Source: Oscillospiraceae bacterium (lineage in GTDB: Bacteria > Bacillota > Clostridia > Oscillospirales > Oscillospiraceae). Taken from it: a stretch of DNA of 64,000 nt. The position numbers and the translations under genes are program-made. The stretch spans positions 24,763 to 88,762 of the forward strand of contig CACYYN010000014.1 in NCBI GenBank assembly GCA_902778665.1, written 5' to 3'. A model generated the notes under the pieces. That model worked only from the letters and a program-made list of their open reading frames with translations, was not told the origin of the DNA and searched no databases. Shown piece after piece: positions 1 to 64,000 of this stretch (position 1 is the stretch's first letter; every line of letters starts with the position of its first letter).

Positions 1-2
1 TC

Positions 3-2699
3 TCCAGTCTTTCCTTCGATGAGGCATCCATAAAATGGTATCAGATGATCGTCTCGAGAGTGCGCTCCGTCCAGAACATCAACAGGAAACTGGATTCAGG
101 TTCCTTCTACGCAACCAGGCATCTCTCCGTGGGTGCCGGGATTCCGCTGGAGGAAAGTGATCTGGACCAGGTTTATGATCTTTCATGCGGTGGAGAGCTG
201 CTCTATCAGGTGGGCAGCAAAAAAGATATCTATGCCGTGCAGGTTCGCCCCTGCCATGCCCGTGCCAGAGTTTCACTCTCTCCCATACGTGGGAAGGACA
301 ATAGCCTTACAGGCATTATTCTGGAAGGCTCCATGCCGCGATTTCTCCGTGGGAGCATGCGGCAGTATCTGTTGGATACAGCGGTGTTCGGCAGTGTTTC
401 CGAGGATGAACTGAAAGCACTGGAGCCTTTCCGTTCCATCGCGGATGAAAGCGGCAGATTTCGCTGTACCATAGGTCTCAATAAATTCCCGGAGTTTTAC
501 TACCGTGTATTACCGGAACTCGAAGCCGCGGAGCAGATCGATATTGATAACCGGGTTGGTCCGCTGCCTCTCGGCCTGCTTCCGCCGGAACCGGAGTTTT
601 CTTTCTATATTGATCTGAACGATACCGTTACCTGCCGTGCCGATGTCCAATATGAAAACAGGAGCTATTCGCTTGGATTCTCGCAGGTCTCTCTCTCCGG
701 AGAAGAGCGGGATCTCGTACAGGAAGAGCGCGTTCTCTCCGCAATCCGTCTGTTCTTCCCCGATACGGATAGACTCAACAAACTTTTTACCGCCCCGGCA
801 GATGAAGACACGATAGCCTCCATTCTTTCTGACGGAGTAGCGTTGCTCTCCCGTTACGGTGACGTGAAAGGGAGTGATGCATTTCAGCGAGTGCATATAC
901 GCCCTGCACCTCAGCCCCGTATCTCGGTGGAGATTGAAGGCGGACTGCTGAATCTCACCATTCTGACCAAAGATCTCTCGGAAGAGGAGCTTCTGGAACT
1001 TCTCTCACGCTACCGGCGCAGAAAACGCTGGTATCGCCTGAAGAACGGGGACTTTGTAGATCTTAAACATGCGGACAGTCTGGAAGAGATGGATCGCATG
1101 GCCTCCGACTTGAATATACCCATGGAACAATTGATTCAGGGTGGCGTTCACATACCGAAATACCGCTCTCTGTATGTAGACAGGCTGCTGGATTCCCATA
1201 ACGAGATTGCCGCATCACGTGATCGGCACTTCAAATCACTCATTCGTTCCTTTCAGACGATTAAAGACTCCGATTTTGACGTTTCCGCATCGCTCTCCGA
1301 TGTAATGCGTCCCTATCAGCTCTATGGCTTCCGCTGGTTGTCCACATTGACACAGGCAGGTTTTGGCGGAATTCTTGCTGATGAAATGGGCCTTGGAAAA
1401 ACGATACAGATGCTGTCTCTTTTAGATTCTCTTCGTCAGGCAGGGGAAACCCGCCCTGCTCTGGTCATCTGTCCTGCCTCTCTTGTCTACAACTGGAAGG
1501 AAGAGTGTTCCCGCTTCACGCCGGATCTCTCCGTTGAAACCCTTGCCGGTACTCTCTCCCAGCGCAAAAGCATTCTGAAGCAGATTGCATTTGGAGGAGA
1601 AACCGCAGACCTTTATATCACCTCATACGACCTGTTGAAACGCGATATCACTGCTTATGACGGGCTATATTTTTCTTCCGTTATTCTCGATGAAGCCCAA
1701 TATATCAAGAATCACAAAACCGCTATTGCGAAAGCTGTCAAGATTCTGCAGGCAGACCACCGTTTTGCACTGACAGGAACCCCGATTGAGAACCGCCTTT
1801 CGGAGCTCTGGAGCATCTTCGATTTTCTTATGCCCGGTTTTCTCTATACATCGTCGGAATTTGCCGAACGATTTGAGACTCCGATTATGAAGAAGAAGGA
1901 CCCTGCCGCCACAGCACGTCTCTCCCGCATGACAGAGCCCTTTATTCTCCGTCGTAAAAAAACAGACGTGTTGAAAGACCTCCCGGAAAAGCTGGAGGAA
2001 GTGCATACCTCGCTGATGGAAGATGACCAGCGCAAGCTATATGATGCTCAGGTGGTGCACATGAAGGAAATTCTCTCCTCTTCCGGAAACTCCGGTGAAG
2101 ACAAAATGCGGGTTCTTGCCGAAATCACCCGTCTTCGCCAGCTTTGCTGTGATCCCTCCCTCCTCTTTGAAGATTATAAGGGCTCCAGCACCAAGCGGGC
2201 AGCCTGTCTGGAACTGATTCAAAACGCCATAGACGGGGGACATCGCATGCTGGTTTTTTCCCAGTTTACTTCCATGCTCTCGCTTCTGGCAGAGGATCTG
2301 AAGCAGGCAAAGATTCCCTTTTATACTATTACCGGCTCTACTCCCAAGCAGGAGAGAATTCGATTGGTCGGCGAGTTCAACAGCAGAGAGGACGTACCCG
2401 TCTTTCTGATTTCCCTGAAAGCCGGAGGTACTGGGCTTAATCTGATCGGAGCTGATGTTGTGATTCATTATGATCCATGGTGGAATCTTGCCGTGCAAAA
2501 CCAGGCGACAGACCGTGCACACCGAATCGGGCAGACCCATCAGGTAACGGTCATTAAGCTGATCACAGCAAAAACCATCGAAGAAAAAATCATGGAGCTG
2601 CAGGAGGCAAAGCGTGATCTGGCTGATGCAATCATGGAGGGTCAGTCCAATTCCCTTATGAGCATGACAAAGGAAGAGCTTCTCGCCCTCCTGACCTGA
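3..2699 (+). CDS. SNF2/SWI2-family helicase, 5' end outside window
   Basis: A Swi2/Snf2 ATPase that would move along double-stranded DNA, of the bacterial RapA/HepA-like group often carrying an N-terminal SWIM zinc finger. The frame is already open at base 3, so the true start and any SWIM finger lie to the left. Motifs seen: Walker A (DEMGLGKT, near base 1380), DEAQ box (base 1689), LTGTPIEN, and in the second RecA lobe TGLNLIGAD and the arginine-finger motif ATDRAHRIGQ. The first ~400 residues match no domain I can name. It converges on the alpha-galactosidase gene and shares a long terminator hairpin with it. Helicase class is certain; the cellular role is not. Confidence 0.93.
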   Translation, partial: SSLSFDEASIKWYQMIVSRVRSVQNINRKLDSGSFYATRHLSVGAGIPLEESDLDQVYDLSCGGELLYQVGSKKDIYAVQVRPCHARARVSLSPIRGKDNSLTGIILEGSMPRFLRGSMRQYLLDTAVFGSVSEDELKALEPFRSIADESGRFRCTIGLNKFPEFYYRVLPELEAAEQIDIDNRVGPLPLGLLPPEPEFSFYIDLNDTVTCRADVQYENRSYSLGFSQVSLSGEERDLVQEERVLSAIRLFFPDTDRLNKLFTAPADEDTIASILSDGVALLSRYGDVKGSDAFQRVHIRPAPQPRISVEIEGGLLNLTILTKDLSEEELLELLSRYRRRKRWYRLKNGDFVDLKHADSLEEMDRMASDLNIPMEQLIQGGVHIPKYRSLYVDRLLDSHNEIAASRDRHFKSLIRSFQTIKDSDFDVSASLSDVMRPYQLYGFRWLSTLTQAGFGGILADEMGLGKTIQMLSLLDSLRQAGETRPALVICPASLVYNWKEECSRFTPDLSVETLAGTLSQRKSILKQIAFGGETADLYITSYDLLKRDITAYDGLYFSSVILDEAQYIKNHKTAIAKAVKILQADHRFALTGTPIENRLSELWSIFDFLMPGFLYTSSEFAERFETPIMKKKDPAATARLSRMTEPFILRRKKTDVLKDLPEKLEEVHTSLMEDDQRKLYDAQVVHMKEILSSSGNSGEDKMRVLAEITRLRQLCCDPSLLFEDYKGSSTKRAACLELIQNAIDGGHRMLVFSQFTSMLSLLAEDLKQAKIPFYTITGSTPKQERIRLVGEFNSREDVPVFLISLKAGGTGLNLIGADVVIHYDPWWNLAVQNQATDRAHRIGQTHQVTVIKLITAKTIEEKIMELQEAKRDLADAIMEGQSNSLMSMTKEELLALLT

Positions 2700-2727
2700 T
2701 CCATAAGCAGACTTTTCACCTCATTTG

Positions 2728-2775
2728 CAACCAGGAACCGCACAGCTATTGTTGCAGCTGTGCGGTTCCTGGTTG
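2728..2775. terminator. Bidirectional terminator between convergent genes
   Basis: A perfect 20-bp inverted repeat (2728-2747 with 2756-2775) with an 8-base loop lies between the stops of the helicase (+) and the alpha-galactosidase (-). The U-tract on either side is modest, but stem length and position fit shared termination. Confidence 0.8.
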
Positions 2776-2793
2776 TTCTGTTATGACTGGCAA

Positions 2794-5145
2794 TTATTCA
2801 GCCGGGCGTTTTGAGCGCACGATGGATTTCTTATTTTTCTCTTCCGCAAGGCGAATCCGGTAAATATTGGAAAGAAAGTCTCCCTGAACGCGGAGAGATT
2901 CCTGATAACCTGCACCCGAAAATCTTTGTGCAAGGGGAACTCCGGCTTCCAGTGCACTTCCCGAACAGCGAAATGAATCTGCTCCATCCATCATTTTATG
3001 ATGCCGATCTGCCGTACGCAGAACAATCCCGTTTGGATCCAGTTCTATGGGTGTGATGTGCTTCAGCAATCCGCCGAAGCGCCCGACACGCAGTGCCTGC
3101 GGCCGGCTCTCCACCTGATAAACACTTCCGGGGCAAAGGGATGAAGCATACAGCCATTCGTGCCCGGGAGAGGCAGGTATAAGGCGATGAAACAGCGCCA
3201 CAAGCGTCTCCTTTCCTCCGGTTACCTGCCAGGAGACCGCCCCATCCTCCGCACGGTTCCGGCGAAATGTTCCAAACTGGAAGGTCTCCCGATGTGCTAC
3301 AAACCACGCGATTGTGCTCTTCAGCTCCGCTTCTTCCACTGGCAGCAAATGTGCCAGATCAAACTCCAGGCCGAAGGCACCGAAGAAAGCAACATTTGCT
3401 CGAGTGGACATGGGCGTTGCACGAAGCGTCTGTGCATGAGGATCGGCTGAAACATGCGCACCCACTGTCGATTGCGGATAGAGATAGCTCAGTCCGTTCT
3501 GAATATCGATGCGCTCGATAGGATCTGTGTCATCCGAAGCCCAGATCTGGGGTGCAAAGCAGAGCATGCCAAGATCGAAACGGTTTCCTCCTGAGGCACA
3601 TCCCTCCAGAAGAATATGCGGCCTTGAGTCAAAGATACGGTGCAGCACATCATAGAGCCCTAATATATAGGCATAGGCTTTTGCTCCCAGCGCAATTGAA
3701 TGCCGGTTCATGTCCCATTTGACGTAATTGATCTCTGCACTGTCCAGAATACCGGAGACTGATGCAACGATGTAATCCCTGACCGCAGGGTTTGTAAGAT
3801 CCAGCAGCAGCTCATTACGGCCGTGAATGTCTCTTACACCCGGGTTGCGCAAAGCCCAGTCCGGATGTGTCCGATAGAGATCGGAATCCTCATTGACAGC
3901 CTCCGGTTCAAACCAGAGCCCGAAATCAAGCCCGATTTCATGGATTTTTTGTGAAAGCCCGTCCAACCCGTTGGGAAGCTTGGTGCGGTTCACATTATAG
4001 TCTCCCAGCCCGGCGTGGTCATCATTACGCGCACCAAACCAGCCGTCATCCAGCACAAACAACTCGCACCCCAGTTTTTTAGCTTTTCTTGCCAGGGAAA
4101 GGAGTTTTGCCTCATCAAAGTCAAACATGCATCCTTCCCAGTCATTGTAGATTACGGGGCGTTCCTTATATTGCCATGCTTCCGGAATGATATGCCGGTT
4201 AATAAAACGATGCATTCTGTCACTGAGACCGTTAAACCCCTTTGCACTGAAAGAAAGAACAGCTTCCGGCGTTTCGAATATTTCTCCGTCATTCAGCGTA
4301 ACAAGGAAATGATCGTGAGAGATACCCTGCACAATCCTCGTCAGCCCCTGTTCACTGAGCTGCGCTGAGGAATAGTGGTTGCCGGACCAGATGAGGTTAA
4401 ACCCGTAGGCTTCGCCCCAGTCCTCTCCCGTATCGGCACGGGAAAGAATGAAGCCGGGATTGCTGAAGTTGGAGGAAAAGCCGGTAACGCTCTCGTTCAC
4501 TACACGGGAACGAGAGACCGGAACACGATGAGGATGCATCTCCGCTATCCATGCTCCGCTGAAAGCCGTCATATCGAACTTTCCCTTCAGGTCCAGCATA
4601 GAGCTCATGCATTTTGTAACCTGCAGTTTTTTCCCGCATCCGTTGCGTAGAACCGTCCTCCGGACAAGTGCCGTATCATACAGAGAGAATGCCATGGTAA
4701 GCGTCGTCTCCTCTCCAAGGAAGGAAGAAGCGGAAACAAAGGTCAACTCCAGAGTTTCACACTTTCCCCTTGCAGCAGGAAGAGAAGAATGATACACGAG
4801 AGAATTATCTGTAATTCTTGCAGATCGGTATACAAAATCAGGAACAATAGGTACTCCATCCAGGGAGAGTTCGATCGGAGATTCACGGTAATCCCCGATT
4901 CCGGATCCGCTCCATGCCAATGGTAGTGTATCCAGAGAAGAAAGCGGATCTGCATCATCATACAGAACCGAACATCCCCAGCCTGTACCGGCTTTGCATG
5001 ACAGTGCTTCCGCATCCTCCGGCAGAAGCGGTGCTCCGAAGTGGAGAAGCTCCGCCTGTGAAAAGCGGATACGAATGATGAGGGATAGCGAATCATTTCC
5101 CAGATAGAAACAGGGTTTCTGGTCTGCTGTATATTGACGGATCAT
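2794..5145 (-). CDS. Alpha-galactosidase, glycoside hydrolase family 36
   Basis: Hydrolyses terminal alpha-1,6-galactose from raffinose-type oligosaccharides or galactomannan fragments. 783 residues, close to the ~730 of bacterial GH36 enzymes. The nucleophile Asp is residue 478 in KWDMNRH; the acid/base lies in the acidic cluster SDDTDP at residues 538-541. There is no signal peptide, so it is cytoplasmic and acts on imported oligosaccharide. Start chosen at the ATG behind AAAAAGGATGG. It is divergent from a GH13 alpha-glucosidase; a 16-bp palindrome in the gap may control both. Together the pair could take raffinose-family sugars to hexoses, although no transporter is adjacent. Confidence 0.95.
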   Translation of the reverse strand: MIRQYTADQKPCFYLGNDSLSLIIRIRFSQAELLHFGAPLLPEDAEALSCKAGTGWGCSVLYDDADPLSSLDTLPLAWSGSGIGDYRESPIELSLDGVPIVPDFVYRSARITDNSLVYHSSLPAARGKCETLELTFVSASSFLGEETTLTMAFSLYDTALVRRTVLRNGCGKKLQVTKCMSSMLDLKGKFDMTAFSGAWIAEMHPHRVPVSRSRVVNESVTGFSSNFSNPGFILSRADTGEDWGEAYGFNLIWSGNHYSSAQLSEQGLTRIVQGISHDHFLVTLNDGEIFETPEAVLSFSAKGFNGLSDRMHRFINRHIIPEAWQYKERPVIYNDWEGCMFDFDEAKLLSLARKAKKLGCELFVLDDGWFGARNDDHAGLGDYNVNRTKLPNGLDGLSQKIHEIGLDFGLWFEPEAVNEDSDLYRTHPDWALRNPGVRDIHGRNELLLDLTNPAVRDYIVASVSGILDSAEINYVKWDMNRHSIALGAKAYAYILGLYDVLHRIFDSRPHILLEGCASGGNRFDLGMLCFAPQIWASDDTDPIERIDIQNGLSYLYPQSTVGAHVSADPHAQTLRATPMSTRANVAFFGAFGLEFDLAHLLPVEEAELKSTIAWFVAHRETFQFGTFRRNRAEDGAVSWQVTGGKETLVALFHRLIPASPGHEWLYASSLCPGSVYQVESRPQALRVGRFGGLLKHITPIELDPNGIVLRTADRHHKMMDGADSFRCSGSALEAGVPLAQRFSGAGYQESLRVQGDFLSNIYRIRLAEEKNKKSIVRSKRPAE

Positions 5146-5195
5146 TTTAAAACCATCCTTTTTCTGAATTTACACAACGTTTGTTCTACCAATTT

Positions 5196-5211
5196 TACCA
5201 TATTTATGGTA
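5196..5211. promoter_or_regulatory. Palindrome between the GH36 and GH13 genes
   Basis: TACCATA-TT-TATGGTA is a perfect 7-bp dyad with a 2-base centre. It touches a TATGAT hexamer (5210-5215) that could be the -10 of the GH13 gene. A second, imperfect CG-centred dyad resembling LacI-family operators lies at about 5173-5184. This suits control of a divergent sugar-hydrolase pair, but no regulator gene is next to it. Confidence 0.4.
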
Positions 5212-5275
5212 TGATGAAAAGACCGGAATCAAAAAAGCCCTCCGCTAAAGAGAGCAGATTTAAGGAGGCAATCAT

Positions 5276-6928
5276 ATGAAACGGACAAGATGGTATAAAG
5301 ACGGCGTGTTTTATCAGATCTGGCCACGCAGTTTTAAAGACGGAAACGGAGATGGCATGGGAGATCTCTACGGTGTCTATGAAAAACTGGACTATATCAA
5401 AAGCCTTGGGGTAGACGGGATCTGGTTTTCTCCGCTTTATCCCTCCCCGGGTGCCGACTGTGGATATGACATCTCCGACTACTACAACATAGCTGAAGAA
5501 TTTGGCGGAATGGATGCATTCCGTAAAGTGTTGGACGGTGCCCATGAACGCGGCATGAAGGTAATTATGGATCTGGTGATTAATCATACCAGTGATGAGC
5601 ACGAATGGTTTCAGAAGTCACGCCGAAAAATCGAGCCCTATACAGACTATTATATCTGGCGCCCAAAACGTCCTGACGGAAAGCTGCCAAATAACTGGGA
5701 CAGCATGTTTGAAGGTAAAGCCTGGCAGTGGGATGACATACGGCAGGAATACTATCTTCATCTCTTTGCAATCAAGCAGCCGGACCTGAATATGGACAAT
5801 CCACTGGTACGGCAGGAGGTTGTGAAGATTCTGCGCTATTGGCTGGATATGGGGATCGACGGATTTCGCGAGGATGTGATCACCTTCATTTCCAAGCGGG
5901 AGGGTCTGCCGGACTCCAGTATCCCCGCTATGCGGGGTATCTTCCATTACAATCTCGGTCCAAGGCTGCATGAATTCCTTACCCAGTTTCGCAAAGAGGC
6001 CTTTGACGACTATGACTGTGTCACTATTGCAGAATCGGCCCTCATTACACCGGAAAAAGCGCTGGAGTTTATTTCTGAGAGTGACGACAATGAATTGGAC
6101 ATGGTGATTCAGTTCCAGTGTATGTGCGCCGACTGCCTGTTCACAGACTTTGTACCGATGAAATTCAGCCTTTACCGCCTGAAGAGTGCCTTCTCCTCCT
6201 GGCAGGAGAAGTTGGAAGGGAAAGCATGGAACATGCTCTATCTGGAGAACCATGATCACCCGCGAATCATCTCCCGATATGGCAGCGAAAAGTATCGTGT
6301 ACAAAGCGGAAAGATGCTGTGTGCCATGTATATGTTCCAGAAAGGAACGCCCTTTGTTTATCAGGGGCAGGAGATTGGCATGGTCAACTGGCTGGCAGAA
6401 AGCGTTGATATGTATGAAGATGTACAAACCGTCAACCACCGCCCCCACTGGCCTGAAGACAAGCGCCTGCGGCTATATCACCGGGCTTCTCGTGACAACG
6501 CCAGAACACCTGTGCAGTGGGATGCAACGGAGAATGCAGGTTTTACAACCGGGAAACCTTGGTTTTATGTAAATCAGAATTATCGGGAAATCAATGTCGC
6601 TGCCGCTGAAGCTGATCCTGATTCTCTGCTTCATTTTTACAGAAAAGCGATCCGACTGCATAAAGAGCTGTATGCTGTCCGGTACGGAAAGTACAAAGAG
6701 TATTTCCGCCTCTCCGGCAAATTCTATGTCTATGCTATGGAGAGCCCCGCTCAGCGCGTGCTGGTAATCTGCTCTTTCTCAGACAAAGCGGAACATTTTC
6801 ACGCACCGAGAGGATATAACCTGGCAGACGGAGAGTTGCTGCTTTATAATTACGGCTCCGCACTGAACGGCAACGGTTTTACCGCTCTCCCCTATGAAAC
6901 CCGTGTCTATGCCTTTCATGGGAACTAA
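5276..6928 (+). CDS. Alpha-glucosidase / oligo-1,6-glucosidase, GH13
   Basis: Retaining alpha-glucosidase of GH13 (MalL/DexB/TreC type) that releases glucose from short alpha-glucosides. 550 residues, the usual length. The fold starts with WYKDGVFYQIWPRSF and GDLYGV; catalytic Asp200 is in GFREDV, Glu253 in TIAES and Asp327 in ENHDH. The residue after the arginine is Glu where most relatives have Met or Leu, and the acid/base motif differs from the common VGE/MGE form, so exact specificity is open. No signal peptide. RBS AAGGAGG sits 7 bases before the ATG. Divergent partner of the alpha-galactosidase. Confidence 0.93.
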   Translation: MKRTRWYKDGVFYQIWPRSFKDGNGDGMGDLYGVYEKLDYIKSLGVDGIWFSPLYPSPGADCGYDISDYYNIAEEFGGMDAFRKVLDGAHERGMKVIMDLVINHTSDEHEWFQKSRRKIEPYTDYYIWRPKRPDGKLPNNWDSMFEGKAWQWDDIRQEYYLHLFAIKQPDLNMDNPLVRQEVVKILRYWLDMGIDGFREDVITFISKREGLPDSSIPAMRGIFHYNLGPRLHEFLTQFRKEAFDDYDCVTIAESALITPEKALEFISESDDNELDMVIQFQCMCADCLFTDFVPMKFSLYRLKSAFSSWQEKLEGKAWNMLYLENHDHPRIISRYGSEKYRVQSGKMLCAMYMFQKGTPFVYQGQEIGMVNWLAESVDMYEDVQTVNHRPHWPEDKRLRLYHRASRDNARTPVQWDATENAGFTTGKPWFYVNQNYREINVAAAEADPDSLLHFYRKAIRLHKELYAVRYGKYKEYFRLSGKFYVYAMESPAQRVLVICSFSDKAEHFHAPRGYNLADGELLLYNYGSALNGNGFTALPYETRVYAFHGN

Positions 6929-6964
6929 TTAACGTAATCTGAATGGTATTCCAATAAATGCCTC

Positions 6965-6993
6965 TTGCATTTTCTTTTCTTTTTGGTTAAAAT
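6965..6993 (+). promoter_or_regulatory. Sigma-A-type promoter for the small protein at 7047
   Basis: TTGCAT, 17 bases, TAAAAT, ending 33 bases before an AGGAGG ribosome binding site. Confidence 0.6.
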
Positions 6994-7046
6994 AAGGACA
7001 TCCTCAGTCAGCACAGACACAAAGAATGTTTCAGGAGGTGACGTTG

Positions 7047-7340
7047 GTGGCTGATCTGAACAGAGTTAAAGAAGCGATCGGCACTGCTGTCAGCAAAGCC
7101 GGAAAGTCGCTCAGTGAGTTGGACGCCGGTGTTGCCTACACCAAGTTGGAGGATGCAATTACGTCCCTCGATCTGGAAGGCAAAAAGCAGCAGGTCAGAG
7201 ATTTTATCGACAGTCCGAAAATGGATGAGATAAAATCCACCGGGAGAACCCTAAGAGATTTTCTTGGTTTCGTGCCGAACTACGTTCAGAGTATTCCCGG
7301 CATGATTAGAGACGGGATAGAGAGACTCAAAAAGAACTAA
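7047..7340 (+). CDS. Small helical protein of unknown function
   Basis: About 97 residues, almost entirely predictable helix with many Lys/Asp/Glu residues, no cysteine, no signal peptide and no clear membrane span. I do not recognise the family. An AGGAGG at 7033-7038 points to GTG 7047 (8-base spacing) or TTG 7044 (5 bases); an upstream ATG at 7026 lies before the binding site and is unlikely. The gene is a single transcription unit with its own promoter and a strong terminator, so it is probably real and perhaps abundant. Confidence 0.75.
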   Translation: MADLNRVKEAIGTAVSKAGKSLSELDAGVAYTKLEDAITSLDLEGKKQQVRDFIDSPKMDEIKSTGRTLRDFLGFVPNYVQSIPGMIRDGIERLKKN

Positions 7341-7343
7341 AAG

Positions 7344-7380
7344 CAAAGACACTCCGTTTTTTCGGAGTGTCTTTGTTTTT
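7344..7380 (+). terminator. Intrinsic terminator after the small protein
   Basis: A 13-bp stem (7344-7356 with 7363-7375) with a T6 loop is followed by TTTTT, four bases after the stop codon. Confidence 0.9.
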
Positions 7381-7422
7381 GGAGCGGAAAGCCAGGTGAG
7401 ACAGGATTTCCCCTCTACCTGA

Positions 7423-8091
7423 TCAGGCTGCTTCTCTCAGATAAATAGTGATGGTAACCGATGTGCCGTAACAGGAAGCCGTCAACTGAACATTCCTCAG
7501 CTCTGCACTGACACATGTAAGCGTAACCGTGCCGTCACTGTTCAGCGTGTACTGAAGAGACGTTCCATCCGTGTCGCTACAAGACCACTCAACAACAGGA
7601 TTAAGAATATCCATCGGGTAAACCACTGCATTGACATTGATTGCCTCTCCAACCCGCATAGTCGGCCAGGCATTTTCAGGTGTCAGATCCTTGGTATTCA
7701 TGTAAAGAATCTTGATCTGCTCAACCTTCGGTTCCGGTGTGGGCGGCGGAGTGGGTGCTGCTTCCACTTCAGGCCTCTGCTGGTTGTTAATAAGGGCAGG
7801 TGTTGCCGTGGGGCGTATGGATGCGTTGTCTATGGTGTCAAGCGAAGTTGTAACCATAACAATCACAGCAAGAATAACTGCTGCTACAAGAATAAGACCG
7901 AATGCCAGCTGCCATCTGACATTTGCCTCTGCACGGCTGTTCGCGGCAGTCCCCCGAACGGTGCCGGGAGTCGTCCCAGGTGTGCGGGAACTCTGGGCGA
8001 CCACTCGCGTTCCGCAATTGGGGCAACGGCTTCTCAGAGAAGAGAAGGTTGCACCGCATCTGCGGCATTTTACCTGGGGAATAAGGGGCAT
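7423..8091 (-). CDS. Zinc-ribbon membrane protein with Ig-like C-terminal domain
   Basis: 222 residues in three parts. A zinc ribbon has paired CxxC at Cys9/12 and Cys23/26. A single membrane span lies at about 67-90, followed by a proline-rich linker (PTPPPTPEP) and a C-terminal ~80-residue beta-rich domain resembling bacterial Ig-like (BIG_2) repeats. The likely topology is N-in with the Ig domain outside, a design common among uncharacterised Clostridia membrane proteins. RBS GGAGGAATTATT precedes the ATG and a good promoter lies upstream. Specific function unknown. Confidence 0.85.
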   Translation of the reverse strand: MPLIPQVKCRRCGATFSSLRSRCPNCGTRVVAQSSRTPGTTPGTVRGTAANSRAEANVRWQLAFGLILVAAVILAVIVMVTTSLDTIDNASIRPTATPALINNQQRPEVEAAPTPPPTPEPKVEQIKILYMNTKDLTPENAWPTMRVGEAINVNAVVYPMDILNPVVEWSCSDTDGTSLQYTLNSDGTVTLTCVSAELRNVQLTASCYGTSVTITIYLREAA

Positions 8092-8145
8092 AATAATTCC
8101 TCCATCATAAACACATCTGGATTTCAGTGCGATAGTCTGGATAGG

Positions 8146-8174
8146 ATAATACTACTTATTTTGTTTTTCGTCAA
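8146..8174 (-). promoter_or_regulatory. Promoter for the zinc-ribbon membrane protein
   Basis: On the minus strand: TTGACG (8174-8169), 17 bases, TATTAT (8151-8146), 55 bases before the start codon. Confidence 0.65.
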
Positions 8175-8322
8175 GTGCTGCTGAAACGATTGCGTATTGA
8201 AAGTGCACTTTACAGAGCACTTCTCCCCCACTTTAGCGGTAAAACCCCTTATAATACGGGCTCCGGCCTGTACCGGCACTTCTTTTCTACAGTTTCATCG
8301 GCAGAGTGGATTCATAAATCTC

Positions 8323-8352
8323 TTGACATGACACAAATTCCTGATTTAAAAT
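8323..8352 (+). promoter_or_regulatory. Promoter for the AAA-CYTH gene
   Basis: TTGACA, 18 bases, TAAAAT, directly upstream of a GAGGTGATG ribosome binding site. The rest of the divergent gap (8175-8322) holds a second TATAAT at 8250-8255 without a matching -35 and nothing else I can name. Confidence 0.6.
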
Positions 8353-8371
8353 AAGTGTGAGGTGATGTGAT

Positions 8372-9481
8372 ATGCCGAAAAAAATATTAAGAATCGTTCT
8401 GACAGGCGGGCCTGCAGCAGGTAAAACCACCCTGATTTCCCGTATTCTGAAAGAATTCAAACAGGAAGACGGCTGGAAGGTAATAACAATCCCTGAAACC
8501 GCCACAGATCTGATTTCGGGCTTCGGTCTCGGACCTTTTCCGGGATGCATGAGCATGGAAGAATTCCAGTATTTCGTCATATCTGATCAGCTACACAAGG
8601 AGCAACTCGCCCTGAAAGGAGCAGAAACCGTCCCGGAAGAGAAGGTATTGATTATTTATGACCGTGCCATCTTTGACGACCGTGCTTACATAACACAGGA
8701 GCAGTTTGAGAAAACTCTTTCCTTCTTTGGAAAGACTCCGGAAGAGATTATGTCCGGGTACGATGCTGTGCTCCATCTGGTAACCTGCGCAAAGGGAGCT
8801 GAATTTGCTTATAATTTCGGCAATGCTGCACGATACGAAAATCTGGATGCCGCACGAGAGAAGGATGACATGACCCTCCAGGCTTGGAGCAGCCACCCCA
8901 GAGTTTCCGTTATCGACAACTCGGTTGATTTTGAAGATAAAATCAATCGAGCTATTGCGCGAATTTATGAAATTATCGGAGAGAGTGTTCCTGATGTAAG
9001 CAAAAGCAAATATCTTATCTCTATGCCGGATACTGCAGTGCTGGTGGAAAAGTTCAAGGCAACAGACCTTGACATGATGCAGACCTATCTGATCAACAGC
9101 AATCCCAATATTGAAAGACGCATCCGCCAGCAGGAAAACGGGCAGGACTATCTCTATTTCTATACCGAAAAAAGGATCGGAGAAGACGGTACACGCTGGG
9201 TAACTGAACGCCCGATCTCCGAGAAAGAATACATTCGCTATCTGATGAACTGTGATGCCGCTCTCCATCCCGTCCGCAAGAAAAAGTATCGATTCACTGC
9301 GAACGGCCACCGGATGGAAATTGATGTCTATCCTTTCTCCTCTGAGAAGGCCATCCTGTTCGTATACGGAACCGCTGCAGATGCCGAAAAGGTTATCCCG
9401 GACGAAATCAGGATTATTAAAGACGTGACCGGGGATCCGGAATACAAAAATCGCCGTCTTGCAGGGCGGCAGGAGCTGTAA
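8372..9481 (+). CDS. AAA_28-type ATPase fused to a CYTH/TTM domain
   Basis: 369 residues. The N-terminal half (1-180) is a P-loop ATPase of the NadR/Ttd14-like group with Walker A GGPAAGKTT (about 11-19) and LIIYDRAIFDD as the Walker B region. The C-terminal half (about 205-360) is a triphosphate-tunnel-type domain: charged, alternating strands including RIRQQENGQDYLYFYTEK. The same architecture occurs in animal TRPL-translocation protein Ttd14 and scattered bacterial homologues; substrates are likely nucleotides or polyphosphates. Cytoplasmic and monocistronic, with its own promoter and terminator. Architecture is confident, reaction unknown. Confidence 0.85.
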   Translation: MPKKILRIVLTGGPAAGKTTLISRILKEFKQEDGWKVITIPETATDLISGFGLGPFPGCMSMEEFQYFVISDQLHKEQLALKGAETVPEEKVLIIYDRAIFDDRAYITQEQFEKTLSFFGKTPEEIMSGYDAVLHLVTCAKGAEFAYNFGNAARYENLDAAREKDDMTLQAWSSHPRVSVIDNSVDFEDKINRAIARIYEIIGESVPDVSKSKYLISMPDTAVLVEKFKATDLDMMQTYLINSNPNIERRIRQQENGQDYLYFYTEKRIGEDGTRWVTERPISEKEYIRYLMNCDAALHPVRKKKYRFTANGHRMEIDVYPFSSEKAILFVYGTAADAEKVIPDEIRIIKDVTGDPEYKNRRLAGRQEL

Positions 9482-9496
9482 AACCTTTAAAATGCG

Positions 9497-9526
9497 AAAA
9501 GACCGGCTTTCCGGTCTTTTCTTTTT
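9497..9526 (+). terminator. Terminator after the AAA-CYTH gene
   Basis: Stem AAAAGACCGG / CCGGTCTTTT with a CTTT loop (9497-9520), followed by CTTTTTC. It may also serve the convergent glycosyltransferase gene. Confidence 0.85.
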
Positions 9527-9562
9527 CATTCCCTCTGTGTCTGCAGTTCAGGAATGCAGTTT

Positions 9563-10525
9563 TCATTTCAATTCATCCGAGGTGTAGGTTCTCTCCGATA
9601 TAATATAACGCGGACGGTGCTTTGTCTCCAGGTAAATCTTTCCGATATACTCCCCGATAATGCCGAGGCTGATCAGTTGAACGCCGCTCACAAAGCAGAT
9701 AATACAGGTCATACTGGCCCAACCGGCAACCGATTTTCCGCAGAGCGCGGTAATCAGTGCCCAGATACAGCCGATAAAGCTGACGCCTGCAACCAGAATA
9801 CCAAAGCTCATAATCAGCTGCAGAGGCTTGACGGACAGGCTTGTAATGCCGTCAACCGCCAGCCCGATCATCTTTTTCAGGGGATAATGGCTTTTGCCTG
9901 CCATACGCTCGCTTCGTGCATATTCAACCGTGGTACTCTTAAATCCTACCAGCGGAATCAAACCCCTCAAAAAAAGATTGACCTCTTTAAAATTCGCAAA
10001 TTCCTTCAGCACTCTGGCACTGATCAGCCGGTAGTCTGCATGGTTGTAAACGACCTCCGCCCCGAGCAGAGAAAGAAATTTGTAAAAACTCTCTGCGGTA
10101 AACCGTTTGAAAAAGGTATCCGTCTCTCTGGAGGAGCGCACGCCGTATACAACTTCACAACCGTCAAGATATGCATCCACCATCGCATCCATGGCATTGA
10201 TGTCATCCTGGCCATCTGCATCGATGGAAATTGTTATATCGCACAGGTCTCGTGCTTCCATCAGCCCAGCCAGCACAGCATTCTGATGACCTCGGTTACG
10301 GCTTTGAGAGATGCCCAGAAAAACCTCACTCTCTTTCGCAAGTTTCTCGATAATCTCCCAGGTGGAATCTTTACTGCCGTCATTGACAAACAGTACACGG
10401 CTGCCCGCTGAGATCTTCCTCTTATTCTGAAGATCCTGAATTTTCTCAAGAAACAGCGGTGCTGTCACGGGAAGGACTTCCTCCTCGTTATAACAGGGTA
10501 CAATAATAAAAAGCTTTGGCAGCAT
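9563..10525 (-). CDS. GT2 polyprenyl-phosphate glycosyltransferase, GtrB/DPM1-like
   Basis: About 320 residues. A GT-A domain has IIVPCYNEEE near the N-terminus, the DXD-like SIDADGQDD and the VNDGSKD motif, followed by two C-terminal membrane spans (about 225-310), as in GtrB/YfdH enzymes that load a sugar onto undecaprenyl phosphate at the inner leaflet. Start set at the ATG at 10525 because AAGGAG lies 9 bases upstream; it begins one base after the ArsR stop, so translation is coupled. It is the third gene of a metal-sensor operon, an unexpected partner. No flippase or GtrA-like gene is adjacent. Sugar specificity unknown. Confidence 0.9.
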   Translation of the reverse strand: MLPKLFIIVPCYNEEEVLPVTAPLFLEKIQDLQNKRKISAGSRVLFVNDGSKDSTWEIIEKLAKESEVFLGISQSRNRGHQNAVLAGLMEARDLCDITISIDADGQDDINAMDAMVDAYLDGCEVVYGVRSSRETDTFFKRFTAESFYKFLSLLGAEVVYNHADYRLISARVLKEFANFKEVNLFLRGLIPLVGFKSTTVEYARSERMAGKSHYPLKKMIGLAVDGITSLSVKPLQLIMSFGILVAGVSFIGCIWALITALCGKSVAGWASMTCIICFVSGVQLISLGIIGEYIGKIYLETKHRPRYIISERTYTSDELK

Positions 10526-10526
10526 C

Positions 10527-10817
10527 TCATGCATCTCCTTCACTGATATGCTCTATCCCGCATGAAAGGATTGCGGAAACATGATCATCATCAAGGGAAT
10601 AATAGACTGACTTTCCTTCCCTTCTCGGCTTCACAAGTTTGCTTCTCCTGAGGAGATTCAGCTGATGAGAAATAGCTGACTGCGTCATTCCCAACCCGTC
10701 CGCAATATCTCCGACACTCAGTTCCCGGTTGAGAAGAATCGAGAGAATTTTGATCCTCGTGACGTCACCAAACACTTTGAAAAGTTCTGCAAGATCAGAA
10801 TATTTTTCCTCTGACAT
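10527..10817 (-). CDS. ArsR/SmtB-family metal-responsive repressor
   Basis: 96 residues, a winged helix-turn-helix dimer; recognition helix region MTQSAISHQLNLLRRS. The last helix carries Asp, His, His and Glu in DDHVSAIL...GIEHISE, in the arrangement of the CzrA/SmtB alpha-5 zinc/cobalt site; no alpha-3 cysteine pair is present. Start set at MSEEKYSDL because AAGGATG lies just before that ATG and the longer frame overlaps the HMA gene. Second gene of HMA-ArsR-GT2. A TGAACA-TT-TGTTCA dyad behind the operon promoter is its expected operator, so autorepression relieved by Zn/Co is the likely mode. Confidence 0.92.
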   Translation of the reverse strand: MSEEKYSDLAELFKVFGDVTRIKILSILLNRELSVGDIADGLGMTQSAISHQLNLLRRSKLVKPRREGKSVYYSLDDDHVSAILSCGIEHISEGDA

Positions 10818-10834
10818 ATACGCATCCTTATAAA

Positions 10835-11053
10835 TCAAACAAAGATCTGGCAATCATCTTCGACGATCCGGCAATTTTTCACCACATCTGCCATCACAGC
10901 CTTGATATCTGCCCCGTCCTCGAACTCAACCGTCATTTTAAGCGCCATGAAATTCACCACTGCGTCTTTCACGCCGGGCGTTTTTCTGGCTGCCTGCTCC
11001 ATCAGATTGGCACAATTTGCGCAATCCACTTCTATTTTATATGTTTTTTTCAT
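10835..11053 (-). CDS. Heavy-metal-associated (HMA) domain protein
   Basis: 72 residues, one ferredoxin-like HMA domain with the metal-binding CxxC at Cys11/Cys14 (DCANCAN). Normally such a protein hands Cu(I) or Zn(II)/Cd(II) to a P-type ATPase, or is the detached N-terminal domain of one. RBS GAAGGGAG lies 8 bases before the chosen ATG; the longer reading begins upstream of it. First gene of the operon; no P1B ATPase is in the window. Replacement of Met in the usual MxCxxC by Asp leans towards zinc or cadmium, but this is weak evidence. Confidence 0.9.
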   Translation of the reverse strand: MKKTYKIEVDCANCANLMEQAARKTPGVKDAVVNFMALKMTVEFEDGADIKAVMADVVKNCRIVEDDCQIFV

Positions 11054-11076
11054 AGCAGATACTCCCTTCATTTACA

Positions 11077-11090
11077 TGAACATTTGTTCA
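11077..11090. promoter_or_regulatory. ArsR/SmtB operator
   Basis: TGAACA-TT-TGTTCA, a perfect 6-2-6 dyad matching the core of CzrA/SmtB-type operators. It sits 13 bases downstream of the -10 of the HMA-ArsR-GT2 promoter, where bound repressor would block transcription. Confidence 0.75.
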
Positions 11091-11103
11091 CATCTTCAAA
11101 AGA

Positions 11104-11132
11104 AGTATAGTACTGATCTTTATTGCTGTCAA
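11104..11132 (-). promoter_or_regulatory. Promoter of the HMA-ArsR-GT2 operon
   Basis: Near-consensus on the minus strand: TTGACA (11132-11127), 17 bases, TATACT (11109-11104). A strong core promoter of this kind is what a repressor-controlled operon would use. Confidence 0.85.
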
Positions 11133-11135
11133 GCA

Positions 11136-11507
11136 TTATTTGTCTTCGCAGGCATCGCTTTCATCCGATTCATTCTGAGGATCTGATTCGCTGTCCACGG
11201 ACACGGAAACAATCTCCTCTGCCTGTGGTGAATTCGGGTCGTAATATTCCTGTCGCATCAGCATTCGCACACTCATCACGATAAAGTATCCGCCGAAAAC
11301 AGCAAACAGAACAATCCCGCCGATCATTACTGCCAGCTTCCACCCGGTATTCTGAAGTGCGCCGCCGGTGAGAAGCTTATAAATCAAATAGTAAAGATAT
11401 CCGCCCACCAGGATGCGGAGCATGAGCTGCGCCTGCGTGGGCAACCGCTCCGGATTAGAGTTTTTCTGCTCCTTCTGCTGCTTTTTTAAATCACTCAGTA
11501 TCCCCAT
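11136..11507 (-). CDS. Two-span membrane protein of unknown function
   Basis: 123 residues: a basic cytoplasmic N-terminus (MGILSDLKKQQKEQK), two membrane spans (about 28-50 and 57-82) and an acidic, Ser/Asp/Glu-rich tail. It resembles small uncharacterised membrane proteins found widely in Clostridia, but I cannot name a family. RBS GGAGGAAAG precedes the ATG. The next operon's -35 begins four bases past its stop, so it is transcribed separately or reads into it. Confidence 0.75.
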   Translation of the reverse strand: MGILSDLKKQQKEQKNSNPERLPTQAQLMLRILVGGYLYYLIYKLLTGGALQNTGWKLAVMIGGIVLFAVFGGYFIVMSVRMLMRQEYYDPNSPQAEEIVSVSVDSESDPQNESDESDACEDK

Positions 11508-11614
11508 ATTTCAGTCTTTCCTCCATCTGAAAGCTGCAATGCGCCTGCAAGCAGCAATGTATATTCAAGATAATACCACATCCGACTGTCATCCTGCAAT
11601 ATTAGAATCAAAAA

Positions 11615-11634
11615 CCGCCCGGTGAACCGGGCGG
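11615..11634 (-). terminator. Terminator of cstA
   Basis: Stem CCGCCCGG / CCGGGCGG with a 4-base loop; on the minus strand it is followed by TTTTTGATT, 35 bases after the cstA stop. Confidence 0.85.
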
Positions 11635-11669
11635 TAAACTTTTTCAGTTTTTATCCAGCGAATGCTGAA

Positions 11670-13388
11670 TTATGCTTTTTTACGCTTGGGCTGCTTTGCC
11701 TGTGCGGAGAGGGTCTTGAAAGCAGTGACAGCGAGGATAACAGCCAGAACAACCAGAGCGATGGACCAGATGGTCTGGAACCAGGTGCCCCAGTCAGCGC
11801 CGGCAGCGATCTTCCCGAAATTCTTGAAGATCGTAATGCAGAGTGCGCAGATTGTAGCGCAAAGCATGAATACCATCGGGAAGAAGAACATCTTGTTGTT
11901 GCGGCCGATCTTGCCGAGCCAGGTGCAGACAGCGAGCATAGCAACGCCTGCGAGCAGCTGGTTTGCAGAACCGAACACACTCCAGATCTGGCTCAGGCCC
12001 ATGAAGCCCATGCCGCAGCCGATAACGACCATGATCAGAGTGGAGACGATCGGGGTGGAGAAGAACTTTGCAGCACCGGTGAGATCCTCATGAGTCTTTC
12101 CTTCCGGAGTGAGGAGCTCAGCGAAGAGGTAACGGCAAAGACGTGTTGCAGAGTCAAGAGAGGTCAGAGCGAAGACAGAGACAGCCAGGGTGAACAGGTT
12201 GTAGATAATGCCATAGCTCTTCTCGCCTGCAAAGGAAGCGAACATGGTAGCAATACCACCGGCAAAGATCGTCGGAGGAGCAGAAAGCTGATACTGATCA
12301 CCGCCGCCTGCAGAGGTCTTGCTCCACACAACACCGATAGCAATGAGAGCGATAACGCCGAGTGCGGACTCGATAACCATGGAGCCGTAGCCGATGATCT
12401 GAGCATCCTTCTCATTGTTGATCTGCTTGGAAGAAGTACCGGAGGAGATCAGAGAGTGGAAGCCGGAGCATGCGCCGCAAGCAACCGTGATGAACAGGAA
12501 CGGGAAGAGGGGCTGACCGGCCGGGTTCTTCCATCCATAGAATGCAGGAGCTTCAACAGTAGCAGCACCGGTGAAGGTTGCACCGACAATAGCGATAACA
12601 GCCAGAGCCATCATGCCGTAAAGCAGGAAGGAGCTTAGGTAGTCACGCGGCTGGAGCAGGATCCATACCGGAAGCAGAGAAGCAACCGTGACATAAACTG
12701 CAATGAAGAGCACCCAGAAGGTACGGCTGAAGTGAAGGCCTACTTCCTGCCCGATGAAAACAATAGCAACAATGCCGATGATGCCAACGATCGTTGCAGG
12801 GCCGACAGGCATATTCTTGCGGTATACAAAGAAACCGAAGATTGCAGCAATGACAATAAAGAGGATGGAGGTCATTGCAGTGGAGCCGTTTGCTGCATAA
12901 GTCGGTGCAGAAGAATCAACAGAGACAAATGTACCTGCAACAACAGCAGTGAAGGATGCAATGACAAGAACCAGAACTGCCAGTGCGAAGATGATGAAGA
13001 GCTTCTTGGACTTGGAGCCCATGGAGTCTTCCATGATCTCACCGATGGATCCGCCGTTGTGACGGATGGATGCGAAGAGAGCACCAAAGTCGTGCATAGC
13101 ACCGAAGAAGATGCCGCCGAGCACGCACCAGAGGAATACGGGAACCCAACCAAAGACGGCTGCCTGAATCGGTCCGTTAATCGGGCCGGCACCGGCGATG
13201 GATGAGAAGTGGTGACCCATCAGAACAGCGGGGTTGGCAGGAACATAGTCCTTCCCGTCGTAGCTGGTATGGGCCGGGGTTTCGCGGCTGGGATCAACGC
13301 CCCACTCTTTTGCCAGCCAGCTGCCGTAAAACACGTAGCCGAGAGCAAGAGCAACAACCGCACAGATGAGGATAAGTAATGCGCTCAC
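11670..13388 (-). CDS. cstA: Carbon starvation protein CstA, peptide/pyruvate transporter
   Basis: 572 residues with about 14 hydrophobic segments; CstA/BtsT family, proton-linked uptake of peptides or pyruvate. Typical signatures are ALGYVFYG near the start, VLMGHHFSSIAGAGPI and FGAMHDFGALFASIRH. Start set at the second GTG (13388), 8 bases from AAAGGAG; the first GTG overlaps that site. The length is that of the shorter Firmicutes form rather than the ~700-residue E. coli CstA. A gene of unknown function lies 50 bases upstream on the same strand. No LytS/LytTR regulator is adjacent. Confidence 0.95.
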   Translation of the reverse strand: MSALLILICAVVALALGYVFYGSWLAKEWGVDPSRETPAHTSYDGKDYVPANPAVLMGHHFSSIAGAGPINGPIQAAVFGWVPVFLWCVLGGIFFGAMHDFGALFASIRHNGGSIGEIMEDSMGSKSKKLFIIFALAVLVLVIASFTAVVAGTFVSVDSSAPTYAANGSTAMTSILFIVIAAIFGFFVYRKNMPVGPATIVGIIGIVAIVFIGQEVGLHFSRTFWVLFIAVYVTVASLLPVWILLQPRDYLSSFLLYGMMALAVIAIVGATFTGAATVEAPAFYGWKNPAGQPLFPFLFITVACGACSGFHSLISSGTSSKQINNEKDAQIIGYGSMVIESALGVIALIAIGVVWSKTSAGGGDQYQLSAPPTIFAGGIATMFASFAGEKSYGIIYNLFTLAVSVFALTSLDSATRLCRYLFAELLTPEGKTHEDLTGAAKFFSTPIVSTLIMVVIGCGMGFMGLSQIWSVFGSANQLLAGVAMLAVCTWLGKIGRNNKMFFFPMVFMLCATICALCITIFKNFGKIAAGADWGTWFQTIWSIALVVLAVILAVTAFKTLSAQAKQPKRKKA

Positions 13389-13434
13389 ACTTTTCACTCC
13401 TTTTTAAAAATGTGTGGTAAATTATATCTATTAA

Positions 13435-13455
13435 CAGCTCAGTTGTGCTGAGCTG
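13435..13455 (-). terminator. Hairpin between the unknown gene and cstA
   Basis: Stem CAGCTCAG / CTGAGCTG with a 5-base loop overlaps the stop codon of the upstream gene and is followed on the minus strand by an AT-rich but not T-only tract. It could attenuate read-through into cstA or protect the upstream mRNA end; a TATAAT immediately downstream lacks a good -35. Confidence 0.4.
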
Positions 13456-13957
13456 CAAATAGCTTGGAAAAATATTTTTTCATATCTCGCCCTGCCGGAT
13501 TCGTCCAGACCTTTTCATCTTTCACTGCAACGGCGGTCGTGATCAGACTGGAATAACCCCAAAGGGAAAAATGGTAGGACTTCTGAAACTTCCGCTTCTC
13601 AATTGCCTTCAGCACATCCGCATCGAACTGATCAGAGATAAAGATAACCTTGATGTTGGTATACTGATGTTCGCTGTGCGGCTTCACCCTAGGAAGGCCT
13701 TCATCCAGTGCATACTGGATACAGGCGTCCACAGTTTCCATGCTGAAGTCATCCGCCGAAAAGACATAGACGAATTCATTCATCTCATTGGAGTAGAGGT
13801 TGGCACTTTTCATCAGCCAGTATTTTTCATCCCGCTTGAAAAAATCACCCCGGAAGATTATCGGAAGATCTTCCGGCAGATTTCTTTTTATTATATTATA
13901 ATAAGCGGAATAGGAATCCTCCACCACATCGAGGAATGCCAACCGTTCCAATGCCAT
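13439..13957 (-). CDS. Conserved-looking cytoplasmic protein, function unknown
   Basis: 172 residues with mixed alpha/beta pattern, soluble, rich in Phe/Tyr/Asp. I do not recognise the family. The region IKVIFISDQFDADVL looks like a Rossmann-like strand-turn, and the tail is basic. GGAG 6 bases before the ATG at 13957 supports this start over a TTG two codons upstream. It has its own promoter and may read through into cstA, 50 bases downstream, which would make it a candidate accessory or regulator of that transporter. Confidence 0.8.
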   Translation of the reverse strand: MALERLAFLDVVEDSYSAYYNIIKRNLPEDLPIIFRGDFFKRDEKYWLMKSANLYSNEMNEFVYVFSADDFSMETVDACIQYALDEGLPRVKPHSEHQYTNIKVIFISDQFDADVLKAIEKRKFQKSYHFSLWGYSSLITTAVAVKDEKVWTNPAGRDMKKYFSKLFAAQHN

Positions 13958-14001
13958 ACGCAACTCCAGAACGAAATTATGAACAAACTATTGCGAAACA
14001 C

Positions 14002-14030
14002 ACTATACCTCTAAACGGGATAAAATTCAA
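14002..14030 (-). promoter_or_regulatory. Promoter of the unknown gene upstream of cstA
   Basis: Minus strand TTGAAT (14030-14025), 17 bases, TATAGT (14007-14002). Confidence 0.55.
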
Positions 14031-14100
14031 TAGTAATTTCACCGAAAATGTCATCTTTTTCAATTTTTCTGTCATTATGTCAACTTAAAACAATTTTTCG

Positions 14101-14129
14101 TTGCAGCGTGGTTGAAATTGTAGTAAAAT
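14101..14129 (+). promoter_or_regulatory. Promoter of the THUMP methyltransferase gene
   Basis: TTGCAG, 17 bases, TAAAAT, 24 bases before the RBS. Confidence 0.55.
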
Positions 14130-14161
14130 GAAAAATCAGAAAAACAACATTTGGAGTGAAT

Positions 14162-15274
14162 ATGCAGAACAGAAATTGTGTTCCCTGTCTTCTCGGGCTG
14201 GAGGGTCCGATCAGCGAAGAACTGAAAAAGCTTCGGATGAACGATATTTCCGCCGAAAACGGCAGAGTATACTTCAGCGGAGATGAAAAAGCCATTGCAG
14301 CAGCAAATATCTCATTGCGCATCGGAGAGCGCGTCCTCATTGAGGTGGGGCGTTTTCATGCCGACACTTTTGACACGCTGTTTGAGCATGTCAAGGCCCT
14401 GCCCTGGGAAAACTATATCCCGAAGGATGCCGCATTTCCCGTAAAAGGTTACTGTCTCAATTCCACGCTCATGTCAGTCCCCGACTGTCAGAAAATCATT
14501 AAGAAAGCTATTGTAGAGCGGCTTAAGCTCCGGTATCATGTCAGCTGGTTTGAAGAAACAGGCCCCGTCCATCAGATTCAATTCTCGGTCATGAAAGACG
14601 ATGTCTCTGTCTGTATTGACACCTCTGGCGAAGGCCTCCACAAGCGTGGTTACCGCCCGGCACACAATGCCGCACCGCTGAAGGAAACCATGGCAGCCGC
14701 CATGGTGATGATCTCCCGGTATCGCGGGAAAGAAGATTTCTGTGATCCCTTCTGCGGAAGCGGTACCATTCCCATTGAAGCAGCGCTGATTGCCCGGAAC
14801 ATTGCCCCGGGACTGAACCGAACCTTCTCCGCTGAAAAATGGGGAGAAGCAAACAGCAGCCTCTGGCAGGAAGCCCGGGAGGAGGCCCGTGCAAGGGAAT
14901 TTCACGGAGATTATCATATTGTCGGCAGTGATATTGACCCTGCAGCAATCCGTATTGCACAGGAGAATGCACAGCGTGCCGGTGTGGCTGATCTCGTACG
15001 TTTTGAGGTCGCCGATGCCATGCAGTTTAACCGCAAAACCGAGGCAGGCATTATTGTGACAAATCCCCCTTACGGAGAACGCATCATGGAGAAGCAGGAG
15101 GCTGAAACCCTGTATCACGGTTTCGGAAAAGCCTGGGCAGCCAGTGAAAACTGGAAGCTCTATCTTCTCTCCTCCCACACAGAATTTGAACGCACTTTCG
15201 GCAGACAGGCAGACAAAAAACGTAAGCTTTATAACGGAATGATCAAGTGCGACCTGTTTATGTATTTCAGATAG
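14162..15274 (+). CDS. THUMP-domain class I rRNA methyltransferase, RlmL/YpsC-like
   Basis: About 370 residues: an N-terminal ferredoxin-like/THUMP region (to ~155) for RNA binding, then a SAM-dependent Rossmann methyltransferase with FCDPFCGSGTIPIEAA, the acidic GSDIDPAA motif and the catalytic TNPPYGER (N6/N2 type NPPY). This is the RlmL N-terminal module, expected to make m2G2445 in 23S rRNA. The start at ATG 14162 is preferred because GGAG overlaps the alternative GTG at 14156. A lipid-kinase-like gene follows 70 bases downstream. Confidence 0.9.
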   Translation: MQNRNCVPCLLGLEGPISEELKKLRMNDISAENGRVYFSGDEKAIAAANISLRIGERVLIEVGRFHADTFDTLFEHVKALPWENYIPKDAAFPVKGYCLNSTLMSVPDCQKIIKKAIVERLKLRYHVSWFEETGPVHQIQFSVMKDDVSVCIDTSGEGLHKRGYRPAHNAAPLKETMAAAMVMISRYRGKEDFCDPFCGSGTIPIEAALIARNIAPGLNRTFSAEKWGEANSSLWQEAREEARAREFHGDYHIVGSDIDPAAIRIAQENAQRAGVADLVRFEVADAMQFNRKTEAGIIVTNPPYGERIMEKQEAETLYHGFGKAWAASENWKLYLLSSHTEFERTFGRQADKKRKLYNGMIKCDLFMYFR

Positions 15275-15344
15275 CTCATCGCGGGGGAGCGGAAACAGTC
15301 TGGAAACTGCTCTCGTATTATCCTACAGTTCAGGAGAACCTTTT

Positions 15345-16265
15345 ATGAAACATCTGTTCATTGTCAACCCCATCGCCGGCGGAAAGGATAACACAGAGAC
15401 GATAGAGGCGTATGTCCGTTCAGCCTTTGTTCAGTGCAAAGAACCCTATGAGGTATATCGGACTACTGGTCCCCATGATGCGGAGGAAACGGTACGCCGC
15501 ACTGCACACAGCGGAGAAGCTGTACGCGTCTACGCCTGCGGCGGAGACGGAACCTTTAACGAATGCGTCAACGGTGCTGCCGGGTGTGACAACATCGCCG
15601 TCGCTCCGATTCCTATCGGCACGGGCAATGATTTCTGCCGTATGTTCGGAGAGGAGAAAAATCTTTATCTTGATTTTTCCGCTTTGCTGCAGGGCACCAC
15701 GCATAAAATTGATCTGATTGCTGTGAACGGAAGATACTCCTCCTGTATCTGCTCGGCAGGTATTGACGCTCGAGTAGGCATCAATGTTCACCGTTACTCT
15801 TCTCTTCCCTTCTGCAAAGGCGGGGGGGCTTATGTTGTCTCCGCTGTAGTGGAACTGTTCAAAGGGATTACACGAAACATGACGCTTACCTGCGGAGATT
15901 TTTCCTTCTCCGGGAAAGCCACACTCTGCTGTGTCTGCAACGGGCGGTATTACGGTGGCGGTTTTAACCCCTCTCCCGATGCCATGCCGGATGACGGAAT
16001 TCTGGATATCTATTTTGTACGTGAGATGAATCTTCTCCAGGTGGCCACTGCCATCGGTGCCTACGCAAAGGGCCGTGCAGACGAATTTCCCAAGTATATC
16101 ACCCACCTGAAGGGTGACAGTGTTACTGTTGAATTTGACGAGGAAGAGATCATCAATGTTGACGGAGAAGGTTTCAAGGCAAAAAAAGCTGAGATAAAAC
16201 TGATTCCGCAAGCTTTGAACCTGATTATACCGAAAGGGCTGACCTTTTTTGAATCTTCATGCTGA
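15345..16265 (+). CDS. Diacylglycerol/sphingosine kinase-family lipid kinase
   Basis: 306 residues of the DagK/YegS family. The nucleotide-binding loop is CGGDGTFNE and the second signature is PIGTGNDFCR; VNPIAGG opens the protein and a beta-sandwich C-terminal domain ends in the conserved NVDGEG. In Firmicutes such enzymes phosphorylate diacylglycerol released during envelope polymer synthesis, returning it to phosphatidate. Cytoplasmic, membrane-associated. RBS CAGGAG. Exact lipid substrate cannot be read from sequence. Confidence 0.9.
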   Translation: MKHLFIVNPIAGGKDNTETIEAYVRSAFVQCKEPYEVYRTTGPHDAEETVRRTAHSGEAVRVYACGGDGTFNECVNGAAGCDNIAVAPIPIGTGNDFCRMFGEEKNLYLDFSALLQGTTHKIDLIAVNGRYSSCICSAGIDARVGINVHRYSSLPFCKGGGAYVVSAVVELFKGITRNMTLTCGDFSFSGKATLCCVCNGRYYGGGFNPSPDAMPDDGILDIYFVREMNLLQVATAIGAYAKGRADEFPKYITHLKGDSVTVEFDEEEIINVDGEGFKAKKAEIKLIPQALNLIIPKGLTFFESSC

Positions 16266-16335
16266 AGGCCAGAGCCCGGTTTCACTGGCGATATAAAATA
16301 CATTTTCCATTTTATTTTTTAAGGAGGTAAACACC

Positions 16336-16950
16336 ATGCGCAGAATTCTATCCGTTTTCCTGGCAGTACTGCTCCTGCTGACATTTTCATCCGCCGCTCT
16401 GGCTGACCATGAAATCACCGTAAACGGCAACGGAGAAGCCCTGGTTTCTGCCGATGTTGCAGTGATCTCTTTGGGTGTCAGCGCAAGGGACAGAGATGTT
16501 CTGAAGGCGCAGGCCAAAGTGAATGAAGCCATCGCTGCCATCCGCACCGCTCTGACGGAAGCCGGCGTTGAAAAGCAGGACATCAACACCGATTATATCA
16601 ATATCTATGCCATGTATGATTACCGCGAAGGGCAGGAGGAGCTGACGGCATACAATGCAAGCTCCACCCTCGCTATTAAGGTGACGGACATGGACGCTGT
16701 CGGCAAGCTGATTGACCTTGCCTTCAGTGCCGGGGCAAACACCCTCAACGGCATCAGCTTCTCGGCAACGGATACTTCAGCCGCCAAAGAGGAAGCCCTG
16801 CGTGCTGCCGTAGAGGATGCGCAGACCAAGGCTGCCATACTCGCCGAAGCCAGCGGCATGACGCTTCTGGGTATTGACGAAATCCGTGAGAGCAACACCT
16901 ACACCTATGACAGCGGTGCCGGGTTGTTCAGGCAGCAAAAATTGCCGTGA
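16336..16950 (+). CDS. Secreted SIMPL-domain protein, frameshifted near the C-terminus
   Basis: 204 residues as read: signal peptide (hydrophobic 6-20, cleavage near ALAD), then a SIMPL/DUF541 domain (HEITVNGNGEA, TDYINIY, GISFSATDT). Relatives run ~20 residues longer and end in a beta strand; that strand (VTASIVVTFKAVN) is present in another frame just downstream. One extra G in the GGG at 16921-16923 would restore the frame to a stop at 16988. RBS AAGGAGG. Role of SIMPL proteins in Clostridia is unclear. The domain is certain; whether the gene is truly broken is not. Confidence 0.85.
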   Translation: MRRILSVFLAVLLLLTFSSAALADHEITVNGNGEALVSADVAVISLGVSARDRDVLKAQAKVNEAIAAIRTALTEAGVEKQDINTDYINIYAMYDYREGQEELTAYNASSTLAIKVTDMDAVGKLIDLAFSAGANTLNGISFSATDTSAAKEEALRAAVEDAQTKAAILAEASGMTLLGIDEIRESNTYTYDSGAGLFRQQKLP

Positions 16951-16988
16951 CGGCAAGTATAGTTGTAACCTTCAAGGCAGTGAACTGA
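16947..16988 (+). other. Displaced C-terminal tail of the SIMPL gene
   Basis: Reading from 16947 gives VTASIVVTFKAVN then stop, the expected last strand of a SIMPL domain. The upstream part of this frame (AAKIA) is also compatible back to about 16923. Confidence 0.75.
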
Positions 16989-17036
16989 GGTTTCCTCCAG
17001 TCCCTACAGCAGACTGCTATTTATACTCTTAAAAGT

Positions 17037-17071
17037 AAAACAGCACCCTTTCGGGTGCTGTTTTGTATTTT
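17037..17071. terminator. Bidirectional terminator, SIMPL gene and groEL
   Basis: Stem AAAACAGCACCC / GGGTGCTGTTTT with loop TTTC (17037-17064) lies between the convergent genes; T-rich on both sides. Confidence 0.85.
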
Positions 17072-17092
17072 ATGGGTTTTGCGGAGAATCGA

Positions 17093-18721
<1,629 letters not shown>

Positions 18722-18738
18722 TCAAATGCCTCCTCAAA

Positions 18739-19023
18739 TTATTCAATCACTGCAAGAATGTCGCTCTGACGAACGATGGTGTACTCAACGTCCTCGAGTT
18801 TAACCTTGCTGCCGCTATATTTGCCGACGAGAACATTCTGGCCGACTTTTACGGTCATAACGACTTCGTTGCCGTCTACAACGCCGCCGGGACCGACTTC
18901 TACAACTTCATAAACTTCCGGCTTCTCCTGTGCGCTCTGGGTGAGAAGGATACCGCCGGCCGTCTTTTCTTCAGCCTTGTTCTGCTTCAGAATAACTCTG
19001 TCAGCCAAAGGATTCAGCTTCAT
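18739..19023 (-). CDS. groS: Co-chaperonin GroES
   Basis: 94 residues, the heptameric lid of GroEL. Conserved KPLADRVILK-like opening (LNPLADRVILK), mobile loop KTAGGILL and GKYSGSKVKLE. The first gene behind a CIRCE operator, co-transcribed with groEL. Confidence 0.98.
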   Translation of the reverse strand: MKLNPLADRVILKQNKAEEKTAGGILLTQSAQEKPEVYEVVEVGPGGVVDGNEVVMTVKVGQNVLVGKYSGSKVKLEDVEYTIVRQSDILAVIE

Positions 19024-19076
19024 ATTTCTATACCTCCAAAAATTATTAACACATTATGCCTGACTGCTCAGGGGGG

Positions 19077-19103
19077 TTAGCACTCATTTCTCCCGAGTGC
19101 TAA
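19077..19103. promoter_or_regulatory. CIRCE operator (HrcA binding site)
   Basis: TTAGCACTC-N9-GAGTGCTAA, a perfect match to the CIRCE consensus, just downstream of the groES -10 box. HrcA binding here represses groESL outside heat shock. Confidence 0.98.
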
Positions 19104-19106
19104 TGT

Positions 19107-19134
19107 ATCATACCACAAATTCAGAAAAAAGCAA
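19107..19134 (-). promoter_or_regulatory. Promoter of groES-groEL
   Basis: Minus strand TTGCTT (19134-19129), 16 bases, TATGAT (19112-19107), with CIRCE starting 4 bases past the -10. Confidence 0.75.
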
Positions 19135-19145
19135 GCATTAAAATG

Positions 19146-19175
19146 TTGATTTTTTGTGAACGATACAGTTATAAT
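19146..19175 (+). promoter_or_regulatory. Possible promoter of the Nudix gene
   Basis: TTGATT, 18 bases, TATAAT. Transcription would begin near 19182, only about 10 bases before the likely ATG, so the mRNA would be nearly leaderless if this promoter is used. Confidence 0.45.
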
Positions 19176-19191
19176 CTCCGGGGTGATGAAA

Positions 19192-19677
19192 ATGAGAAAT
19201 ACAACACTTTGCTACATCGAGCATAACGGCAGTTATCTGATGCTGCACCGTGTTAAAAAAGAAGTGGATGAAAACAAAGATAAATGGATCGGTATCGGTG
19301 GCAAATTTGAAGAAGGTGAGAGCCCGGAGGATTGCGCCGTGCGGGAAATCCGTGAAGAGACCGGAATGGTCTTTTCTCCGGATGCCCTGCGTTTTCGGTC
19401 TATTGTCACCTTTGTTTCCGATGAATGGGGCACGGAGTATATGCATCTTTTCACAGTGCATGCGGAAGAGAAGCATCTCCTGCAGATCTATGGACGCGAA
19501 AATGAAGAAGGCACCCTGGAATGGGTGCCTGTAAGCGAGGTTGAGTCCCTCCCCATCTGGGAGGGTGACAGGATTTTTCTGCGTCTGCTTGCAAAGGGTG
19601 CACCCTTCTTTTCTCTCAAGCTGGAGTATCGAGGTGACAGCCTCATAAATCACACTTTATACTTCGGTGCACCGTGA
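19192..19677 (+). CDS. Nudix hydrolase, MutT/8-oxo-dGTPase-like
   Basis: 161 residues. The Nudix box GX5EX7REUXEEXGU is complete (G at GKFEEGE, then REIREETGM). Clustering with 8-oxo-dGTP diphosphatases is suggested by TTLCYIEHNGSYLMLHR and WIGIGGKFE, so nucleotide-pool sanitation is likely; other nucleoside diphosphate derivatives are possible. Start: a GTG at 19156 lies upstream of the -10 and lacks an RBS; GGGGTG at 19180-19185 favours ATG 19192 (or 19186). Divergent from groES. Confidence 0.9.
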   Translation: MRNTTLCYIEHNGSYLMLHRVKKEVDENKDKWIGIGGKFEEGESPEDCAVREIREETGMVFSPDALRFRSIVTFVSDEWGTEYMHLFTVHAEEKHLLQIYGRENEEGTLEWVPVSEVESLPIWEGDRIFLRLLAKGAPFFSLKLEYRGDSLINHTLYFGAP

Positions 19678-19707
19678 TAATTCTCCCGACTGCAGCGTAC
19701 ATCGTTT

Positions 19708-20943
19708 CTACGCTAAGGGCCAGACGTTATAATCTCTGCCGATATCTTTCTGAATCGACTGAATATAGAGAGCAGTCGATTTATTCCTGTCCATCCACAG
19801 TTCCGCAAGTCTGCCGTCAGGATCCATCTCCGCAATTTCTGTCAGATCACCGGAAAAATACGCCAGATTCAACTTCTGAAAATACGCAGACATTTCATTC
19901 CAGATCTCGGCTTCGGCATCGTCAGACGAAGCGTTTGAGCTGATATGCGCCGTCATATATGCTGCAGCAGCATCCTGAAAGTTTCGGAAGACGGGATCGG
20001 TTCTACCCTCTTTCTCCGCCCAGGCAGACATATCCAGACGCTTTGAAGTGTAAGCAAACTGATTCTCCCGAACCGATACCACCCCATACTGGCAGGGATA
20101 GGAACACAGTGCCGACGTGGCAATTTCTGTCAATCCCTCCTGTTCAGAAATGTGCTGAATATGCATATGTCCGCTGAGGTACAGCGGAACACTGTATTTT
20201 CGAAAAAGAGAAATGAGCTGGTCTGCATGGGAGATGACATATCCTTTTTTGAAAATGGAATGCTGGAAGATGTTCTGATGCCCTGCAGCCAGGACAGACA
20301 TATGGGCTTCCTGTGCGCTTTTCAACTGTTCCTCCACCCAGGAAAGGGTTCTCCAGGAAATGCCGCAGAAATCGTGCACCGTGTTTAAGTCAAGCATCAG
20401 GACACGGGTATTTTCTTTGAGCTGAACCACATAACTTAGGGAATCGGAGTCGCGGGCAATTGCTTCGTTCCAACCGAAATCGGCGTATACTTCCCGAAAC
20501 GACGCTGTCGAAGCTGAGGGAACCCGTGTAAAAGAGTCTCCCTCGAATTTTGCTGCCTTGGTGTTGTACACGTCGTGGCTTCCGGTTAGGACAAAAACCG
20601 GTATTCCGGCGTCCTCTACCGCATAAAGTTTCCCTGCCAGATCCTCGTGGCTGACCAAAGCACCATTGAAGGTTAAATCCCCTGTCAGGAGAAGCACATC
20701 CGGTTTTTCTGTCACCACTTCATCAAAGAATGCATCTGTAATCTCTTCGATATAGGGCATAAATTTACTGTCTCCGGCAGCAAGGATTCTCTGATAATAC
20801 TCTCCATTGTCTGTCAGGGAGGATGAAATATAATGCAGATCGGTTGCAACAATTACTTGCAGTTCCTCATCGGCATAGGCATTACTGTTGAATAGTGCGG
20901 TGCACAGGAGTAACGACGCCAGAGCTGTCAGGTATTTTCCCAT
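19708..20943 (-). CDS. Secreted calcineurin-like metallophosphoesterase
   Basis: 412 residues with an N-terminal signal peptide (GKYLTALASLLLCTA, cleavage near AYA). Two-metal phosphoesterase motifs: ATDLHY (D-x-H), LLTGDLTFNG, GSHD in place of the usual GNHD, AAGHQNI and SGHMHIQH. The Asn-to-Ser change at the metal-ligand position is unusual and may lower or alter activity. Start set at MGKYL, 10 bases after AAGGAG; the longer frame adds a basic stretch ahead of the signal peptide. Last gene of a leftward operon with YhaM and a surface protein. Acts outside the membrane; substrate unknown. Confidence 0.88.
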   Translation of the reverse strand: MGKYLTALASLLLCTALFNSNAYADEELQVIVATDLHYISSSLTDNGEYYQRILAAGDSKFMPYIEEITDAFFDEVVTEKPDVLLLTGDLTFNGALVSHEDLAGKLYAVEDAGIPVFVLTGSHDVYNTKAAKFEGDSFTRVPSASTASFREVYADFGWNEAIARDSDSLSYVVQLKENTRVLMLDLNTVHDFCGISWRTLSWVEEQLKSAQEAHMSVLAAGHQNIFQHSIFKKGYVISHADQLISLFRKYSVPLYLSGHMHIQHISEQEGLTEIATSALCSYPCQYGVVSVRENQFAYTSKRLDMSAWAEKEGRTDPVFRNFQDAAAAYMTAHISSNASSDDAEAEIWNEMSAYFQKLNLAYFSGDLTEIAEMDPDGRLAELWMDRNKSTALYIQSIQKDIGRDYNVWPLA

Positions 20944-21002
20944 TCTTATTTTTCTCCTTATTCTCCTTTTCGCATTTCTGTCCTCCGGGCTACTGCAATC
21001 AC

Positions 21003-21995
21003 TCATATTTCATCCGGGTCCCCGGTTTTTTTATCTCCTTCTCTCAGCCCGTGGTTATATATCTTCTTATCCAGGGAGAATACTCTGTCGCTGAATTTGC
21101 CCGGTTCCAGTGTTTCAAAGGTTTCCGCGTAGATTTCCATTCTGCTGTCCAGCAGGTCAATGTAGGAGAGCAGTTCTGCTTCGGCTGTGCTTGGGATCAC
21201 AGCGGCACCGAATTCCGGTGTACCGTGATGAGACAGAAGCATATGACGCAGCAGAAGAAGCTTTTCCTCCGGGATTTCCAGCTTTCGGCCTACCTCTCCT
21301 ACCTCTTCCGCGCCCAGCACCAGGTGCCCTACCAGCATCCCTTCCACAGATTTATCCGTCACAAGTCCAAGCTCGGAGAAATCGTATTCCTTTTCTTTTC
21401 CAAAATCATGCAGGAGGGTACCGGCAAGAAGCAGGCTTCGGTTCACTACCGTGGGATAAATCTCCGTGGCGAGAAAATCTGCAATGCGCAGCATAGATGA
21501 GGTATGCATCAGCAGCCCGGACAGAAAGCTGTGGTGCACATTTTTTGCTGCGGGGATTTTGCCGAAGGACGCCATATGTCTGTCCAGCATTTCCGCACAC
21601 AGCAGTCGATAATCCTCGTCTTCCATGGAGGCAATCAGGTCCTGCACATATTCCATCTCTTTAACGGAATCTATCGGGGCAGTGGGGACAAGATCTTCCA
21701 GGGCATAGTTGTCCGTGCTCTCAGCAAGTCGTATTCTCCGAATGTTCATCTGAAGGCTGCCTTTAAATTCCGTTACTTCTCCCCGGATTTTAACCACCTT
21801 GCCTTCTTCCGCAGGGCCGAGCTTCCCGTTGAAATCCCACATTTTAGCCTCCATTTTCCCGGACGCATCGGCAATGGACGCATTGAGATAGGGTTTTCCG
21901 TTGGAGGCGGTGCGAATCGAAGCGGTTTTCAGGATATAGAATCCTTCGATAACCTCTCCCGCAGCCATGTAGGCAAGCTGTTTGTTATATTCCAT
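21003..21995 (-). CDS. YhaM-like 3'-5' exoribonuclease, OB-fold plus HD domain
   Basis: 330 residues: N-terminal OB-fold nucleic-acid-binding domain (to ~110; IASIRTASNGKPYL, EAKMWDFNG) and HD hydrolase domain with HHSFLSGLLMHT and LLHDFGKEKE as metal ligands, then HH in LLSHHGTPE. B. subtilis YhaM/CbfI trims RNA 3' ends. Start set at MEYNKQL, 6 bases after CAGGAGA; the longer frame lies inside the upstream gene. It overlaps the surface-protein gene by 11 bases, so translation is coupled. Confidence 0.92.
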   Translation of the reverse strand: MEYNKQLAYMAAGEVIEGFYILKTASIRTASNGKPYLNASIADASGKMEAKMWDFNGKLGPAEEGKVVKIRGEVTEFKGSLQMNIRRIRLAESTDNYALEDLVPTAPIDSVKEMEYVQDLIASMEDEDYRLLCAEMLDRHMASFGKIPAAKNVHHSFLSGLLMHTSSMLRIADFLATEIYPTVVNRSLLLAGTLLHDFGKEKEYDFSELGLVTDKSVEGMLVGHLVLGAEEVGEVGRKLEIPEEKLLLLRHMLLSHHGTPEFGAAVIPSTAEAELLSYIDLLDSRMEIYAETFETLEPGKFSDRVFSLDKKIYNHGLREGDKKTGDPDEI

Positions 21996-24900
21996 GCTGT
22001 TCTCCTGTTCTTTCATTTTCGGTAAGACTGTGTTTTCCGGTCTTTCTGTTCTTTTTATTGCCAAGGACCGGAAGAAGACCTGCAAGTGCACAACCTGATG
22101 TCAGAAAAGAACCCATTGCCGGAAGAAGTGAATGATCACCGGTTTTGGGTACATCCCGACGAGATTGAATGTAAATCGGTTCGCTTTTCGGAACATATGA
22201 GATAGAAAGCGTATGTTTTCCGCGATAGAGAGACGCCATAAAGGCCTTGGTGAAGTGAATGGCGGTGCCGCCTTCAGCGGAGGACATGGTCCAGTTATAC
22301 CCTCCTCCGTTATACTGCGGGATGGCAGTTCCGTCAATCTTTATTTCGGGAACGATGTTTGCCGGAGCTGTTGTCCGGATCAGGAATCCGTCTGAATAGT
22401 CATAATACCAGACGCCGTCATTTTCTTTATAACTGATGGAATAATATGTATCCGGCCGCATCCCGGTCACCGTCACTTTGCAGTACGCCTTGGCACCTCC
22501 TGCAGCTTCGAGAGTTATCATAGCCTCACCGTCGCCCAGAGGGGTAATGTAAAACTCCCCTTCTGTCGTGCCGTAATCAACACGGATGATATTGCGCATG
22601 GTATCTGAACTTGTAATGGTCACAGTTCGCTCCGTTGTGCTGCTGGGTGTAAACCAGTATCTCACAGTGCGAAATCCCGGTGGTTCCAGATGCACATACT
22701 CCTGGTCAATGTGAAGAACTGAAGCAACAATCTTCTCATTCTCCTTCACAAGTACCCTGCATGTGGTCTCAGATGTTTGGGTTGTTGCCGGATTATAGGC
22801 TTTCAGTGTTAAGACTGCCATTCCCGGTGATCTGCCGGTTACAATGCCCAGCAACTCATCCACAAAAGCCACATAGCTGTTGCTGCTGTACCAGCGAAGA
22901 GTGTATCCTTCCGGAACGGAGGCCGTCAGTGTGCGTGTCTCCCCAACGGTTATTACCAGATCCTCAGACGATGCAGCCACTACCCTCGGCGTAATAAACA
23001 CATAGCGCTTCATATAATTGGCAGCAATGGAGCTGTCAGCTTCAACAGCGTCTGCGCTAAGGTCTGATACACGAATCAGCGGCGTATAGCCGGAAAAGTT
23101 CGGCATAGCAGAGAATGCGCCGCCCGATCCTTCCGCAAGAACAGTACCTCCCGAAACTGTAACTTCACCGGAAATGCCGGTTGAACCGCTTCCACCGGAA
23201 GCTGCCCGTGCAGTTACTTCTCCGCCGGTCAGAAACAGGGCAGATGACACGATGCCGTGGCTTGTTTCGGATGCAACACCGCCGCTCGCTGTGAGCATCC
23301 CTGCATTGGTTAAAGTGCCTTCCGCGTAAAGGCCTGTGCTGTCACCGCCGCTGTTGCCGGCTGTGCAGTCAGCCGTGCCATTGTTTGTAAAATTGCCGCC
23401 TGCATAAACACCACGGCTGCTTCCTGCCGCCCCTCTCCCGGATACAGTGAGAGTTGTGAGATATTCGACGCCGACATCTCCCGATACCCAGACACCCGTA
23501 CTGTCTCCTCCGGAATAGCAGTCTCCCCCGGAAGCGGTGACCGTTCCTCCGGTGAGCGAATTGATCGTCTTAACCGTGAGTGAATTGCATCGGATCCCGC
23601 AGGAGGAGGCTGCGCTGCCCGCAGATGCTGAAAGCATCCCGCCGACTTCAACAGAACCGGAGCAATACACACCGGTACTGTATGTGGTTCCGCCCTGGGA
23701 AAGTGCCGTCACATTGGCATCGCTGCCAATGCGCAGAGAGGCATTCTTTACGGCAATTGCACAGGAGTCGTCAGCCCAGGGAGCTGTGACTGTCAGCGTG
23801 TCGGTAGCAGCGTAGGAAGACAGAGTCAGGTCTGCTTCACTGTAGATGCCGAAGTTTGTGCCGGGAACGCCGGAGACAATATTATCACCGGAGAATACAA
23901 CCGTGAGAGGAATTTTTGCAGTAATCCCTCCGTTGATCACCGCATTGTTCAGGAACAGCATATTCCTCTCCGGATTAAAGGATACGGCATACCCCTGCTC
24001 CTCCAGAACATTATCCCGATTCACATCGGTTACCTGTGTTCCGGCTATCCACACAGGATATTGGTTGGTTGCCGTAATAATCAGTTCGATATCGGAAAAA
24101 ATCTGCTTATCCGGAACAACAAATCTGTATGCGGTTTCCGATACCTGTGTCAGGTTTTCCTCATAGGAAATAATGCTGTCATAAGGCCGATAGTCATATT
24201 CTGTCGCACATTTGCTCAATGCCAGACCGTTCAGTTTCAGAGAAACAAGGATCTCCTGTCCCGGGACAACGGTGCTGCCTTTCCGCAATACCTGCCCCAT
24301 GGATTGGACAGAATCAATGTAACGCTCTGTGTCAGCAGACCAGATGAGACTGATCGGCTGCGTACCGGATTGTTCCTTCGCGGTGACTGTGATTACCAGC
24401 TCAACATTGGAGAGAACCCCATCTGTCGGAACTGTTAACCGATAAAACACAGGTGAAATCTGTTGCAGGTTTTCTTCATAAGTCTCAACAGTTTCATGTG
24501 AACGCCGCTCATACCTGGCAGCGCATTTGATCGTATCATAATCCCCGGGTTTAACAGCAACAAAAATTTCCTGCCCCGGTGAAATAGAGCTGTTCTTTGC
24601 GACAGACCGCCCGTTTATCGTTACGGTGTCGAGATACTGCTCCGAAGTTTCTGACCATGTCAAGCGTATTTCAGGGGAAGAATCCGGCTGCTGCGGATCA
24701 ATGATTGTCTGGGTGGCATCAATCACAAGCTCCACATCGGATACGACGCCCTCCTCCGGAATCATAAAGGAATACTGTGTTGAAGTCTCCTTCTGAAGGG
24801 GTGAAGTAATGATTCCGCCACCATACGGTTGATAGGCAAATCTTATGCTGCTGTTCTTCACAAGGATACCGTTCGGTTTCACAGAAACAAAATACTTCTG

Positions 24901-25251
24901 CCCCGGCAGAATCGTATCCCCGATCAGAACCGGAGTATTATTGGATTCCACATTATCAATAAACCGCGCGGTCTCCTCTGTCCATGTGATGTGTATTTCC
25001 GAGGGAGCGTCCTGCTGAGCAGAGAGATCAGGTGCGCCGAACACTGTCTGCATTCTATTTTGCGAGTAACCGGTATCTGCAGAGTACCCCGTTCCACCCA
25101 TCTGATTCATTCCTCCGGAATCTCTCATCAGATCTCCGGGACCAAAACCGTTCAGGTCAATCGCCTCTGCGCGCAGACATACAGGACCCGTCATACTGAC
25201 GGACAGTGAAATGATCAGCAGACATATTACAATTCTGATTTTCACAGACAC
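21985..25251 (-). CDS. Large sortase-anchored surface protein with three N-terminal repeats
   Basis: 1088 residues. Signal peptide, then three ~97-residue repeats (24999-24712, 24672-24382, 24357-24067), each with WS/TETxxYIDxV, PGQEIFV and FSDIELIITAT-like motifs. Next comes a Gly/Ser/Thr-rich region of short stranded repeats that looks like a beta-helix carbohydrate-binding domain (from YPVWIAGTQVTD), then an Ig-like BIG_2 domain and the sorting signal VPKTGD + hydrophobic span + KKNRK. Start: GGAGG 8 bases before GTG 25251 is far better than the bare ATG at 25272. No sortase gene is in the window. An adhesin or matrix protein is likely. Confidence 0.87.
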   Translation of the reverse strand: MSVKIRIVICLLIISLSVSMTGPVCLRAEAIDLNGFGPGDLMRDSGGMNQMGGTGYSADTGYSQNRMQTVFGAPDLSAQQDAPSEIHITWTEETARFIDNVESNNTPVLIGDTILPGQKYFVSVKPNGILVKNSSIRFAYQPYGGGIITSPLQKETSTQYSFMIPEEGVVSDVELVIDATQTIIDPQQPDSSPEIRLTWSETSEQYLDTVTINGRSVAKNSSISPGQEIFVAVKPGDYDTIKCAARYERRSHETVETYEENLQQISPVFYRLTVPTDGVLSNVELVITVTAKEQSGTQPISLIWSADTERYIDSVQSMGQVLRKGSTVVPGQEILVSLKLNGLALSKCATEYDYRPYDSIISYEENLTQVSETAYRFVVPDKQIFSDIELIITATNQYPVWIAGTQVTDVNRDNVLEEQGYAVSFNPERNMLFLNNAVINGGITAKIPLTVVFSGDNIVSGVPGTNFGIYSEADLTLSSYAATDTLTVTAPWADDSCAIAVKNASLRIGSDANVTALSQGGTTYSTGVYCSGSVEVGGMLSASAGSAASSCGIRCNSLTVKTINSLTGGTVTASGGDCYSGGDSTGVWVSGDVGVEYLTTLTVSGRGAAGSSRGVYAGGNFTNNGTADCTAGNSGGDSTGLYAEGTLTNAGMLTASGGVASETSHGIVSSALFLTGGEVTARAASGGSGSTGISGEVTVSGGTVLAEGSGGAFSAMPNFSGYTPLIRVSDLSADAVEADSSIAANYMKRYVFITPRVVAASSEDLVITVGETRTLTASVPEGYTLRWYSSNSYVAFVDELLGIVTGRSPGMAVLTLKAYNPATTQTSETTCRVLVKENEKIVASVLHIDQEYVHLEPPGFRTVRYWFTPSSTTERTVTITSSDTMRNIIRVDYGTTEGEFYITPLGDGEAMITLEAAGGAKAYCKVTVTGMRPDTYYSISYKENDGVWYYDYSDGFLIRTTAPANIVPEIKIDGTAIPQYNGGGYNWTMSSAEGGTAIHFTKAFMASLYRGKHTLSISYVPKSEPIYIQSRRDVPKTGDHSLLPAMGSFLTSGCALAGLLPVLGNKKNRKTGKHSLTENERTGEQHGI
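24067..24999 (-). repeat. Three ~97-residue tandem protein repeats
   Basis: Repeats at 24999-24712, 24672-24382 and 24357-24067 share an aromatic WS/T opening, PGQ, a (K)CA-YEYRPY block, YEENLTQVS and a V-S-D-V/I-E-L-V/I-I end. They have diverged at DNA level, so duplication is old. Confidence 0.8.
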
Positions 25252-25275
25252 TGAGATCGCCTCCGGTTTCATGTA

Positions 25276-25302
25276 GATATAATAATACGAGATTATTATA
25301 TC
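25276..25302. promoter_or_regulatory. Perfect 11-bp inverted repeat over the surface-protein promoter
   Basis: GATATAATAAT - ACGAG - ATTATTATATC. It covers the -10 box and transcription start of the leftward surface-protein operon. It may be a repressor operator, or a hairpin at the mRNA 5' end. Confidence 0.6.
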
Positions 25303-25323
25303 ACAGACTTAAAATTATGTAAA
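25295..25323 (-). promoter_or_regulatory. Promoter of surface protein-yhaM-phosphoesterase operon
   Basis: Minus strand TTTACA (25323-25318), 17 bases, TATAAT (25300-25295). Confidence 0.7.
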
Positions 25324-25336
25324 CATTTTTATATAT

Positions 25337-25365
25337 TTGATTTTTCTTTATCTACGGTATATACT
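25337..25365 (+). promoter_or_regulatory. Promoter of the Mrp antiporter operon
   Basis: TTGATT, 17 bases, TATACT, about 20 bases before the GAAAGGTGG ribosome binding site of mrpE. Confidence 0.65.
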
Positions 25366-25395
25366 TTATTAAATTATGCTCTGTTGAAAGGTGGA

Positions 25396-25878
25396 ATGCA
25401 TGTGTTTCTCATCTGCCTGTTGCTTTGGTTATTGTTTAATGGAAGGGTCACGGTTGAGATTCTGGCCTTCGGTATTGTAATCTCCGCTGTCATTTATGCT
25501 GTCAGCTGCCGGTTTCTCGGTTTCAGCTTTCGGAAGGACCTTTTTTATATCAAAAAACTGCCAGCTGCCTGCATGCTGCTGGGTGTACTTCTCAGTGAGA
25601 TTGTCAAATCCAATCTGGCAGTCATCAGGGCTGTATACAGCAATACGCCGCAGGATTCCCGCTACGAAGAATTTGATACCTCCCTTGAAAAAACAATTAC
25701 CCGCGTAGCTCTGGCAGACTGCATCACACTCACCCCCGGCACAATAACTGGAAGGCTTGACGGAAACCATTATATCGTTCACTGTCTCAATCAGGAGATG
25801 GCTGAGGGGCTGGGACTGGAGCAGCGCAGATTTACCCGTCAGCTTCAGAAGCTTGAGGAAAGGGAGGAAACGCCATGA
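25396..25878 (+). CDS. mrpE: Mrp/Mnh cation:proton antiporter subunit E
   Basis: About 160 residues, MnhE family. Two or three N-terminal spans (LICLLLWLLFNG) are followed by a cytoplasmic domain with CITLTPGTITGRLDG, the family hallmark. Start may be ATG 25396 or GTG 25402; the GGTGG site fits the GTG spacing slightly better. First gene of a rightward ten-gene operon encoding a multi-subunit Na+(K+)/H+ antiporter-type complex; it overlaps mrpF by 4 bases. Confidence 0.92.
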   Translation: MHVFLICLLLWLLFNGRVTVEILAFGIVISAVIYAVSCRFLGFSFRKDLFYIKKLPAACMLLGVLLSEIVKSNLAVIRAVYSNTPQDSRYEEFDTSLEKTITRVALADCITLTPGTITGRLDGNHYIVHCLNQEMAEGLGLEQRRFTRQLQKLEEREETP

Positions 25879-26159
25879 CCTTTACCGCGCTTTCCCATGG
25901 CCTACTGACTGCTGTTACAGCAGTTCTGGCACTCTGTGCACTGGCCTGTCTCCTGCGTGCCATTATCGGGCCTTCCGTTGCCGACAGGCTTGTCGCTGTT
26001 AATATGACCGGCACACAGGTGATCTGTCTCATCTGCCTCGTTGCTGCCCGTTCCGGGGAACACGGATTTGCCGATGTTGCCGTGATTTATGCCATGCTCA
26101 GTTTTCTCGCCGTTGTCGTTCTGACCCGTATTTTAACCGGAAAGGGGAAGAAAAAATGA
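25875..26159 (+). CDS. mrpF: Mrp antiporter subunit F
   Basis: 94 residues, three membrane spans, MnhF/MrpF family with RAIIGPSVADRLVAVN, the family signature that includes the invariant D-R pair. Overlaps mrpE and mrpG by 4 bases each (ATGA), so translation is coupled. Confidence 0.94.
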   Translation: MTFTALSHGLLTAVTAVLALCALACLLRAIIGPSVADRLVAVNMTGTQVICLICLVAARSGEHGFADVAVIYAMLSFLAVVVLTRILTGKGKKK

Positions 26160-26476
26160 CAGCTTTAGAATGGATCCGTTTTCTTCTCGGCGCTTTGCTG
26201 CTTCTGTCAGGCACATTTTTCATTGTTTCATCAGTTGTCGGGAACTTCCGCTTTCGCTATGTGCTTGCCCGGATGCATGCTGCCGGTCTGGGAGACACGC
26301 TTGGAACTCTGCTTCTGTTCGCAGGTATTTTGATTCTGTGCGGGTTTTCCGTCTTTACACTAAAGCTTCTGCTTATCATTCTGCTGATGTGGACAACCGG
26401 CGCGGTTTCTTCCCACCTGATCATGCAGATGGAAATCAATAGCGGCAGCAGTGCCGATGGCAGAAAGGAGAAATAA
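26156..26476 (+). CDS. mrpG: Mrp antiporter subunit G
   Basis: 106 residues with three spans, MnhG/PhaG family; RMHAAGLGDTLGT corresponds to the conserved RxHAxxxxDTLG block. Overlaps mrpF. Small membrane subunit needed for assembly in studied Mrp complexes. Confidence 0.94.
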   Translation: MTALEWIRFLLGALLLLSGTFFIVSSVVGNFRFRYVLARMHAAGLGDTLGTLLLFAGILILCGFSVFTLKLLLIILLMWTTGAVSSHLIMQMEINSGSSADGRKEK

Positions 26477-26478
26477 AC

Positions 26479-26736
26479 ATGAATATTTCAGCGTTCTTTC
26501 TCCTCACTTTTCTGATTGTCTGCGCAATAGCCGTAGCCCTGACCAGAGATCCTTTCAAGGCCGTTCTCATACAGATGGGCTTCAGCACTGTTATGTCTGT
26601 TATCTGGCTGCTGCTGGAATCACCTGACCTGGCAGTTACCGAGGCTGCTGTCGGCGCAGGCGTGACCGGCATTCTTTTCTTCATCACACTGTGGAGAATC
26701 GGGCTGATCGGTGGAAAGGAAGGGAAGAAAAAATGA
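26479..26736 (+). CDS. MbhD-like subunit (DUF4040; MrpA C-terminal-like)
   Basis: 85 residues, three spans. It matches the DUF4040/MbhD domain that in classical MrpA is fused behind the antiporter core; ESPDLAVTEAAVGAGVTG is the signature and includes the conserved Asp/Glu pair. In MBH hydrogenases it is a free gene between MbhC and MbhE, which is also its place here. Its stop overlaps the next start (ATGA). Confidence 0.9.
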   Translation: MNISAFFLLTFLIVCAIAVALTRDPFKAVLIQMGFSTVMSVIWLLLESPDLAVTEAAVGAGVTGILFFITLWRIGLIGGKEGKKK

Positions 26737-27662
26737 GAATTCCCCGTATGATCGCCCTCTTCATCAATTGGGTAGAAGGCGAAGACACGGTTCCAGTCCC
26801 GGAGAAGGATTCACCTTCCCGCAATCCGGGCAGGGAAAAAAGACATAGCACAAAAGTGAGCAACAGAGTGGGAAGCTCTTCCAGCCATACAAAGGAACTG
26901 ACCCTTCTCTATGATGTGCTGTCCGTAGTGGTATGCCTGACGGTTATCTGCGCACTTCTTGTAACGGTCTCCTGGCTGCCAAAATTCGGCAGCAGTGATA
27001 ACCCGGCAGAAAACGAGGTCTACACCCGCTATGTGGAAAGTGAGCTCAGAGAAGCCGGAGCGGTCAACACGGTGGCAGGGATGATTCTGGATTACCGCGC
27101 TTTTGACACGCTGGGAGAATCCAATGTGCTGTTTGTTGCCGTTGTGAGCGTGATTATTCTCCTGCGTGCTGACCGAAAAGGAAAGAACCACACACTGAAT
27201 CTTCCGGAACTGGCAACCACCCCTGAGGAGAAGCCGGACGACGAGATTCTTCGCTTCTCTGCAAGGATTCTGATTCCGGCGGTGCTTCTGTTCGGCATCT
27301 ACGTTGTGCTGAACGGCCATCTCTCGGCAGGCGGCGGCTTTTCCGGCGGAGCTATCCTCGGTGGGGCAATGATTCTATATGTGCGTGCTTTCGGAGTGGA
27401 AAAAATGGAAAAGATTTTTACCTTCAGCACCTATAAATGGATTACCTTCGGAGCACTTATGACCTATACACTGCTGAAAACCTGGTCTTTTTATACCGGC
27501 GCAAACGGTCTGGAGAGCGGAATCCCTCTCGGGAAGCCCGGCGCCATTCTCTCCGGTGGACTGATTCTGCCCCTAAATATCTGCGTCGGCCTTGTGGTAG
27601 CTTGCACCATGTATGCCTTCTATTCTCTTTTCAGCAAAGGAGGCTTCGGCAATGGGCAGTAA
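26733..27662 (+). CDS. MbhE-MrpB fusion subunit
   Basis: 309 residues. The first part holds a short linker and MbhE-like spans (about 50-130) with TVAGMILDYRAFDTLGE, the usual end of the MrpA-C/MbhE region. The second half is an MnhB domain with VLNGHLSAGGGFSGGAI. Start set at MRIPRMIAL, directly behind GGAAGGGAAG and overlapping the previous stop; the longer reading runs in another frame of the upstream gene. It overlaps mrpC by 11 bases. Confidence 0.9.
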   Translation: MRIPRMIALFINWVEGEDTVPVPEKDSPSRNPGREKRHSTKVSNRVGSSSSHTKELTLLYDVLSVVVCLTVICALLVTVSWLPKFGSSDNPAENEVYTRYVESELREAGAVNTVAGMILDYRAFDTLGESNVLFVAVVSVIILLRADRKGKNHTLNLPELATTPEEKPDDEILRFSARILIPAVLLFGIYVVLNGHLSAGGGFSGGAILGGAMILYVRAFGVEKMEKIFTFSTYKWITFGALMTYTLLKTWSFYTGANGLESGIPLGKPGAILSGGLILPLNICVGLVVACTMYAFYSLFSKGGFGNGQ

Positions 27663-28026
27663 TCTCACCTCCAATTATTTTGAAGTCACAGCAGTAATCT
27701 GCTTCAGCATCGGGTTCACCATGCTCTTTCTGAACAAAAACCTGATCAAAAAAGTCATCGGTTTCAACTTTATGGACAGTTCCATTTTTCTTTTTCTGGC
27801 CTCTAACGGATATATCACCGGGAGGATCAGCCCGATCATCACCAACGGATCTGTCGCTTCGGAAAACTATATCAACCCGATTCCCGCGGGGCTGGTGCTG
27901 ACGGGCATTGTGGTCTCCGTCAGTGTGTCGGCTTTTCTCCTGGCTCTGACCACACGCCTTTACCTTCGATATCACACACTGGATCTGGATGAGATGATCC
28001 GGTTGTCAAGGGCGGAGGACGACTGA
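27652..28026 (+). CDS. mrpC: Mrp antiporter subunit C
   Basis: 124 residues, three spans, NuoK-like MnhC family: IGFNFMDSSIFLFL and DPIPAGLVLTGIVVS-like block (NPIPAGLVLTGIV). Start set at MGSNLTS, 8 bases after AAAGGAGG. Ends in TGATG with the next gene. Confidence 0.94.
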   Translation: MGSNLTSNYFEVTAVICFSIGFTMLFLNKNLIKKVIGFNFMDSSIFLFLASNGYITGRISPIITNGSVASENYINPIPAGLVLTGIVVSVSVSAFLLALTTRLYLRYHTLDLDEMIRLSRAEDD

Positions 28027-29525
28027 TGGCAACAGTACAGAACTTTCCTTTTGCAGCAATCATGCTGTATCTTGCGGGCGGCGTCACCTGCTGCGTGCTC
28101 AAGCCCAAAGCTTCCAAAGTGGTGTGCCTGCTGCTCAACAGCCTTGTCACGGTGCTGATGTTTGCGGTGCTTCTTTACACCGTGCGCACTGGTGAAAGCT
28201 ATGTTTATTGGATGGGGCACTTTCCCGCTCCTTGGGGCAATGAAATCCGCATCGGTCCTCTGGAAGCACTGATGGGCACTGCTTTCCCGCTCATCATGAC
28301 GCTGACGCTTCTCGGCGGCATGGAACATATTTTTGAAGATGTTGAGCCGGAGAAAACAAATCTGTATTTTACTGTTGTCAGCCTGTTGATGGTTGCCATG
28401 CTTGCTCTTATCTTCACCAACGATTTATTCACTGCCTACGTTTTTGTGGAGATCAACACCATTGCCTCCTGCGCACTGGTTATGCTGAAATATCGAAGCG
28501 GCAGAGCACTTGTCGCCACCACACGCTATATGATGATGAGCCTGCTGGGTTCCGGGCTCTTTCTTCTGGGCATCGTCATTCTCTACAGCATCACAGGGCA
28601 TCTGTTGATGGAACCGATGGCACGAAAAATCCGGGAACTGTTTTCAACCGGTAATTATGCTTTTCCCCTCACCGTAACCGTCGGCCTTTTTGCTGTCGGC
28701 ATGGCATTAAAAAGTGCATTATGGCCCTTCAGTGCCTGGTTGCCGGATGCCCATTCCAGTGCGACCGTCTCTTCCAGCGGCATTCTCTCCGGCCTGGTGG
28801 TGAAAAGTTATATTATCCTGCTGCTTAAGATTTTCTATCGGGTCATCGGGATAGACCTGGTTTACTCTTCCGGCATAACCAATATTCTCTTTTTGTTCGG
28901 ATTTGGAGCAATTGTATTTGGGTCCTTCTACGCCCTTCGCGAAAAGGATATTAAACGTATGCTTGCTTACTCCTCTGTTGCCCAGATAGGCTATATCTAC
29001 CTCGGCATCGGGATCGGCACTTCCCTCGGTGCGAAGGCCGCCTGCATCCAGATACTGGTGCATGCCATAACAAAGCCGCTGCTTTTCTGCACTGCAGGAG
29101 CTTTTATGTCCGCATCCGGAGGCAGCCGCAGATTTGAAAATCTGCGCGGAGCAGGCAGACGGGATCTTCTCTCCGGCATTGCTTTCACCATCGGCGCTCT
29201 CTCCATGATCGGCATTCCTCTGTTCGCAGGGTTCATCACCAAACTGCACCTCACGAGGTCACTGTTTCTTTTCGGGACGTGGAAGTTCTGGTTCGGCATT
29301 GCAGCGCTGGTCATCAGCACCGTTCTCAACACGCTTTATTATCTTGCGGCTGTTTCTGTTCTGTTCCAGAAGGTGCCGGGCGATTCTCCCCCTGTTGAAA
29401 GGCCGTCGGCTTCTCTTTTCTATCGCTGTTCTGTCATTATTTTTTCCGTGCTCAATCTGCTGTACGGGATTTTTTCCGAGCCGGTTACACAGATCATACA
29501 ATCCGGTTTATCCCTTTTTTCTTGA
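28026..29525 (+). CDS. mrpD: Proton-translocating antiporter subunit, MrpD-like (first of four)
   Basis: 499 residues, about 14 spans, NuoL/M/N family. Retains the charged residues needed for proton transfer: Glu in FVEINTIAS, Lys in GMALKSALWPF, and Lys in HAITKPLLF. Of the four related subunits in the operon it is the most NuoN-like (SSATVSSSGILSG). Coupled to mrpC by a TGATG overlap. Confidence 0.93.
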   Translation: MATVQNFPFAAIMLYLAGGVTCCVLKPKASKVVCLLLNSLVTVLMFAVLLYTVRTGESYVYWMGHFPAPWGNEIRIGPLEALMGTAFPLIMTLTLLGGMEHIFEDVEPEKTNLYFTVVSLLMVAMLALIFTNDLFTAYVFVEINTIASCALVMLKYRSGRALVATTRYMMMSLLGSGLFLLGIVILYSITGHLLMEPMARKIRELFSTGNYAFPLTVTVGLFAVGMALKSALWPFSAWLPDAHSSATVSSSGILSGLVVKSYIILLLKIFYRVIGIDLVYSSGITNILFLFGFGAIVFGSFYALREKDIKRMLAYSSVAQIGYIYLGIGIGTSLGAKAACIQILVHAITKPLLFCTAGAFMSASGGSRRFENLRGAGRRDLLSGIAFTIGALSMIGIPLFAGFITKLHLTRSLFLFGTWKFWFGIAALVISTVLNTLYYLAAVSVLFQKVPGDSPPVERPSASLFYRCSVIIFSVLNLLYGIFSEPVTQIIQSGLSLFS

Positions 29526-29534
29526 GGTAGCTCC

Positions 29535-31010
29535 ATGAACAGTAACATTTCTCTTCTGTTTCCGATTCTCTTCCCGATGCTGTGCGGCATAGCAGTCGGG
29601 CTGATTCCCGCGCTGAAAGATGAAAAACGTAGGCGGGTTTTTGTGCTCACCGCACTGAGTATATCATTTCTGCTTACAATCTCACAGATCCTGTTGCCGG
29701 AGGCTTCCCTGTATGTCTGTACACTGGCACCAAAAGCTGAGATTTCTTTTGCCGTGGATGCCGTTACCCGGTTCTTCGCTGGGCTGATCGCATTCATGTG
29801 GCTTATGAGCGGTATTTTTTCTTTCGAATATATGAAGCACGAGAAGAACCACAACCGGTACTACTGCTTCTATCTTCTGGGGGAAGGCGCCATGCTCGGG
29901 GTGGCATTCGCTGCCAACTACGTGACGATGTATCTCTGTTTTGAATGGATGACACTGATGACCCTGCCTATGGTGCTGCACAGCCAGACCGAGGATGCAC
30001 TGAAGGCCGGCATGAAATACCTGCTCTACTCCTTTGCGGGGGCTTTTGCAGGGCTTCTCGGTATTCCTTTTCTGGTCCGGTTCGGCACAACGCTTGACTT
30101 TATCCCGGGCGGTGTATTGGATATGACCCTTGTACAGGGTCACGAGACGCTTCTGCTGGGCGTTGCCTTCGCCGTGATTCTCGGTTTCGGTGCAAAAGCA
30201 GGCCTCTTTCCATTGCATGCATGGCTTCCGACAGCGCATCCGGTTGCTCCGGCTCCCGCCTCCGCCGTGCTTTCCGGCGTGATCACGAAAGCGGGTGTCA
30301 TCGCCATTATCCGGGTGATCTATTATCAGTTCGGTGCAGCGTTCCTCCGGGGCACGTGGATGCAGACTGCACTTTTGTGCACCGCTCTCGTCACGATTTT
30401 CATGGGTTCATCGATGGCTTATCGGGAAAAAATTTTAAAAAAGAGACTGGCCTATTCTACGGTAAGCCAGGTAAGCTATATTCTTTTCGGTCTATTTCTG
30501 ATGAACACCACCGCAATGACAGGTTCTCTTTTGCATGTGCTCTGCCACTCTGTTGTAAAGGACGGGCTGTTTCTCTGTGCCGGTGCCATCATATACAAGA
30601 CCGGCAAAACCGACGTGGAAGAGCTCACCGGCATTGGAAAGGAGATGCCCGTTGTGCTCTGGTGCTTCACACTCTGTGCCCTGGCCCTGATCGGCATTCC
30701 GCCCATGTGCGGTTTTATGAGCAAGTGGTATCTCGCACTGGGTTCACTTTCAAGCAGCATCCCCGTCATCAGCTGGCTGGGGCCGGTCATTCTGCTGATC
30801 TCCGCTCTGCTGACGGCCGCCTATCTGCTCCCGATCACAATCAGAGGGTTTTTCCCGGGTGAGGGCTATAACTACTCCGCCCTCGTGAAAAAGGAACCCA
30901 ATGCCTGGATGCTCCTGCCCCTGATTCTTCTGGCTGCACTGGCAGCATTCACCATCTTCCCTCAGCCTTTTCTCGCCATGGTGGAAAATGTGACCGCCTC
31001 TCTGATGTAA
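29535..31010 (+). CDS. Proton-translocating antiporter subunit, MrpD-like (second)
   Basis: 491 residues, about 14 spans. Charged motifs intact: CFEWMTLMTLP, GFGAKAGLFPLHAWLP, and HSVVKDGLFL. Carries the AHPVAPAPASAVLSG motif typical of MrpD/NuoM-type subunits. RBS GAGGTAG; 9 bases after the previous stop. Distinct from its neighbours in sequence, so an old paralogue rather than a recent copy. Confidence 0.93.
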   Translation: MNSNISLLFPILFPMLCGIAVGLIPALKDEKRRRVFVLTALSISFLLTISQILLPEASLYVCTLAPKAEISFAVDAVTRFFAGLIAFMWLMSGIFSFEYMKHEKNHNRYYCFYLLGEGAMLGVAFAANYVTMYLCFEWMTLMTLPMVLHSQTEDALKAGMKYLLYSFAGAFAGLLGIPFLVRFGTTLDFIPGGVLDMTLVQGHETLLLGVAFAVILGFGAKAGLFPLHAWLPTAHPVAPAPASAVLSGVITKAGVIAIIRVIYYQFGAAFLRGTWMQTALLCTALVTIFMGSSMAYREKILKKRLAYSTVSQVSYILFGLFLMNTTAMTGSLLHVLCHSVVKDGLFLCAGAIIYKTGKTDVEELTGIGKEMPVVLWCFTLCALALIGIPPMCGFMSKWYLALGSLSSSIPVISWLGPVILLISALLTAAYLLPITIRGFFPGEGYNYSALVKKEPNAWMLLPLILLAALAAFTIFPQPFLAMVENVTASLM

Positions 31011-31022
31011 AGGGAGCACAGC

Positions 31023-32489
31023 ATGAGTAATCAATTTCTGATTCTGCCGATTCTGATTCCTCTCATTTCAGGAATCAGCATTGCGCTCTTACCGTTTCGC
31101 TCCGAAAAAAGCAGAAATCTTTTTAATCTGACTGCTGTCCTGCTGAATTCTTTCGTGATTCTCTGGCTGATTCTCTCCCGTCCTGCCGGCTCTTTAACGC
31201 TCCTTTATCTCACAAAAACGCTCCCCTTTGCGCTGAAGCTGGATGGGCTCGGCATCATCTTTCTCGGGTTAATCGGTTTTCTGTGGCCTGTCTCCACGCT
31301 CTATTCTTTTGAGTATATGGAGCATGACAAAAACCAGCCGCGATTTTTCAGCTTTTACACCATCTGCTACGGTGTAACGGCAGGTGTTGCCCTCAGTGCC
31401 AACCCCATCACCATGTACTTCTTCTATGAGCTTCTCACCCTCGTCACGGTTCCGCTTGTCGCCCATGAGGGAGACAGACAGTCTATGGCCGCTGTGAGAA
31501 AATATATCATCTATTCCATGGGTGGCGCCGCCCTCTCCCTTACCGGCATCCTCATGCTGCTGAGCCATGCCGGCAGCGTGGAATTTGTTTACGGCGGGAT
31601 CGGCCAGCTTTTTCAGGGAGATTCCTTCCTGCTGCTGGCGTATCTGCTCACCTTTATCGGGTTCGGTGTAAAGTCCGCCGTTTTTCCCCTTCATGCATGG
31701 CTGCCTGCCGCCGGTGTTGCCCCGACCCCCGTCACAGCACTTCTGCACGCGGTTGCCGTTGTGAAAAGCGGTGTATTTGCTGCGATTCGCAGCACATATT
31801 ACACCTTTGGCCCTGACCTTCTGGCTGGTACCTGGGCACAGCAATCAACTGCTGTCGCTGCCGCCTTCACAATAGTTTTCGGCTCGGTCATGGCCCTTCG
31901 TGAGCAGCATCTGAAACGCCGCCTTGCCTATTCCACCGTCAGCAACCTGAGCTATATTCTCTTTGGCATGAGCCTCATGACTGCAGAAGGACTTGTGGCC
32001 GGACTTAGCCATATGCTCTTTCACGGGGTCATCAAAATTACGCTGTTCTTCTGCGCAGGAACCGTCCTGTGCAAAACCGGGCGGGCTTATGTTCCCCAGA
32101 CGACGGGGCTCGGCAGGAAGATGCCCGTAACCTTCATCACATTTCTGATCTCCGGACTTGCTCTCACCGGGACGCCGCTTCTCCCCGGTTATATCAGCAA
32201 AATGAACCTTTTGATGTCCGCTGCCCTTGCAGGCGGACCGTTTGCCATGGCAGGTATCATTGCCCTGCTTCTCTCCGCCATCCTCACAGCTGCTTACCTG
32301 CTGCCGATGGGGATCCGAGCTTTCCTCGTCACCCCTGAAGATTCTCTGTCCTTCACAGAGCATGACAGAGATCCGGGATGGCAGATGCTGGTTCCCTTTA
32401 CCGTGCTGGTGCTCACCATGCTGGTGCTTGGCATTCATGCCGAACCTCTGATGAATGCTTTGGAAAGCCTGATTATGGGCAGTGTCTGA
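31023..32489 (+). CDS. Proton-translocating antiporter subunit, MrpD-like (third)
   Basis: 488 residues, about 14 spans. Motifs FFYELLTLVTVP, GFGVKSAVFPLHAWLP and HGVIKITLFF keep the key Glu and Lys residues, but the loop reads AAGVAPTPVTALLHA instead of AHPVAPAPASAVLSG, marking a separate subtype. The acidic residue pattern suggests it is functional. Followed by a 13-base gap and the fourth copy. Confidence 0.92.
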   Translation: MSNQFLILPILIPLISGISIALLPFRSEKSRNLFNLTAVLLNSFVILWLILSRPAGSLTLLYLTKTLPFALKLDGLGIIFLGLIGFLWPVSTLYSFEYMEHDKNQPRFFSFYTICYGVTAGVALSANPITMYFFYELLTLVTVPLVAHEGDRQSMAAVRKYIIYSMGGAALSLTGILMLLSHAGSVEFVYGGIGQLFQGDSFLLLAYLLTFIGFGVKSAVFPLHAWLPAAGVAPTPVTALLHAVAVVKSGVFAAIRSTYYTFGPDLLAGTWAQQSTAVAAAFTIVFGSVMALREQHLKRRLAYSTVSNLSYILFGMSLMTAEGLVAGLSHMLFHGVIKITLFFCAGTVLCKTGRAYVPQTTGLGRKMPVTFITFLISGLALTGTPLLPGYISKMNLLMSAALAGGPFAMAGIIALLLSAILTAAYLLPMGIRAFLVTPEDSLSFTEHDRDPGWQMLVPFTVLVLTMLVLGIHAEPLMNALESLIMGSV

Positions 32490-32502
32490 AAGGGGGCAGA
32501 AC

Positions 32503-34578
32503 ATGATCCTTCAATCAACCGTGCTTCTTCCCATCCTTGCCTTTTGGCCTATGCTCGGTGCGCTGATCGGTTACTGCATCGGGCGAAGAAGCAAGATCGC
32601 TCGCGACCGCTTTGCCCAGTCTGTCATGGCGCTGGAACTTGTTATTCTGCTGAACTGTGCATTCTTTCTTGTGGGGCGCGGATTCAAGCTTGTATATTCC
32701 ATGCCCAGCCTGCTCGGCGGACTGTCCTTTGAGGCAGACGGCTTTCGGATTCTCTACTCCTGTATAGCCGGTTTTATGTGGTTGATGACCACATTATTCT
32801 CAGAAGAGTACCTCGGCCATTACAGAAATCGAAATCGCTATTATCTCTTCACTCTGCTGACCTGCGGAGCTACCGTCGGTGTGTTTCTCTCCGCCGATCT
32901 CATCACCACTTTTATTTTCTTTGAAATCATGTCCTTCACCTCTTATGTGATGGTCATCCATGATGAAAACCCATTTGCCATGCGCGCCGGGCAGACTTAT
33001 CTGGCAGTTGCCGTGCTTGGCGGAATGGTGATGCTGATGGGGCTCTTCCTGCTTTACACGCTCACCGGCACACTGGTGATTTCCCGGCTGCCGGAAGCCT
33101 GTGCCGCCCTGTCTGCAGAAAAGAGACCCACGCTCTATCTCGCCGGGACCCTGATGCTCTTTGGCTTTGGTGCCAAGGCCGGCATGTATCCCCTGCACAT
33201 CTGGCTGCCGAAGGCGCATCCTGTTGCTCCGGCGCCCGCCTCCGCCCTTCTCTCCGGCATCCTCACAAAAGCGGGTATCTTCGGCGTGCTTGTTCTCAGC
33301 TGCATCATCTTTCTGCATGACAAAAACTGGGGCATTGCCGTGCTTTCTCTCGGTGTACTCACCATGTTCACCGGTGCCGTGATAGCCCTCTTCTCCGTAA
33401 ACCTCAAACGCACGCTTGCCTGCTCTTCTGTCTCCCAGATTGGTTTTATTCTGGTCGGCATCGGTATGCAGTGCCTGCTGGGAGAGGAAAATGCTCTTGC
33501 TGTATGGGGCACGGAGCTTCACATGCTCAACCACTCGCTCATCAAGCTGGTCCTCTTTATGGCGGCGGGTGCAATCTACATGAATATCCACAAGCTTGAC
33601 CTGAACGATATTCGCGGCTTCGGCCGGGGAAAGCCGCTGCTCACAGCAATTTTTCTCTCCGGAACACTCACAATCACCGGCATCCCCCTCTTCAGCGGCT
33701 ATATCAGCAAAACACTGCTGCACGAGAGCATCGTAGAGTATATGGAGCTTCTGGAGGAAGCCGGACGCGGCATTGCCGTAATGAAAGGCGTGGAGTGGAT
33801 CTTTCTTTTCAGCGGCGGGCTGACGGTTGCCTATATGACCAAGCTGTTTGTCTGCATTTTTCTGGAAAAGAATGCCGATCCTGCCCTGCAGGCAAAATAT
33901 GAAAGCCTAAACGGACATTATATGTCACTTCGCAGTGTTTTCGCCCTCGGCATTCCGGCACTGATTCTTCCGGTTATGGGCTGCTTCCCCCCTGTTTTTA
34001 TGCAGCGCATCGCCGAATTCGGCCAGAGTTTTCTGCATGGTGAAGCCCCCGCTCATGCCGTCCACTGGTTCTCTCTGACCAATCTCAAAGGAGCTGCGAT
34101 TTCAATTGCAATCGGCGCTGCCGTATACTTCGGTTTTATCCGAACACTTCTTCTGAAGAAAGATCATGGCGGAGTGTTGCATTATGTCAACCTTCGACCA
34201 TCCAAGCTGGATATGGAAAATGCGATCTACCGTCCGCTCTGTGCCCTGCTGGCAAAAGTATCCGTTGCTTTCGGAAGAGCCTTAGATATTACGGGAGATG
34301 TGATACTGCCGAAAGCTTCCGTTTTTCTGGCACTTCTTTTCAGTCACACGGCGTCCTCCCTGCCGGACTGGATTGTAACCGGTCTCCGCAAAACCGTTCT
34401 CCGTAAGATTCCCATTCCTCCAGAGAATCCGGAGGATCATGCTCCCGCCGATCTCGCCGTCGACATTAACATTCCGAAAGAAATGGATGACGTCCTCAAT
34501 GACTTCTCCTATGGGCTGATTCTCTTCGGCATCGGGCTGGTTGTCGTTATCGTCTATCTCGTCTTCCATTCCAGATGA
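32503..34578 (+). CDS. Large antiporter subunit, MrpA-N/NuoL-like (fourth)
   Basis: 691 residues. An N-terminal antiporter core (to ~480) has FFEIMSFTSYVM, GFGAKAGMYPLHIWLP and NHSLIKLVLF, followed by a C-terminal extension with more spans and a cytoplasmic stretch (PIPPENPED), then a final anchor helix. This resembles MbhH/NuoL-type large subunits rather than plain MrpD. Start set at MILQSTV, 6 bases after AAGGGGG; the longer reading begins inside the previous gene. Last gene of the operon. Confidence 0.92.
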   Translation: MILQSTVLLPILAFWPMLGALIGYCIGRRSKIARDRFAQSVMALELVILLNCAFFLVGRGFKLVYSMPSLLGGLSFEADGFRILYSCIAGFMWLMTTLFSEEYLGHYRNRNRYYLFTLLTCGATVGVFLSADLITTFIFFEIMSFTSYVMVIHDENPFAMRAGQTYLAVAVLGGMVMLMGLFLLYTLTGTLVISRLPEACAALSAEKRPTLYLAGTLMLFGFGAKAGMYPLHIWLPKAHPVAPAPASALLSGILTKAGIFGVLVLSCIIFLHDKNWGIAVLSLGVLTMFTGAVIALFSVNLKRTLACSSVSQIGFILVGIGMQCLLGEENALAVWGTELHMLNHSLIKLVLFMAAGAIYMNIHKLDLNDIRGFGRGKPLLTAIFLSGTLTITGIPLFSGYISKTLLHESIVEYMELLEEAGRGIAVMKGVEWIFLFSGGLTVAYMTKLFVCIFLEKNADPALQAKYESLNGHYMSLRSVFALGIPALILPVMGCFPPVFMQRIAEFGQSFLHGEAPAHAVHWFSLTNLKGAAISIAIGAAVYFGFIRTLLLKKDHGGVLHYVNLRPSKLDMENAIYRPLCALLAKVSVAFGRALDITGDVILPKASVFLALLFSHTASSLPDWIVTGLRKTVLRKIPIPPENPEDHAPADLAVDINIPKEMDDVLNDFSYGLILFGIGLVVVIVYLVFHSR

Positions 34579-34593
34579 TCTGGTAATTTTAAA

Positions 34594-34632
34594 CACCGGG
34601 GTTGGTTTTTAAACCTTCCCCGGTGCTCTCTA
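34594..34632 (+). terminator. Hairpin at the end of the Mrp operon
   Basis: Stem CACCGGGG / CCCCGGTG (34594-34601 with 34618-34625) with an inner GGTTT/AAACC pairing. The downstream tract CTCTCTATTT is only partly T-rich. Confidence 0.6.
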
Positions 34633-34714
34633 TTTCGATCTTTTGATCCGATGAGATCAGAAAAAGCAAAGGCCGACTATTGAAAAACTCTCGACGAAGT
34701 GCGTGCTGCTGTGT

Positions 34715-34747
34715 TATAATGAGGTTAGATGGAGCCATATGCGGCTC
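34715..34747 (+). promoter_or_regulatory. Promoter -10 and leader hairpin of the phosphoribosyltransferase gene
   Basis: TATAAT at 34715-34720 (the -35 is poor) gives a transcript start near 34727. A small hairpin GAGCC-N6-GGCTC (34732-34747) opens the leader, about 35 bases before the RBS. An ATG at 34729 would be leaderless and is not used here. Confidence 0.45.
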
Positions 34748-34782
34748 AAAACCTGAAAACACCAGAAAGGACGTGTAAAAGC

Positions 34783-35421
34783 ATGGTAATTCCGACCACC
34801 CATTTCCGCAGTGATTCCAGCAGTATCCCGCTTCGTATCGCCAAAGGCCATTTTGCGACGAACCACAGCCATCTCAATTACTATATTGACATGACGTATA
34901 CCAAGCACCGTCTGGGAGAAGCGCAGCAGGCGGCGAAAGAACTGGCAGTTGAATTCAAAACCTCCACCGTAGTTGACACCGTTCTCTGTCTGGACGGTAC
35001 GGAAGTCCTCGGCACGTGCATTGCAGACGAACTGACCAATGCAGGCGTAAGGAACATGAACAAACATGAGACCATCTATATCGTCACACCGGAACGCGTC
35101 GGCGGAGATCAGCATATTTTCCGTGAAAACACCGCTCATCTGATCCGCAACCGGCACGTCCTCGTACTGGCAGCCTCCGTCACTACCGGTAAAACCGTAC
35201 AGGAAGCAATAGAGCTGCTGCATTATTACGGCGGCATCCCGGTAGGTATCTGCAGCATTTTTACCTGTCTGGATGAATGCGAAGGCTTCCCGATCACGGC
35301 AATCTTTCATTCCAGCGAACTGGAGGACTACCAGTGCCTGCCCATGAATCAGTGCCCGCTATGCAAAAACGGTGTCAAAATCGACGCACTGGTGAATTCC
35401 TACGGAATTTCCAGTTTCTGA
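34783..35421 (+). CDS. Orotate phosphoribosyltransferase-like protein with altered PRPP loop
   Basis: 212 residues with a type I phosphoribosyltransferase fold. The PRPP-loop position reads HVLVLAASVTTGKTV (residues ~125-139), where active enzymes have two acidic residues (VVDDVxTTG); here they are Ala-Ala/Ser, so PRPP catalysis is doubtful. A Cys cluster (CLPMNQCPLCKNG) near the C-terminus is an added feature that could bind zinc. Start at ATG 34783 follows AAAGGACG; the promoter rules out the earlier ATG. Single transcription unit. Possibly a regulatory or salvage-type homologue. Confidence 0.8.
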   Translation: MVIPTTHFRSDSSSIPLRIAKGHFATNHSHLNYYIDMTYTKHRLGEAQQAAKELAVEFKTSTVVDTVLCLDGTEVLGTCIADELTNAGVRNMNKHETIYIVTPERVGGDQHIFRENTAHLIRNRHVLVLAASVTTGKTVQEAIELLHYYGGIPVGICSIFTCLDECEGFPITAIFHSSELEDYQCLPMNQCPLCKNGVKIDALVNSYGISSF

Positions 35422-35440
35422 TTGTTTCTCGAAATGACTT

Positions 35441-35473
35441 CAGCCGCCCATACGGGCGGCTGATTGCTTTTCT
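35441..35473 (+). terminator. Terminator of the phosphoribosyltransferase-like gene
   Basis: Perfect 9-bp stem CAGCCGCCC / GGGCGGCTG with a 4-base loop (35441-35462), then ATTGCTTTTCTT. Confidence 0.8.
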
Positions 35474-35487
35474 TATGAATAGTCGTG

Positions 35488-36366
35488 TTATTTGACAGAT
35501 GAGATCACACCCTCGGCAAGTCCTGCGATTCCCTGAATTTCGCTGGGGATGATGATCTTGTTTGCCGAACCGTTTGCTGCAGAAGCAAAGGCTTCCAGAG
35601 ATTTAAGTTTCAGCACCGCATCGGAAGGCGCTGCCTCATTGATCAGCTTGATGCCTTCTGCCGTTGCACGCTGCACAGTGAGCAGAGCTTCTGCTTCGCC
35701 CTGCGCCTCCAGAATCTGCTGCTGCTTTTTCGCATCGGCACGGAGAATGGCAGCTTCCTTTTCACCTTCTGCTTCCAGAATGGCGGATTGCTTTTCGCCT
35801 TCTGCACGGAGAATCGCTTCGCGGCGTTCACGCTCAGCCTTCATCTGCTTTTCCATTGCATTGCGAATGGCTTCCGGCGGGAGAATATTCTTCAGCTCCA
35901 CACGGTTGACCTTGATGCCCCAGGGATCGGTGGCTTCATCAAGAATGGAACGCATCTTGGTGTTGATCACATCACGGCTTGTCAGGCATTCATCCAGTTC
36001 CAGCTCGCCGATGATATTACGCAGCGTGGTGGCTGAAAGGTTTTCAATAGCAATCATCGGCTGCTCAATCCCGTAGGTAAAGAGCTTCGGATCCGTCACC
36101 TGGAAGTAGACCACCGTGTCGATCTGCATGGTGACATTATCTTTGGTAATGACCGGCTGCGGCGGGAAGTCTGCCACCTGTTCCTTCAGGGAGACGACCT
36201 TGGCAACACGCTCAATAAAAGGTACGAGAAAATGAATACCAACACCCCAGGTTGTTTTATAAGCTCCGAGACGCTCAATCACGTAAGCCCTTGCCTGCTG
36301 CACAATGCGGATACGCGTGACGATGATAATAGCCAGAATCAAAAGAACGATCAGAAAAATCTGCAT
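35488..36366 (-). CDS. SPFH/stomatin-like membrane protein, QmcA-type
   Basis: 292 residues: one N-terminal membrane span (FLIVLLILAIIIV), an SPFH/Band 7 domain (about 20-180; RLGAYKTTWGVGIHFLVPF) and an Ala/Glu-rich coiled coil (EAEGEKEAAILRADAKKQ) that drives oligomer rings. Paired with NfeD, 4 bases downstream of it in the operon, as is usual for this class. Organises membrane microdomains; partner proteases are not adjacent. RBS GGGGAGG. Confidence 0.93.
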   Translation of the reverse strand: MQIFLIVLLILAIIIVTRIRIVQQARAYVIERLGAYKTTWGVGIHFLVPFIERVAKVVSLKEQVADFPPQPVITKDNVTMQIDTVVYFQVTDPKLFTYGIEQPMIAIENLSATTLRNIIGELELDECLTSRDVINTKMRSILDEATDPWGIKVNRVELKNILPPEAIRNAMEKQMKAERERREAILRAEGEKQSAILEAEGEKEAAILRADAKKQQQILEAQGEAEALLTVQRATAEGIKLINEAAPSDAVLKLKSLEAFASAANGSANKIIIPSEIQGIAGLAEGVISSVK

Positions 36367-36370
36367 GTTT

Positions 36371-36829
36371 TTACCTCCCCGATCCCTCCGGGATCTTTAC
36401 AATAGCTTTTACACCTTCTATTCTTTCCACAACTACACGGGTTTCTTTCGGGATAACGGTGCTGTCAGCCGTTCTGGCCGTCCACAGCTTACCGGCAACC
36501 TTCACTGCGCCGGTTTCGGCAAGATTATCAATCTGCTCGGTTACAACACACTCCTGCCCGATGATACTGTCGGCATTGGTACGCTGCACTTTGGCATTCA
36601 CATATTTTTTCACCAGAGGCCGCGTCACAATCAGCGCGAGAACCGACACAAGGATGAACAGCACAATCTGAATCGGCAGGGATGCCTTGCATACTGCTCC
36701 AATCATCGCTGCCAGTGCACCCAGCGCAAACCAGATGGACACAAGGCCAGGCACCGCCGCTTCCACCAGCAGCAGAACTGCCATCAGAATCAGCCAGAAT
36801 CCCGGTGTACCCGGATAAAAACCGCCCAT
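36371..36829 (-). CDS. NfeD-family membrane protein
   Basis: 152 residues: three membrane spans (about 12-85) and a C-terminal OB-fold (about 95-150; IIGQECVVTEQID...GAVKVAGKLWTA). First gene of the NfeD-SPFH pair. This is the short, protease-less NfeD form. RBS GGAGGGAG. Confidence 0.93.
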   Translation of the reverse strand: MGGFYPGTPGFWLILMAVLLLVEAAVPGLVSIWFALGALAAMIGAVCKASLPIQIVLFILVSVLALIVTRPLVKKYVNAKVQRTNADSIIGQECVVTEQIDNLAETGAVKVAGKLWTARTADSTVIPKETRVVVERIEGVKAIVKIPEGSGR

Positions 36830-36862
36830 ATCGGACTCCCTCCTTTACAACTCTTTGTGAAA

Positions 36863-36891
36863 AGTATAATGCAAATTGCCTGAAACTGCAA
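36863..36891 (-). promoter_or_regulatory. Promoter of the nfeD-SPFH operon
   Basis: Minus strand TTGCAG (36891-36886), 17 bases, TATACT (36868-36863). Confidence 0.65.
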
Positions 36892-36962
36892 GTGTTTCCG
36901 GATGAACGATTTGTGAATTCCGAATCGGGCATTATTACGGTGCAGCCTTCTCTTATCAGAAA

Positions 36963-36985
36963 ACGCAGCCCGGGTCGGGCTGCGT
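36963..36985 (-). terminator. Terminator of nagB
   Basis: Stem ACGCAGCCCG / CGGGCTGCGT with a 3-base loop, followed on the minus strand by TTTTCTGAT. Confidence 0.8.
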
Positions 36986-37013
36986 CCTGTCCGTCCAAAT
37001 GCTTCTGTCTTTT

Positions 37014-37802
37014 TCAGAGAATCTCAGATGCATACACATCCTTGAAATAACGGTAGGTATCTACTTTCAGTTCGCCGCAGGCCGCTTCATCGCAGGCAAT
37101 ATAGGCGTTGTTGTGGTTCTGCAGGGCCGAGATGGTCCATTTGGAGCTGACGCCACCCTCTACGCAGTGGGCAAGGGCCCTTGCTTTGTTATGCCCGTTG
37201 ACCAGCAGAAGCACTTCGCGTGAGTCACACACTGTGCCGACACCTACAGACAGTGCTTTTGCAGGGACCTTCTCCGGGTCATTGCCGAAAAATCTGGAAT
37301 TGACGATACGGGTATCCTCCGTAAGGTCTCTCACGCCCGTTCTGGACGTAAGGGAAGTATACGGTTCATTGAAGGCAATGTGCCCGTCCACACCGGAGCC
37401 GCCCATGAAAAGGTCAATTCCGCCCATGGCTGCAATTTTTTGCTCGTAAGCAGCGCATTCTGCCTCCGGATCCTCGGCCATACCGTTGAGAATATTGATA
37501 TTCTCGGCAGGAATGTCAATATGATCAAAGAAATTGTCATGCATAAAGTACCAGTAGCTCTGGTCATGCTCATGAGGCAGCCCGACATACTCATCCATAT
37601 TAAAGGTAACAACGTTTTTGAATGTTACTCTGCCGGCCTTATTTGCCTCGATCAGCTTTTTGTAGACGCCGAGAGGGGAGGATCCTGTGGGAAGGCCCAG
37701 AACGAAAGGTCTCTCCTCCTTATGGCTGTTGATTGCCTTGATGATATGCTCTGCTGCCCAACGGCACATGCTGTCATAATCTTTCTGAATGATAACTTTC
37801 AT
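37014..37802 (-). CDS. nagB: Glucosamine-6-phosphate deaminase
   Basis: 262 residues. Converts glucosamine-6-phosphate to fructose-6-phosphate and ammonia, the last step in amino-sugar catabolism. Signatures: VLGLPTGSSPLGVYK (phosphate binding), FNMDEYVGLP (catalytic Asp), GGSGVDGHIAFNEP and the active-site His. The usual glycine-rich motif is GGIGxDGHIAFNEP; here Ile is Ser. RBS AAGGAG. No nagA in the window, so the pathway partner is elsewhere. Own promoter and terminator. Confidence 0.95.
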   Translation of the reverse strand: MKVIIQKDYDSMCRWAAEHIIKAINSHKEERPFVLGLPTGSSPLGVYKKLIEANKAGRVTFKNVVTFNMDEYVGLPHEHDQSYWYFMHDNFFDHIDIPAENINILNGMAEDPEAECAAYEQKIAAMGGIDLFMGGSGVDGHIAFNEPYTSLTSRTGVRDLTEDTRIVNSRFFGNDPEKVPAKALSVGVGTVCDSREVLLLVNGHNKARALAHCVEGGVSSKWTISALQNHNNAYIACDEAACGELKVDTYRYFKDVYASEIL

Positions 37803-37855
37803 GAATTGTTTAACTCCTTCTGTAAAAAACAGTGATTGAAGAATTCAGCTTTTTT

Positions 37856-37884
37856 ATTGTACCGCATAAACGGAAAACTTTCAA
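37856..37884 (-). promoter_or_regulatory. Promoter of nagB
   Basis: Minus strand TTGAAA (37884-37879), 17 bases, TACAAT (37861-37856). Confidence 0.6.
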
Positions 37885-37958
37885 TCTTTTTCGGTATGCA
37901 CTATACATCAATTTTGTTTTTCTATGCAAATACCGTTGGTTTTTTAAAGAAAACCCAC

Positions 37959-37987
37959 TTGACACAGGAAACCATTTGGTATATCAT
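37959..37987 (+). promoter_or_regulatory. Promoter of rny
   Basis: TTGACA, 17 bases, TATCAT. It implies a 5' leader of about 210 bases for the RNase Y mRNA. Confidence 0.7.
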
Positions 37988-37993
37988 AAATCG

Positions 37994-38202
37994 ATTAATA
38001 TGATATTCCCTTTCCGGGGAGGATTGGGATAGCTATATTATCTTTATGTTCCGGACTGATGCAATTTTTCATATGCCCCGCATGCATCAGTCTTCAGCCT
38101 ATATGTGTTCGTGCGATAATTTCGCACGGCGCGCCGTTGTGCAAAATCTGTACGTAACCACCCCTGCGAAATTTTTGAAAGAAGGAGGTGTGTTTACTGA
38201 CA
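37994..38202 (+). ncRNA. Structured 5' leader of the RNase Y mRNA
   Basis: The gap between nagB and rny (37803-38202) has no gene I can support. Within the leader are two stable hairpins: a 10-bp stem GACTGATGCA / TGCATCAGTC (38054-38092, 19-base loop) and a 7-bp stem CGTGCGA / TCGCACG with a 5-base loop (38110-38128). The start codon follows a GAAGGAGG with longer than normal spacing. A candidate cis-regulatory leader; I do not recognise a known riboswitch class. Confidence 0.5.
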
Positions 38203-39744
38203 ATGTCCCCTGTTTTATGGATCTTAATAGCGCTTGCAGCCCTCGCAGGCGGATTTGCCTCCGGTTTTCTCTACCGCAAGAAGGTCGGAGAGCGTGAAAT
38301 CATCAGCGCCGAGGAAGAAGCCAAGCGTATCATCAATGAATCAATAAAAAGTGCGGAGAGCAAGAAAAAGGAAGCTCTCCTGGAGGCAAAGGAAGAAATA
38401 CACAAAAGCCGTTCCGAGTATGAACGGGAAGAAAAAGAACGCCGTTCCGAACTGAAGAAGCAGGAACACCGTCTGCAGCAGAAGGAAGAAGCCCTTGACC
38501 GCAAAACCGATGCGATTGAGAAAAAGACTGATTCCCTCAATTCCAGAATCGCTGCTATTGAACAGCAGCAGCAGGAAGTTGCATCCCTGAAAAAAAGCCA
38601 GCTGGAGATGCTGGAAAAAATTTCAGGTTTCTCCACCGAGGAAGCAAAAGTTTATCTCATTAATACCGTCAGAGACGACTGCACCCATGAGATGGCCGTC
38701 AAGGTGAAGGAAATCGAGCAGCAGCTGAAAGATGATGCAGATGAACTTGCAAAAGAGATCATCTCCACCGCAATTCAGCGCTGTGCGGCAGACCACTCCA
38801 GTGAGATCACAGTCTCCGTCGTCCCCCTCCCCAACGACGAGATGAAAGGCCGCATCATTGGTCGTGAAGGCCGCAATATACGCAGCATTGAAACGCTCAC
38901 CGGCTGTGACCTCATTATTGACGACACGCCGGAAGCCATCACCGTGTCCGGTTTTGATCCGGTTCGCCGTGAGGTTGCCCGTCTGGCTCTTGAGAAGCTG
39001 ATTCAGGACGGACGTATCCATCCTGCAAGAATCGAAGAAATGGTCGCCAAGGCGCAGCGTGAAGTGAACGCCACCATAAAAGCCGAAGGTGAACGTGCCA
39101 TGCTGGAAACCGGTATCCACAGCCTGAATCCGGAAATCGTAAAGCTTCTCGGGCGTATGCGTTACCGCACCAGTTATGGCCAGAATGTGCTGAATCACTC
39201 CATCGAGGTTTCCCATATTGCTGGACTGCTGGCATCGGAACTGGGTGTTGATGTGAACACGGCTAAGCGTGCAGGTCTCCTGCATGATATCGGCAAGAGC
39301 ATTGACCACGAGGTGGAAGGTTCTCACGTCACTATCGGTGTGGACATTCTCCGAAAATATAAGGAAAACGAAGATGTTATTCACGCAGTGGAAGCCCACC
39401 ATAACGACGTGGAGCCGCATACGGTTGTTGCATGCCTGGTTCAGGCGGCAGACGCCATTTCCGCTTCCCGCCCCGGTGCACGGCGCGAAAACATTGAAAA
39501 CTACGTAAAGCGTCTGGAAAAGCTGGAAGAGATCTCCAGGAGCTTCCCCGGAATAGCAAGTTCCTATGCAATTCAGGCAGGCCGCGAGATTCGCATTATG
39601 GTCAAGCCGGAAGAGGTTTCAGAGGATCAGATGGTGCTTCTGGCAAGAGAGATTGCCAAGAAGATCGAGTCGGAGATGACATATCCCGGCCAGATCAAAG
39701 TTCACGTCCTTCGCGAGACCAAAGCAGTGGATTACGCAAAATAA
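38203..39744 (+). CDS. rny: Ribonuclease Y
   Basis: 513 residues, the membrane-anchored endonuclease that starts bulk mRNA decay in Firmicutes. N-terminal span ([18 protein letters not shown]), long coiled coil (about 35-190), KH domain with [17 protein letters not shown], then an HD domain with [12 protein letters not shown]. Start set at ATG 38203; the GTG at 38188 overlaps the GAAGGAGG site. Spacing of 14 bases from that site is long, so initiation may depend on leader structure. Own promoter and terminator. Confidence 0.95.
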
Positions 39745-39759
39745 AAAGTATAGTTTTTA

Positions 39760-39788
39760 CGGGCAGCCGTTTGGCTGCCCGCTTTTTA
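39760..39788 (+). terminator. Terminator of rny
   Basis: Stem CGGGCAGCC / GGCTGCCCG with a GTTT loop (39760-39781), then CTTTTTAT. Confidence 0.9.
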
Positions 39789-39830
39789 TAAACGTATCAA
39801 TTATCTAACTGCAAGGAAATAATCTACTGC

Positions 39831-41915
39831 TCATGATGCGGCGAGATACTCAGACACTGCCTGCTGCGCCCTTGCTGCCGCTTCTTCCAGCGATGCCTCT
39901 CCGTTATAATAGCATTTCACATTTTCTTTTACGATGCTGCAGATCTCTTCGTCCGGATCTCCTGTTTTGGAGGATTCGGTAATGAGGTCCACCAGCTTTC
40001 CGGCCTCAGGCTCTGTCAACGGATATAGCTCTACCTGGACGAAGTTGCTGAGATACATGGTCCCTACACTTCTGACCGCCGGTTCTCCGGTTTCTCTGTC
40101 ATAAACAGGTTTTCCGTTTCCATCAAGAATTTCTTCCGTTTCCATTGCTTTTTCCAGCTCGCGGTTGAAAACATGGATGTTCGTGGGAAAGTACCAGTAG
40201 CTCTCCTGATATTCTTCCGTAAAGAAGGTGCGGAGAAATCGCCAGGCATCATCTTTCTTTTCCGACAATGCGCTCATCGCCAGGTTGAGCCCCGGCTCAA
40301 AGGTGGAGAGAATCATCCTGCTGCCCGCCTGCCCGAGTGTCGGGTAACCGATAAAGGTGATCTCCTCCGGGAACTCACAGCCGCAGGCAAGCACATCCCG
40401 GAAACAAGTGAGATTCTTTTCCAGCAGCATCTGCTTTTCCCGTCGGATCCGGAGATCGGAATGGTCAGCTTCCGACCATCCGTGACTGTCATAATCAAAG
40501 TCTCGCCGGAAATTTCCCGTAAAATACAGCAGTTTTCTGAAATTTTCTCCGGTGAAATCGCAGCTTGCCGTTTTCCGGTCAATGAACGTGTCAAGATCCA
40601 GTGCAAGGCAGGCATCCAGCACATCCTCGCAGGTTGTGTACACATCAAAGGCATCCGTCCCCAAGCCGAGCGCTGACCAGGCAGCGGTGAAATCATCATA
40701 GGTCCATCCCGCCTTTTCGCCCACCAGAGAGGACGCCCCTATAACCGTCTCAAAGCTCATCCCCGCTCCGGTGGAAATCAGTGCTCCGTCGAGCTCCATT
40801 CCCTGCAGTGCGCTAGCAAAGAAATCCTCTCTGTCAAGTTTGGGATCTGCATCCAGATAAGGGTACAGATCCGCGAGCTTTCCTTCCCTGCCCATTGCGC
40901 TGATCTGGGCTGACGGCAGGCAAAAAATGTCAGCATTGGCGACTCTTTCGTCATCAGGTGTAATAATGGTTACAGATACATCTTCCTGTGAAGCATTAAA
41001 ATCGGAAACTGCATTTTTCAGGGGCTCACTTTCTTCCAATCCTGCAACGAGAATTTGTGTTCTCTCCTGTTTCACTTCCTCAAGCGAAACGGTGACGAGG
41101 CTTTCTGTCTTCCCTTCCCCCGTCACAAAACGGAATTTACCGTATTCATCCTTTTTGACGGGAGAAAGCACCTGGCTGCGGTCAATTCCCAGTTCCTCAA
41201 AGGAAAACGGAGTTTCCTCCGCTTTCAGCTGCTCCTGCAGATTTCCCCGTCGCGTCAGCACACGAAACCTGGATTCTGCCTTTTTGGCATTCTCTCCGAT
41301 TCTCTCTGACTTCAGTTCTTTCCCCTGCGTGTCCAGTGTCCGGATATACCAGACGGTATGATACTCCAGATAATTTTTACCCGGTACAACCTCTGCCCTA
41401 TTGGCCGGAACACTGTTTCCGCTGAAGGTGTTGTATTCCAGAGTAACAAGATTTCCGTCCTTATCAGGAGAAAGGGCATTAATTCCGCTGATGCAGGACC
41501 AGCTTTTCCAGCCGTCGGCGTTTTCCTCCGGGGCAAGCGGTGTAAATTCTTTCAGCAGCTCACTCGATCCGTCGTCTGACAGAAAGTACAGCCGGAAGGA
41601 ACAGATATCATACCGTCCGTCATTGACCACCTCGACATTCCGCCATTTCGCTTCGCGGATCAGGGCTTCCGGAATCTCTTCTCCGGTCTTTTCGTATGAA
41701 CAGCAGTAAAAACCGCCTTTCACGGCGCACAGAGGCACAAGCGAAGAAAGCCCGTTCCCTACCTCTGAAAAGTCTGCCGTGTAGGCATAGACAGGTTCCG
41801 GGGTTGGTTCGGGCTCTGCTTCGGGTTGAACTTCAGAAACAGAAGCTCCGCATCCTGTCAGCAGCATAGCTGCCGACAGGAGCAGTGCAGTAAAAATCAG
41901 TGCCAGAGGCCGCAT
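39831..41915 (-). CDS. Solute-binding lipoprotein with large N-terminal domain
   Basis: 694 residues. Lipoprotein signal peptide with lipobox LLTGC (Cys22). Residues ~45-290 are a beta-rich domain with no family I can name; ~290-694 resembles an extracellular solute-binding protein family 1 domain (ILVAGLEESEPL, a periplasmic-binding start; KDDAWRFLRTFFTEEYQESYW near the end). Expected to bind a sugar or oligosaccharide at the cell surface. No ABC permease is adjacent, so it is an orphan. Start overlaps the end of the upstream ATPase gene by 19 bases and has a weak RBS, so the start is less certain. Confidence 0.8.
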   Translation of the reverse strand: MRPLALIFTALLLSAAMLLTGCGASVSEVQPEAEPEPTPEPVYAYTADFSEVGNGLSSLVPLCAVKGGFYCCSYEKTGEEIPEALIREAKWRNVEVVNDGRYDICSFRLYFLSDDGSSELLKEFTPLAPEENADGWKSWSCISGINALSPDKDGNLVTLEYNTFSGNSVPANRAEVVPGKNYLEYHTVWYIRTLDTQGKELKSERIGENAKKAESRFRVLTRRGNLQEQLKAEETPFSFEELGIDRSQVLSPVKKDEYGKFRFVTGEGKTESLVTVSLEEVKQERTQILVAGLEESEPLKNAVSDFNASQEDVSVTIITPDDERVANADIFCLPSAQISAMGREGKLADLYPYLDADPKLDREDFFASALQGMELDGALISTGAGMSFETVIGASSLVGEKAGWTYDDFTAAWSALGLGTDAFDVYTTCEDVLDACLALDLDTFIDRKTASCDFTGENFRKLLYFTGNFRRDFDYDSHGWSEADHSDLRIRREKQMLLEKNLTCFRDVLACGCEFPEEITFIGYPTLGQAGSRMILSTFEPGLNLAMSALSEKKDDAWRFLRTFFTEEYQESYWYFPTNIHVFNRELEKAMETEEILDGNGKPVYDRETGEPAVRSVGTMYLSNFVQVELYPLTEPEAGKLVDLITESSKTGDPDEEICSIVKENVKCYYNGEASLEEAAARAQQAVSEYLAAS

Positions 41916-42727
41916 CCGCGTTCCAGATCATCGGCAAAAGCAGCAAGCTGCTCTCCGTTGACTTCTTCTACGTTTCCGGCGTCAACAAGTGCCGAAACCG
42001 CCGGGTCAATCGGCAGGCGCGCTGTGTTATTGATGCCGAATTCTTCCGCAATCGCGACAACCTTGCTCTCACCAAAAATGGCATATTCTTTTCCGCAATC
42101 GGGGCACTTGAAGTAGGACATGTTCTCTACGATGCCCAGCACGGGGATGTTCATCATATTTGCCATGTTGACGGCTTTCTCCACGATCATCTTTACCAGA
42201 TCCTGCGGGCTCGTCACAATGACAACTCCGTCAACCGGAAGAGACTGGAAGACCGTAAGCGGAACATCACCCGTTCCGGGAGGCATATCAACAAACATGA
42301 AATCCACATTATCCCAGAAAACATCCGTCCAAAACTGGGTAACAGCGCCGGCAATAACAGGCCCACGCCAGACCACAGGCTGGTTCTCATTATCCAGGAT
42401 AAGGTTAATGGACATAATCTGTGTTCCGTTGCGGGTATATGCCGGGAAAAGCACCTCACCGTTTCCGGTAGCATGCTCTTTAATACCAAAGGATCTCGGC
42501 ACGGAAGGCCCGGTAATGTCTGCATCCAGAACCGCAGCACGATAGCCCCGGCGCTGCATCTCCGAAGCCAGCATACAGGTGACAAGACTCTTGCCGACAC
42601 CGCCTTTACCGGAGACAACAGCGATAACTTTTTTTACAGATGATCCCTCATGCAGCTGCTTACGGAAATCAGTAGCTTCCGAACACTTCTGACCGCAGCT
42701 GGAACAATCATGGTTGCAATCACTCAT
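41897..42727 (-). CDS. Mrp/NBP35-family Fe-S cluster carrier ATPase
   Basis: 276 residues. Deviant Walker A GKGGVGKS and the MinD/ParA-like VDMPPGTGD; N-terminal Cys-rich tail (CNHDCSSCGQKC) and CPDC in the C-terminal half, the cluster-carrying CxxC. Function: ATP-dependent scaffold for delivering Fe-S clusters to apoproteins (ApbC/Ind1/NBP35 group). Single transcription unit with its own promoter, its 3' end overlapped by a lipoprotein gene. The radical-SAM, aldo/keto reductase and other Fe-S proteins in this window are possible clients. Confidence 0.93.
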   Translation of the reverse strand: MSDCNHDCSSCGQKCSEATDFRKQLHEGSSVKKVIAVVSGKGGVGKSLVTCMLASEMQRRGYRAAVLDADITGPSVPRSFGIKEHATGNGEVLFPAYTRNGTQIMSINLILDNENQPVVWRGPVIAGAVTQFWTDVFWDNVDFMFVDMPPGTGDVPLTVFQSLPVDGVVIVTSPQDLVKMIVEKAVNMANMMNIPVLGIVENMSYFKCPDCGKEYAIFGESKVVAIAEEFGINNTARLPIDPAVSALVDAGNVEEVNGEQLAAFADDLERGCGLWH

Positions 42728-42769
42728 GGCGATTTCTTAACTCCTTGTTTATGAAAAAATTGCTTTAGT

Positions 42770-42798
42770 ATTATACTCCAATTTCTGAAGCGTTTCAA
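42770..42798 (-). promoter_or_regulatory. Promoter of the NBP35-type ATPase gene
   Basis: Minus strand TTGAAA (42798-42793), 17 bases, TATAAT (42775-42770). Confidence 0.7.
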
Positions 42799-42799
42799 G

Positions 42800-43489
42800 T
42801 CATCCCTGGCCGTAATAGGCGTTTGCACCATGCTTGCGGAGGTAATGCTTATTCAGCAGTGTGCTCTGCATGGAAGGCACGCCGGGATTGAGCGTCATTG
42901 CGTGATAATCCATAAAGGCGACCTCTTCCATCACAACTGCATTGTGCACCGCATTCATGGCATCTGTGCCCCAGGCAAAAGGCCCATGGCTGTGGACAAG
43001 AACACCCGGCACATCCTTCGCGCTCTTTTCTGCGAAGGTCTCAACAATCACTTTCCCGGTCTCTTTTTCATATTCTCCGTTAATCTCTTCATCTGTCATC
43101 ATGCGTGTGCATGGAATGGCACCGTAAAAATAGTCAGCATGAGTTGTGCCGAGAGCAGGAATATCCATACCTGCCTGAGCAAAAGAAGTTGCCCAACGGG
43201 AATGGGTATGCACAATTCCCCCGATTTCCGGAAACGCTTTGTAGAGTTCAATGTGGGTCGGCGTGTCGCTGGACGGTTTATACTTCCCCTCAACCACATT
43301 TCCGTCCAGGTCACACACAACGAGATCCTCTGCCTTCATGTTATCATAGGAAACCCCCGAGGGCTTGATAACAAAAAGCCCGGACGCTCTGTCAATGCCG
43401 GAAACATTGCCCCAAGTGAACACTACCAGATCATGTTTGGGAAGAAGAAGATTTGCCTGGAGTACCTGTTCTTTCAGTTCTGTTAACAT
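42800..43489 (-). CDS. araD: L-ribulose-5-phosphate 4-epimerase
   Basis: 229 residues, class II aldolase fold. Zinc ligands in VHTHSRWAT (HxH) and [19 protein letters not shown] and [11 protein letters not shown] are family motifs. Converts L-ribulose-5-P to D-xylulose-5-P. araA/araB are not nearby; instead a GpsA-like and an AraM-like dehydrogenase are, and L-ascorbate/xylulose-phosphate roles (UlaF/SgbE) fit equally well. RBS AAGGAG. The 126-base AT-rich gap upstream holds possible promoters but nothing distinctive. Confidence 0.92.
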
Positions 43490-43615
43490 AATTTTTCTCC
43501 TTATTGTGTTATGTTTTTAGATTTATTGAAATAAAATTATCGTCTTTAATATTACGTTTATAGTATTCTGTAACTAATTATATGTATATTATATTATGTA
43601 AATTATTTTTTCCTA

Positions 43616-44659
43616 TCAGGCGATGAATGTTTCAAACTGTTCCCAGGGGATAGCCAGTTTTGCTCCGTGGGAAATCAGATCGTCAACGTGCATCAGGAGA
43701 GGAAAATCAGCACACTTCAGTCTTCCCATTTTTTCCATCTGACGAACTGCCTCCGCAACCCTTGTAGCAATCGCCACCGACTCCAACGTGATGCCGGACA
43801 GCATTTCTTTTGCCTCTGCAAATGTTTTTCCTTCCCCCAGCAGTGTTCCGAGCAGGCGGGTTCTGCCTCCGAAGATTGTTACATACAGATCTCCGGCAAA
43901 AAACATGGCTGTTTCCTGCTTTCCACCCATATAGCTGATTATTCTGCCTGCCTCCCGTACTCCCTGTTCAAAAAGAGCCGCCTGCGGGTTATAGTGCTGC
44001 ATTCCGTCTTTTCCATACTCCAGATTATTGATGCCCACTGCAAGAGATACGCCCAGTGCATAGGCATTTTTCATAGCGACGGCAGTTTCCAGCCCGGCTA
44101 CATCCGTTGTCAGGCTGATGTGATAATAAGAGGTCGAAAACATGGATTTCAGCTTTTTCAGAATCTCCGCGTCTTCTCCGCAGAAGCAGATATGGGTCTG
44201 CTGCCTGTCAGCCAGCTCATAGCTCGTTACCGGCCCTCCCACTGCATTAAAGCAGATTTTCTGCCCTCTCTCCGCTGCCCGGCGCATAATTGCCTCCGGA
44301 AAAGGGGTCAGGTTGCCGGCAGCATCCTTCTCCAGCCCCTTAGTGATGGAGAGAACCGGAATTCCCTCCGGTACGATAGGAACGATATTCTCCTCAAACC
44401 ATTCCATGCCAAAGCTGCTTACCCCACAGAGAATCAGGTCTGCATCCTTCATTGCCTCCTCCAGCTGATCCAGATGGTATGCCTTCACCCCCTCCGGCAG
44501 GGTGCGTTTCAGTGTCGGATGATAACCGTTTCTGCGGATGGACTCTATATTTTCCCTGTTATGGATTCCCACAAGCCGAACCTCATGCCCGTTATCTCTT
44601 GCAGGAAAGCTCATAGCCGATCCCATCATGCCGGCTCCAACAACTGTTATAATGCTCAT
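43616..44659 (-). CDS. GpsA-like NAD(P)-dependent glycerol-3-phosphate dehydrogenase
   Basis: 347 residues. N-terminal Rossmann loop VVGAGMMGSAMS, then the substrate domain with the active-site Lys in AMKNAYALGVSLA and the GDLYVTIFGGRTRLLG block typical of GpsA. The glycine loop differs from the usual GAGAWGTA, so it is a side branch and may act on another polyol or sugar phosphate. Upstream on the opposite strand is a glycerol-1-phosphate dehydrogenase; downstream is araD. No RBS of note beyond GGAGG. Confidence 0.88.
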   Translation of the reverse strand: MSIITVVGAGMMGSAMSFPARDNGHEVRLVGIHNRENIESIRRNGYHPTLKRTLPEGVKAYHLDQLEEAMKDADLILCGVSSFGMEWFEENIVPIVPEGIPVLSITKGLEKDAAGNLTPFPEAIMRRAAERGQKICFNAVGGPVTSYELADRQQTHICFCGEDAEILKKLKSMFSTSYYHISLTTDVAGLETAVAMKNAYALGVSLAVGINNLEYGKDGMQHYNPQAALFEQGVREAGRIISYMGGKQETAMFFAGDLYVTIFGGRTRLLGTLLGEGKTFAEAKEMLSGITLESVAIATRVAEAVRQMEKMGRLKCADFPLLMHVDDLISHGAKLAIPWEQFETFIA

Positions 44660-44795
44660 CGTGTTTTCTCCTCCCGCTGCGCCTCTGCAGCCCGATCTGA
44701 TTTTTTCTACAGCTTACCATTTTATACAAAATCCGTCAAGACAGAGCAAAACAGGAAACGCAGTCTTGCCTTTTTTCCTTTTACAGATTAAAATA

Positions 44796-44814
44796 GAAAT
44801 AGTTTGTCTATTTC
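44796..44814. promoter_or_regulatory. Perfect dyad between the two divergent phosphate dehydrogenase genes
   Basis: GAAATAG - TTTGT - CTATTTC (7-bp arms). It lies in the divergent gap between the GpsA-like and glycerol-1-phosphate dehydrogenase genes, a natural place for a shared operator. Confidence 0.4.
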
Positions 44815-44854
44815 AGAAAGGCAGGCAACATTAACGAGAAAGAGGAAAATCAAA

Positions 44855-46093
44855 ATGATTATGAACTGCGCCCAATACACGGGCAAATGTGTATGCGGCC
44901 ACGAACACACACTGGAAACCAAAATGGTGGTAGTGGAGTATAATGCTCTGGCGAATTTTGAAAAGTACATGGAAGCCGTCGGCCTTGCCGACAAGCGCCG
45001 TACCGTTGTGTACGACACCAACGTCTATCGCCTCACCGAGGGAAAACACATCCCCTGCGATCAGGAAATTGTGCTGGATGCAAACGGTCTCCGTTCAGAG
45101 GACATTCTCATTGAGAAGATGATGAAGGATCTGGACAAGCCTGAAGTCATTGTTGCCTTCGGCGCCGGAACGATTATGGACTTTGGGCGCTATCCCGCCT
45201 ACAAGCTGGGCATTCCCTTTGTCGCTGTCCCCACCCTCGCCAGCTCTGACGGATTCACCGCTAACATCTGCTCCGTGATTCTGGAAGGTCAGAAGAAGTC
45301 CATCCCCATGTGTGCACCGATTCTTGTTGTTGCCGATCTTGACATTATCAAGGGGGCCCCCGCGCGCCTGGTAGCCAGCGGCATCAACGATATCCTTGCG
45401 AAATACATTTCCCTCGTTGACTGGAGAATCTCCCACCTGGTAGACGGCGAGCATTACTGCCATATGGTGGCAGAGCTGGCCGACCAGGCTCTCGCCATCA
45501 TGCGTAACGCAGCAGACGTCTATGCCGACACTGGTGTGGCAGACATTGAAGCCATGACCATGGCCCAGATGCTCAGCGGCCTGACCATGCAGCTGCTGGA
45601 TCACTCCAGAGCAGCTTCCGGCGCAGAGCATCTTATCGCCCATCTGGTGGAAATGAAGCCCCCGCGCTTTGAAAAGGCGGAAGGAATTCACGGCGAGTGT
45701 GTAGGCGTCGGCACCTATCTGTGTGCGAAGAAATACCATGAGCTGGCAAAACTCACCCCGAAAGCAAAAGCATTCGAGCCTCTCACCATCGATTGGATCA
45801 ACGAAAAATTCGGTCCCCGGCTTGCTGCCGGCATTGCCAAGGAAAATGCAAATGATATTCTCGCGACCTTTGACCCCCAGAATATCGTAGACCGCTGGGA
45901 GGATATCCGCAACCTCATCAGCACAATCCCCGCTCCCGAAACCCTTGAAAAGCTTTACAAGAGCTGCGGATGCAAATATCTGCCGGAGCATATCGGCATC
46001 GATCCTGCGCTTTCTGAAGAAATCCTACCGATTTCCGCCGCAATCCGCAACCGCCTCACGCTGGTGAGGATGCTCCGCGTGCTGGAATTCTGA
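44855..46093 (+). CDS. araM: sn-Glycerol-1-phosphate dehydrogenase, AraM/EgsA family
   Basis: 412 residues, iron-type alcohol dehydrogenase fold: AFGAGTIMDFGRY (NAD loop), VPTLASSDGFT, and metal ligands in GINDILAKY (Asp), GAEHLIAH (His) and IHGECVG (His). Reduces dihydroxyacetone phosphate to glycerol-1-phosphate, as B. subtilis AraM. Start set at MIMNCAQ, 9 bases after GAGG. The neighbourhood (araD, GpsA-like) repeats the B. subtilis ara operon link of araD and araM. Product fate is unknown; heptaprenyl-glycerol-type lipids are one precedent. Confidence 0.9.
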   Translation: MIMNCAQYTGKCVCGHEHTLETKMVVVEYNALANFEKYMEAVGLADKRRTVVYDTNVYRLTEGKHIPCDQEIVLDANGLRSEDILIEKMMKDLDKPEVIVAFGAGTIMDFGRYPAYKLGIPFVAVPTLASSDGFTANICSVILEGQKKSIPMCAPILVVADLDIIKGAPARLVASGINDILAKYISLVDWRISHLVDGEHYCHMVAELADQALAIMRNAADVYADTGVADIEAMTMAQMLSGLTMQLLDHSRAASGAEHLIAHLVEMKPPRFEKAEGIHGECVGVGTYLCAKKYHELAKLTPKAKAFEPLTIDWINEKFGPRLAAGIAKENANDILATFDPQNIVDRWEDIRNLISTIPAPETLEKLYKSCGCKYLPEHIGIDPALSEEILPISAAIRNRLTLVRMLRVLEF

Positions 46094-46136
46094 ATCTGAC
46101 TCCATCTTAATTCTGCCAGAAAGGAGGCGGCCGGCA

Positions 46137-47888
46137 GTGTTCACGGATTACATTTTCAGTATTTCCAGGTATGCGATCCCGTTTCTGTCGGTCGTCATTC
46201 TTCTGCGCAATCTTCGCTCTCTGCTCCGCGGCAGAACCGAGCCCGAAATCTGGGCTTACCTGCGAGTCGGGCAGGAAAATGTTCCCGTATATCACTGGGA
46301 AAGTCTGATCGGTCGTGCCCGCTCGGCAGACATCCGTCTGTTCGGCGAAGGCATCAGCCCGATCCACGCCGTTTTGAAACGAACGGATAAAGGGCGCTGG
46401 TCCATATATGATGTATTCTCCCGGAGCGGTGTATGGGTCAACAGTGTGCCTGTTCCCGAAGCTGGAATACCTCTCCGGCACGGGGATCTGATTAATCTGG
46501 GCGGCAGCTGTGTCCGGTTTCTGAATCTCAGCACCCAGCAGCGTCAGCGCAACGAGAACAAGCGCACCGGTGCAGGCAAACTTGTAAACCCCGCTTTCAC
46601 ACTCGGTGAGTTGACTCTGCTGCAGCTTTTTCTTCTGCTGCAGCATGCTTACAGTGCCCGGCAGGCAGACTTCGGTACGATCGCCCTGTCTTTTGCCACG
46701 CTTATTGTGCTGGAATGGTGCGTCTATGAAGCCATGCGCCTGATGAACCGCATGGGCTTTGAGATGGAGATATTCGCTTTCTATCTGACGACAATCGGAC
46801 TGACGGTTGCGGCGTCTTCCGTTCCGGAAGATATCTACAAGCAGATTCTGCTGATTGTAGCCGCAGTAGTGCTTTTTCTTTTCAGCGGATGGTGGATGAG
46901 TAATCTTCAGCGGACGGTTTCCACGCGCATTGCTGCCGGTGTGCTTGCCCTCGGATTGCTTGCCCTGAACATTCTGACCAGCGACAGTGTTAACGGTGCA
47001 AAAAGCTGGCTTGAATTCGGCGGATATTCCTTCCAGCCCTCGGAGCTGGTCAAAGCATTTTATATCTATGCTGGCGCTTCCACTCTTGACGCACTCTATA
47101 TGAGGCGAAACCTCTACTCCTTTATCATTTTTTCTGCAGCGTGCGTGATTGCCCTCGCACTGATTGGTGACTTCGGTACAGCGCTGATTTTTTTCGTTAC
47201 CTTTCTGGTCATCTCCTTTATGCGCTCCGGTTCTATCGCTACGGTACTGCTGGCTGTAACAGGTGCATTTCTCGCAGGCTTTCTTGCTGTAACCATCAAA
47301 CCCTACATTGCACGCCGGTTCGCCGCCTGGGGACACGTATGGGACGATGTTTACGGTGCCGGATATCAGCAGACACGCTCTATTTCTGCAGCCGCGTCCG
47401 GCGGCCTTCTCGGAAAAGGCGCCGGAGCCGGCTGGCTTAAGGGGATTACAGCCAGCGACACAGACATGGTGTTCGCCTATGTCTGTGAAGAACTGGGTCT
47501 GGTGGTTGCCGTGTGTATGATTGCAGCGGTGATACTGATGGCTCTTTTCGCCATTCGCTGTGCAAGAAACGGCCGCAGTGCTTTTTACGCCATTGCAGCC
47601 TGTTCAACCTCTGCTTTGATGCTGGTTCAGCTTGCGCTGAATGTTTTCGGTACACTGGATATGCTTCCCTTCACAGGTGTCACATTTCCGTTTGTCTCCC
47701 GCGGCGGAAGTTCCCTTCTTGCCTGCTGGATGCTGATTGCTTTTCTGAAGGCAGCCGACAACCGGCGCGGCGCCAGCTTTGCTGTTAATCCGGTCAATCG
47801 TATTATGACATGGGAAGAAGAGCAGGGCATTGAGGTTGTCTCCTGGGGAAAGCTTCCGCGCAGGGGCGGAAAAGGAGGGCGGAAATGA
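46137..47888 (+). CDS. SEDS glycosyltransferase (FtsW/RodA/SpoVE) with N-terminal FHA domain
   Basis: 583 residues. After one N-terminal span comes an FHA phosphothreonine-binding domain (about 40-135): IGRARSADIRL, ISPIHA and SGVWVN carry the G-R, S-x-x-H and N positions. Residues ~155-560 are ten-span SEDS polymerase with SWLEFGGYSFQPSELVK, GLLGKGAGAGWLKG and FPFVSRGGSSLLA. It polymerises lipid II. GTG start 9 bases after AAAGGAGG. Overlaps the class B PBP gene by 4 bases, the classic SEDS-bPBP pair. FHA fusion implies control by Ser/Thr phosphorylation. Confidence 0.93.
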   Translation: MFTDYIFSISRYAIPFLSVVILLRNLRSLLRGRTEPEIWAYLRVGQENVPVYHWESLIGRARSADIRLFGEGISPIHAVLKRTDKGRWSIYDVFSRSGVWVNSVPVPEAGIPLRHGDLINLGGSCVRFLNLSTQQRQRNENKRTGAGKLVNPAFTLGELTLLQLFLLLQHAYSARQADFGTIALSFATLIVLEWCVYEAMRLMNRMGFEMEIFAFYLTTIGLTVAASSVPEDIYKQILLIVAAVVLFLFSGWWMSNLQRTVSTRIAAGVLALGLLALNILTSDSVNGAKSWLEFGGYSFQPSELVKAFYIYAGASTLDALYMRRNLYSFIIFSAACVIALALIGDFGTALIFFVTFLVISFMRSGSIATVLLAVTGAFLAGFLAVTIKPYIARRFAAWGHVWDDVYGAGYQQTRSISAAASGGLLGKGAGAGWLKGITASDTDMVFAYVCEELGLVVAVCMIAAVILMALFAIRCARNGRSAFYAIAACSTSALMLVQLALNVFGTLDMLPFTGVTFPFVSRGGSSLLACWMLIAFLKAADNRRGASFAVNPVNRIMTWEEEQGIEVVSWGKLPRRGGKGGRK

Positions 47889-49201
47889 AAAAAATCAGCA
47901 CTCGTGCTCTTTCCGTTTTTCTTATCGCAGCTCTTGTTTTTACCGGAATGTGCGTTTTTATCCGGGAGGAATACCTGCACGGCAGGAAATGGGCGATGTA
48001 CTTTTCCATGTTCAACCCGGAAGCCGACGGCCAGCTCTTAGACCGCAACGGTATCATGCTGGCGGCATTCAACAAGGATGCCCGCGTCTATGCAAAAGAT
48101 TGGCCTACCCGCGTCTCCAATTACCATGTCACCGGCGATTACGCCGGAATGACCGGGACGGGCGTACTGAACCGTTTCTGGGGCAGTGCATCTGACTATG
48201 ATTTTATCTACGGCATTCACAATGAGCGGAGCGGTTCACTCTCGCTTGGCATTGATGCAGAGCTCAACAACTATGCCTACAGTCTTCTCAGCCAGTACGG
48301 AAAAGGCACCGTCATGATCATGAATTATAAGACAGGAGAGGTGATCTGTCTCGTATCCTCCCCTTCTGTCGACCCTGCCTACCCGGACGAGGAGCCGGAG
48401 GATGGGGCTTATGTAAACCGGGCTCTCACTGCGACCTATACACCCGGTTCAACCTTCAAACTGATCACTTCAGCCGCTGCCATTGAAAATGTGCCGGATC
48501 TGGAAAATATGACATTTCGTTGTACCGGTGAACTGGACATAGCCGGCATCAGCATCACCTGCATGGAAGCACACGGAACACAGACTTTCGAGCAGGCTCT
48601 TGCCAACTCCTGCAACTGCGCTTTCGCCTACCTTACTTATATGGAAGTTGGGCAAAGATTGATGGTAAAATATGTTACCGATTACGGTTTTCTGTCTCCT
48701 CATTCCATCGACGGGATTTTCACCTCAGCCGGCAACTATCCCACAGAATTTGTCGGAGACCCGGAACTGGCCTGGTCCGGTATCGGACAGTCAACCGACC
48801 AGGTTTGCCCGTTTTCCATGCTGCGCTATGTCGCCGCAATTGCCAACGGCGGAACCCTTGCTGAGCCGACCTTCGTAAAGGGTGGTTCGAACGGGAAAAG
48901 CACACTTCTGGTTAATCCGGCCACAGCAAGTCGACTGCAGGAACTGATGCGAAACAATGTTGTCTCCCATTATGCGCAGGAAATTCCTTCTTTTCAGGAT
49001 CTTCCCTTCTGTGCAAAAACCGGAACTGCCGAGACCGGCGCCGGGACATCCCACTCCTGGTTCACCGGCTTTCTTCAGGATGATGCCCACCCCTACGCCT
49101 TCGTGGCTGTGATAGAGGAGGGCGGTTTCGGGCTCTGGGCTGCAGGCATCATGGTCAACGATATATTTCAACATATGCTGCAAAAGGCAGGAACTACTTG
49201 A
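47885..49201 (+). CDS. Class B penicillin-binding protein (PbpA/PBP2-like)
   Basis: 438 residues. N-terminal membrane anchor (about 7-25), short pedestal and transpeptidase domain with STFK (Ser189), SCN and KTGTAETG, the three active-site motifs. The length and the FHA-SEDS partner are like M. tuberculosis PbpA beside RodA rather than the larger PBP2. It cross-links the strands made by the SEDS protein. ATGA overlap with the SEDS gene; the next gene begins right after its stop. Confidence 0.93.
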   Translation: MKKISTRALSVFLIAALVFTGMCVFIREEYLHGRKWAMYFSMFNPEADGQLLDRNGIMLAAFNKDARVYAKDWPTRVSNYHVTGDYAGMTGTGVLNRFWGSASDYDFIYGIHNERSGSLSLGIDAELNNYAYSLLSQYGKGTVMIMNYKTGEVICLVSSPSVDPAYPDEEPEDGAYVNRALTATYTPGSTFKLITSAAAIENVPDLENMTFRCTGELDIAGISITCMEAHGTQTFEQALANSCNCAFAYLTYMEVGQRLMVKYVTDYGFLSPHSIDGIFTSAGNYPTEFVGDPELAWSGIGQSTDQVCPFSMLRYVAAIANGGTLAEPTFVKGGSNGKSTLLVNPATASRLQELMRNNVVSHYAQEIPSFQDLPFCAKTGTAETGAGTSHSWFTGFLQDDAHPYAFVAVIEEGGFGLWAAGIMVNDIFQHMLQKAGTT

Positions 49202-51082
49202 ATGACAGATATCAGCGTAAAAGATCTCGTAAAGGGCTTTGAAATCGGATCCAATGTGCTCGACGGACTCAGTTTCAGTATTACCTCCGGCGAACACGTC
49301 GGTATTCTTGGGATCAACGGCTCGGGAAAAACGACCCTCTTCCGTATTCTCACCGGTGAACAGGACTATGACGAAGGAAGTGTCATGATAGCCCCCGGAA
49401 AACGCATTGGGCTGATTTCACAAATTCCCGTTTACCCGGATGGATGGACCACTGAGGATGTATTAAAAACAGCGCAGCATCAGCTCTTTCACGCCCAGGA
49501 AAGGATGGAAGAAATCGAACAGCTTCTCTCGGAGGGGAAGGCGGATGATGCCCTTCTCAGTGAATATGACCGCCTCCAGAGTGATTTTCTTCGCCTCGGC
49601 GGCTATGAAGCAGATGCAGAGCGCAGCCGCGTAGCCAGCGGGCTTGACATTACACCGGACATGCGTGAAAGGCTTTTTGATAATCTTTCCGGTGGCGAAA
49701 AAACGCGGGTGAATCTCGCTCGCCTGATTCTCGAAGATACGGATATTCTGCTTCTGGATGAACCGACCAACCATCTGGATCTCCACGCCACGGAATGGCT
49801 GGAAGAGTATATTACGCGCTTTCGCGGTACGGTACTTGCGATCTCCCATGACAGGTACTTTCTGGATAAAGTAGCGCAGCGCTGCATAGAAATTATCGAC
49901 GGAAAAGCAGAGTTCTATTCCGGGAATTACAGCTTTTTTGTGGAAGAGCGTCAGCGCCGCTTTGAAGAAAAGCAGAAGCAGTATGAGAAGGATGCCGCAA
50001 AAATCGCACAGCTTCAAAAAGCAGCCGATCAGATGCATCTCTGGGCATTTATGGGGAATGACAAGCTTCACAAGCGGGCTTTCTCCATGGAAAAGAGGAT
50101 TGAGAAGCTGAAGAAGACGGAGCGTCCCGTCTCCCGTAAAAAGCTGGGAATCCGGTTTCGGGAAACAGGTTTTACCGGAGATGAAGCTCTGGTAATGGCG
50201 GATGTTTCAAAAAGCTACGGTGAAAAGGAACTGTTTTCCGGGTTGGACCTTGAGATCGTCGGTGGTGAGTCAGTGGCGATTACAGGAAATAACGGGACAG
50301 GGAAATCCTCTTTAATTAAGATTATTGTGGGGGAAGAAGCTGCAGACAGCGGTTTTTCCGCCCTCGGACCGCAGATTCGCGCAGCCTATCTCCCTCAGAT
50401 TGTGCGCTTTTCCGATGATTCCCGTTCCATGCTGGACAGCATGATCTATGACTGCAAGTGTACCCCCCAGGAGGCGCGAGATCGCCTTGCCGCATTTGGG
50501 TTTCGCGGTGAGAATGTGCTGAGAAGCGTCGGTGTGCTTTCCGGCGGTGAGCGCAGCCGCCTGAAGCTGTGCATGCTGATGGGATCTGACATCAATCTGC
50601 TCATCCTCGACGAGCCGACCAACCATCTTGATATCGCCAGCCGGGAATGGATTGAAGATGCCCTCTCCGATTACGAACAGACGCTTATTTTCGTCTCACA
50701 CGACAGGTATTTTATCAACCGTTTTGCAACCCGGGTTCTTTCCTTTGAAGGCAACGGTGTTGTAACCGACTACAAAGGAACATATCAGGAATTTCTCGAC
50801 TGGAGGGAAAGACAGCAGGTGTTTGCCGAGGCAGACCGGGCCAGGAAAACCAGAGACAAGAAGACTGACAGCCGGCCGGAACGAGCGCCGGATCTCTCCA
50901 GAAGTTCTGCAAAAATCGAGCGGGAGATCGAGAAATTGGAGGCTCAGGTGGCAAAGCTGGATGCCGAAGCGGAAGCTGCATCAAGCGATTATATCCGTCT
51001 GATGGAATTGGACACGGCCAGAAAAGATCTGGATGGAAAACTTGAAGCTCTTTACGAGCGTTGGGAGGAGCTTAATGCATAA
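49202..51082 (+). CDS. ABC-F ATPase, Uup-like
   Basis: 626 residues with two ABC domains: Walker A GINGSGKTT and GNNGTGKSS; signatures LSGGEKTRV and LSGGERSRLK; Walker B LLLDEPTNHLD and LILDEPTNHLD. A linker (about 245-315) and a C-terminal coiled coil (from ~560) resemble Uup/EttA-type ribosome-associated factors. No membrane spans. Likely a translation factor; a role in antibiotic protection cannot be judged. Overlaps the next gene by 8 bases. Confidence 0.92.
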   Translation: MTDISVKDLVKGFEIGSNVLDGLSFSITSGEHVGILGINGSGKTTLFRILTGEQDYDEGSVMIAPGKRIGLISQIPVYPDGWTTEDVLKTAQHQLFHAQERMEEIEQLLSEGKADDALLSEYDRLQSDFLRLGGYEADAERSRVASGLDITPDMRERLFDNLSGGEKTRVNLARLILEDTDILLLDEPTNHLDLHATEWLEEYITRFRGTVLAISHDRYFLDKVAQRCIEIIDGKAEFYSGNYSFFVEERQRRFEEKQKQYEKDAAKIAQLQKAADQMHLWAFMGNDKLHKRAFSMEKRIEKLKKTERPVSRKKLGIRFRETGFTGDEALVMADVSKSYGEKELFSGLDLEIVGGESVAITGNNGTGKSSLIKIIVGEEAADSGFSALGPQIRAAYLPQIVRFSDDSRSMLDSMIYDCKCTPQEARDRLAAFGFRGENVLRSVGVLSGGERSRLKLCMLMGSDINLLILDEPTNHLDIASREWIEDALSDYEQTLIFVSHDRYFINRFATRVLSFEGNGVVTDYKGTYQEFLDWRERQQVFAEADRARKTRDKKTDSRPERAPDLSRSSAKIEREIEKLEAQVAKLDAEAEAASSDYIRLMELDTARKDLDGKLEALYERWEELNA

Positions 51083-51800
51083 ACTCGGGGCCTGGGCAAT
51101 CTGGTGTATCATTCTCACCGTGCTTGCTGGTTTTTTCAAATTCTGCCTGAGGGGATACACCTATATCAGCGTTTCACTGCTGTTTATTGCCGCATTGATT
51201 GCAGTTTATGCACTTGGCAGTGATGTGCTGAAGCGAATTGTCACCGTCGTCACATGTATCGGGCTCATCTATTTCTGTGCGGTGGAATATCTGGTCATCT
51301 CCAATGCCAGAACCGATCAGGACTGTGAGAGGAGCTACCTCATCGTGCTGGGTGCAGCCGTTCACGGAGACAGGCCTTCCCTCTCTCTTTATCATCGTCT
51401 CAGCAGTGCCCTGGATTACCTCAACACCTATCCGGACAGCAAAGCTGTTCTGAGCGGAGGACAGGGAAAAGGGGAAAACATTTCCGAGGCTCTGTGCATG
51501 CACGACTGGCTTGTCAGCAGCGGAATATCGGAAGATCGGCTCCTGATGGAAGATCGATCCACATCCACGATGGAGAATCTGACATACTCCTGGGAAATCC
51601 TGCAGGCGAAAGGGTGCCGTCCGGATGATGTTGCAATCCTTTCCAGCGGATATCATCTTTATCGTGCAAAACTGATGGCGCGCGCTCTCGGAATGGATCC
51701 CGCCGGTGTATGCGGTAGGATCGGATATCCGATCTACACACTCGGTATGTTCATCCGTGAAGCATTTGGTCTGACTCATTTGTGGGTCTTCGGAAATTGA
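51075..51800 (+). CDS. YdcF/SanA-like DUF218 membrane protein
   Basis: 241 residues: three or four N-terminal spans (to ~85) then a DUF218 domain with YLIVLGAAVHGDRPS, LSGGQGKGENISEA, and SSGYHLYRAKL. This family (ElyC/SanA/YdcF) is linked to envelope integrity. Start set at MHKLGAWA behind GGGAGGAG, in the overlap with the ABC-F stop. Fourth gene of the envelope operon. Confidence 0.9.
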   Translation: MHKLGAWAIWCIILTVLAGFFKFCLRGYTYISVSLLFIAALIAVYALGSDVLKRIVTVVTCIGLIYFCAVEYLVISNARTDQDCERSYLIVLGAAVHGDRPSLSLYHRLSSALDYLNTYPDSKAVLSGGQGKGENISEALCMHDWLVSSGISEDRLLMEDRSTSTMENLTYSWEILQAKGCRPDDVAILSSGYHLYRAKLMARALGMDPAGVCGRIGYPIYTLGMFIREAFGLTHLWVFGN

Positions 51801-51808
51801 GGATAATA

Positions 51809-52792
51809 ATGGAAGAACAAAAAATGGATAGACGGACTGACTTTGAAGAAGAACTCCTGCCGGAAGCATTTGACATGCAAGAGGACTATGAGCCGGAAGA
51901 AGACGCAGCCGCTGCTGCAGCTGCCATTCCGGGAACACTGTACATTGTTGCCACTCCGATCGGCAATTCAAGAGATATGTCTGCAAGAGGCATCCAGATT
52001 CTGACGGAGTGCGATATAATCGCCGCGGAAGATACTCGCCGTTCCATGGTGCTCCTCAACAAGCTGGGTATTCGGAACAGGCTTGTTTCAAACCATAAAT
52101 TCAATGAGTACGGCAAAGCGAAATATTTCATTAATGAACTGAAAAACGGAAAAAGCGTTGCCGTGATCACCGATGCGGGTACCCCCTGCATCTCTGACCC
52201 GGGTAATGAGCTTATCAAAGCTGCCATCGAGGAAGGGATCCGTGTCATCGGAATTCCCGGATGTTGTGCCGCTGTTAATGCCCTCTCTATCTCCGGTTTT
52301 GATCTGAGCAGCTTTCTGTTTTACGGTTTCTTCCCACGGGAAAACCCGGACCGCCGGAAGCTCCTGGAAAAACTGCGCCGCGGCGATACAAAAACCTACG
52401 CTTTTTATGAATCTCCGAAACGTATCATGGATCTCGTAGACTTTTTTCTGGAGAGCAATGCCGATATCCGACTCTGCCTCTGTAATGACATGACTAAGCT
52501 GCACGAAATGAGCTTTCGCGGTACACCCGCTGAAGTGAAGGAACAGCTTCTGGCTAAAGGCAACTATGAAAAAGGTGAGTATGCCGTTATTCTGGAAGTC
52601 AACGATTCCTATCTCTTCCGCAAGGAAGAGCATACGGTTTCTGCGGAAGCAATGCTGGTTGATGCCATGATCACCGGAAATCTCAGCAACACGAAGGATG
52701 CCATTGCTGCAGTTCTTGCTGATGAAAACAATTCTTACAGCAAGAATGAGCTGAAAACCGCAGCGCTCAGTCTGAAAAAATTGTTCAGCTGA
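51809..52792 (+). CDS. rsmI: 16S rRNA 2'-O-ribose C1402 methyltransferase
   Basis: 327 residues. TP-methylase fold with YIVATPIGNSRDMSARG, EDTRRSMVLL, DAGTPCISDPG and GIPGCCAAVNAL. An N-terminal ~38-residue acidic, Ala-rich extension (PEEDAAAAAAA) precedes the normal start of the family. RBS GAGGATAATA, so the ATG at 51809 is chosen. RsmI itself is standard; the extension is not. Last gene of the operon from 46137. Confidence 0.93.
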   Translation: MEEQKMDRRTDFEEELLPEAFDMQEDYEPEEDAAAAAAAIPGTLYIVATPIGNSRDMSARGIQILTECDIIAAEDTRRSMVLLNKLGIRNRLVSNHKFNEYGKAKYFINELKNGKSVAVITDAGTPCISDPGNELIKAAIEEGIRVIGIPGCCAAVNALSISGFDLSSFLFYGFFPRENPDRRKLLEKLRRGDTKTYAFYESPKRIMDLVDFFLESNADIRLCLCNDMTKLHEMSFRGTPAEVKEQLLAKGNYEKGEYAVILEVNDSYLFRKEEHTVSAEAMLVDAMITGNLSNTKDAIAAVLADENNSYSKNELKTAALSLKKLFS

Positions 52793-52936
52793 TAGCACAG
52801 CACTTCATAATTCTGTAAATGATATTTTAATTTACATAATATAACATCTTGATATTTCTCTAATCATAACTTAGTTTCAATATTTTAATTTTCATATTTC
52901 AGTTTACCGTAATCCATAGTTGAAAGGAGATCATTT

Positions 52937-53968
52937 ATGATTCGCACTCTTCCTCTTGGAAAAACAGGCCTGACCGTCACACGTCCTGCAATGGGCTGCC
53001 TTCCCATTCAGCGCTGCAGTGTAGATGAAGCCGTCTCTATTCTGCAGAAAGCATACGAGGGCGGAATCCGATACTTTGACACTGCGAATGCCTATACAGA
53101 CAGCGAAAAGAAAATCGGCCTTGCGTTGTCTGACGTCCGTGAAAACATCGTCATCTCCACCAAATCTGCAGGAACCGATAAGAATACTGTCCTATCCCAT
53201 ATTGAGAATAGCCTGAAAATGATGAAAACCGATTACATTGACCTTTTCCAGTTTCATCAGGTCCAGTCTGTTCCTGATCCCGATGATCCGGAAGGTGCCT
53301 ATGCCGGTGCTCTCGAAGCAAAGCGCCGCGGCTGGATTCGGTACATCGGGTTCACCAGCCATCGTGTAGATGTTGCTGAGCAGTGCATCGCTTCCGGCAA
53401 CTTTGAAACCTGCCAGTTCCCCTTCAGTTATATTTCCGGCGAGCGTGATCTTGCCCTTGCAGATAAGTGCCGGGAAGCAGGCATGGGGTTTATTGCCATG
53501 AAGGGGCTTGCAGGCGGACTTCTGACTAATGCCAGAGCATGCCACGCTTTCATGAACTGCTACGATAACGTTGTTCCTATCTGGGGTATCCAGAAGCCGG
53601 AGGAACTGGAGGAATGGCTTGCTGTTGCAAAAGAAGATCCTGTCCTGGACGATGAGCTCAACTCCGTCATTCGGAAAGACCGGGAAGAACTTGCCGGCAC
53701 ATTCTGCAGGAGTTGTGGCTATTGTATGCCCTGCACCGTCGGGATTGAAATCCGGAACTGTGCCAGAATGAATATGCTGCTTCGCCGCTCCCCCTGGCAG
53801 CAGTATATGACGGATGAATGGTATGCCAAGATGCAGAAAATTAATGACTGCATCAACTGCAGAAAATGCGTCAGTAAATGCCCCTATGGGCTTGACCAGC
53901 CTTCTCTCCTGAAGTACATGCTGAAGGATTACAACGAGTTTTACGCTACTCACAAGGATCTGCTGTAA
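52937..53968 (+). CDS. Aldo/keto reductase with C-terminal Fe-S domain
   Basis: 343 residues: a TIM-barrel AKR (to ~245; GMGCLPIQR-like N-terminus as MGCLPIQRCS, YFDTANAYTDSE, DLFQFHQVQS) and a C-terminal region with two cysteine clusters, CRSCGYCMPC and CINCRKCVSKCPYG, typical of [4Fe-4S] binding. Expected to pass electrons between clusters and substrate; partner and substrate are unknown. RBS GAAAGGAG. The 144-base gap before it is AT-rich without a clear promoter. Confidence 0.92.
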   Translation: MIRTLPLGKTGLTVTRPAMGCLPIQRCSVDEAVSILQKAYEGGIRYFDTANAYTDSEKKIGLALSDVRENIVISTKSAGTDKNTVLSHIENSLKMMKTDYIDLFQFHQVQSVPDPDDPEGAYAGALEAKRRGWIRYIGFTSHRVDVAEQCIASGNFETCQFPFSYISGERDLALADKCREAGMGFIAMKGLAGGLLTNARACHAFMNCYDNVVPIWGIQKPEELEEWLAVAKEDPVLDDELNSVIRKDREELAGTFCRSCGYCMPCTVGIEIRNCARMNMLLRRSPWQQYMTDEWYAKMQKINDCINCRKCVSKCPYGLDQPSLLKYMLKDYNEFYATHKDLL

Positions 53969-53971
53969 AGC

Positions 53972-54016
53972 GAACAGGAAGTGCCTGCATTTTTACGATG
54001 CAGGCACTTCCTGTTC
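53972..54016. terminator. Bidirectional terminator, reductase and PLP decarboxylase
   Basis: Perfect 19-bp inverted repeat (53972-53990 with 53998-54016), 7-base loop, between convergent genes. Confidence 0.8.
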
Positions 54017-54034
54017 TATACGTTCATACTCTTT

Positions 54035-55369
54035 TTAAAGTACAACATCACATTCCCGAATTCCGTAATAATCGAAAAGAGGAACTGCCTCTTCCGTGAT
54101 CATCTCTCCGCAAACGAGAATCGGAACTGCCGGCGGGCAGGAAACCGTCGGTGCGGCCAGAATTCTTCCTCTGCAGCTATGAACGGGAAGCGTTTCAAAC
54201 GGCGAAAGCATTGCTTTCCGCAGCGGCATCATCAGTCTGTGCGACCTGATTTCCGGCGGCTTTTCCTCTATAGCCGGTCTTCGCGGCATGGCATGCAGCA
54301 CGCTATATAATGCGTCCAACTCTTCCGGCTCGTTGCAGGGAGACACCATAAACACAATATAATCCGGATCGGCAAATTCGCAAAAGATATTCTGCTCTGC
54401 CAATATACGGGCTGTCTCAACACCTGTCAGCCCCCGCTGTTTCGGCATAAGGGTCAGCTTCAGTTTTTCATCCCCCACTGTCTGCCAGCCATCCTCATTC
54501 AGCCGATGCTTCAGAGAGTCCAGCAGTTCTGCCGTTTTCAGCAGCTTTGAAGAAAAATATGAATCCAGAATCTCATTTGCCCTATCTAGGGACTGCAGAA
54601 TCAGATAGGAAGGGCTTGTGCTGGCAAATAGCCGCATAGCTGCTTCCCCTGCATGCTGCAGATAAACAGGGCAATTTTCAGAAAAATGGAGATACGCACC
54701 CCCGGTCAGAACAGGAAGCGTTTTATGGGCGGAATCACAGCAAAGATCAGCACCGAGATCCATCGGATGGCGTGATTCCGGGAGGAATTTCAGATAAGCA
54801 CCATGGGCGTTATCCACCAGCAGAAGCACTCCATGCCTGTGGCAAACCGCTGCGCAGGCAGCAACATCCTCCATGTTCCCGAGATAGTCCGGGCTGGTGA
54901 TATATACAGCCGCATAGGCTTCCTTCATCAGCAGCCGGTCAAGCTTATCCGGGTTTATCGAACACCGGAGGAGACCGTCCCCTTCTTCCGGATAAATCCA
55001 CTCCACATCCAGATCCAGCAGAGCTGCCCCGGTGAGAAACACACTGTGCGCGTTGCGCCCGGCGAGAATTTTTGCGCTACGGCCTTCTTTTGCCGCAAAG
55101 AGTCCGGCAAGATACAGCATGGAGCGAATACATAGGGAAGAGCCCTCAGCAGAGTAAAGCGTCCTACTACTCCCGAAGATTGCAGATGCCCGTTCTTCGC
55201 TGCGACGGATGATCCCGTCTGCATGATACAACACATCGGCACCCGGAATTTCGGTAAGATCGGACACTTCCGGTCCCAGATGCGTTTTTCCTTTATGCCC
55301 GGGCATATGGAGACGAACCGGCTTTTTTGTCCGGTAATCCTCAACAAAATCAGCAATGGGTGCTGTCAT
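54035..55369 (-). CDS. Orn/Lys/Arg decarboxylase-family PLP enzyme
   Basis: 444 residues, fold type I PLP enzyme: LHMPGHKGKTHLG, LYSAEGSSLCI, LVDNAHGAYLKF and the Schiff-base Lys in DSAHKTLPVL. Shorter than ~490-residue Firmicutes arginine decarboxylases, with a compact C-terminal domain. Substrate not determined. Start set at MTAPIADF, where ATGA overlaps the maturase stop. Third gene of SCIFF-maturase-decarboxylase; coupling is likely positional, but a link to the peptide pathway is possible. Confidence 0.85.
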   Translation of the reverse strand: MTAPIADFVEDYRTKKPVRLHMPGHKGKTHLGPEVSDLTEIPGADVLYHADGIIRRSEERASAIFGSSRTLYSAEGSSLCIRSMLYLAGLFAAKEGRSAKILAGRNAHSVFLTGAALLDLDVEWIYPEEGDGLLRCSINPDKLDRLLMKEAYAAVYITSPDYLGNMEDVAACAAVCHRHGVLLLVDNAHGAYLKFLPESRHPMDLGADLCCDSAHKTLPVLTGGAYLHFSENCPVYLQHAGEAAMRLFASTSPSYLILQSLDRANEILDSYFSSKLLKTAELLDSLKHRLNEDGWQTVGDEKLKLTLMPKQRGLTGVETARILAEQNIFCEFADPDYIVFMVSPCNEPEELDALYSVLHAMPRRPAIEEKPPEIRSHRLMMPLRKAMLSPFETLPVHSCRGRILAAPTVSCPPAVPILVCGEMITEEAVPLFDYYGIRECDVVL

Positions 55370-56745
55370 TCTTCTGCATTTTCGGCAGAGCGCGCGACGG
55401 CAAGCATAATCGCACACTCCATACGCTTACGAAAGAGTTCGCATCCGGTTTCATATACGCCTGTAATACTACCCGTGGCATGGTAAGCGTTGGCGGCACA
55501 TCCGCCGGAGCAATACAGCCTTGCCCAACAGTCACGGCACTCCGGCTTAGCATAGACATTACAGGATGCAAATTGCCCCTGAACCTCCGGGTTGTTCAAC
55601 CCATGCCAGATATCCCCCAGCTTGAAGTGTTCATCACCCACAAACTGATGGCACGGATACAGGTCCCCCCAAGGCGTCACAGCCATATATTCCGTGCCCG
55701 ATCCGCATCCGGAAATCCGTTTATAAATACAGGGGCCTCCTCTGAGATCAATCATATAATGGTAGAAGGTGAAGGGCATTCCTTCCCGATCCCGCTCCAA
55801 CATAAGCTCAGCCAGCTTTTCATACTGCTCCAGAACGATCTTTTTGTCCTCTTCCGTAAGGGCTGCAGGATCATCAGGCGCACATACAACCGGCTCCATG
55901 CTCAGCTCTGTAAATCCGAGATCCAGCATTTGACGGATGTCATTGAGAAAATCCGGATTATAATGGGTAAAAGTACCGCGCATATAATAATTTTTTCCGC
56001 CACGTGCCTCAACCAGCTTCTGGAATTTTGGCACGATTCTCTCCCAGCTGCCGTTGCCGGCATAGTCCACGCGATACCGATCATGCACTTCCTTCCGCCC
56101 GTCCAGACTCAGAACCACGTTGCTCATCTCACGGTTGGCAAAGTCAATCACATCATCGTCTATCAGCATACCGTTGGTCGTCAGGGTGAAGCGGAAGTTT
56201 TTTCCTGCCGTTTTTTCGATAGAGCGGGCGTAGGCCACCAGATCCTTCACCACCTGAAAGTTCATCAGCGGTTCCCCGCCGAAAAAGTCCACTTCCAGAT
56301 TATGCCGGCTTCCGGAGTGCTCTACCAGAAAATCCAGTGCCTGCTTTCCAACCTCGAAGCTCATCACTGCCCGTTCACCGTTATATTTGCCCTGGCTTGC
56401 GAAGCAGTAGGCACAGTTCAGGTTGCATGTATGGGCAACATGCAGGCAGAGTGCTTTAATCACGCCTGCGCTTTTCTCTTTCAGCTTTCCGGCCATTGGC
56501 TCAAAAACATCCGGTGTAAAGAGCTGGCCATCTTCCCGCAGGGCGTTGATCTGTCCGTAGCATTCCTGCAGTTCTTCTCTCGGAACCTGCGGATACTTCT
56601 TCTGCATTGCATTGAGAAGCTCAGTCTCGGAACTCTGCTCAAACTGCCCGATCATATCGTAGGCGAGTTCGTCCACGGCATGCACGGCTCCGGAGCAAAC
56701 GTCCAGAACGATATTGTATCCCCCAAGCTGATAGCAATGAATCAT
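55366..56745 (-). CDS. scfB: SCIFF peptide radical-SAM thioether maturase
   Basis: 459 residues. An N-terminal peptide-binding region (RRE-like, to ~95), radical SAM CxxxCxxC in CNLNCAYC (about 107-114), FFGGEPLMNF, and a SPASM C-terminal domain with auxiliary cluster cysteines (ISGCGSG, YPCHQF, CRDCWARLYCSGGC). Installs Cys-to-alpha-carbon thioether links in the SCIFF peptide encoded just upstream. RBS GAAAGGAC. A strong hairpin separates it from the peptide gene. Confidence 0.96.
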   Translation of the reverse strand: MIHCYQLGGYNIVLDVCSGAVHAVDELAYDMIGQFEQSSETELLNAMQKKYPQVPREELQECYGQINALREDGQLFTPDVFEPMAGKLKEKSAGVIKALCLHVAHTCNLNCAYCFASQGKYNGERAVMSFEVGKQALDFLVEHSGSRHNLEVDFFGGEPLMNFQVVKDLVAYARSIEKTAGKNFRFTLTTNGMLIDDDVIDFANREMSNVVLSLDGRKEVHDRYRVDYAGNGSWERIVPKFQKLVEARGGKNYYMRGTFTHYNPDFLNDIRQMLDLGFTELSMEPVVCAPDDPAALTEEDKKIVLEQYEKLAELMLERDREGMPFTFYHYMIDLRGGPCIYKRISGCGSGTEYMAVTPWGDLYPCHQFVGDEHFKLGDIWHGLNNPEVQGQFASCNVYAKPECRDCWARLYCSGGCAANAYHATGSITGVYETGCELFRKRMECAIMLAVARSAENAEE

Positions 56746-56785
56746 AATAGTGTCCTTTCGAAATCTGATGTGAATCGTAAGAAAA

Positions 56786-56807
56786 AATGCCGCCCGCAGG
56801 CGGCATT
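56786..56807 (-). terminator. Terminator/attenuator between scfA and scfB
   Basis: Perfect 9-bp stem AATGCCGCC / GGCGGCATT with loop (56786-56807), followed on the minus strand by TTTTCTT. It would stop most transcripts after the peptide gene and let a minority reach the maturase. Confidence 0.8.
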
Positions 56808-56821
56808 CAGCTTTGCAAAGA

Positions 56822-56983
56822 TTACTTGTTTTCCTTCACGCTGTTTGTGTTTTCGCACTTCTGATTTGCAATACCGCAACTTGTCTTGCAGGCAGACTGG
56901 CAGGAAGTCTGGCATTCCCCGCATCCGCCTTTGGCAGCGCTCTCACAAAGATTCCGCGTTTTCAGGGTAACAATATGCTTCAT
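56822..56983 (-). CDS. scfA: SCIFF precursor peptide
   Basis: 53 residues, too short for many gene callers. It opens MKHIVTLKTRN and has the SCIFF core CGECQTSCQSACKTSCG followed by NQKC: eight cysteines in total, six of them in the conserved spacing. GGAGG lies before the ATG, and promoter TTGACT-17-TATAAA is upstream. Target of the adjacent thioether maturase. The mature product and its role are not established in any species; this copy's C-terminal tail (NTNSVKENK) is longer than the usual core. Confidence 0.95.
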   Translation of the reverse strand: MKHIVTLKTRNLCESAAKGGCGECQTSCQSACKTSCGIANQKCENTNSVKENK

Positions 56984-57012
56984 GGTAAAACCTCCGAGTA
57001 GATTTATAAATA

Positions 57013-57041
57013 TTTATACCACACTTCCTGCTTCAAGTCAA
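57013..57041 (-). promoter_or_regulatory. Promoter of the scfA-scfB operon
   Basis: Minus strand TTGACT (57041-57036), 17 bases, TATAAA (57018-57013). Confidence 0.8.
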
Positions 57042-57077
57042 TAAGCCTTTCCTCCGTTTTCCTTCCGCGGAAAGATC

Positions 57078-57106
57078 TTTACCGCTCTCGGAATGAATGC
57101 TATAAT
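57078..57106 (+). promoter_or_regulatory. Promoter of the Nif11-like gene and CorA gene
   Basis: TTTACC, 17 bases, TATAAT, about 20 bases before the CGGAGGT ribosome binding site. Confidence 0.7.
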
Positions 57107-57138
57107 CATACCTACAAACAAAACCGGAGGTCAAACCA

Positions 57139-57465
57139 ATGTCGAACACCGAGAAGTTTTTTTCTCTTTATAACTCAGATTCCGAGGTTCGCGGCAAAGT
57201 TGCAAGAGCTCTTGAACTTTATCCCGGAAGCCTTGAGATCCGTGAAGCCGTAGTTGAGGACGTTCTGCTTCCGATCGCCGCAGAGTACGGTCTCCCCTTC
57301 ACCCTGCAGGATCTGCGCACCTACGAAACGGAAAAGAAGCTTCAGAACAGAAAACCGGATATAGCCGCTCAAGAAGGTGATCCGATTGAGGACCCGGAAG
57401 AATACTGGCTGCTGGATCGGGGCTGGGAATGGGTACCTGATGAGGCACAGAACGGAGAGATCTGA
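57139..57465 (+). CDS. Nif11-like small protein
   Basis: 108 residues. Residues 1-65 (FFSLYNSDSEVRGKV, then LPIAAEYGLPFTLQDL) follow the pattern of the Nif11 domain: helix, D-x-x-(L/V)-R, and GxxFTxxDL. The last ~45 residues are acidic with a Trp/Tyr-rich end (EYWLLDRGWEWVP) that fits no known domain. No leader-type GG or Cys core, so a modified peptide precursor is not shown; a regulator or adaptor is as likely. Stop abuts the CorA start, so it is co-translated. Confidence 0.75.
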   Translation: MSNTEKFFSLYNSDSEVRGKVARALELYPGSLEIREAVVEDVLLPIAAEYGLPFTLQDLRTYETEKKLQNRKPDIAAQEGDPIEDPEEYWLLDRGWEWVPDEAQNGEI

Positions 57466-58371
57466 ATGTACTATTCCATTCAAGAAACGCTGAAGATAAG
57501 CGAAAAGCTTCCCCCGTCCCCGTATGTTGCCGTGATGACAGTAGACGAGTGGCAGCGTGAAAAGGACAGTTTTGATATGGGCATCGACCTTGATATGAAC
57601 CTGTCGGAAATCTACGGGACAAAGGCAGAAGTGAACTACGATTCCCTCACCGGGACCTTTTCCATCCCGGACCGCAATGATCTTTCAAAAGATTACCACG
57701 AATTCGCGTTCGCGCTGGACGAGAAGGGCATTGTCTTTATAGACGACAGCGGGTATGCAAATGGCCTGATCGAATTCATCCGGAGGACAAAACGCTGGAG
57801 AGCTCCCAGCATTGAGCGCTTTCTCTATGACTTTCTGGAACAGGTTGTAAAAAGCGATCTCCGGCTGATGGAACGCTTTGAACGGGAGCTGGATGATCAG
57901 GAAGGGCTGATTCTCAGTGAAACGAGCCCTGACTGCATGAGTCTCGTCAACCGGATCCGGGGCGATGTCCGTGATCTGCGCGTTCATTACGCCCAGCTGA
58001 TCGACTTCAGCCAGGAGCTGGAAGAGAACGAAAACGGCTTTTTCTCCGATGAGAATATCCGTTATTTTCATATGTTTACCAACCGTGTGGAACGGCTTTA
58101 TAATCTTGCCTCCTACCTGCGTGATTATACCGAACAACTTGGCGACATCTATCATCTTCAGCTGGAGGCAAAGCAGAACCGGATCATGACCGTGCTGACG
58201 GTTGTCTCTACCATCTTCATGCCTCTCACACTGATCACCGGATGGTTTGGGATGAACTTCCGCTATATGCCGGAGTTGGAAAGCCCGTGGGCTTATCCGA
58301 TTGTTATTGTAGTTTCGGTGCTCATCATCGTCTTCAGCCTGATCTATTTCCGCAAGAAAAAACTGCTTTGA
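57466..58371 (+). CDS. CorA-family divalent cation transporter
   Basis: 301 residues. Large cytoplasmic N-terminal domain (to ~245) with the long coiled helix, then two C-terminal spans with the selectivity motif GMN in GWFGMNF and a basic tail (YFRKKKLL). Transports Mg2+ (or Co2+/Ni2+/Zn2+ in relatives). Starts directly after the stop of the Nif11-like gene and has no separate promoter. Confidence 0.93.
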   Translation: MYYSIQETLKISEKLPPSPYVAVMTVDEWQREKDSFDMGIDLDMNLSEIYGTKAEVNYDSLTGTFSIPDRNDLSKDYHEFAFALDEKGIVFIDDSGYANGLIEFIRRTKRWRAPSIERFLYDFLEQVVKSDLRLMERFERELDDQEGLILSETSPDCMSLVNRIRGDVRDLRVHYAQLIDFSQELEENENGFFSDENIRYFHMFTNRVERLYNLASYLRDYTEQLGDIYHLQLEAKQNRIMTVLTVVSTIFMPLTLITGWFGMNFRYMPELESPWAYPIVIVVSVLIIVFSLIYFRKKKLL

Positions 58372-58440
58372 TCATCCGCCGGGAAGCCCGAAAAATTGCT
58401 GGAAAACGCCCGGTTTTCAGCGGTTTTCCTGTATTTCCGC

Positions 58441-58469
58441 TTGTATGGCAGCAGATTTCATAGTATAAT
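58441..58469 (+). promoter_or_regulatory. Promoter of the phosphoglucomutase gene
   Basis: TTGTAT, 17 bases, TATAAT, 43 bases before the GAAGGAG site. Confidence 0.7.
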
Positions 58470-58527
58470 ACCGGCAGATAATCCATTTTGGTCCCGCGAA
58501 AAAGAAAAACATGAAGGAGTAATCAAA

Positions 58528-60210
58528 ATGATCAGAGAAGAATATGAACGCTGGCTTGCCCATGACCTGGAAGATCCGGATCTTCTCCCCGAACTGTTAA
58601 GAATTAAAGACAGTGAAGATGAGATCAACGACCGCTTTGCCGTATCCCTGAAATTCGGCACAGCCGGCCTTCGCGGCACACTTGGTGCCGGGACAAACCG
58701 TATGAACATCTGGGTCGTCCGCCAGGCAACGCAGGGTCTTGCCAACTGGGTGCTGACCCAGGGAGGCAGTCAGACCGTTGCCATCTCCTATGACAGCCGC
58801 CTGAAGAGCGATGTTTTTTCCAAGGAAGCTGCCGGCGTGCTGGCTGCTAACGGCATTCATGTCAGAATCTATGATTCTCTGATGCCCGTTCCCGCTCTCT
58901 CCTTTGCTACAAGATATTATCAGTGCAATGCCGGCATCATGGTAACTGCCTCTCACAACCCGGCAAAATATAACGGTTATAAAGCTTACGGTCCCGATGG
59001 CTGCCAGATGACAGACGACGCAGCCGCCATTGTTTACAGCGAAATCCAGAAGACCGATGTGCTGACCGGAGCCAAACGTATGTCCTTTGCGGAAGGCGTA
59101 GAGAAGGGACTCATCCGGTTTGTCGGCGATGACTGCAAAAAGGCTTTTTATGAAGCCATTGAAGCCCGCCAGGTTCGCCCCGGCCTTGCCAAAACGGCCG
59201 GCCTCAAGCTGGTATACTCTCCTCTCAACGGCACCGGTCTTGTCCCGGTGACGAAAGTTCTGCATGATATGGGCATTACCGACATCACCATTGTCCCCGA
59301 GCAGGAATATCCCAATGGCTATTTCACCACCTGCCCTTATCCGAACCCGGAGATCTTCGAGGCTCTGAAATACGGGCTGGAACTGGCGAAGGATGTGGAT
59401 GCCGATCTCATGCTGGCCACCGACCCGGATGCCGACCGCGTCGGCATTGCCATGCGCTGCCCGGACGGAAGCTATGAGCTTGTCTCCGGCAACGAGATGG
59501 GTGTTCTGCTTCTGGACTATATCTGCGCCGGCAGAATTGAAAAAGGCACCATGCCCGAAAATCCGGTAGCGGTCATGTCTATTGTGTCCACCCCGCTGGC
59601 AGATGCCGTGGCGGCGCATTACGGTGTGGAGCTTCGGCATGTGCTTACGGGCTTCAAGTGGATCGGCGATCAGATTGCCCGCCTGGAAGCCGACGGAGAG
59701 GTAGACCGCTTTATCTTCGGTTTTGAGGAGAGCTACGGATATCTCGCCGGCCCCTACGTGCGTGACAAGGACGCTGTCATTGCATCCATGCTGATCTGCG
59801 AGATGGCAGCTTACTACCGGAGCATCGGCTCCTCCATCAAGCAGCGTCTGGAGGAGATCTATGCCCAGTACGGCAGATATCTCAACAAGGTTGACTCCTT
59901 CGAATTCCCCGGTCTCTCCGGTATGGACAAGATGGCAGGCATCATGAAGGGTCTTCGTGAAAATGCCCCGGCAGACTTTGCCGGCATCGCCGTAACAAGT
60001 GTAACAGACTATGCAAAGCCTGAAGAGACAGGGCTTCCGAAGGCAAACGTACTTCTCTATCGTCTGGAAGACGGTTCAACCGTGATTGTCCGTCCCTCCG
60101 GCACAGAGCCGAAAATTAAAACCTACTTCACGACAAAGGGTGAAAACCTCGCGCTTGCCCAGGCAAAGAAGGACGCGCTTGCCGAAGCCTGCAAGCCGAT
60201 TCTTTCCTGA
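58528..60210 (+). CDS. pgcA: Phospho-sugar mutase (phosphoglucomutase/phosphomannomutase)
   Basis: 560 residues, alpha-D-phosphohexomutase. GTAGLRG, catalytic Ser in TASHNPAKYNGYK, metal-loop DPDADRVG, sugar loop FGFEESYGY and phosphate loop RPSGTEPKIK. Interconverts glucose-1-P and glucose-6-P (PgcA-type, length as in B. subtilis), feeding UDP-glucose and glycogen metabolism. Start set at MIREEYERW, 8 bases after GAAGGAG; the longer frame reads through the promoter. Confidence 0.96.
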   Translation: MIREEYERWLAHDLEDPDLLPELLRIKDSEDEINDRFAVSLKFGTAGLRGTLGAGTNRMNIWVVRQATQGLANWVLTQGGSQTVAISYDSRLKSDVFSKEAAGVLAANGIHVRIYDSLMPVPALSFATRYYQCNAGIMVTASHNPAKYNGYKAYGPDGCQMTDDAAAIVYSEIQKTDVLTGAKRMSFAEGVEKGLIRFVGDDCKKAFYEAIEARQVRPGLAKTAGLKLVYSPLNGTGLVPVTKVLHDMGITDITIVPEQEYPNGYFTTCPYPNPEIFEALKYGLELAKDVDADLMLATDPDADRVGIAMRCPDGSYELVSGNEMGVLLLDYICAGRIEKGTMPENPVAVMSIVSTPLADAVAAHYGVELRHVLTGFKWIGDQIARLEADGEVDRFIFGFEESYGYLAGPYVRDKDAVIASMLICEMAAYYRSIGSSIKQRLEEIYAQYGRYLNKVDSFEFPGLSGMDKMAGIMKGLRENAPADFAGIAVTSVTDYAKPEETGLPKANVLLYRLEDGSTVIVRPSGTEPKIKTYFTTKGENLALAQAKKDALAEACKPILS

Positions 60211-60240
60211 TAGGGCAAGTATAAAACCTCATATTACGAC

Positions 60241-60273
60241 AAAACGCCTGCACGGGAAATGTGCAGGCGTTTT
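60241..60273. terminator. Bidirectional terminator after phosphoglucomutase
   Basis: Stem AAAACGCCTGCAC / GTGCAGGCGTTTT with a 7-base loop. The leftward response regulator ends at 60317 and could share it. Confidence 0.9.
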
Positions 60274-60316
60274 GCGCGTTGAGGAAATGAAAGGAGAAAA
60301 GAGAACATTTTCTGAT

Positions 60317-60985
60317 TTAAGAATCGGGTTCAATCATGCGATAACCTACCCCGACTTCTGTGAAAATATACTTTGGGTCCGCAGGATTCTTTTCAATTTT
60401 TCGGCGGATATTGGCCATATTCACCCGCAGAATCTGGTTGCTGCCATGACTCTGGGGCCCCCAGAGTTCCTTCAGAATGAAATCATAGGTCAGAACTTTT
60501 CCGGCACAGCGGCTGAGCAGTGCAACTATCTTAAATTCATTCTGGGTAAGCCTGCAGTTTTCACCACCTACGGTTACCATATGCTTATCATAGTCTACCG
60601 TCAGATCACCGGAGATAAATTTTCTGCTGCTGGCCATAATTCCGGCCGTTCTGGTATGGCGTATAGCCACCCGTACGCGGGCAAGGAGTTCCGCCGCTGA
60701 AAACGGTTTTGTGATGTAATCATCCGCTCCTTTGTCAAGGGCCTCCACCTTGTCTCTCTCCAGCGTTCGGGCTGAGACAACAATGATCGGCAGCTGCGTC
60801 CATTGGCGCACAGCTTCAATAATACTGATTCCGTCAACATCCGGCAATCCGAGATCAAGCACCACAAGATCCGGACAGTGGGAACTGATCATGGAAAAGG
60901 CTTCAGCCCCGGTATGTGCCAGAATCACATCATATCCATTTCCGGTAAGAATTGTTTTGATAAAGCCGGAAATGCTTTTTTTCAT
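60317..60985 (-). CDS. OmpR/KdpE-type response regulator, 5' end frameshifted
   Basis: 222 residues as read: receiver domain with phospho-Asp in VVLDLGLPDVDG and the KP loop (YITKPFSAAE), and an OmpR winged helix (LTQNEFKIVALL...VGYRM). The start of the receiver is missing: from ATG 61019 (overlapping the kinase stop) the frame reads ILIVEDE, then breaks in an A7 run at 60976-60982; one A fewer would continue as KSISGFIK. Read from 60985, the protein lacks the acidic Mg2+ pocket. Kinase partner at 61003. KdpE-like. Confidence 0.88.
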   Translation of the reverse strand: MKKSISGFIKTILTGNGYDVILAHTGAEAFSMISSHCPDLVVLDLGLPDVDGISIIEAVRQWTQLPIIVVSARTLERDKVEALDKGADDYITKPFSAAELLARVRVAIRHTRTAGIMASSRKFISGDLTVDYDKHMVTVGGENCRLTQNEFKIVALLSRCAGKVLTYDFILKELWGPQSHGSNQILRVNMANIRRKIEKNPADPKYIFTEVGVGYRMIEPDS

Positions 60986-61019
60986 CTTCTACAATCAGTA
61001 TTTTATCCCGGATATTCAT
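60986..61019 (-). other. Displaced N-terminus of the response regulator
   Basis: From 61019 the minus strand encodes MNIRDKILIVEDE, the standard opening of a KdpE-type receiver with its acidic pair. It overlaps the stop of the sensor kinase by 17 bases, the usual coupling in such pairs. Confidence 0.8.
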
Positions 61020-62094
61020 CTTTTTTCGTCTCTTTCTGAATGGTAAAACTGAATTCCGCTCCGCCGTGGGGCAGGTTTTGCGCAGAAATCACACCGCCGT
61101 GGGCATCCACAATTGTTTTGCACACCTGCAAACCGATACCCATAAACCGATTGCTGTCGCTGCCATTTTCCCCATCAAACTGGAGCGTACCGTCAAACAG
61201 GCGTTTTAGGATCTTCCGTTCGATTCCCTTTCCGTTATCTGCAATTCTGATCAGGACATAATCTCCCCTGTCTTCCGCAGAGATGAAAATATGGTTTGTT
61301 GTAACACCGTGAACGACCGAATTATCCATGATGTTCAGCACAACCTGCTCAATCAGCATCGGGTCCATCGGCAGGATAATAATGTCATCCGGTACCGAAA
61401 CGGAAACCTGAATGTCCGGGTTTCGTTTTTTAAAGCTGAGCACAGCTTCACTCAATACTTCTTCCAGCACTTCATCCGTCTTTGTGATGGTATCCGTCCC
61501 GCTGATCCGGGTGATGGAGAGAAGATTTTCCACCATACGATAGAGCCACTGGGCATCATCTCTGGCATTGGTCAAAAGCTCGGTCTTCTCATTTTCCGTC
61601 AAAGATCCGTTATCTTCCAGGATTGCTGAAACAGACCCGCTGATCGCAGTCAGCGGTGTTCGGAGGTCATGGGATACACTCCGCAGCAGATTTGCACGGG
61701 TCTTTTCCCGCTCTGCCTCCAGGCGGAGCTTCTGCTGCTCTTTCAATCTTGATGCAAGTGCTGAAGACGCAACCCCTACGGCAAGCATGGTAATAAATGT
61801 AAGTGGGTAGCCGTAAACGGAAAAATCCAGCTTCATATAGGGATAGGTAAATGCCCAGTTAACAGCAAATACACTGGCCACCGCTGCAAGTGTTCCGTAA
61901 AAATACCCATCTGTCAGCATGGAGATGATCAGCACCATCAGCACAAAAATCATCGGCACATGAACGTCTGACGTGCTGACCGCCTGCAGCAGCCGACAGA
62001 TCACGGACCCCGCTGCCATCCCGAGCAGGAAAACAATCCATCCCTTCCAGGACAGCGGAAAATACTCTTTCAATTTCATCCCTATATTCTTCAT
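61003..62094 (-). CDS. KdpD-like sensor histidine kinase, short form
   Basis: 363 residues: four membrane spans of the KdpD/DUF4118 type (about 15-110), HisKA with phospho-accepting His142 in SVSHDLRTPLT, and an HATPase domain with NIMDNSVVHG (N box), DNGKGIE, and GIGLQVCK. It lacks the N-terminal KdpD/UspA-like domain of full KdpD proteins, so potassium sensing is not shown. No kdpFABC genes are nearby. Operon with the response regulator. Confidence 0.92.
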   Translation of the reverse strand: MKNIGMKLKEYFPLSWKGWIVFLLGMAAGSVICRLLQAVSTSDVHVPMIFVLMVLIISMLTDGYFYGTLAAVASVFAVNWAFTYPYMKLDFSVYGYPLTFITMLAVGVASSALASRLKEQQKLRLEAEREKTRANLLRSVSHDLRTPLTAISGSVSAILEDNGSLTENEKTELLTNARDDAQWLYRMVENLLSITRISGTDTITKTDEVLEEVLSEAVLSFKKRNPDIQVSVSVPDDIIILPMDPMLIEQVVLNIMDNSVVHGVTTNHIFISAEDRGDYVLIRIADNGKGIERKILKRLFDGTLQFDGENGSDSNRFMGIGLQVCKTIVDAHGGVISAQNLPHGGAEFSFTIQKETKKDEYPG

Positions 62095-62105
62095 ACAGTT
62101 ATCTT

Positions 62106-62135
62106 ATCATAATTTGTTGTTAAGGTGCTGTTAAG
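62106..62135 (-). promoter_or_regulatory. Promoter with two TTAACA direct repeats upstream of the kinase gene
   Basis: Minus strand: TTAACA (62134-62129), 17 bases, TATGAT (62111-62106). The heptamer CTTAACA occurs twice with 11-bp period (62135-62129 and 62124-62118), the layout of an OmpR/PhoP-family binding site. Overlap with the -35 suggests autoregulation by the encoded regulator. Confidence 0.6.
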
Positions 62136-62167
62136 ATTTTTATGCTCATGAATCGTTATAATGTAAA

Positions 62168-62198
62168 AAACGTTTCCGGGGTTCTTCCGGAAACGTTT
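62168..62198 (-). terminator. Terminator of the PH-domain gene
   Basis: Stem AAACGTTTCCGG / CCGGAAACGTTT, 7-base loop; followed on the minus strand by TTTACATT. It lies 20 bases after the stop. Confidence 0.8.
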
Positions 62199-62217
62199 CG
62201 AATTTTATTACTGTTTC

Positions 62218-62787
62218 TTATTTCTGATGCTTCTGAAGCTGCTCTTCAAAAATCTTTTTGAATTGTTCCGCTCGCGGTATCGCATAGAACACTGCCTGCT
62301 CACACACACCGGTGTCATCATTCATAAATACCGAGCCCGCTGCCATACTGCGCCATTTATGGCTTTTTTTCTTCACGGCGTCTACACCCACCAGGAGCGT
62401 CATATGGTCATCCTCATCTCTGCTGAAGAGATATTCCTGAATTGTCTCATACGGAACACTCCTCGTACTGTCGCTGATCCAGATCAGGCGTCTGTCGGTA
62501 ATATAATATCTCTGTCTTCTGAGCTTCCGTGCATCCAGAAATGTTCCGGATGCAATCAGGATGCCGAAGGCTGCTATGACAATCGGCAGGGCAGGCTTGA
62601 AGTTATCCAAAGGAATCGTCGCTGCGCAGTAAGCCACAATAAGGGCAATACATACAACCGCAGTAATCACCACTTTCATAATAAATGGCTTTTTATTTGT
62701 GTTGTCCAGTGTGATGAAATTCTCCGGCTTTCCCTCCCACAGAACTTTTTCTCCCTCTTCCAGGGCACTTTTCAGTTCATCATCCAT
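62218..62787 (-). CDS. Membrane protein with bacterial PH-like domain
   Basis: 189 residues: cytoplasmic N-terminus (LEEGEKVLWEGKP, typical of YdbT/bPH_2 proteins), two spans (about 34-80), then a PH-like domain (RYYITDRRLIWISD, VPYETIQEYLF). Function of these proteins is not established. RBS GGAGGAAG. Confidence 0.88.
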   Translation of the reverse strand: MDDELKSALEEGEKVLWEGKPENFITLDNTNKKPFIMKVVITAVVCIALIVAYCAATIPLDNFKPALPIVIAAFGILIASGTFLDARKLRRQRYYITDRRLIWISDSTRSVPYETIQEYLFSRDEDDHMTLLVGVDAVKKKSHKWRSMAAGSVFMNDDTGVCEQAVFYAIPRAEQFKKIFEEQLQKHQK

Positions 62788-63068
62788 GTTTCTTCCTCCA
62801 AGATTGGTATAGATTCCGGTGAGATTATTATACCATTCATGATGTTAAAGCAGTGCAAAGAAGGCTGTGTGCCTGTTCATCTGCTGTTAAGTATTTCATC
62901 AGAATTGTTTTGATTCTGCAAAGGGCTCGGTCGCAATCAAAGATTTTTTCATGTTATTTCTTTTATATACATTTAGCTTTCTCCTCTGTCTTTTTAGCGG
63001 ATACTTTACGGGGATGGATGGTAGAATAGCATGAATTTTATATAGCATACCATAGGAGGAAATTCATT

Positions 63069-63437
63069 ATGGATATGGTTCATATCTCTGTCGGTTCAGC
63101 CGCAATAGTTGTTATCATGGGCATGGCGGTTGTCTTTTTCGGTCTGATTTTACTGATGTGGGTCGTCCAGATTACGAGCAAAATAATGATCCGACAGCAG
63201 GAAAAAGCAGCTGCAGCAAAAGCAGCAGAACCTGCCTCGAAAGCAGCCGAGCAGGCAGTTGCGCCGGTTAAGAAGGAAGCAGCACCGGGAACTGCCGGTG
63301 AACTCAAGCTCTATGATACCGATCCTCGGGACGCTGCCATGATTATGGCCATCGTTGCCGACGCAACCGGCAAGCCTCTCAACGAGCTTCGCTTCAAGTC
63401 TATCCGTGAAGTAAAAGAAGGAGATGGTACAACTTGA
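63069..63437 (+). CDS. OadG-family sodium pump subunit
   Basis: 122 residues: one N-terminal span (IVVIMGMAVVFFGLILLMWVV), an Ala/Lys/Glu linker (about 45-80) and a short C-terminal domain. It matches the gamma subunit of oxaloacetate decarboxylase-type Na+ pumps; alpha and beta subunits are not in view. RBS AGGAGG. It overlaps the next gene (TTGA). The 281-base gap before it holds an A/T-rich stretch and no gene I can support. Confidence 0.8.
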   Translation: MDMVHISVGSAAIVVIMGMAVVFFGLILLMWVVQITSKIMIRQQEKAAAAKAAEPASKAAEQAVAPVKKEAAPGTAGELKLYDTDPRDAAMIMAIVADATGKPLNELRFKSIREVKEGDGTT

Positions 63438-63970
63438 AAAGCAAAAACACGGAAACCAAAGCTTTTGCCAATCTGATCGCCTCTCTACTCCTTATCGTGT
63501 TTGAAATCTGGGCATGGATCCAGACAAATCAGATCAAAACCGCAAAAGGCGCTGTCGTCCAGCCGGCAACCTTCCCACGTATTATGATTCTCGGCATGAT
63601 TGTCTTTACGGTTGTGCTTCTGGTTCAGTCAATCATTAAGCTTCACGGAAAGATGGCTCAGGATGATCCGATGGCGGAGAAAGCAGAAACACTCAATTTC
63701 ATGAAAGACAAAGGTGTGCTGGCAGCGCTGTTTGTCATTCTGCTATGTGCCCTTTATGTTCTCCTTTTCAAGGACCTCGGATATGTTATAGTCAGCTTTC
63801 TGATCTGCGGCATCATTATGTGGATGATCGGCCTGAGAAGCCCCGTCAAGCTGATTCTCATCTCCGTCCTTGTACCGCTTGGAATGTGGCTGGTGTTTTA
63901 TAAAATGCTCAAGGTCAACATCCCGATGGGCTGGCTCCAGTTCCTGAAGGATCTGGTTGACAAGATTTAA
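63434..63970 (+). CDS. Tripartite tricarboxylate transporter small subunit, TctB-like
   Basis: 178 residues, four spans (about 12-28, 49-66, 93-115 and 120-160), TctB family (Na+-dependent tricarboxylate uptake with TctA and the TctC binding protein). TTG start, 10 bases after GAAGGAG. Followed by the first codons of the next gene. Confidence 0.82.
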   Translation: MKSKNTETKAFANLIASLLLIVFEIWAWIQTNQIKTAKGAVVQPATFPRIMILGMIVFTVVLLVQSIIKLHGKMAQDDPMAEKAETLNFMKDKGVLAALFVILLCALYVLLFKDLGYVIVSFLICGIIMWMIGLRSPVKLILISVLVPLGMWLVFYKMLKVNIPMGWLQFLKDLVDKI

Positions 63971-63986
63971 AGGAGGATTCAGCTTT

Positions 63987-64000
63987 ATGGATTGGAATTT
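63987..64000 (+). CDS. Start of a TctA-like permease, cut by the window end
   Basis: ATG at 63987 (AAGGAGG upstream) opens MDWN, a common first residue string of TctA large subunits, 17 bases after the TctB stop. Only four codons are visible; identity rests mainly on gene order. Confidence 0.5.

Follow-up and report, generated by a model that had tools for sequence, protein, structure and literature searches.

A ten-gene operon with four antiporter-like subunits encodes a probable stand-alone Mbh-like Mrp cation/proton antiporter

Mrp gene clusters that depart from one MrpA plus one MrpD are on record (PMC5703873, section 5). Pyrococcus furiosus carries a stand-alone Mrp (mrpEFGBB'CD) beside its membrane-bound hydrogenase (MBH), with evidence for Na+ coupling (excerpts of PMC8415708). 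For complex I and Mrp two models have been put forward: a proton path in each antiporter-like subunit, or proton entry or exit at a single subunit with spread of the protons along the row (PMC7419157, section 7). If each subunit carries a proton, the number of H+ per Na+ should climb with the number of modules. In complex I the same question is bound up with quinone reactions; it could be put free of any redox step to stand-alone antiporters that have one, three or four modules on the same type of cation base. Here we describe an operon with four putatively proton-moving copies instead of the usual two and with no electron-transfer part, which would offer a natural test of what each extra copy does. 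Such a system would show how fermenting anaerobes that apparently use Na+ exchange Na+ for H+ gradients.

The window, i.e. the whole 64,000-nucleotide stretch of DNA that was analysed, comes from a bacterium related to gut anaerobes. At 25396-34578 of its forward strand we found a single tight operon encoding MrpE, MrpF, MrpG, MbhD, an MbhE-MrpB fusion, MrpC and four large subunits of the NuoL/M/N type, which we name M1 to M4 in gene order (Table 1). All ten genes have Pfam matches, PF00361 being matched by each of the four large subunits (E-values 8.1e-52 to 7.5e-57), so that the gene order read in the initial annotation is borne out. As measured on the list of open reading frames, with start codons picked by us, neighboring genes either overlap, by 1-11 bases, or have 2-12 bases between them, a pattern as in one operon. 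The same annotation placed a terminator after the last antiporter subunit; a stable hairpin does lie there, but a good T-run was not found after it, and the best terminator pattern in a scan of the window is at 35440, beyond the gene that follows M4. No Na+ riboswitch or other Rfam element was detected in the window at gathering scores. A scan of eight neighboring genes gave family matches for six (HD/OB, phosphoesterase, SPFH, NfeD, glucosamine-6-P isomerase and RNase Y) and none for the other two; as had been claimed, no redox gene adjoins the operon.

Table 1. Features of the operon (positions in the window)
Feature	Position	Strand	Evidence
MrpE (MbhA-like)	25396..25878	+	PF01899 E=1.2e-22; ATG with a ribosome-binding-site-like stretch upstream
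MrpF (MbhB-like)	25875..26159	+	PF04066 E=1.3e-14; GPxxxDR Asp present
MrpG (MbhC-like)	26156..26476	+	PF03334 E=7.7e-19
MbhD (MrpA C-terminal part)	26479..26736	+	PF13244 E=5.7e-19; PDLAxTEAAVG Glu present
MbhE-MrpB fusion, one protein	26733..27662	+	PF20501 residues 89-151, PF04039 residues 172-294
MrpC (NuoK/MbhG-like)	27652..28026 (alternative start 27613)	+	PF00420 E=2.9e-17
M1, first antiporter-like subunit	28026..29525	+	PF00361 E=4.3e-53
M2, second antiporter-like subunit	29535..31010	+	PF00361 E=8e-55
M3, third antiporter-like subunit	31023..32489	+	PF00361 E=8.1e-52
M4, fourth antiporter-like subunit, 698 aa, C-terminal extension	32482..34578	+	PF00361 E=7.5e-57
Terminator-like hairpin 3' of M4	34594..34625	+	-22.6 kcal/mol, z -6.3, 0/200 shuffles equally stable

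Alignment of the large subunits confirmed that M1, M2, M3 and M4 all carry the proton-path residues GluTM5, LysTM7, LysTM8 and LysTM12, as the initial annotation had noted, and these residues are almost invariant across the M1-M4 rows. The exception is M3, with Asn or Tyr in place of LysTM8 in 18 of the 100 rows; in addition, among the last subunits of three-subunit operons, the ten whose best match is the hydrogenase subunit all have Asn at TM7 (10/10), indicating that the full residue set is not universal among kin subunits. Among solved structures, MbhH or MbsH comes closest to each large subunit. For M1 it is MbsH (6u8y_H), and in the tree M1 groups with MbsH and a haloarchaeal D1 (support 93); it likely occupies the MbsH/NuoN position beside MrpC. 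The M4 clade also includes MbsH' (6u8y_X), on a long branch. M2 and M3 form clades of their own (support 100/100 and 100/99, respectively) that are sisters to each other (100/99) and nested among the middle subunits of three-subunit operons; they go back to a single old duplication of such an operon's middle subunit. Recent, decaying duplicates among M1-M4, which the initial annotation had named as grounds against its own reading, were therefore rejected, the residues being kept and the M2/M3 split being old.

Exploring annotated loci from relatives, we found the exact ten-gene order in 36 of 103, with an end gene cut in 4 of the 36, and contig-cut parts of it in 12 further loci. Of 53 loci outside the exact or contig-cut order, most (38) have three large subunits, and 30 of these 38 have the order E-F-G-MbhD-MbhE-MrpB-MrpC followed by the large subunits, with MbhE and MrpB mostly as separate genes. 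The frequency of the three-subunit form, together with the sister relation of M2 and M3, would fit a scheme in which M2 and M3 alternate in one place, giving two three-subunit antiporters of different properties and no row of four. Against this, 36 loci have M2 and M3 within the same operon and always in the same order, which favors their joint synthesis; loci L140, L122 and L168 also have four large subunits, the extra middle-type one lying outside the M2 clade in the tree; and a four-module complex I has been reported (Chadwick et al. 2018, as cited in PMC7419157). We consider alternation unlikely, although it is the strongest of the alternatives.

The small subunits of the four-subunit loci are equally conserved in the alignments. 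The Asp of GPxxxDR in MrpF is present in 37/37 rows, the Glu of PDLAxTEAAVG in MbhD in 39/39 (and in 47/47 rows of other loci), and MrpC has Asp or Glu five places past a conserved Gly in 39/39. The places that we take to be those of the Mrp cation-binding histidines of MrpC (H37 and H40, presumed positions in an alignment without Bacillus MrpC) are occupied by Ser/Thr in 38 of 39 rows and by Phe/Tyr in all 39, with Asp/Glu beside them. Absence of the histidines with acidic residues alongside makes the cation site look MBH/MBS-like, the ion being uncertain. The missing histidines might also be taken to mean that the operon serves a redox or transport partner from a different family rather than cation/H+ antiport, given that PF00361-type proteins also serve elsewhere, as in the DAB CO2-uptake complex. 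We regard this as very improbable: all Mrp small subunits are retained, and any one flanking family recurs in at most 5 of the 45 loci compared (blastp, open reading frames of at least 90 aa), i.e. no conserved partner gene lies beside the operon.

The order of the small subunits is, as had been proposed, that of the Mrp module of Mbh hydrogenases, here matched against the host's own Mbh-type hydrogenase operon. We assign to that operon, which is split over two contig ends, the one NuoB-type and the one NuoD-type gene found in the host genome. It has its own Mrp module and its own antiporter subunit, so the search for orphan redox genes suggested by the initial annotation found none of these types in the host. 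The host genome is 84% complete, and absence in the host alone thus proves little. Among 29 genomes with the four-subunit operon, however, 26 have neither PF01058 (NuoB) nor PF00346 (NuoD), and each of the 26 has a listed completeness of 95% or more; the two other positive genomes (G284 and G360) have hydrogenase operons with an antiporter-type open reading frame of their own. Profiles made from the host hydrogenase (NuoB, 49-kDa, 30-kDa, NuoH, HypD and HypF), which do recover the hydrogenases of G284 and G360, gave no matches in the 103 loci, and a ferredoxin profile gave two weak ones (22 and 27 bits). A redox partner elsewhere in the genome was thus rejected for NuoB/NuoD-type modules. A respiratory complex for which this operon supplies the membrane half and genes elsewhere supply the electron-input half is the least probable of all the readings. 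The shared gene order, the existence of that redox module and the incompleteness of the host genome speak for it, but the hydrogenases have antiporter subunits of their own and the 26 genomes are negative for the NuoB and NuoD families; of the two readings first offered, the large multi-channel Na+/H+ antiporter appears the better supported by the sequences.

We conclude that the operon probably encodes a stand-alone, Mbh-like and group-3-like Mrp monovalent cation/H+ antiporter with four proton modules. As in group 3 Mrp (CPA3, irregular gene order), B, C, E, F and G are all present, together with MbhD and MbhE (equivalents of the MrpA C terminus), at least one MrpD-type subunit and the Glu/Lys set. 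The single MrpA polypeptide and the two MrpC histidines of groups 1 and 2 were not found; the parts are separate genes, with MbhE fused to MrpB instead. The operon has no NuoB- or NuoD-type redox subunits and no NuoH-type anchor as in MBH/MBS/Ech, and no NuoA, NuoH or redox subunits as in complex I occur among the eight scanned neighbors. Judged on NuoB/NuoD-type modules, it has no redox module of its own.

We infer that the product works by antiport, with a proton arm of four antiporter-like subunits in place of one or two, the fourth having arisen by the duplication described above. Most likely the four would line up in a single row, in the order M4-M3-M2-M1, M1 being the one that abuts MrpC/MbhD. 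MrpE, F, G and B together with MbhD/E would form the cation path, and protons would pass through the Glu/Lys networks along the row, with an electrostatic coupling that runs from one subunit to the next and on to the transport of the cation, probably Na+, at the MrpC/MbhD site. The host also has an RnfC gene and a V-ATPase whose K subunit carries the Na+ ligands of E. hirae, both of which we counted for the antiporter reading.

The C-terminal extension of M4 is modelled as a putative lateral helix and a last TM helix. The two AlphaFold models, of a confidence too low for use (mean pLDDT 56.8 for full-length M4 and 56.9 for its last 175 residues; alignment of 7 sequences only), show a final TM helix besides two helices that are 26 and 29 residues long. 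The segment between TM15 and TM16 has a median length of 97.5 residues in exact-type four-subunit operons (n=42; range 65-146), 67.5 in three-subunit operons (n=22; 57-134) and 109.5 in other long operons (n=6; 91-176). These ranges overlap, 11 of the 42 four-subunit segments having just 65-70 residues, and, with related rows, the rank test (p=0.0016) lacks independence; strap length was therefore not accepted as proof of a four-subunit row. Tandem self-similarity was detected in 8 of 70 segments at p<0.01 and in 11 of 70 at p<0.05 (3.5 expected), including 7 of the 14 segments of at least 110 residues, but the window's own segment has none (p=0.63). A tentative and, taken as a whole, rather doubtful reading is that the lateral strap of M4 holds a row of four active modules, the extra module raising H+ per Na+; that the strap was lengthened in some lineages by units of ~22-28 residues, about one module width as helix; and that the stand-alone operons of anaerobes, from one module through three and four to more, form a natural gear series for cation/H+ exchange, lengthened more than once and in parallel with complex I.

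The premise of a single MrpA and a single MrpD in known Mrp antiporters proved too narrow, as clusters with two or three large subunits exist (excerpts of PMC5703873; loci L176 and L178). Stand-alone operons of Clostridia, e.g. on a plasmid of Peptoclostridium acidaminophilum (L176), have a like small-subunit order and no adjoining Mbh-type redox genes, but three large subunits with a single middle one instead of four. The plasmid operon of Haloarcula marina (L178) is alike in its order, E-F-G-DUF4040-MnhB-C followed by large subunits, with no adjoining redox genes annotated; it differs in having three large subunits, DUF4040 instead of separate MbhD and MbhE, Asn for LysTM7 in D3 and Ala for LysTM8 in D1. 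The Mrp of P. furiosus has a similar small-subunit order and shares the stand-alone state and a genome that also has MBH, but has one large subunit (excerpts of PMC8415708). P. furiosus MBH and MBS have acidic residues of MrpC and MbhD alike, and MbhH/MbsH are the nearest solved kin, but they have a redox module and one or two antiporter-like subunits (excerpts of PMC7684303). Canonical Mrp of Bacillus and relatives (groups 1 and 2) has the same kinds of small subunits and the proton-path residues, and differs in its one MrpA, with the NuoL part fused to the MbhD/E part, its one MrpD and its MrpC histidines (excerpts of PMC7419157). The four-module complex I likewise has four antiporter-like subunits but is of complex I type and redox-driven; by analogy, the four-module Mrp described here is best read as its parallel.

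The reading that we favour for the operon is a stand-alone Mrp-type cation/H+ antiporter with four proton modules, in which antiport itself is putative. The ORF listing and Pfam matches gave ten genes whose ends overlap or almost touch, in the order of the initial annotation, i.e. E-F-G-MbhD-MbhE/B-C followed by four antiporter-like large subunits (M1 to M4). Pairwise identity among M1-M4 is 30-42%, M2 and M3 being the closest pair (41.7%). All NCBIfam matches listed for the operon proteins (in the case of M1-M4, the top 25 of 73-75) were under the curated cut-offs, so that no curated model among them fits the form of the operon exactly.

Coordinates of the operon and of the other features discussed
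Feature	Location	Strand	Content
Window in the host genome	G000:C14:24763-88762		
Operon	window 25396-34578	+	ten genes
Small-subunit genes, in order		+	MrpE, MrpF, MrpG, MbhD, MbhE-MrpB fusion, MrpC (Pfam)
M1, M2, M3, M4		+	499, 491, 488, 698 aa; PF00361 (Pfam)
ORF just downstream of the operon	window 34729-35421	+	230 aa, without Pfam match; perhaps a phosphoribosyltransferase, by its look
Divergent gene	window 21985-25272	-	1095 aa, no Pfam match; perhaps a surface protein that is secreted, by its look
Host hydrogenase operon, contig C22 end	L009:1-11755		hypF, hypD, hypE-like, 30-kDa, 49-kDa (NiFe-hydrogenase match), hypA; then MrpE, F, G, MbhD, MbhE, MrpB, MrpC, 642-aa antiporter subunit, NuoH
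Host PF01058 and ferredoxin genes, contig C2 end	L010:5584-6882		
Host RnfC gene (genome search)	C25:39299-40564		
Host V-ATPase K subunit	L179:1444-1929		
Ech-like hydrogenase operon, genome G360	L184:10552-19883		antiporter-type ORF, NuoH, NuoB, 49-kDa, ferredoxin, Hyp
M4, genome G080	L094:6673-8707		read as two fragments, owing to a frameshift or an error of assembly
M4, genome G022	L079:9712-11991		~3.5 copies of a 27-residue repeat between the last two TM helices
Phyllobacterium zundukense plasmid	L177:7987-19248		operon of complex I type; four large antiporter-like subunits, two of them separated by a small hypothetical gene

Conservation of the order was examined in 103 loci, comprising 37 stretches from 36 genomes of the genus and order, 60 loci from farther out (all 25 matches that remained at class level and 35 of the 75 that remained at phylum level) and six MAG loci with M4 relatives of 50-52% identity in the best segment (five Lachnospiraceae bacterium, one uncultured bacterium). 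M3 of the six MAG loci is at most 86% identical to that of other loci, hence they are no copies; pairs above 90% occur solely among L045-L048. The full order through M1-M2-M3-M4 was found in 36 of the 103 loci (29/43 near, 7/60 wide), in four of which an end gene reaches the locus end. A contiguous part of the order alone was found in 14 more, 12 of them at contig ends, including L076 and L077, two pieces of one genome; L104 shows a partial order with E, F and G undetectable, and L165 shows M3 alone. The other 53 loci, counted by profile with split ORFs unmended, carry three large subunits (38 loci), four (9), five (3), seven (2) or two (1). The four-count in L111 and L118 results from a split M1-type gene, and the five-count in L094 and L119 is apparently due to a split gene as well. 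The seven PF00361-type genes among Mrp genes in L143 (G1148) and L154 (G1019), starting B-C-M1-E-F-G-D-E, may be two adjacent operons. At the order level, M3 had a match at E<=1e-60 in 31 of 394 genomes, the host included; 28 of the 30 others carry the M2-M3-M4 arrangement, whole or contig-cut, the exceptions being G159 (three large subunits) and G164 (an M1 fragment, M2 and M4). M3-type matches were found in 27/391 class-level and 77/398 phylum-level genomes, many of the wider ones being three-subunit operons.

The claim that all four subunits retain the proton-path Glu and Lys residues held, LysTM8 of M3 aside, almost without exception in rows uncut by the locus end, with short rows removed and three- and four-subunit operons mixed. 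LysTM7, LysTM8 and LysTM12 are each present in 81/81 M1 and 81/81 M4 rows, in 73/76, 76/76 and 76/76 M2 rows and in 100/100, 82/100 and 100/100 M3 rows; GluTM5 is present in 81/81, 75/76, 99/100 and 80/81 rows of M1 to M4. Ten further rows that best match the hydrogenase subunit have Asn at TM7 (10/10). Whereas E. coli NuoM, HyfB, HyfF and HycC carry Glu at TM12, M1-M4 carry Lys, which makes the all-Lys pattern Mrp-like. On the cation path, no row of the alignment lacks the MbhD Glu (four-subunit loci 39/39, others 47/47), and the four-subunit loci all have the MrpC acidic residue (39/39; Asp in 38, Glu in one); the same MrpC site in 48 other rows is Asp or Glu in 28, Gln in 14 and another residue in 6.

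The alternative put forward in the initial annotation, that the operon is the membrane half of a complex whose redox half lies elsewhere, found no support among NuoB/NuoD-type genes of the host genome (2.73 Mb, 79 contigs, 84% complete) or of other genomes. Profile search of the host genome gave one PF01058 (NuoB-type) gene and one PF00346 (NuoD-type, 49-kDa) gene in two segments. The latter sits in the hydrogenase operon at the C22 end and the former beside a ferredoxin gene at the C2 end; since these ends read in compatible directions, we infer that the assembly broke a single Mbh-type operon in two, and this operon carries its own Mrp module. In the host [NiFe] hydrogenase, a hypA-like gene lies between the catalytic and Mrp parts. 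Among 29 of the 44 genomes with the four-subunit arrangement, whole or contig-cut (the host and 28 with a listed completeness of 95% or more), PF01058 and PF00346 were both absent in 26. Of the two positives besides the host, G284 has an Mbh-type operon that includes an Mrp module and an antiporter subunit of its own, and in G360 the Ech-like operon follows the four-subunit operon on its downstream side at a distance of ~10 kb. The genome-wide search for redox families covered these two in the tested genomes and RnfC in the host; for the flanks of the 103 loci, the profiles used were those built from the hydrogenase and hyp genes of the host alone.

Placing the large subunits on trees, as had been suggested, separated M2 from M3. 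In a 56-row mixture-model tree, the M2 proteins of four-subunit operons are united in a single clade (100/100), and so are their M3 proteins (100/99). These clades are sister groups (100/99), and the pair is nested with the lone middle subunits of operons that have three large subunits (100/96). L157 (M1-M2-M4) branches within the M2 clade and thus looks like a loss of M3. L140, L122 and L168, with four large subunits, combine an M3-type middle subunit with a second middle-type one that is weakly placed outside the M2 clade, so that the long form seems to have evolved repeatedly, gain and loss being indistinguishable here. A quick tree of 130 rows puts M1 together with MbsH and one haloarchaeal D1 (support 93), and its M4 clade (99) contains MbsH' on a long branch; both of these positions in the backbone are less secure than the M2/M3 finding. 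Within the genus, M3 orthologues occur in 7 of 25 genomes examined, the host included, with 76% identity in G024 and 44-48% in the others; G060, of another genus, has 54%. Such a patchy distribution points to transfer or loss. Many of the genomes are incomplete.

The C-terminal extension of M4 ends in a TM helix, like that of MbsH', and varies in length. Tandem units occur in several loci in the segment between the last two TM helices (27 residues in L079, 24 in L104 and L134, 22 in L084 and L097, 26 in L140); the repeat test found none in the window's own extension. The three-subunit operon L120 has a 28-residue unit in a charged stretch. Judged from sequence, the repeat segment may be a lateral helix growing in units; by our own arithmetic, with 1.5 Å per residue and an assumed module width, one unit as a helix would span roughly one module.

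On the Mrp model of PMC7419157, LysTM7/GluTM5 of one module would pass charge changes to LysTM12 of the next, and the relay along the row would end at the MrpC/MbhD cation site. The host V-ATPase K subunit has PGTQGLY, AIAQG and the VEFYA glutamate, matched by eye to E. hirae Thr64, Gln65, Gln110, Glu139 and Tyr68, ligands and tyrosine named in PMC2359735. The 84% complete genome yielded no F-type c subunit. RnfC and a K subunit with the E. hirae Na+ ligands make a Na+ economy plausible in the host, in which an Mrp could run Na+/H+ exchange either way.

According to PMC5703873, group 3 Mrp clusters include mrpCDCDEFGBB of cyanobacteria and mrpFGBCDDAE of Microbacterium, and those of anaerobes differ markedly. 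P. furiosus has a stand-alone mrpEFGBB'CD besides MBH and MBS; Na+ coupling was concluded (PMC8415708). PMC7419157 puts the number of antiporter-like copies at one to three per complex, with four reported more recently (it cites Chadwick et al. 2018). A literature search over listings and the openings of abstracts, with few subscription papers covered, found no redox-free Mrp with four large subunits. M2 matched 389 plasmid records, and 25 of 30 among the matches listed have four places. Plasmids of Peptoclostridium acidaminophilum and Haloarcula marina carry three-subunit operons with no annotated redox neighbours, whereas the window operon has four large subunits.
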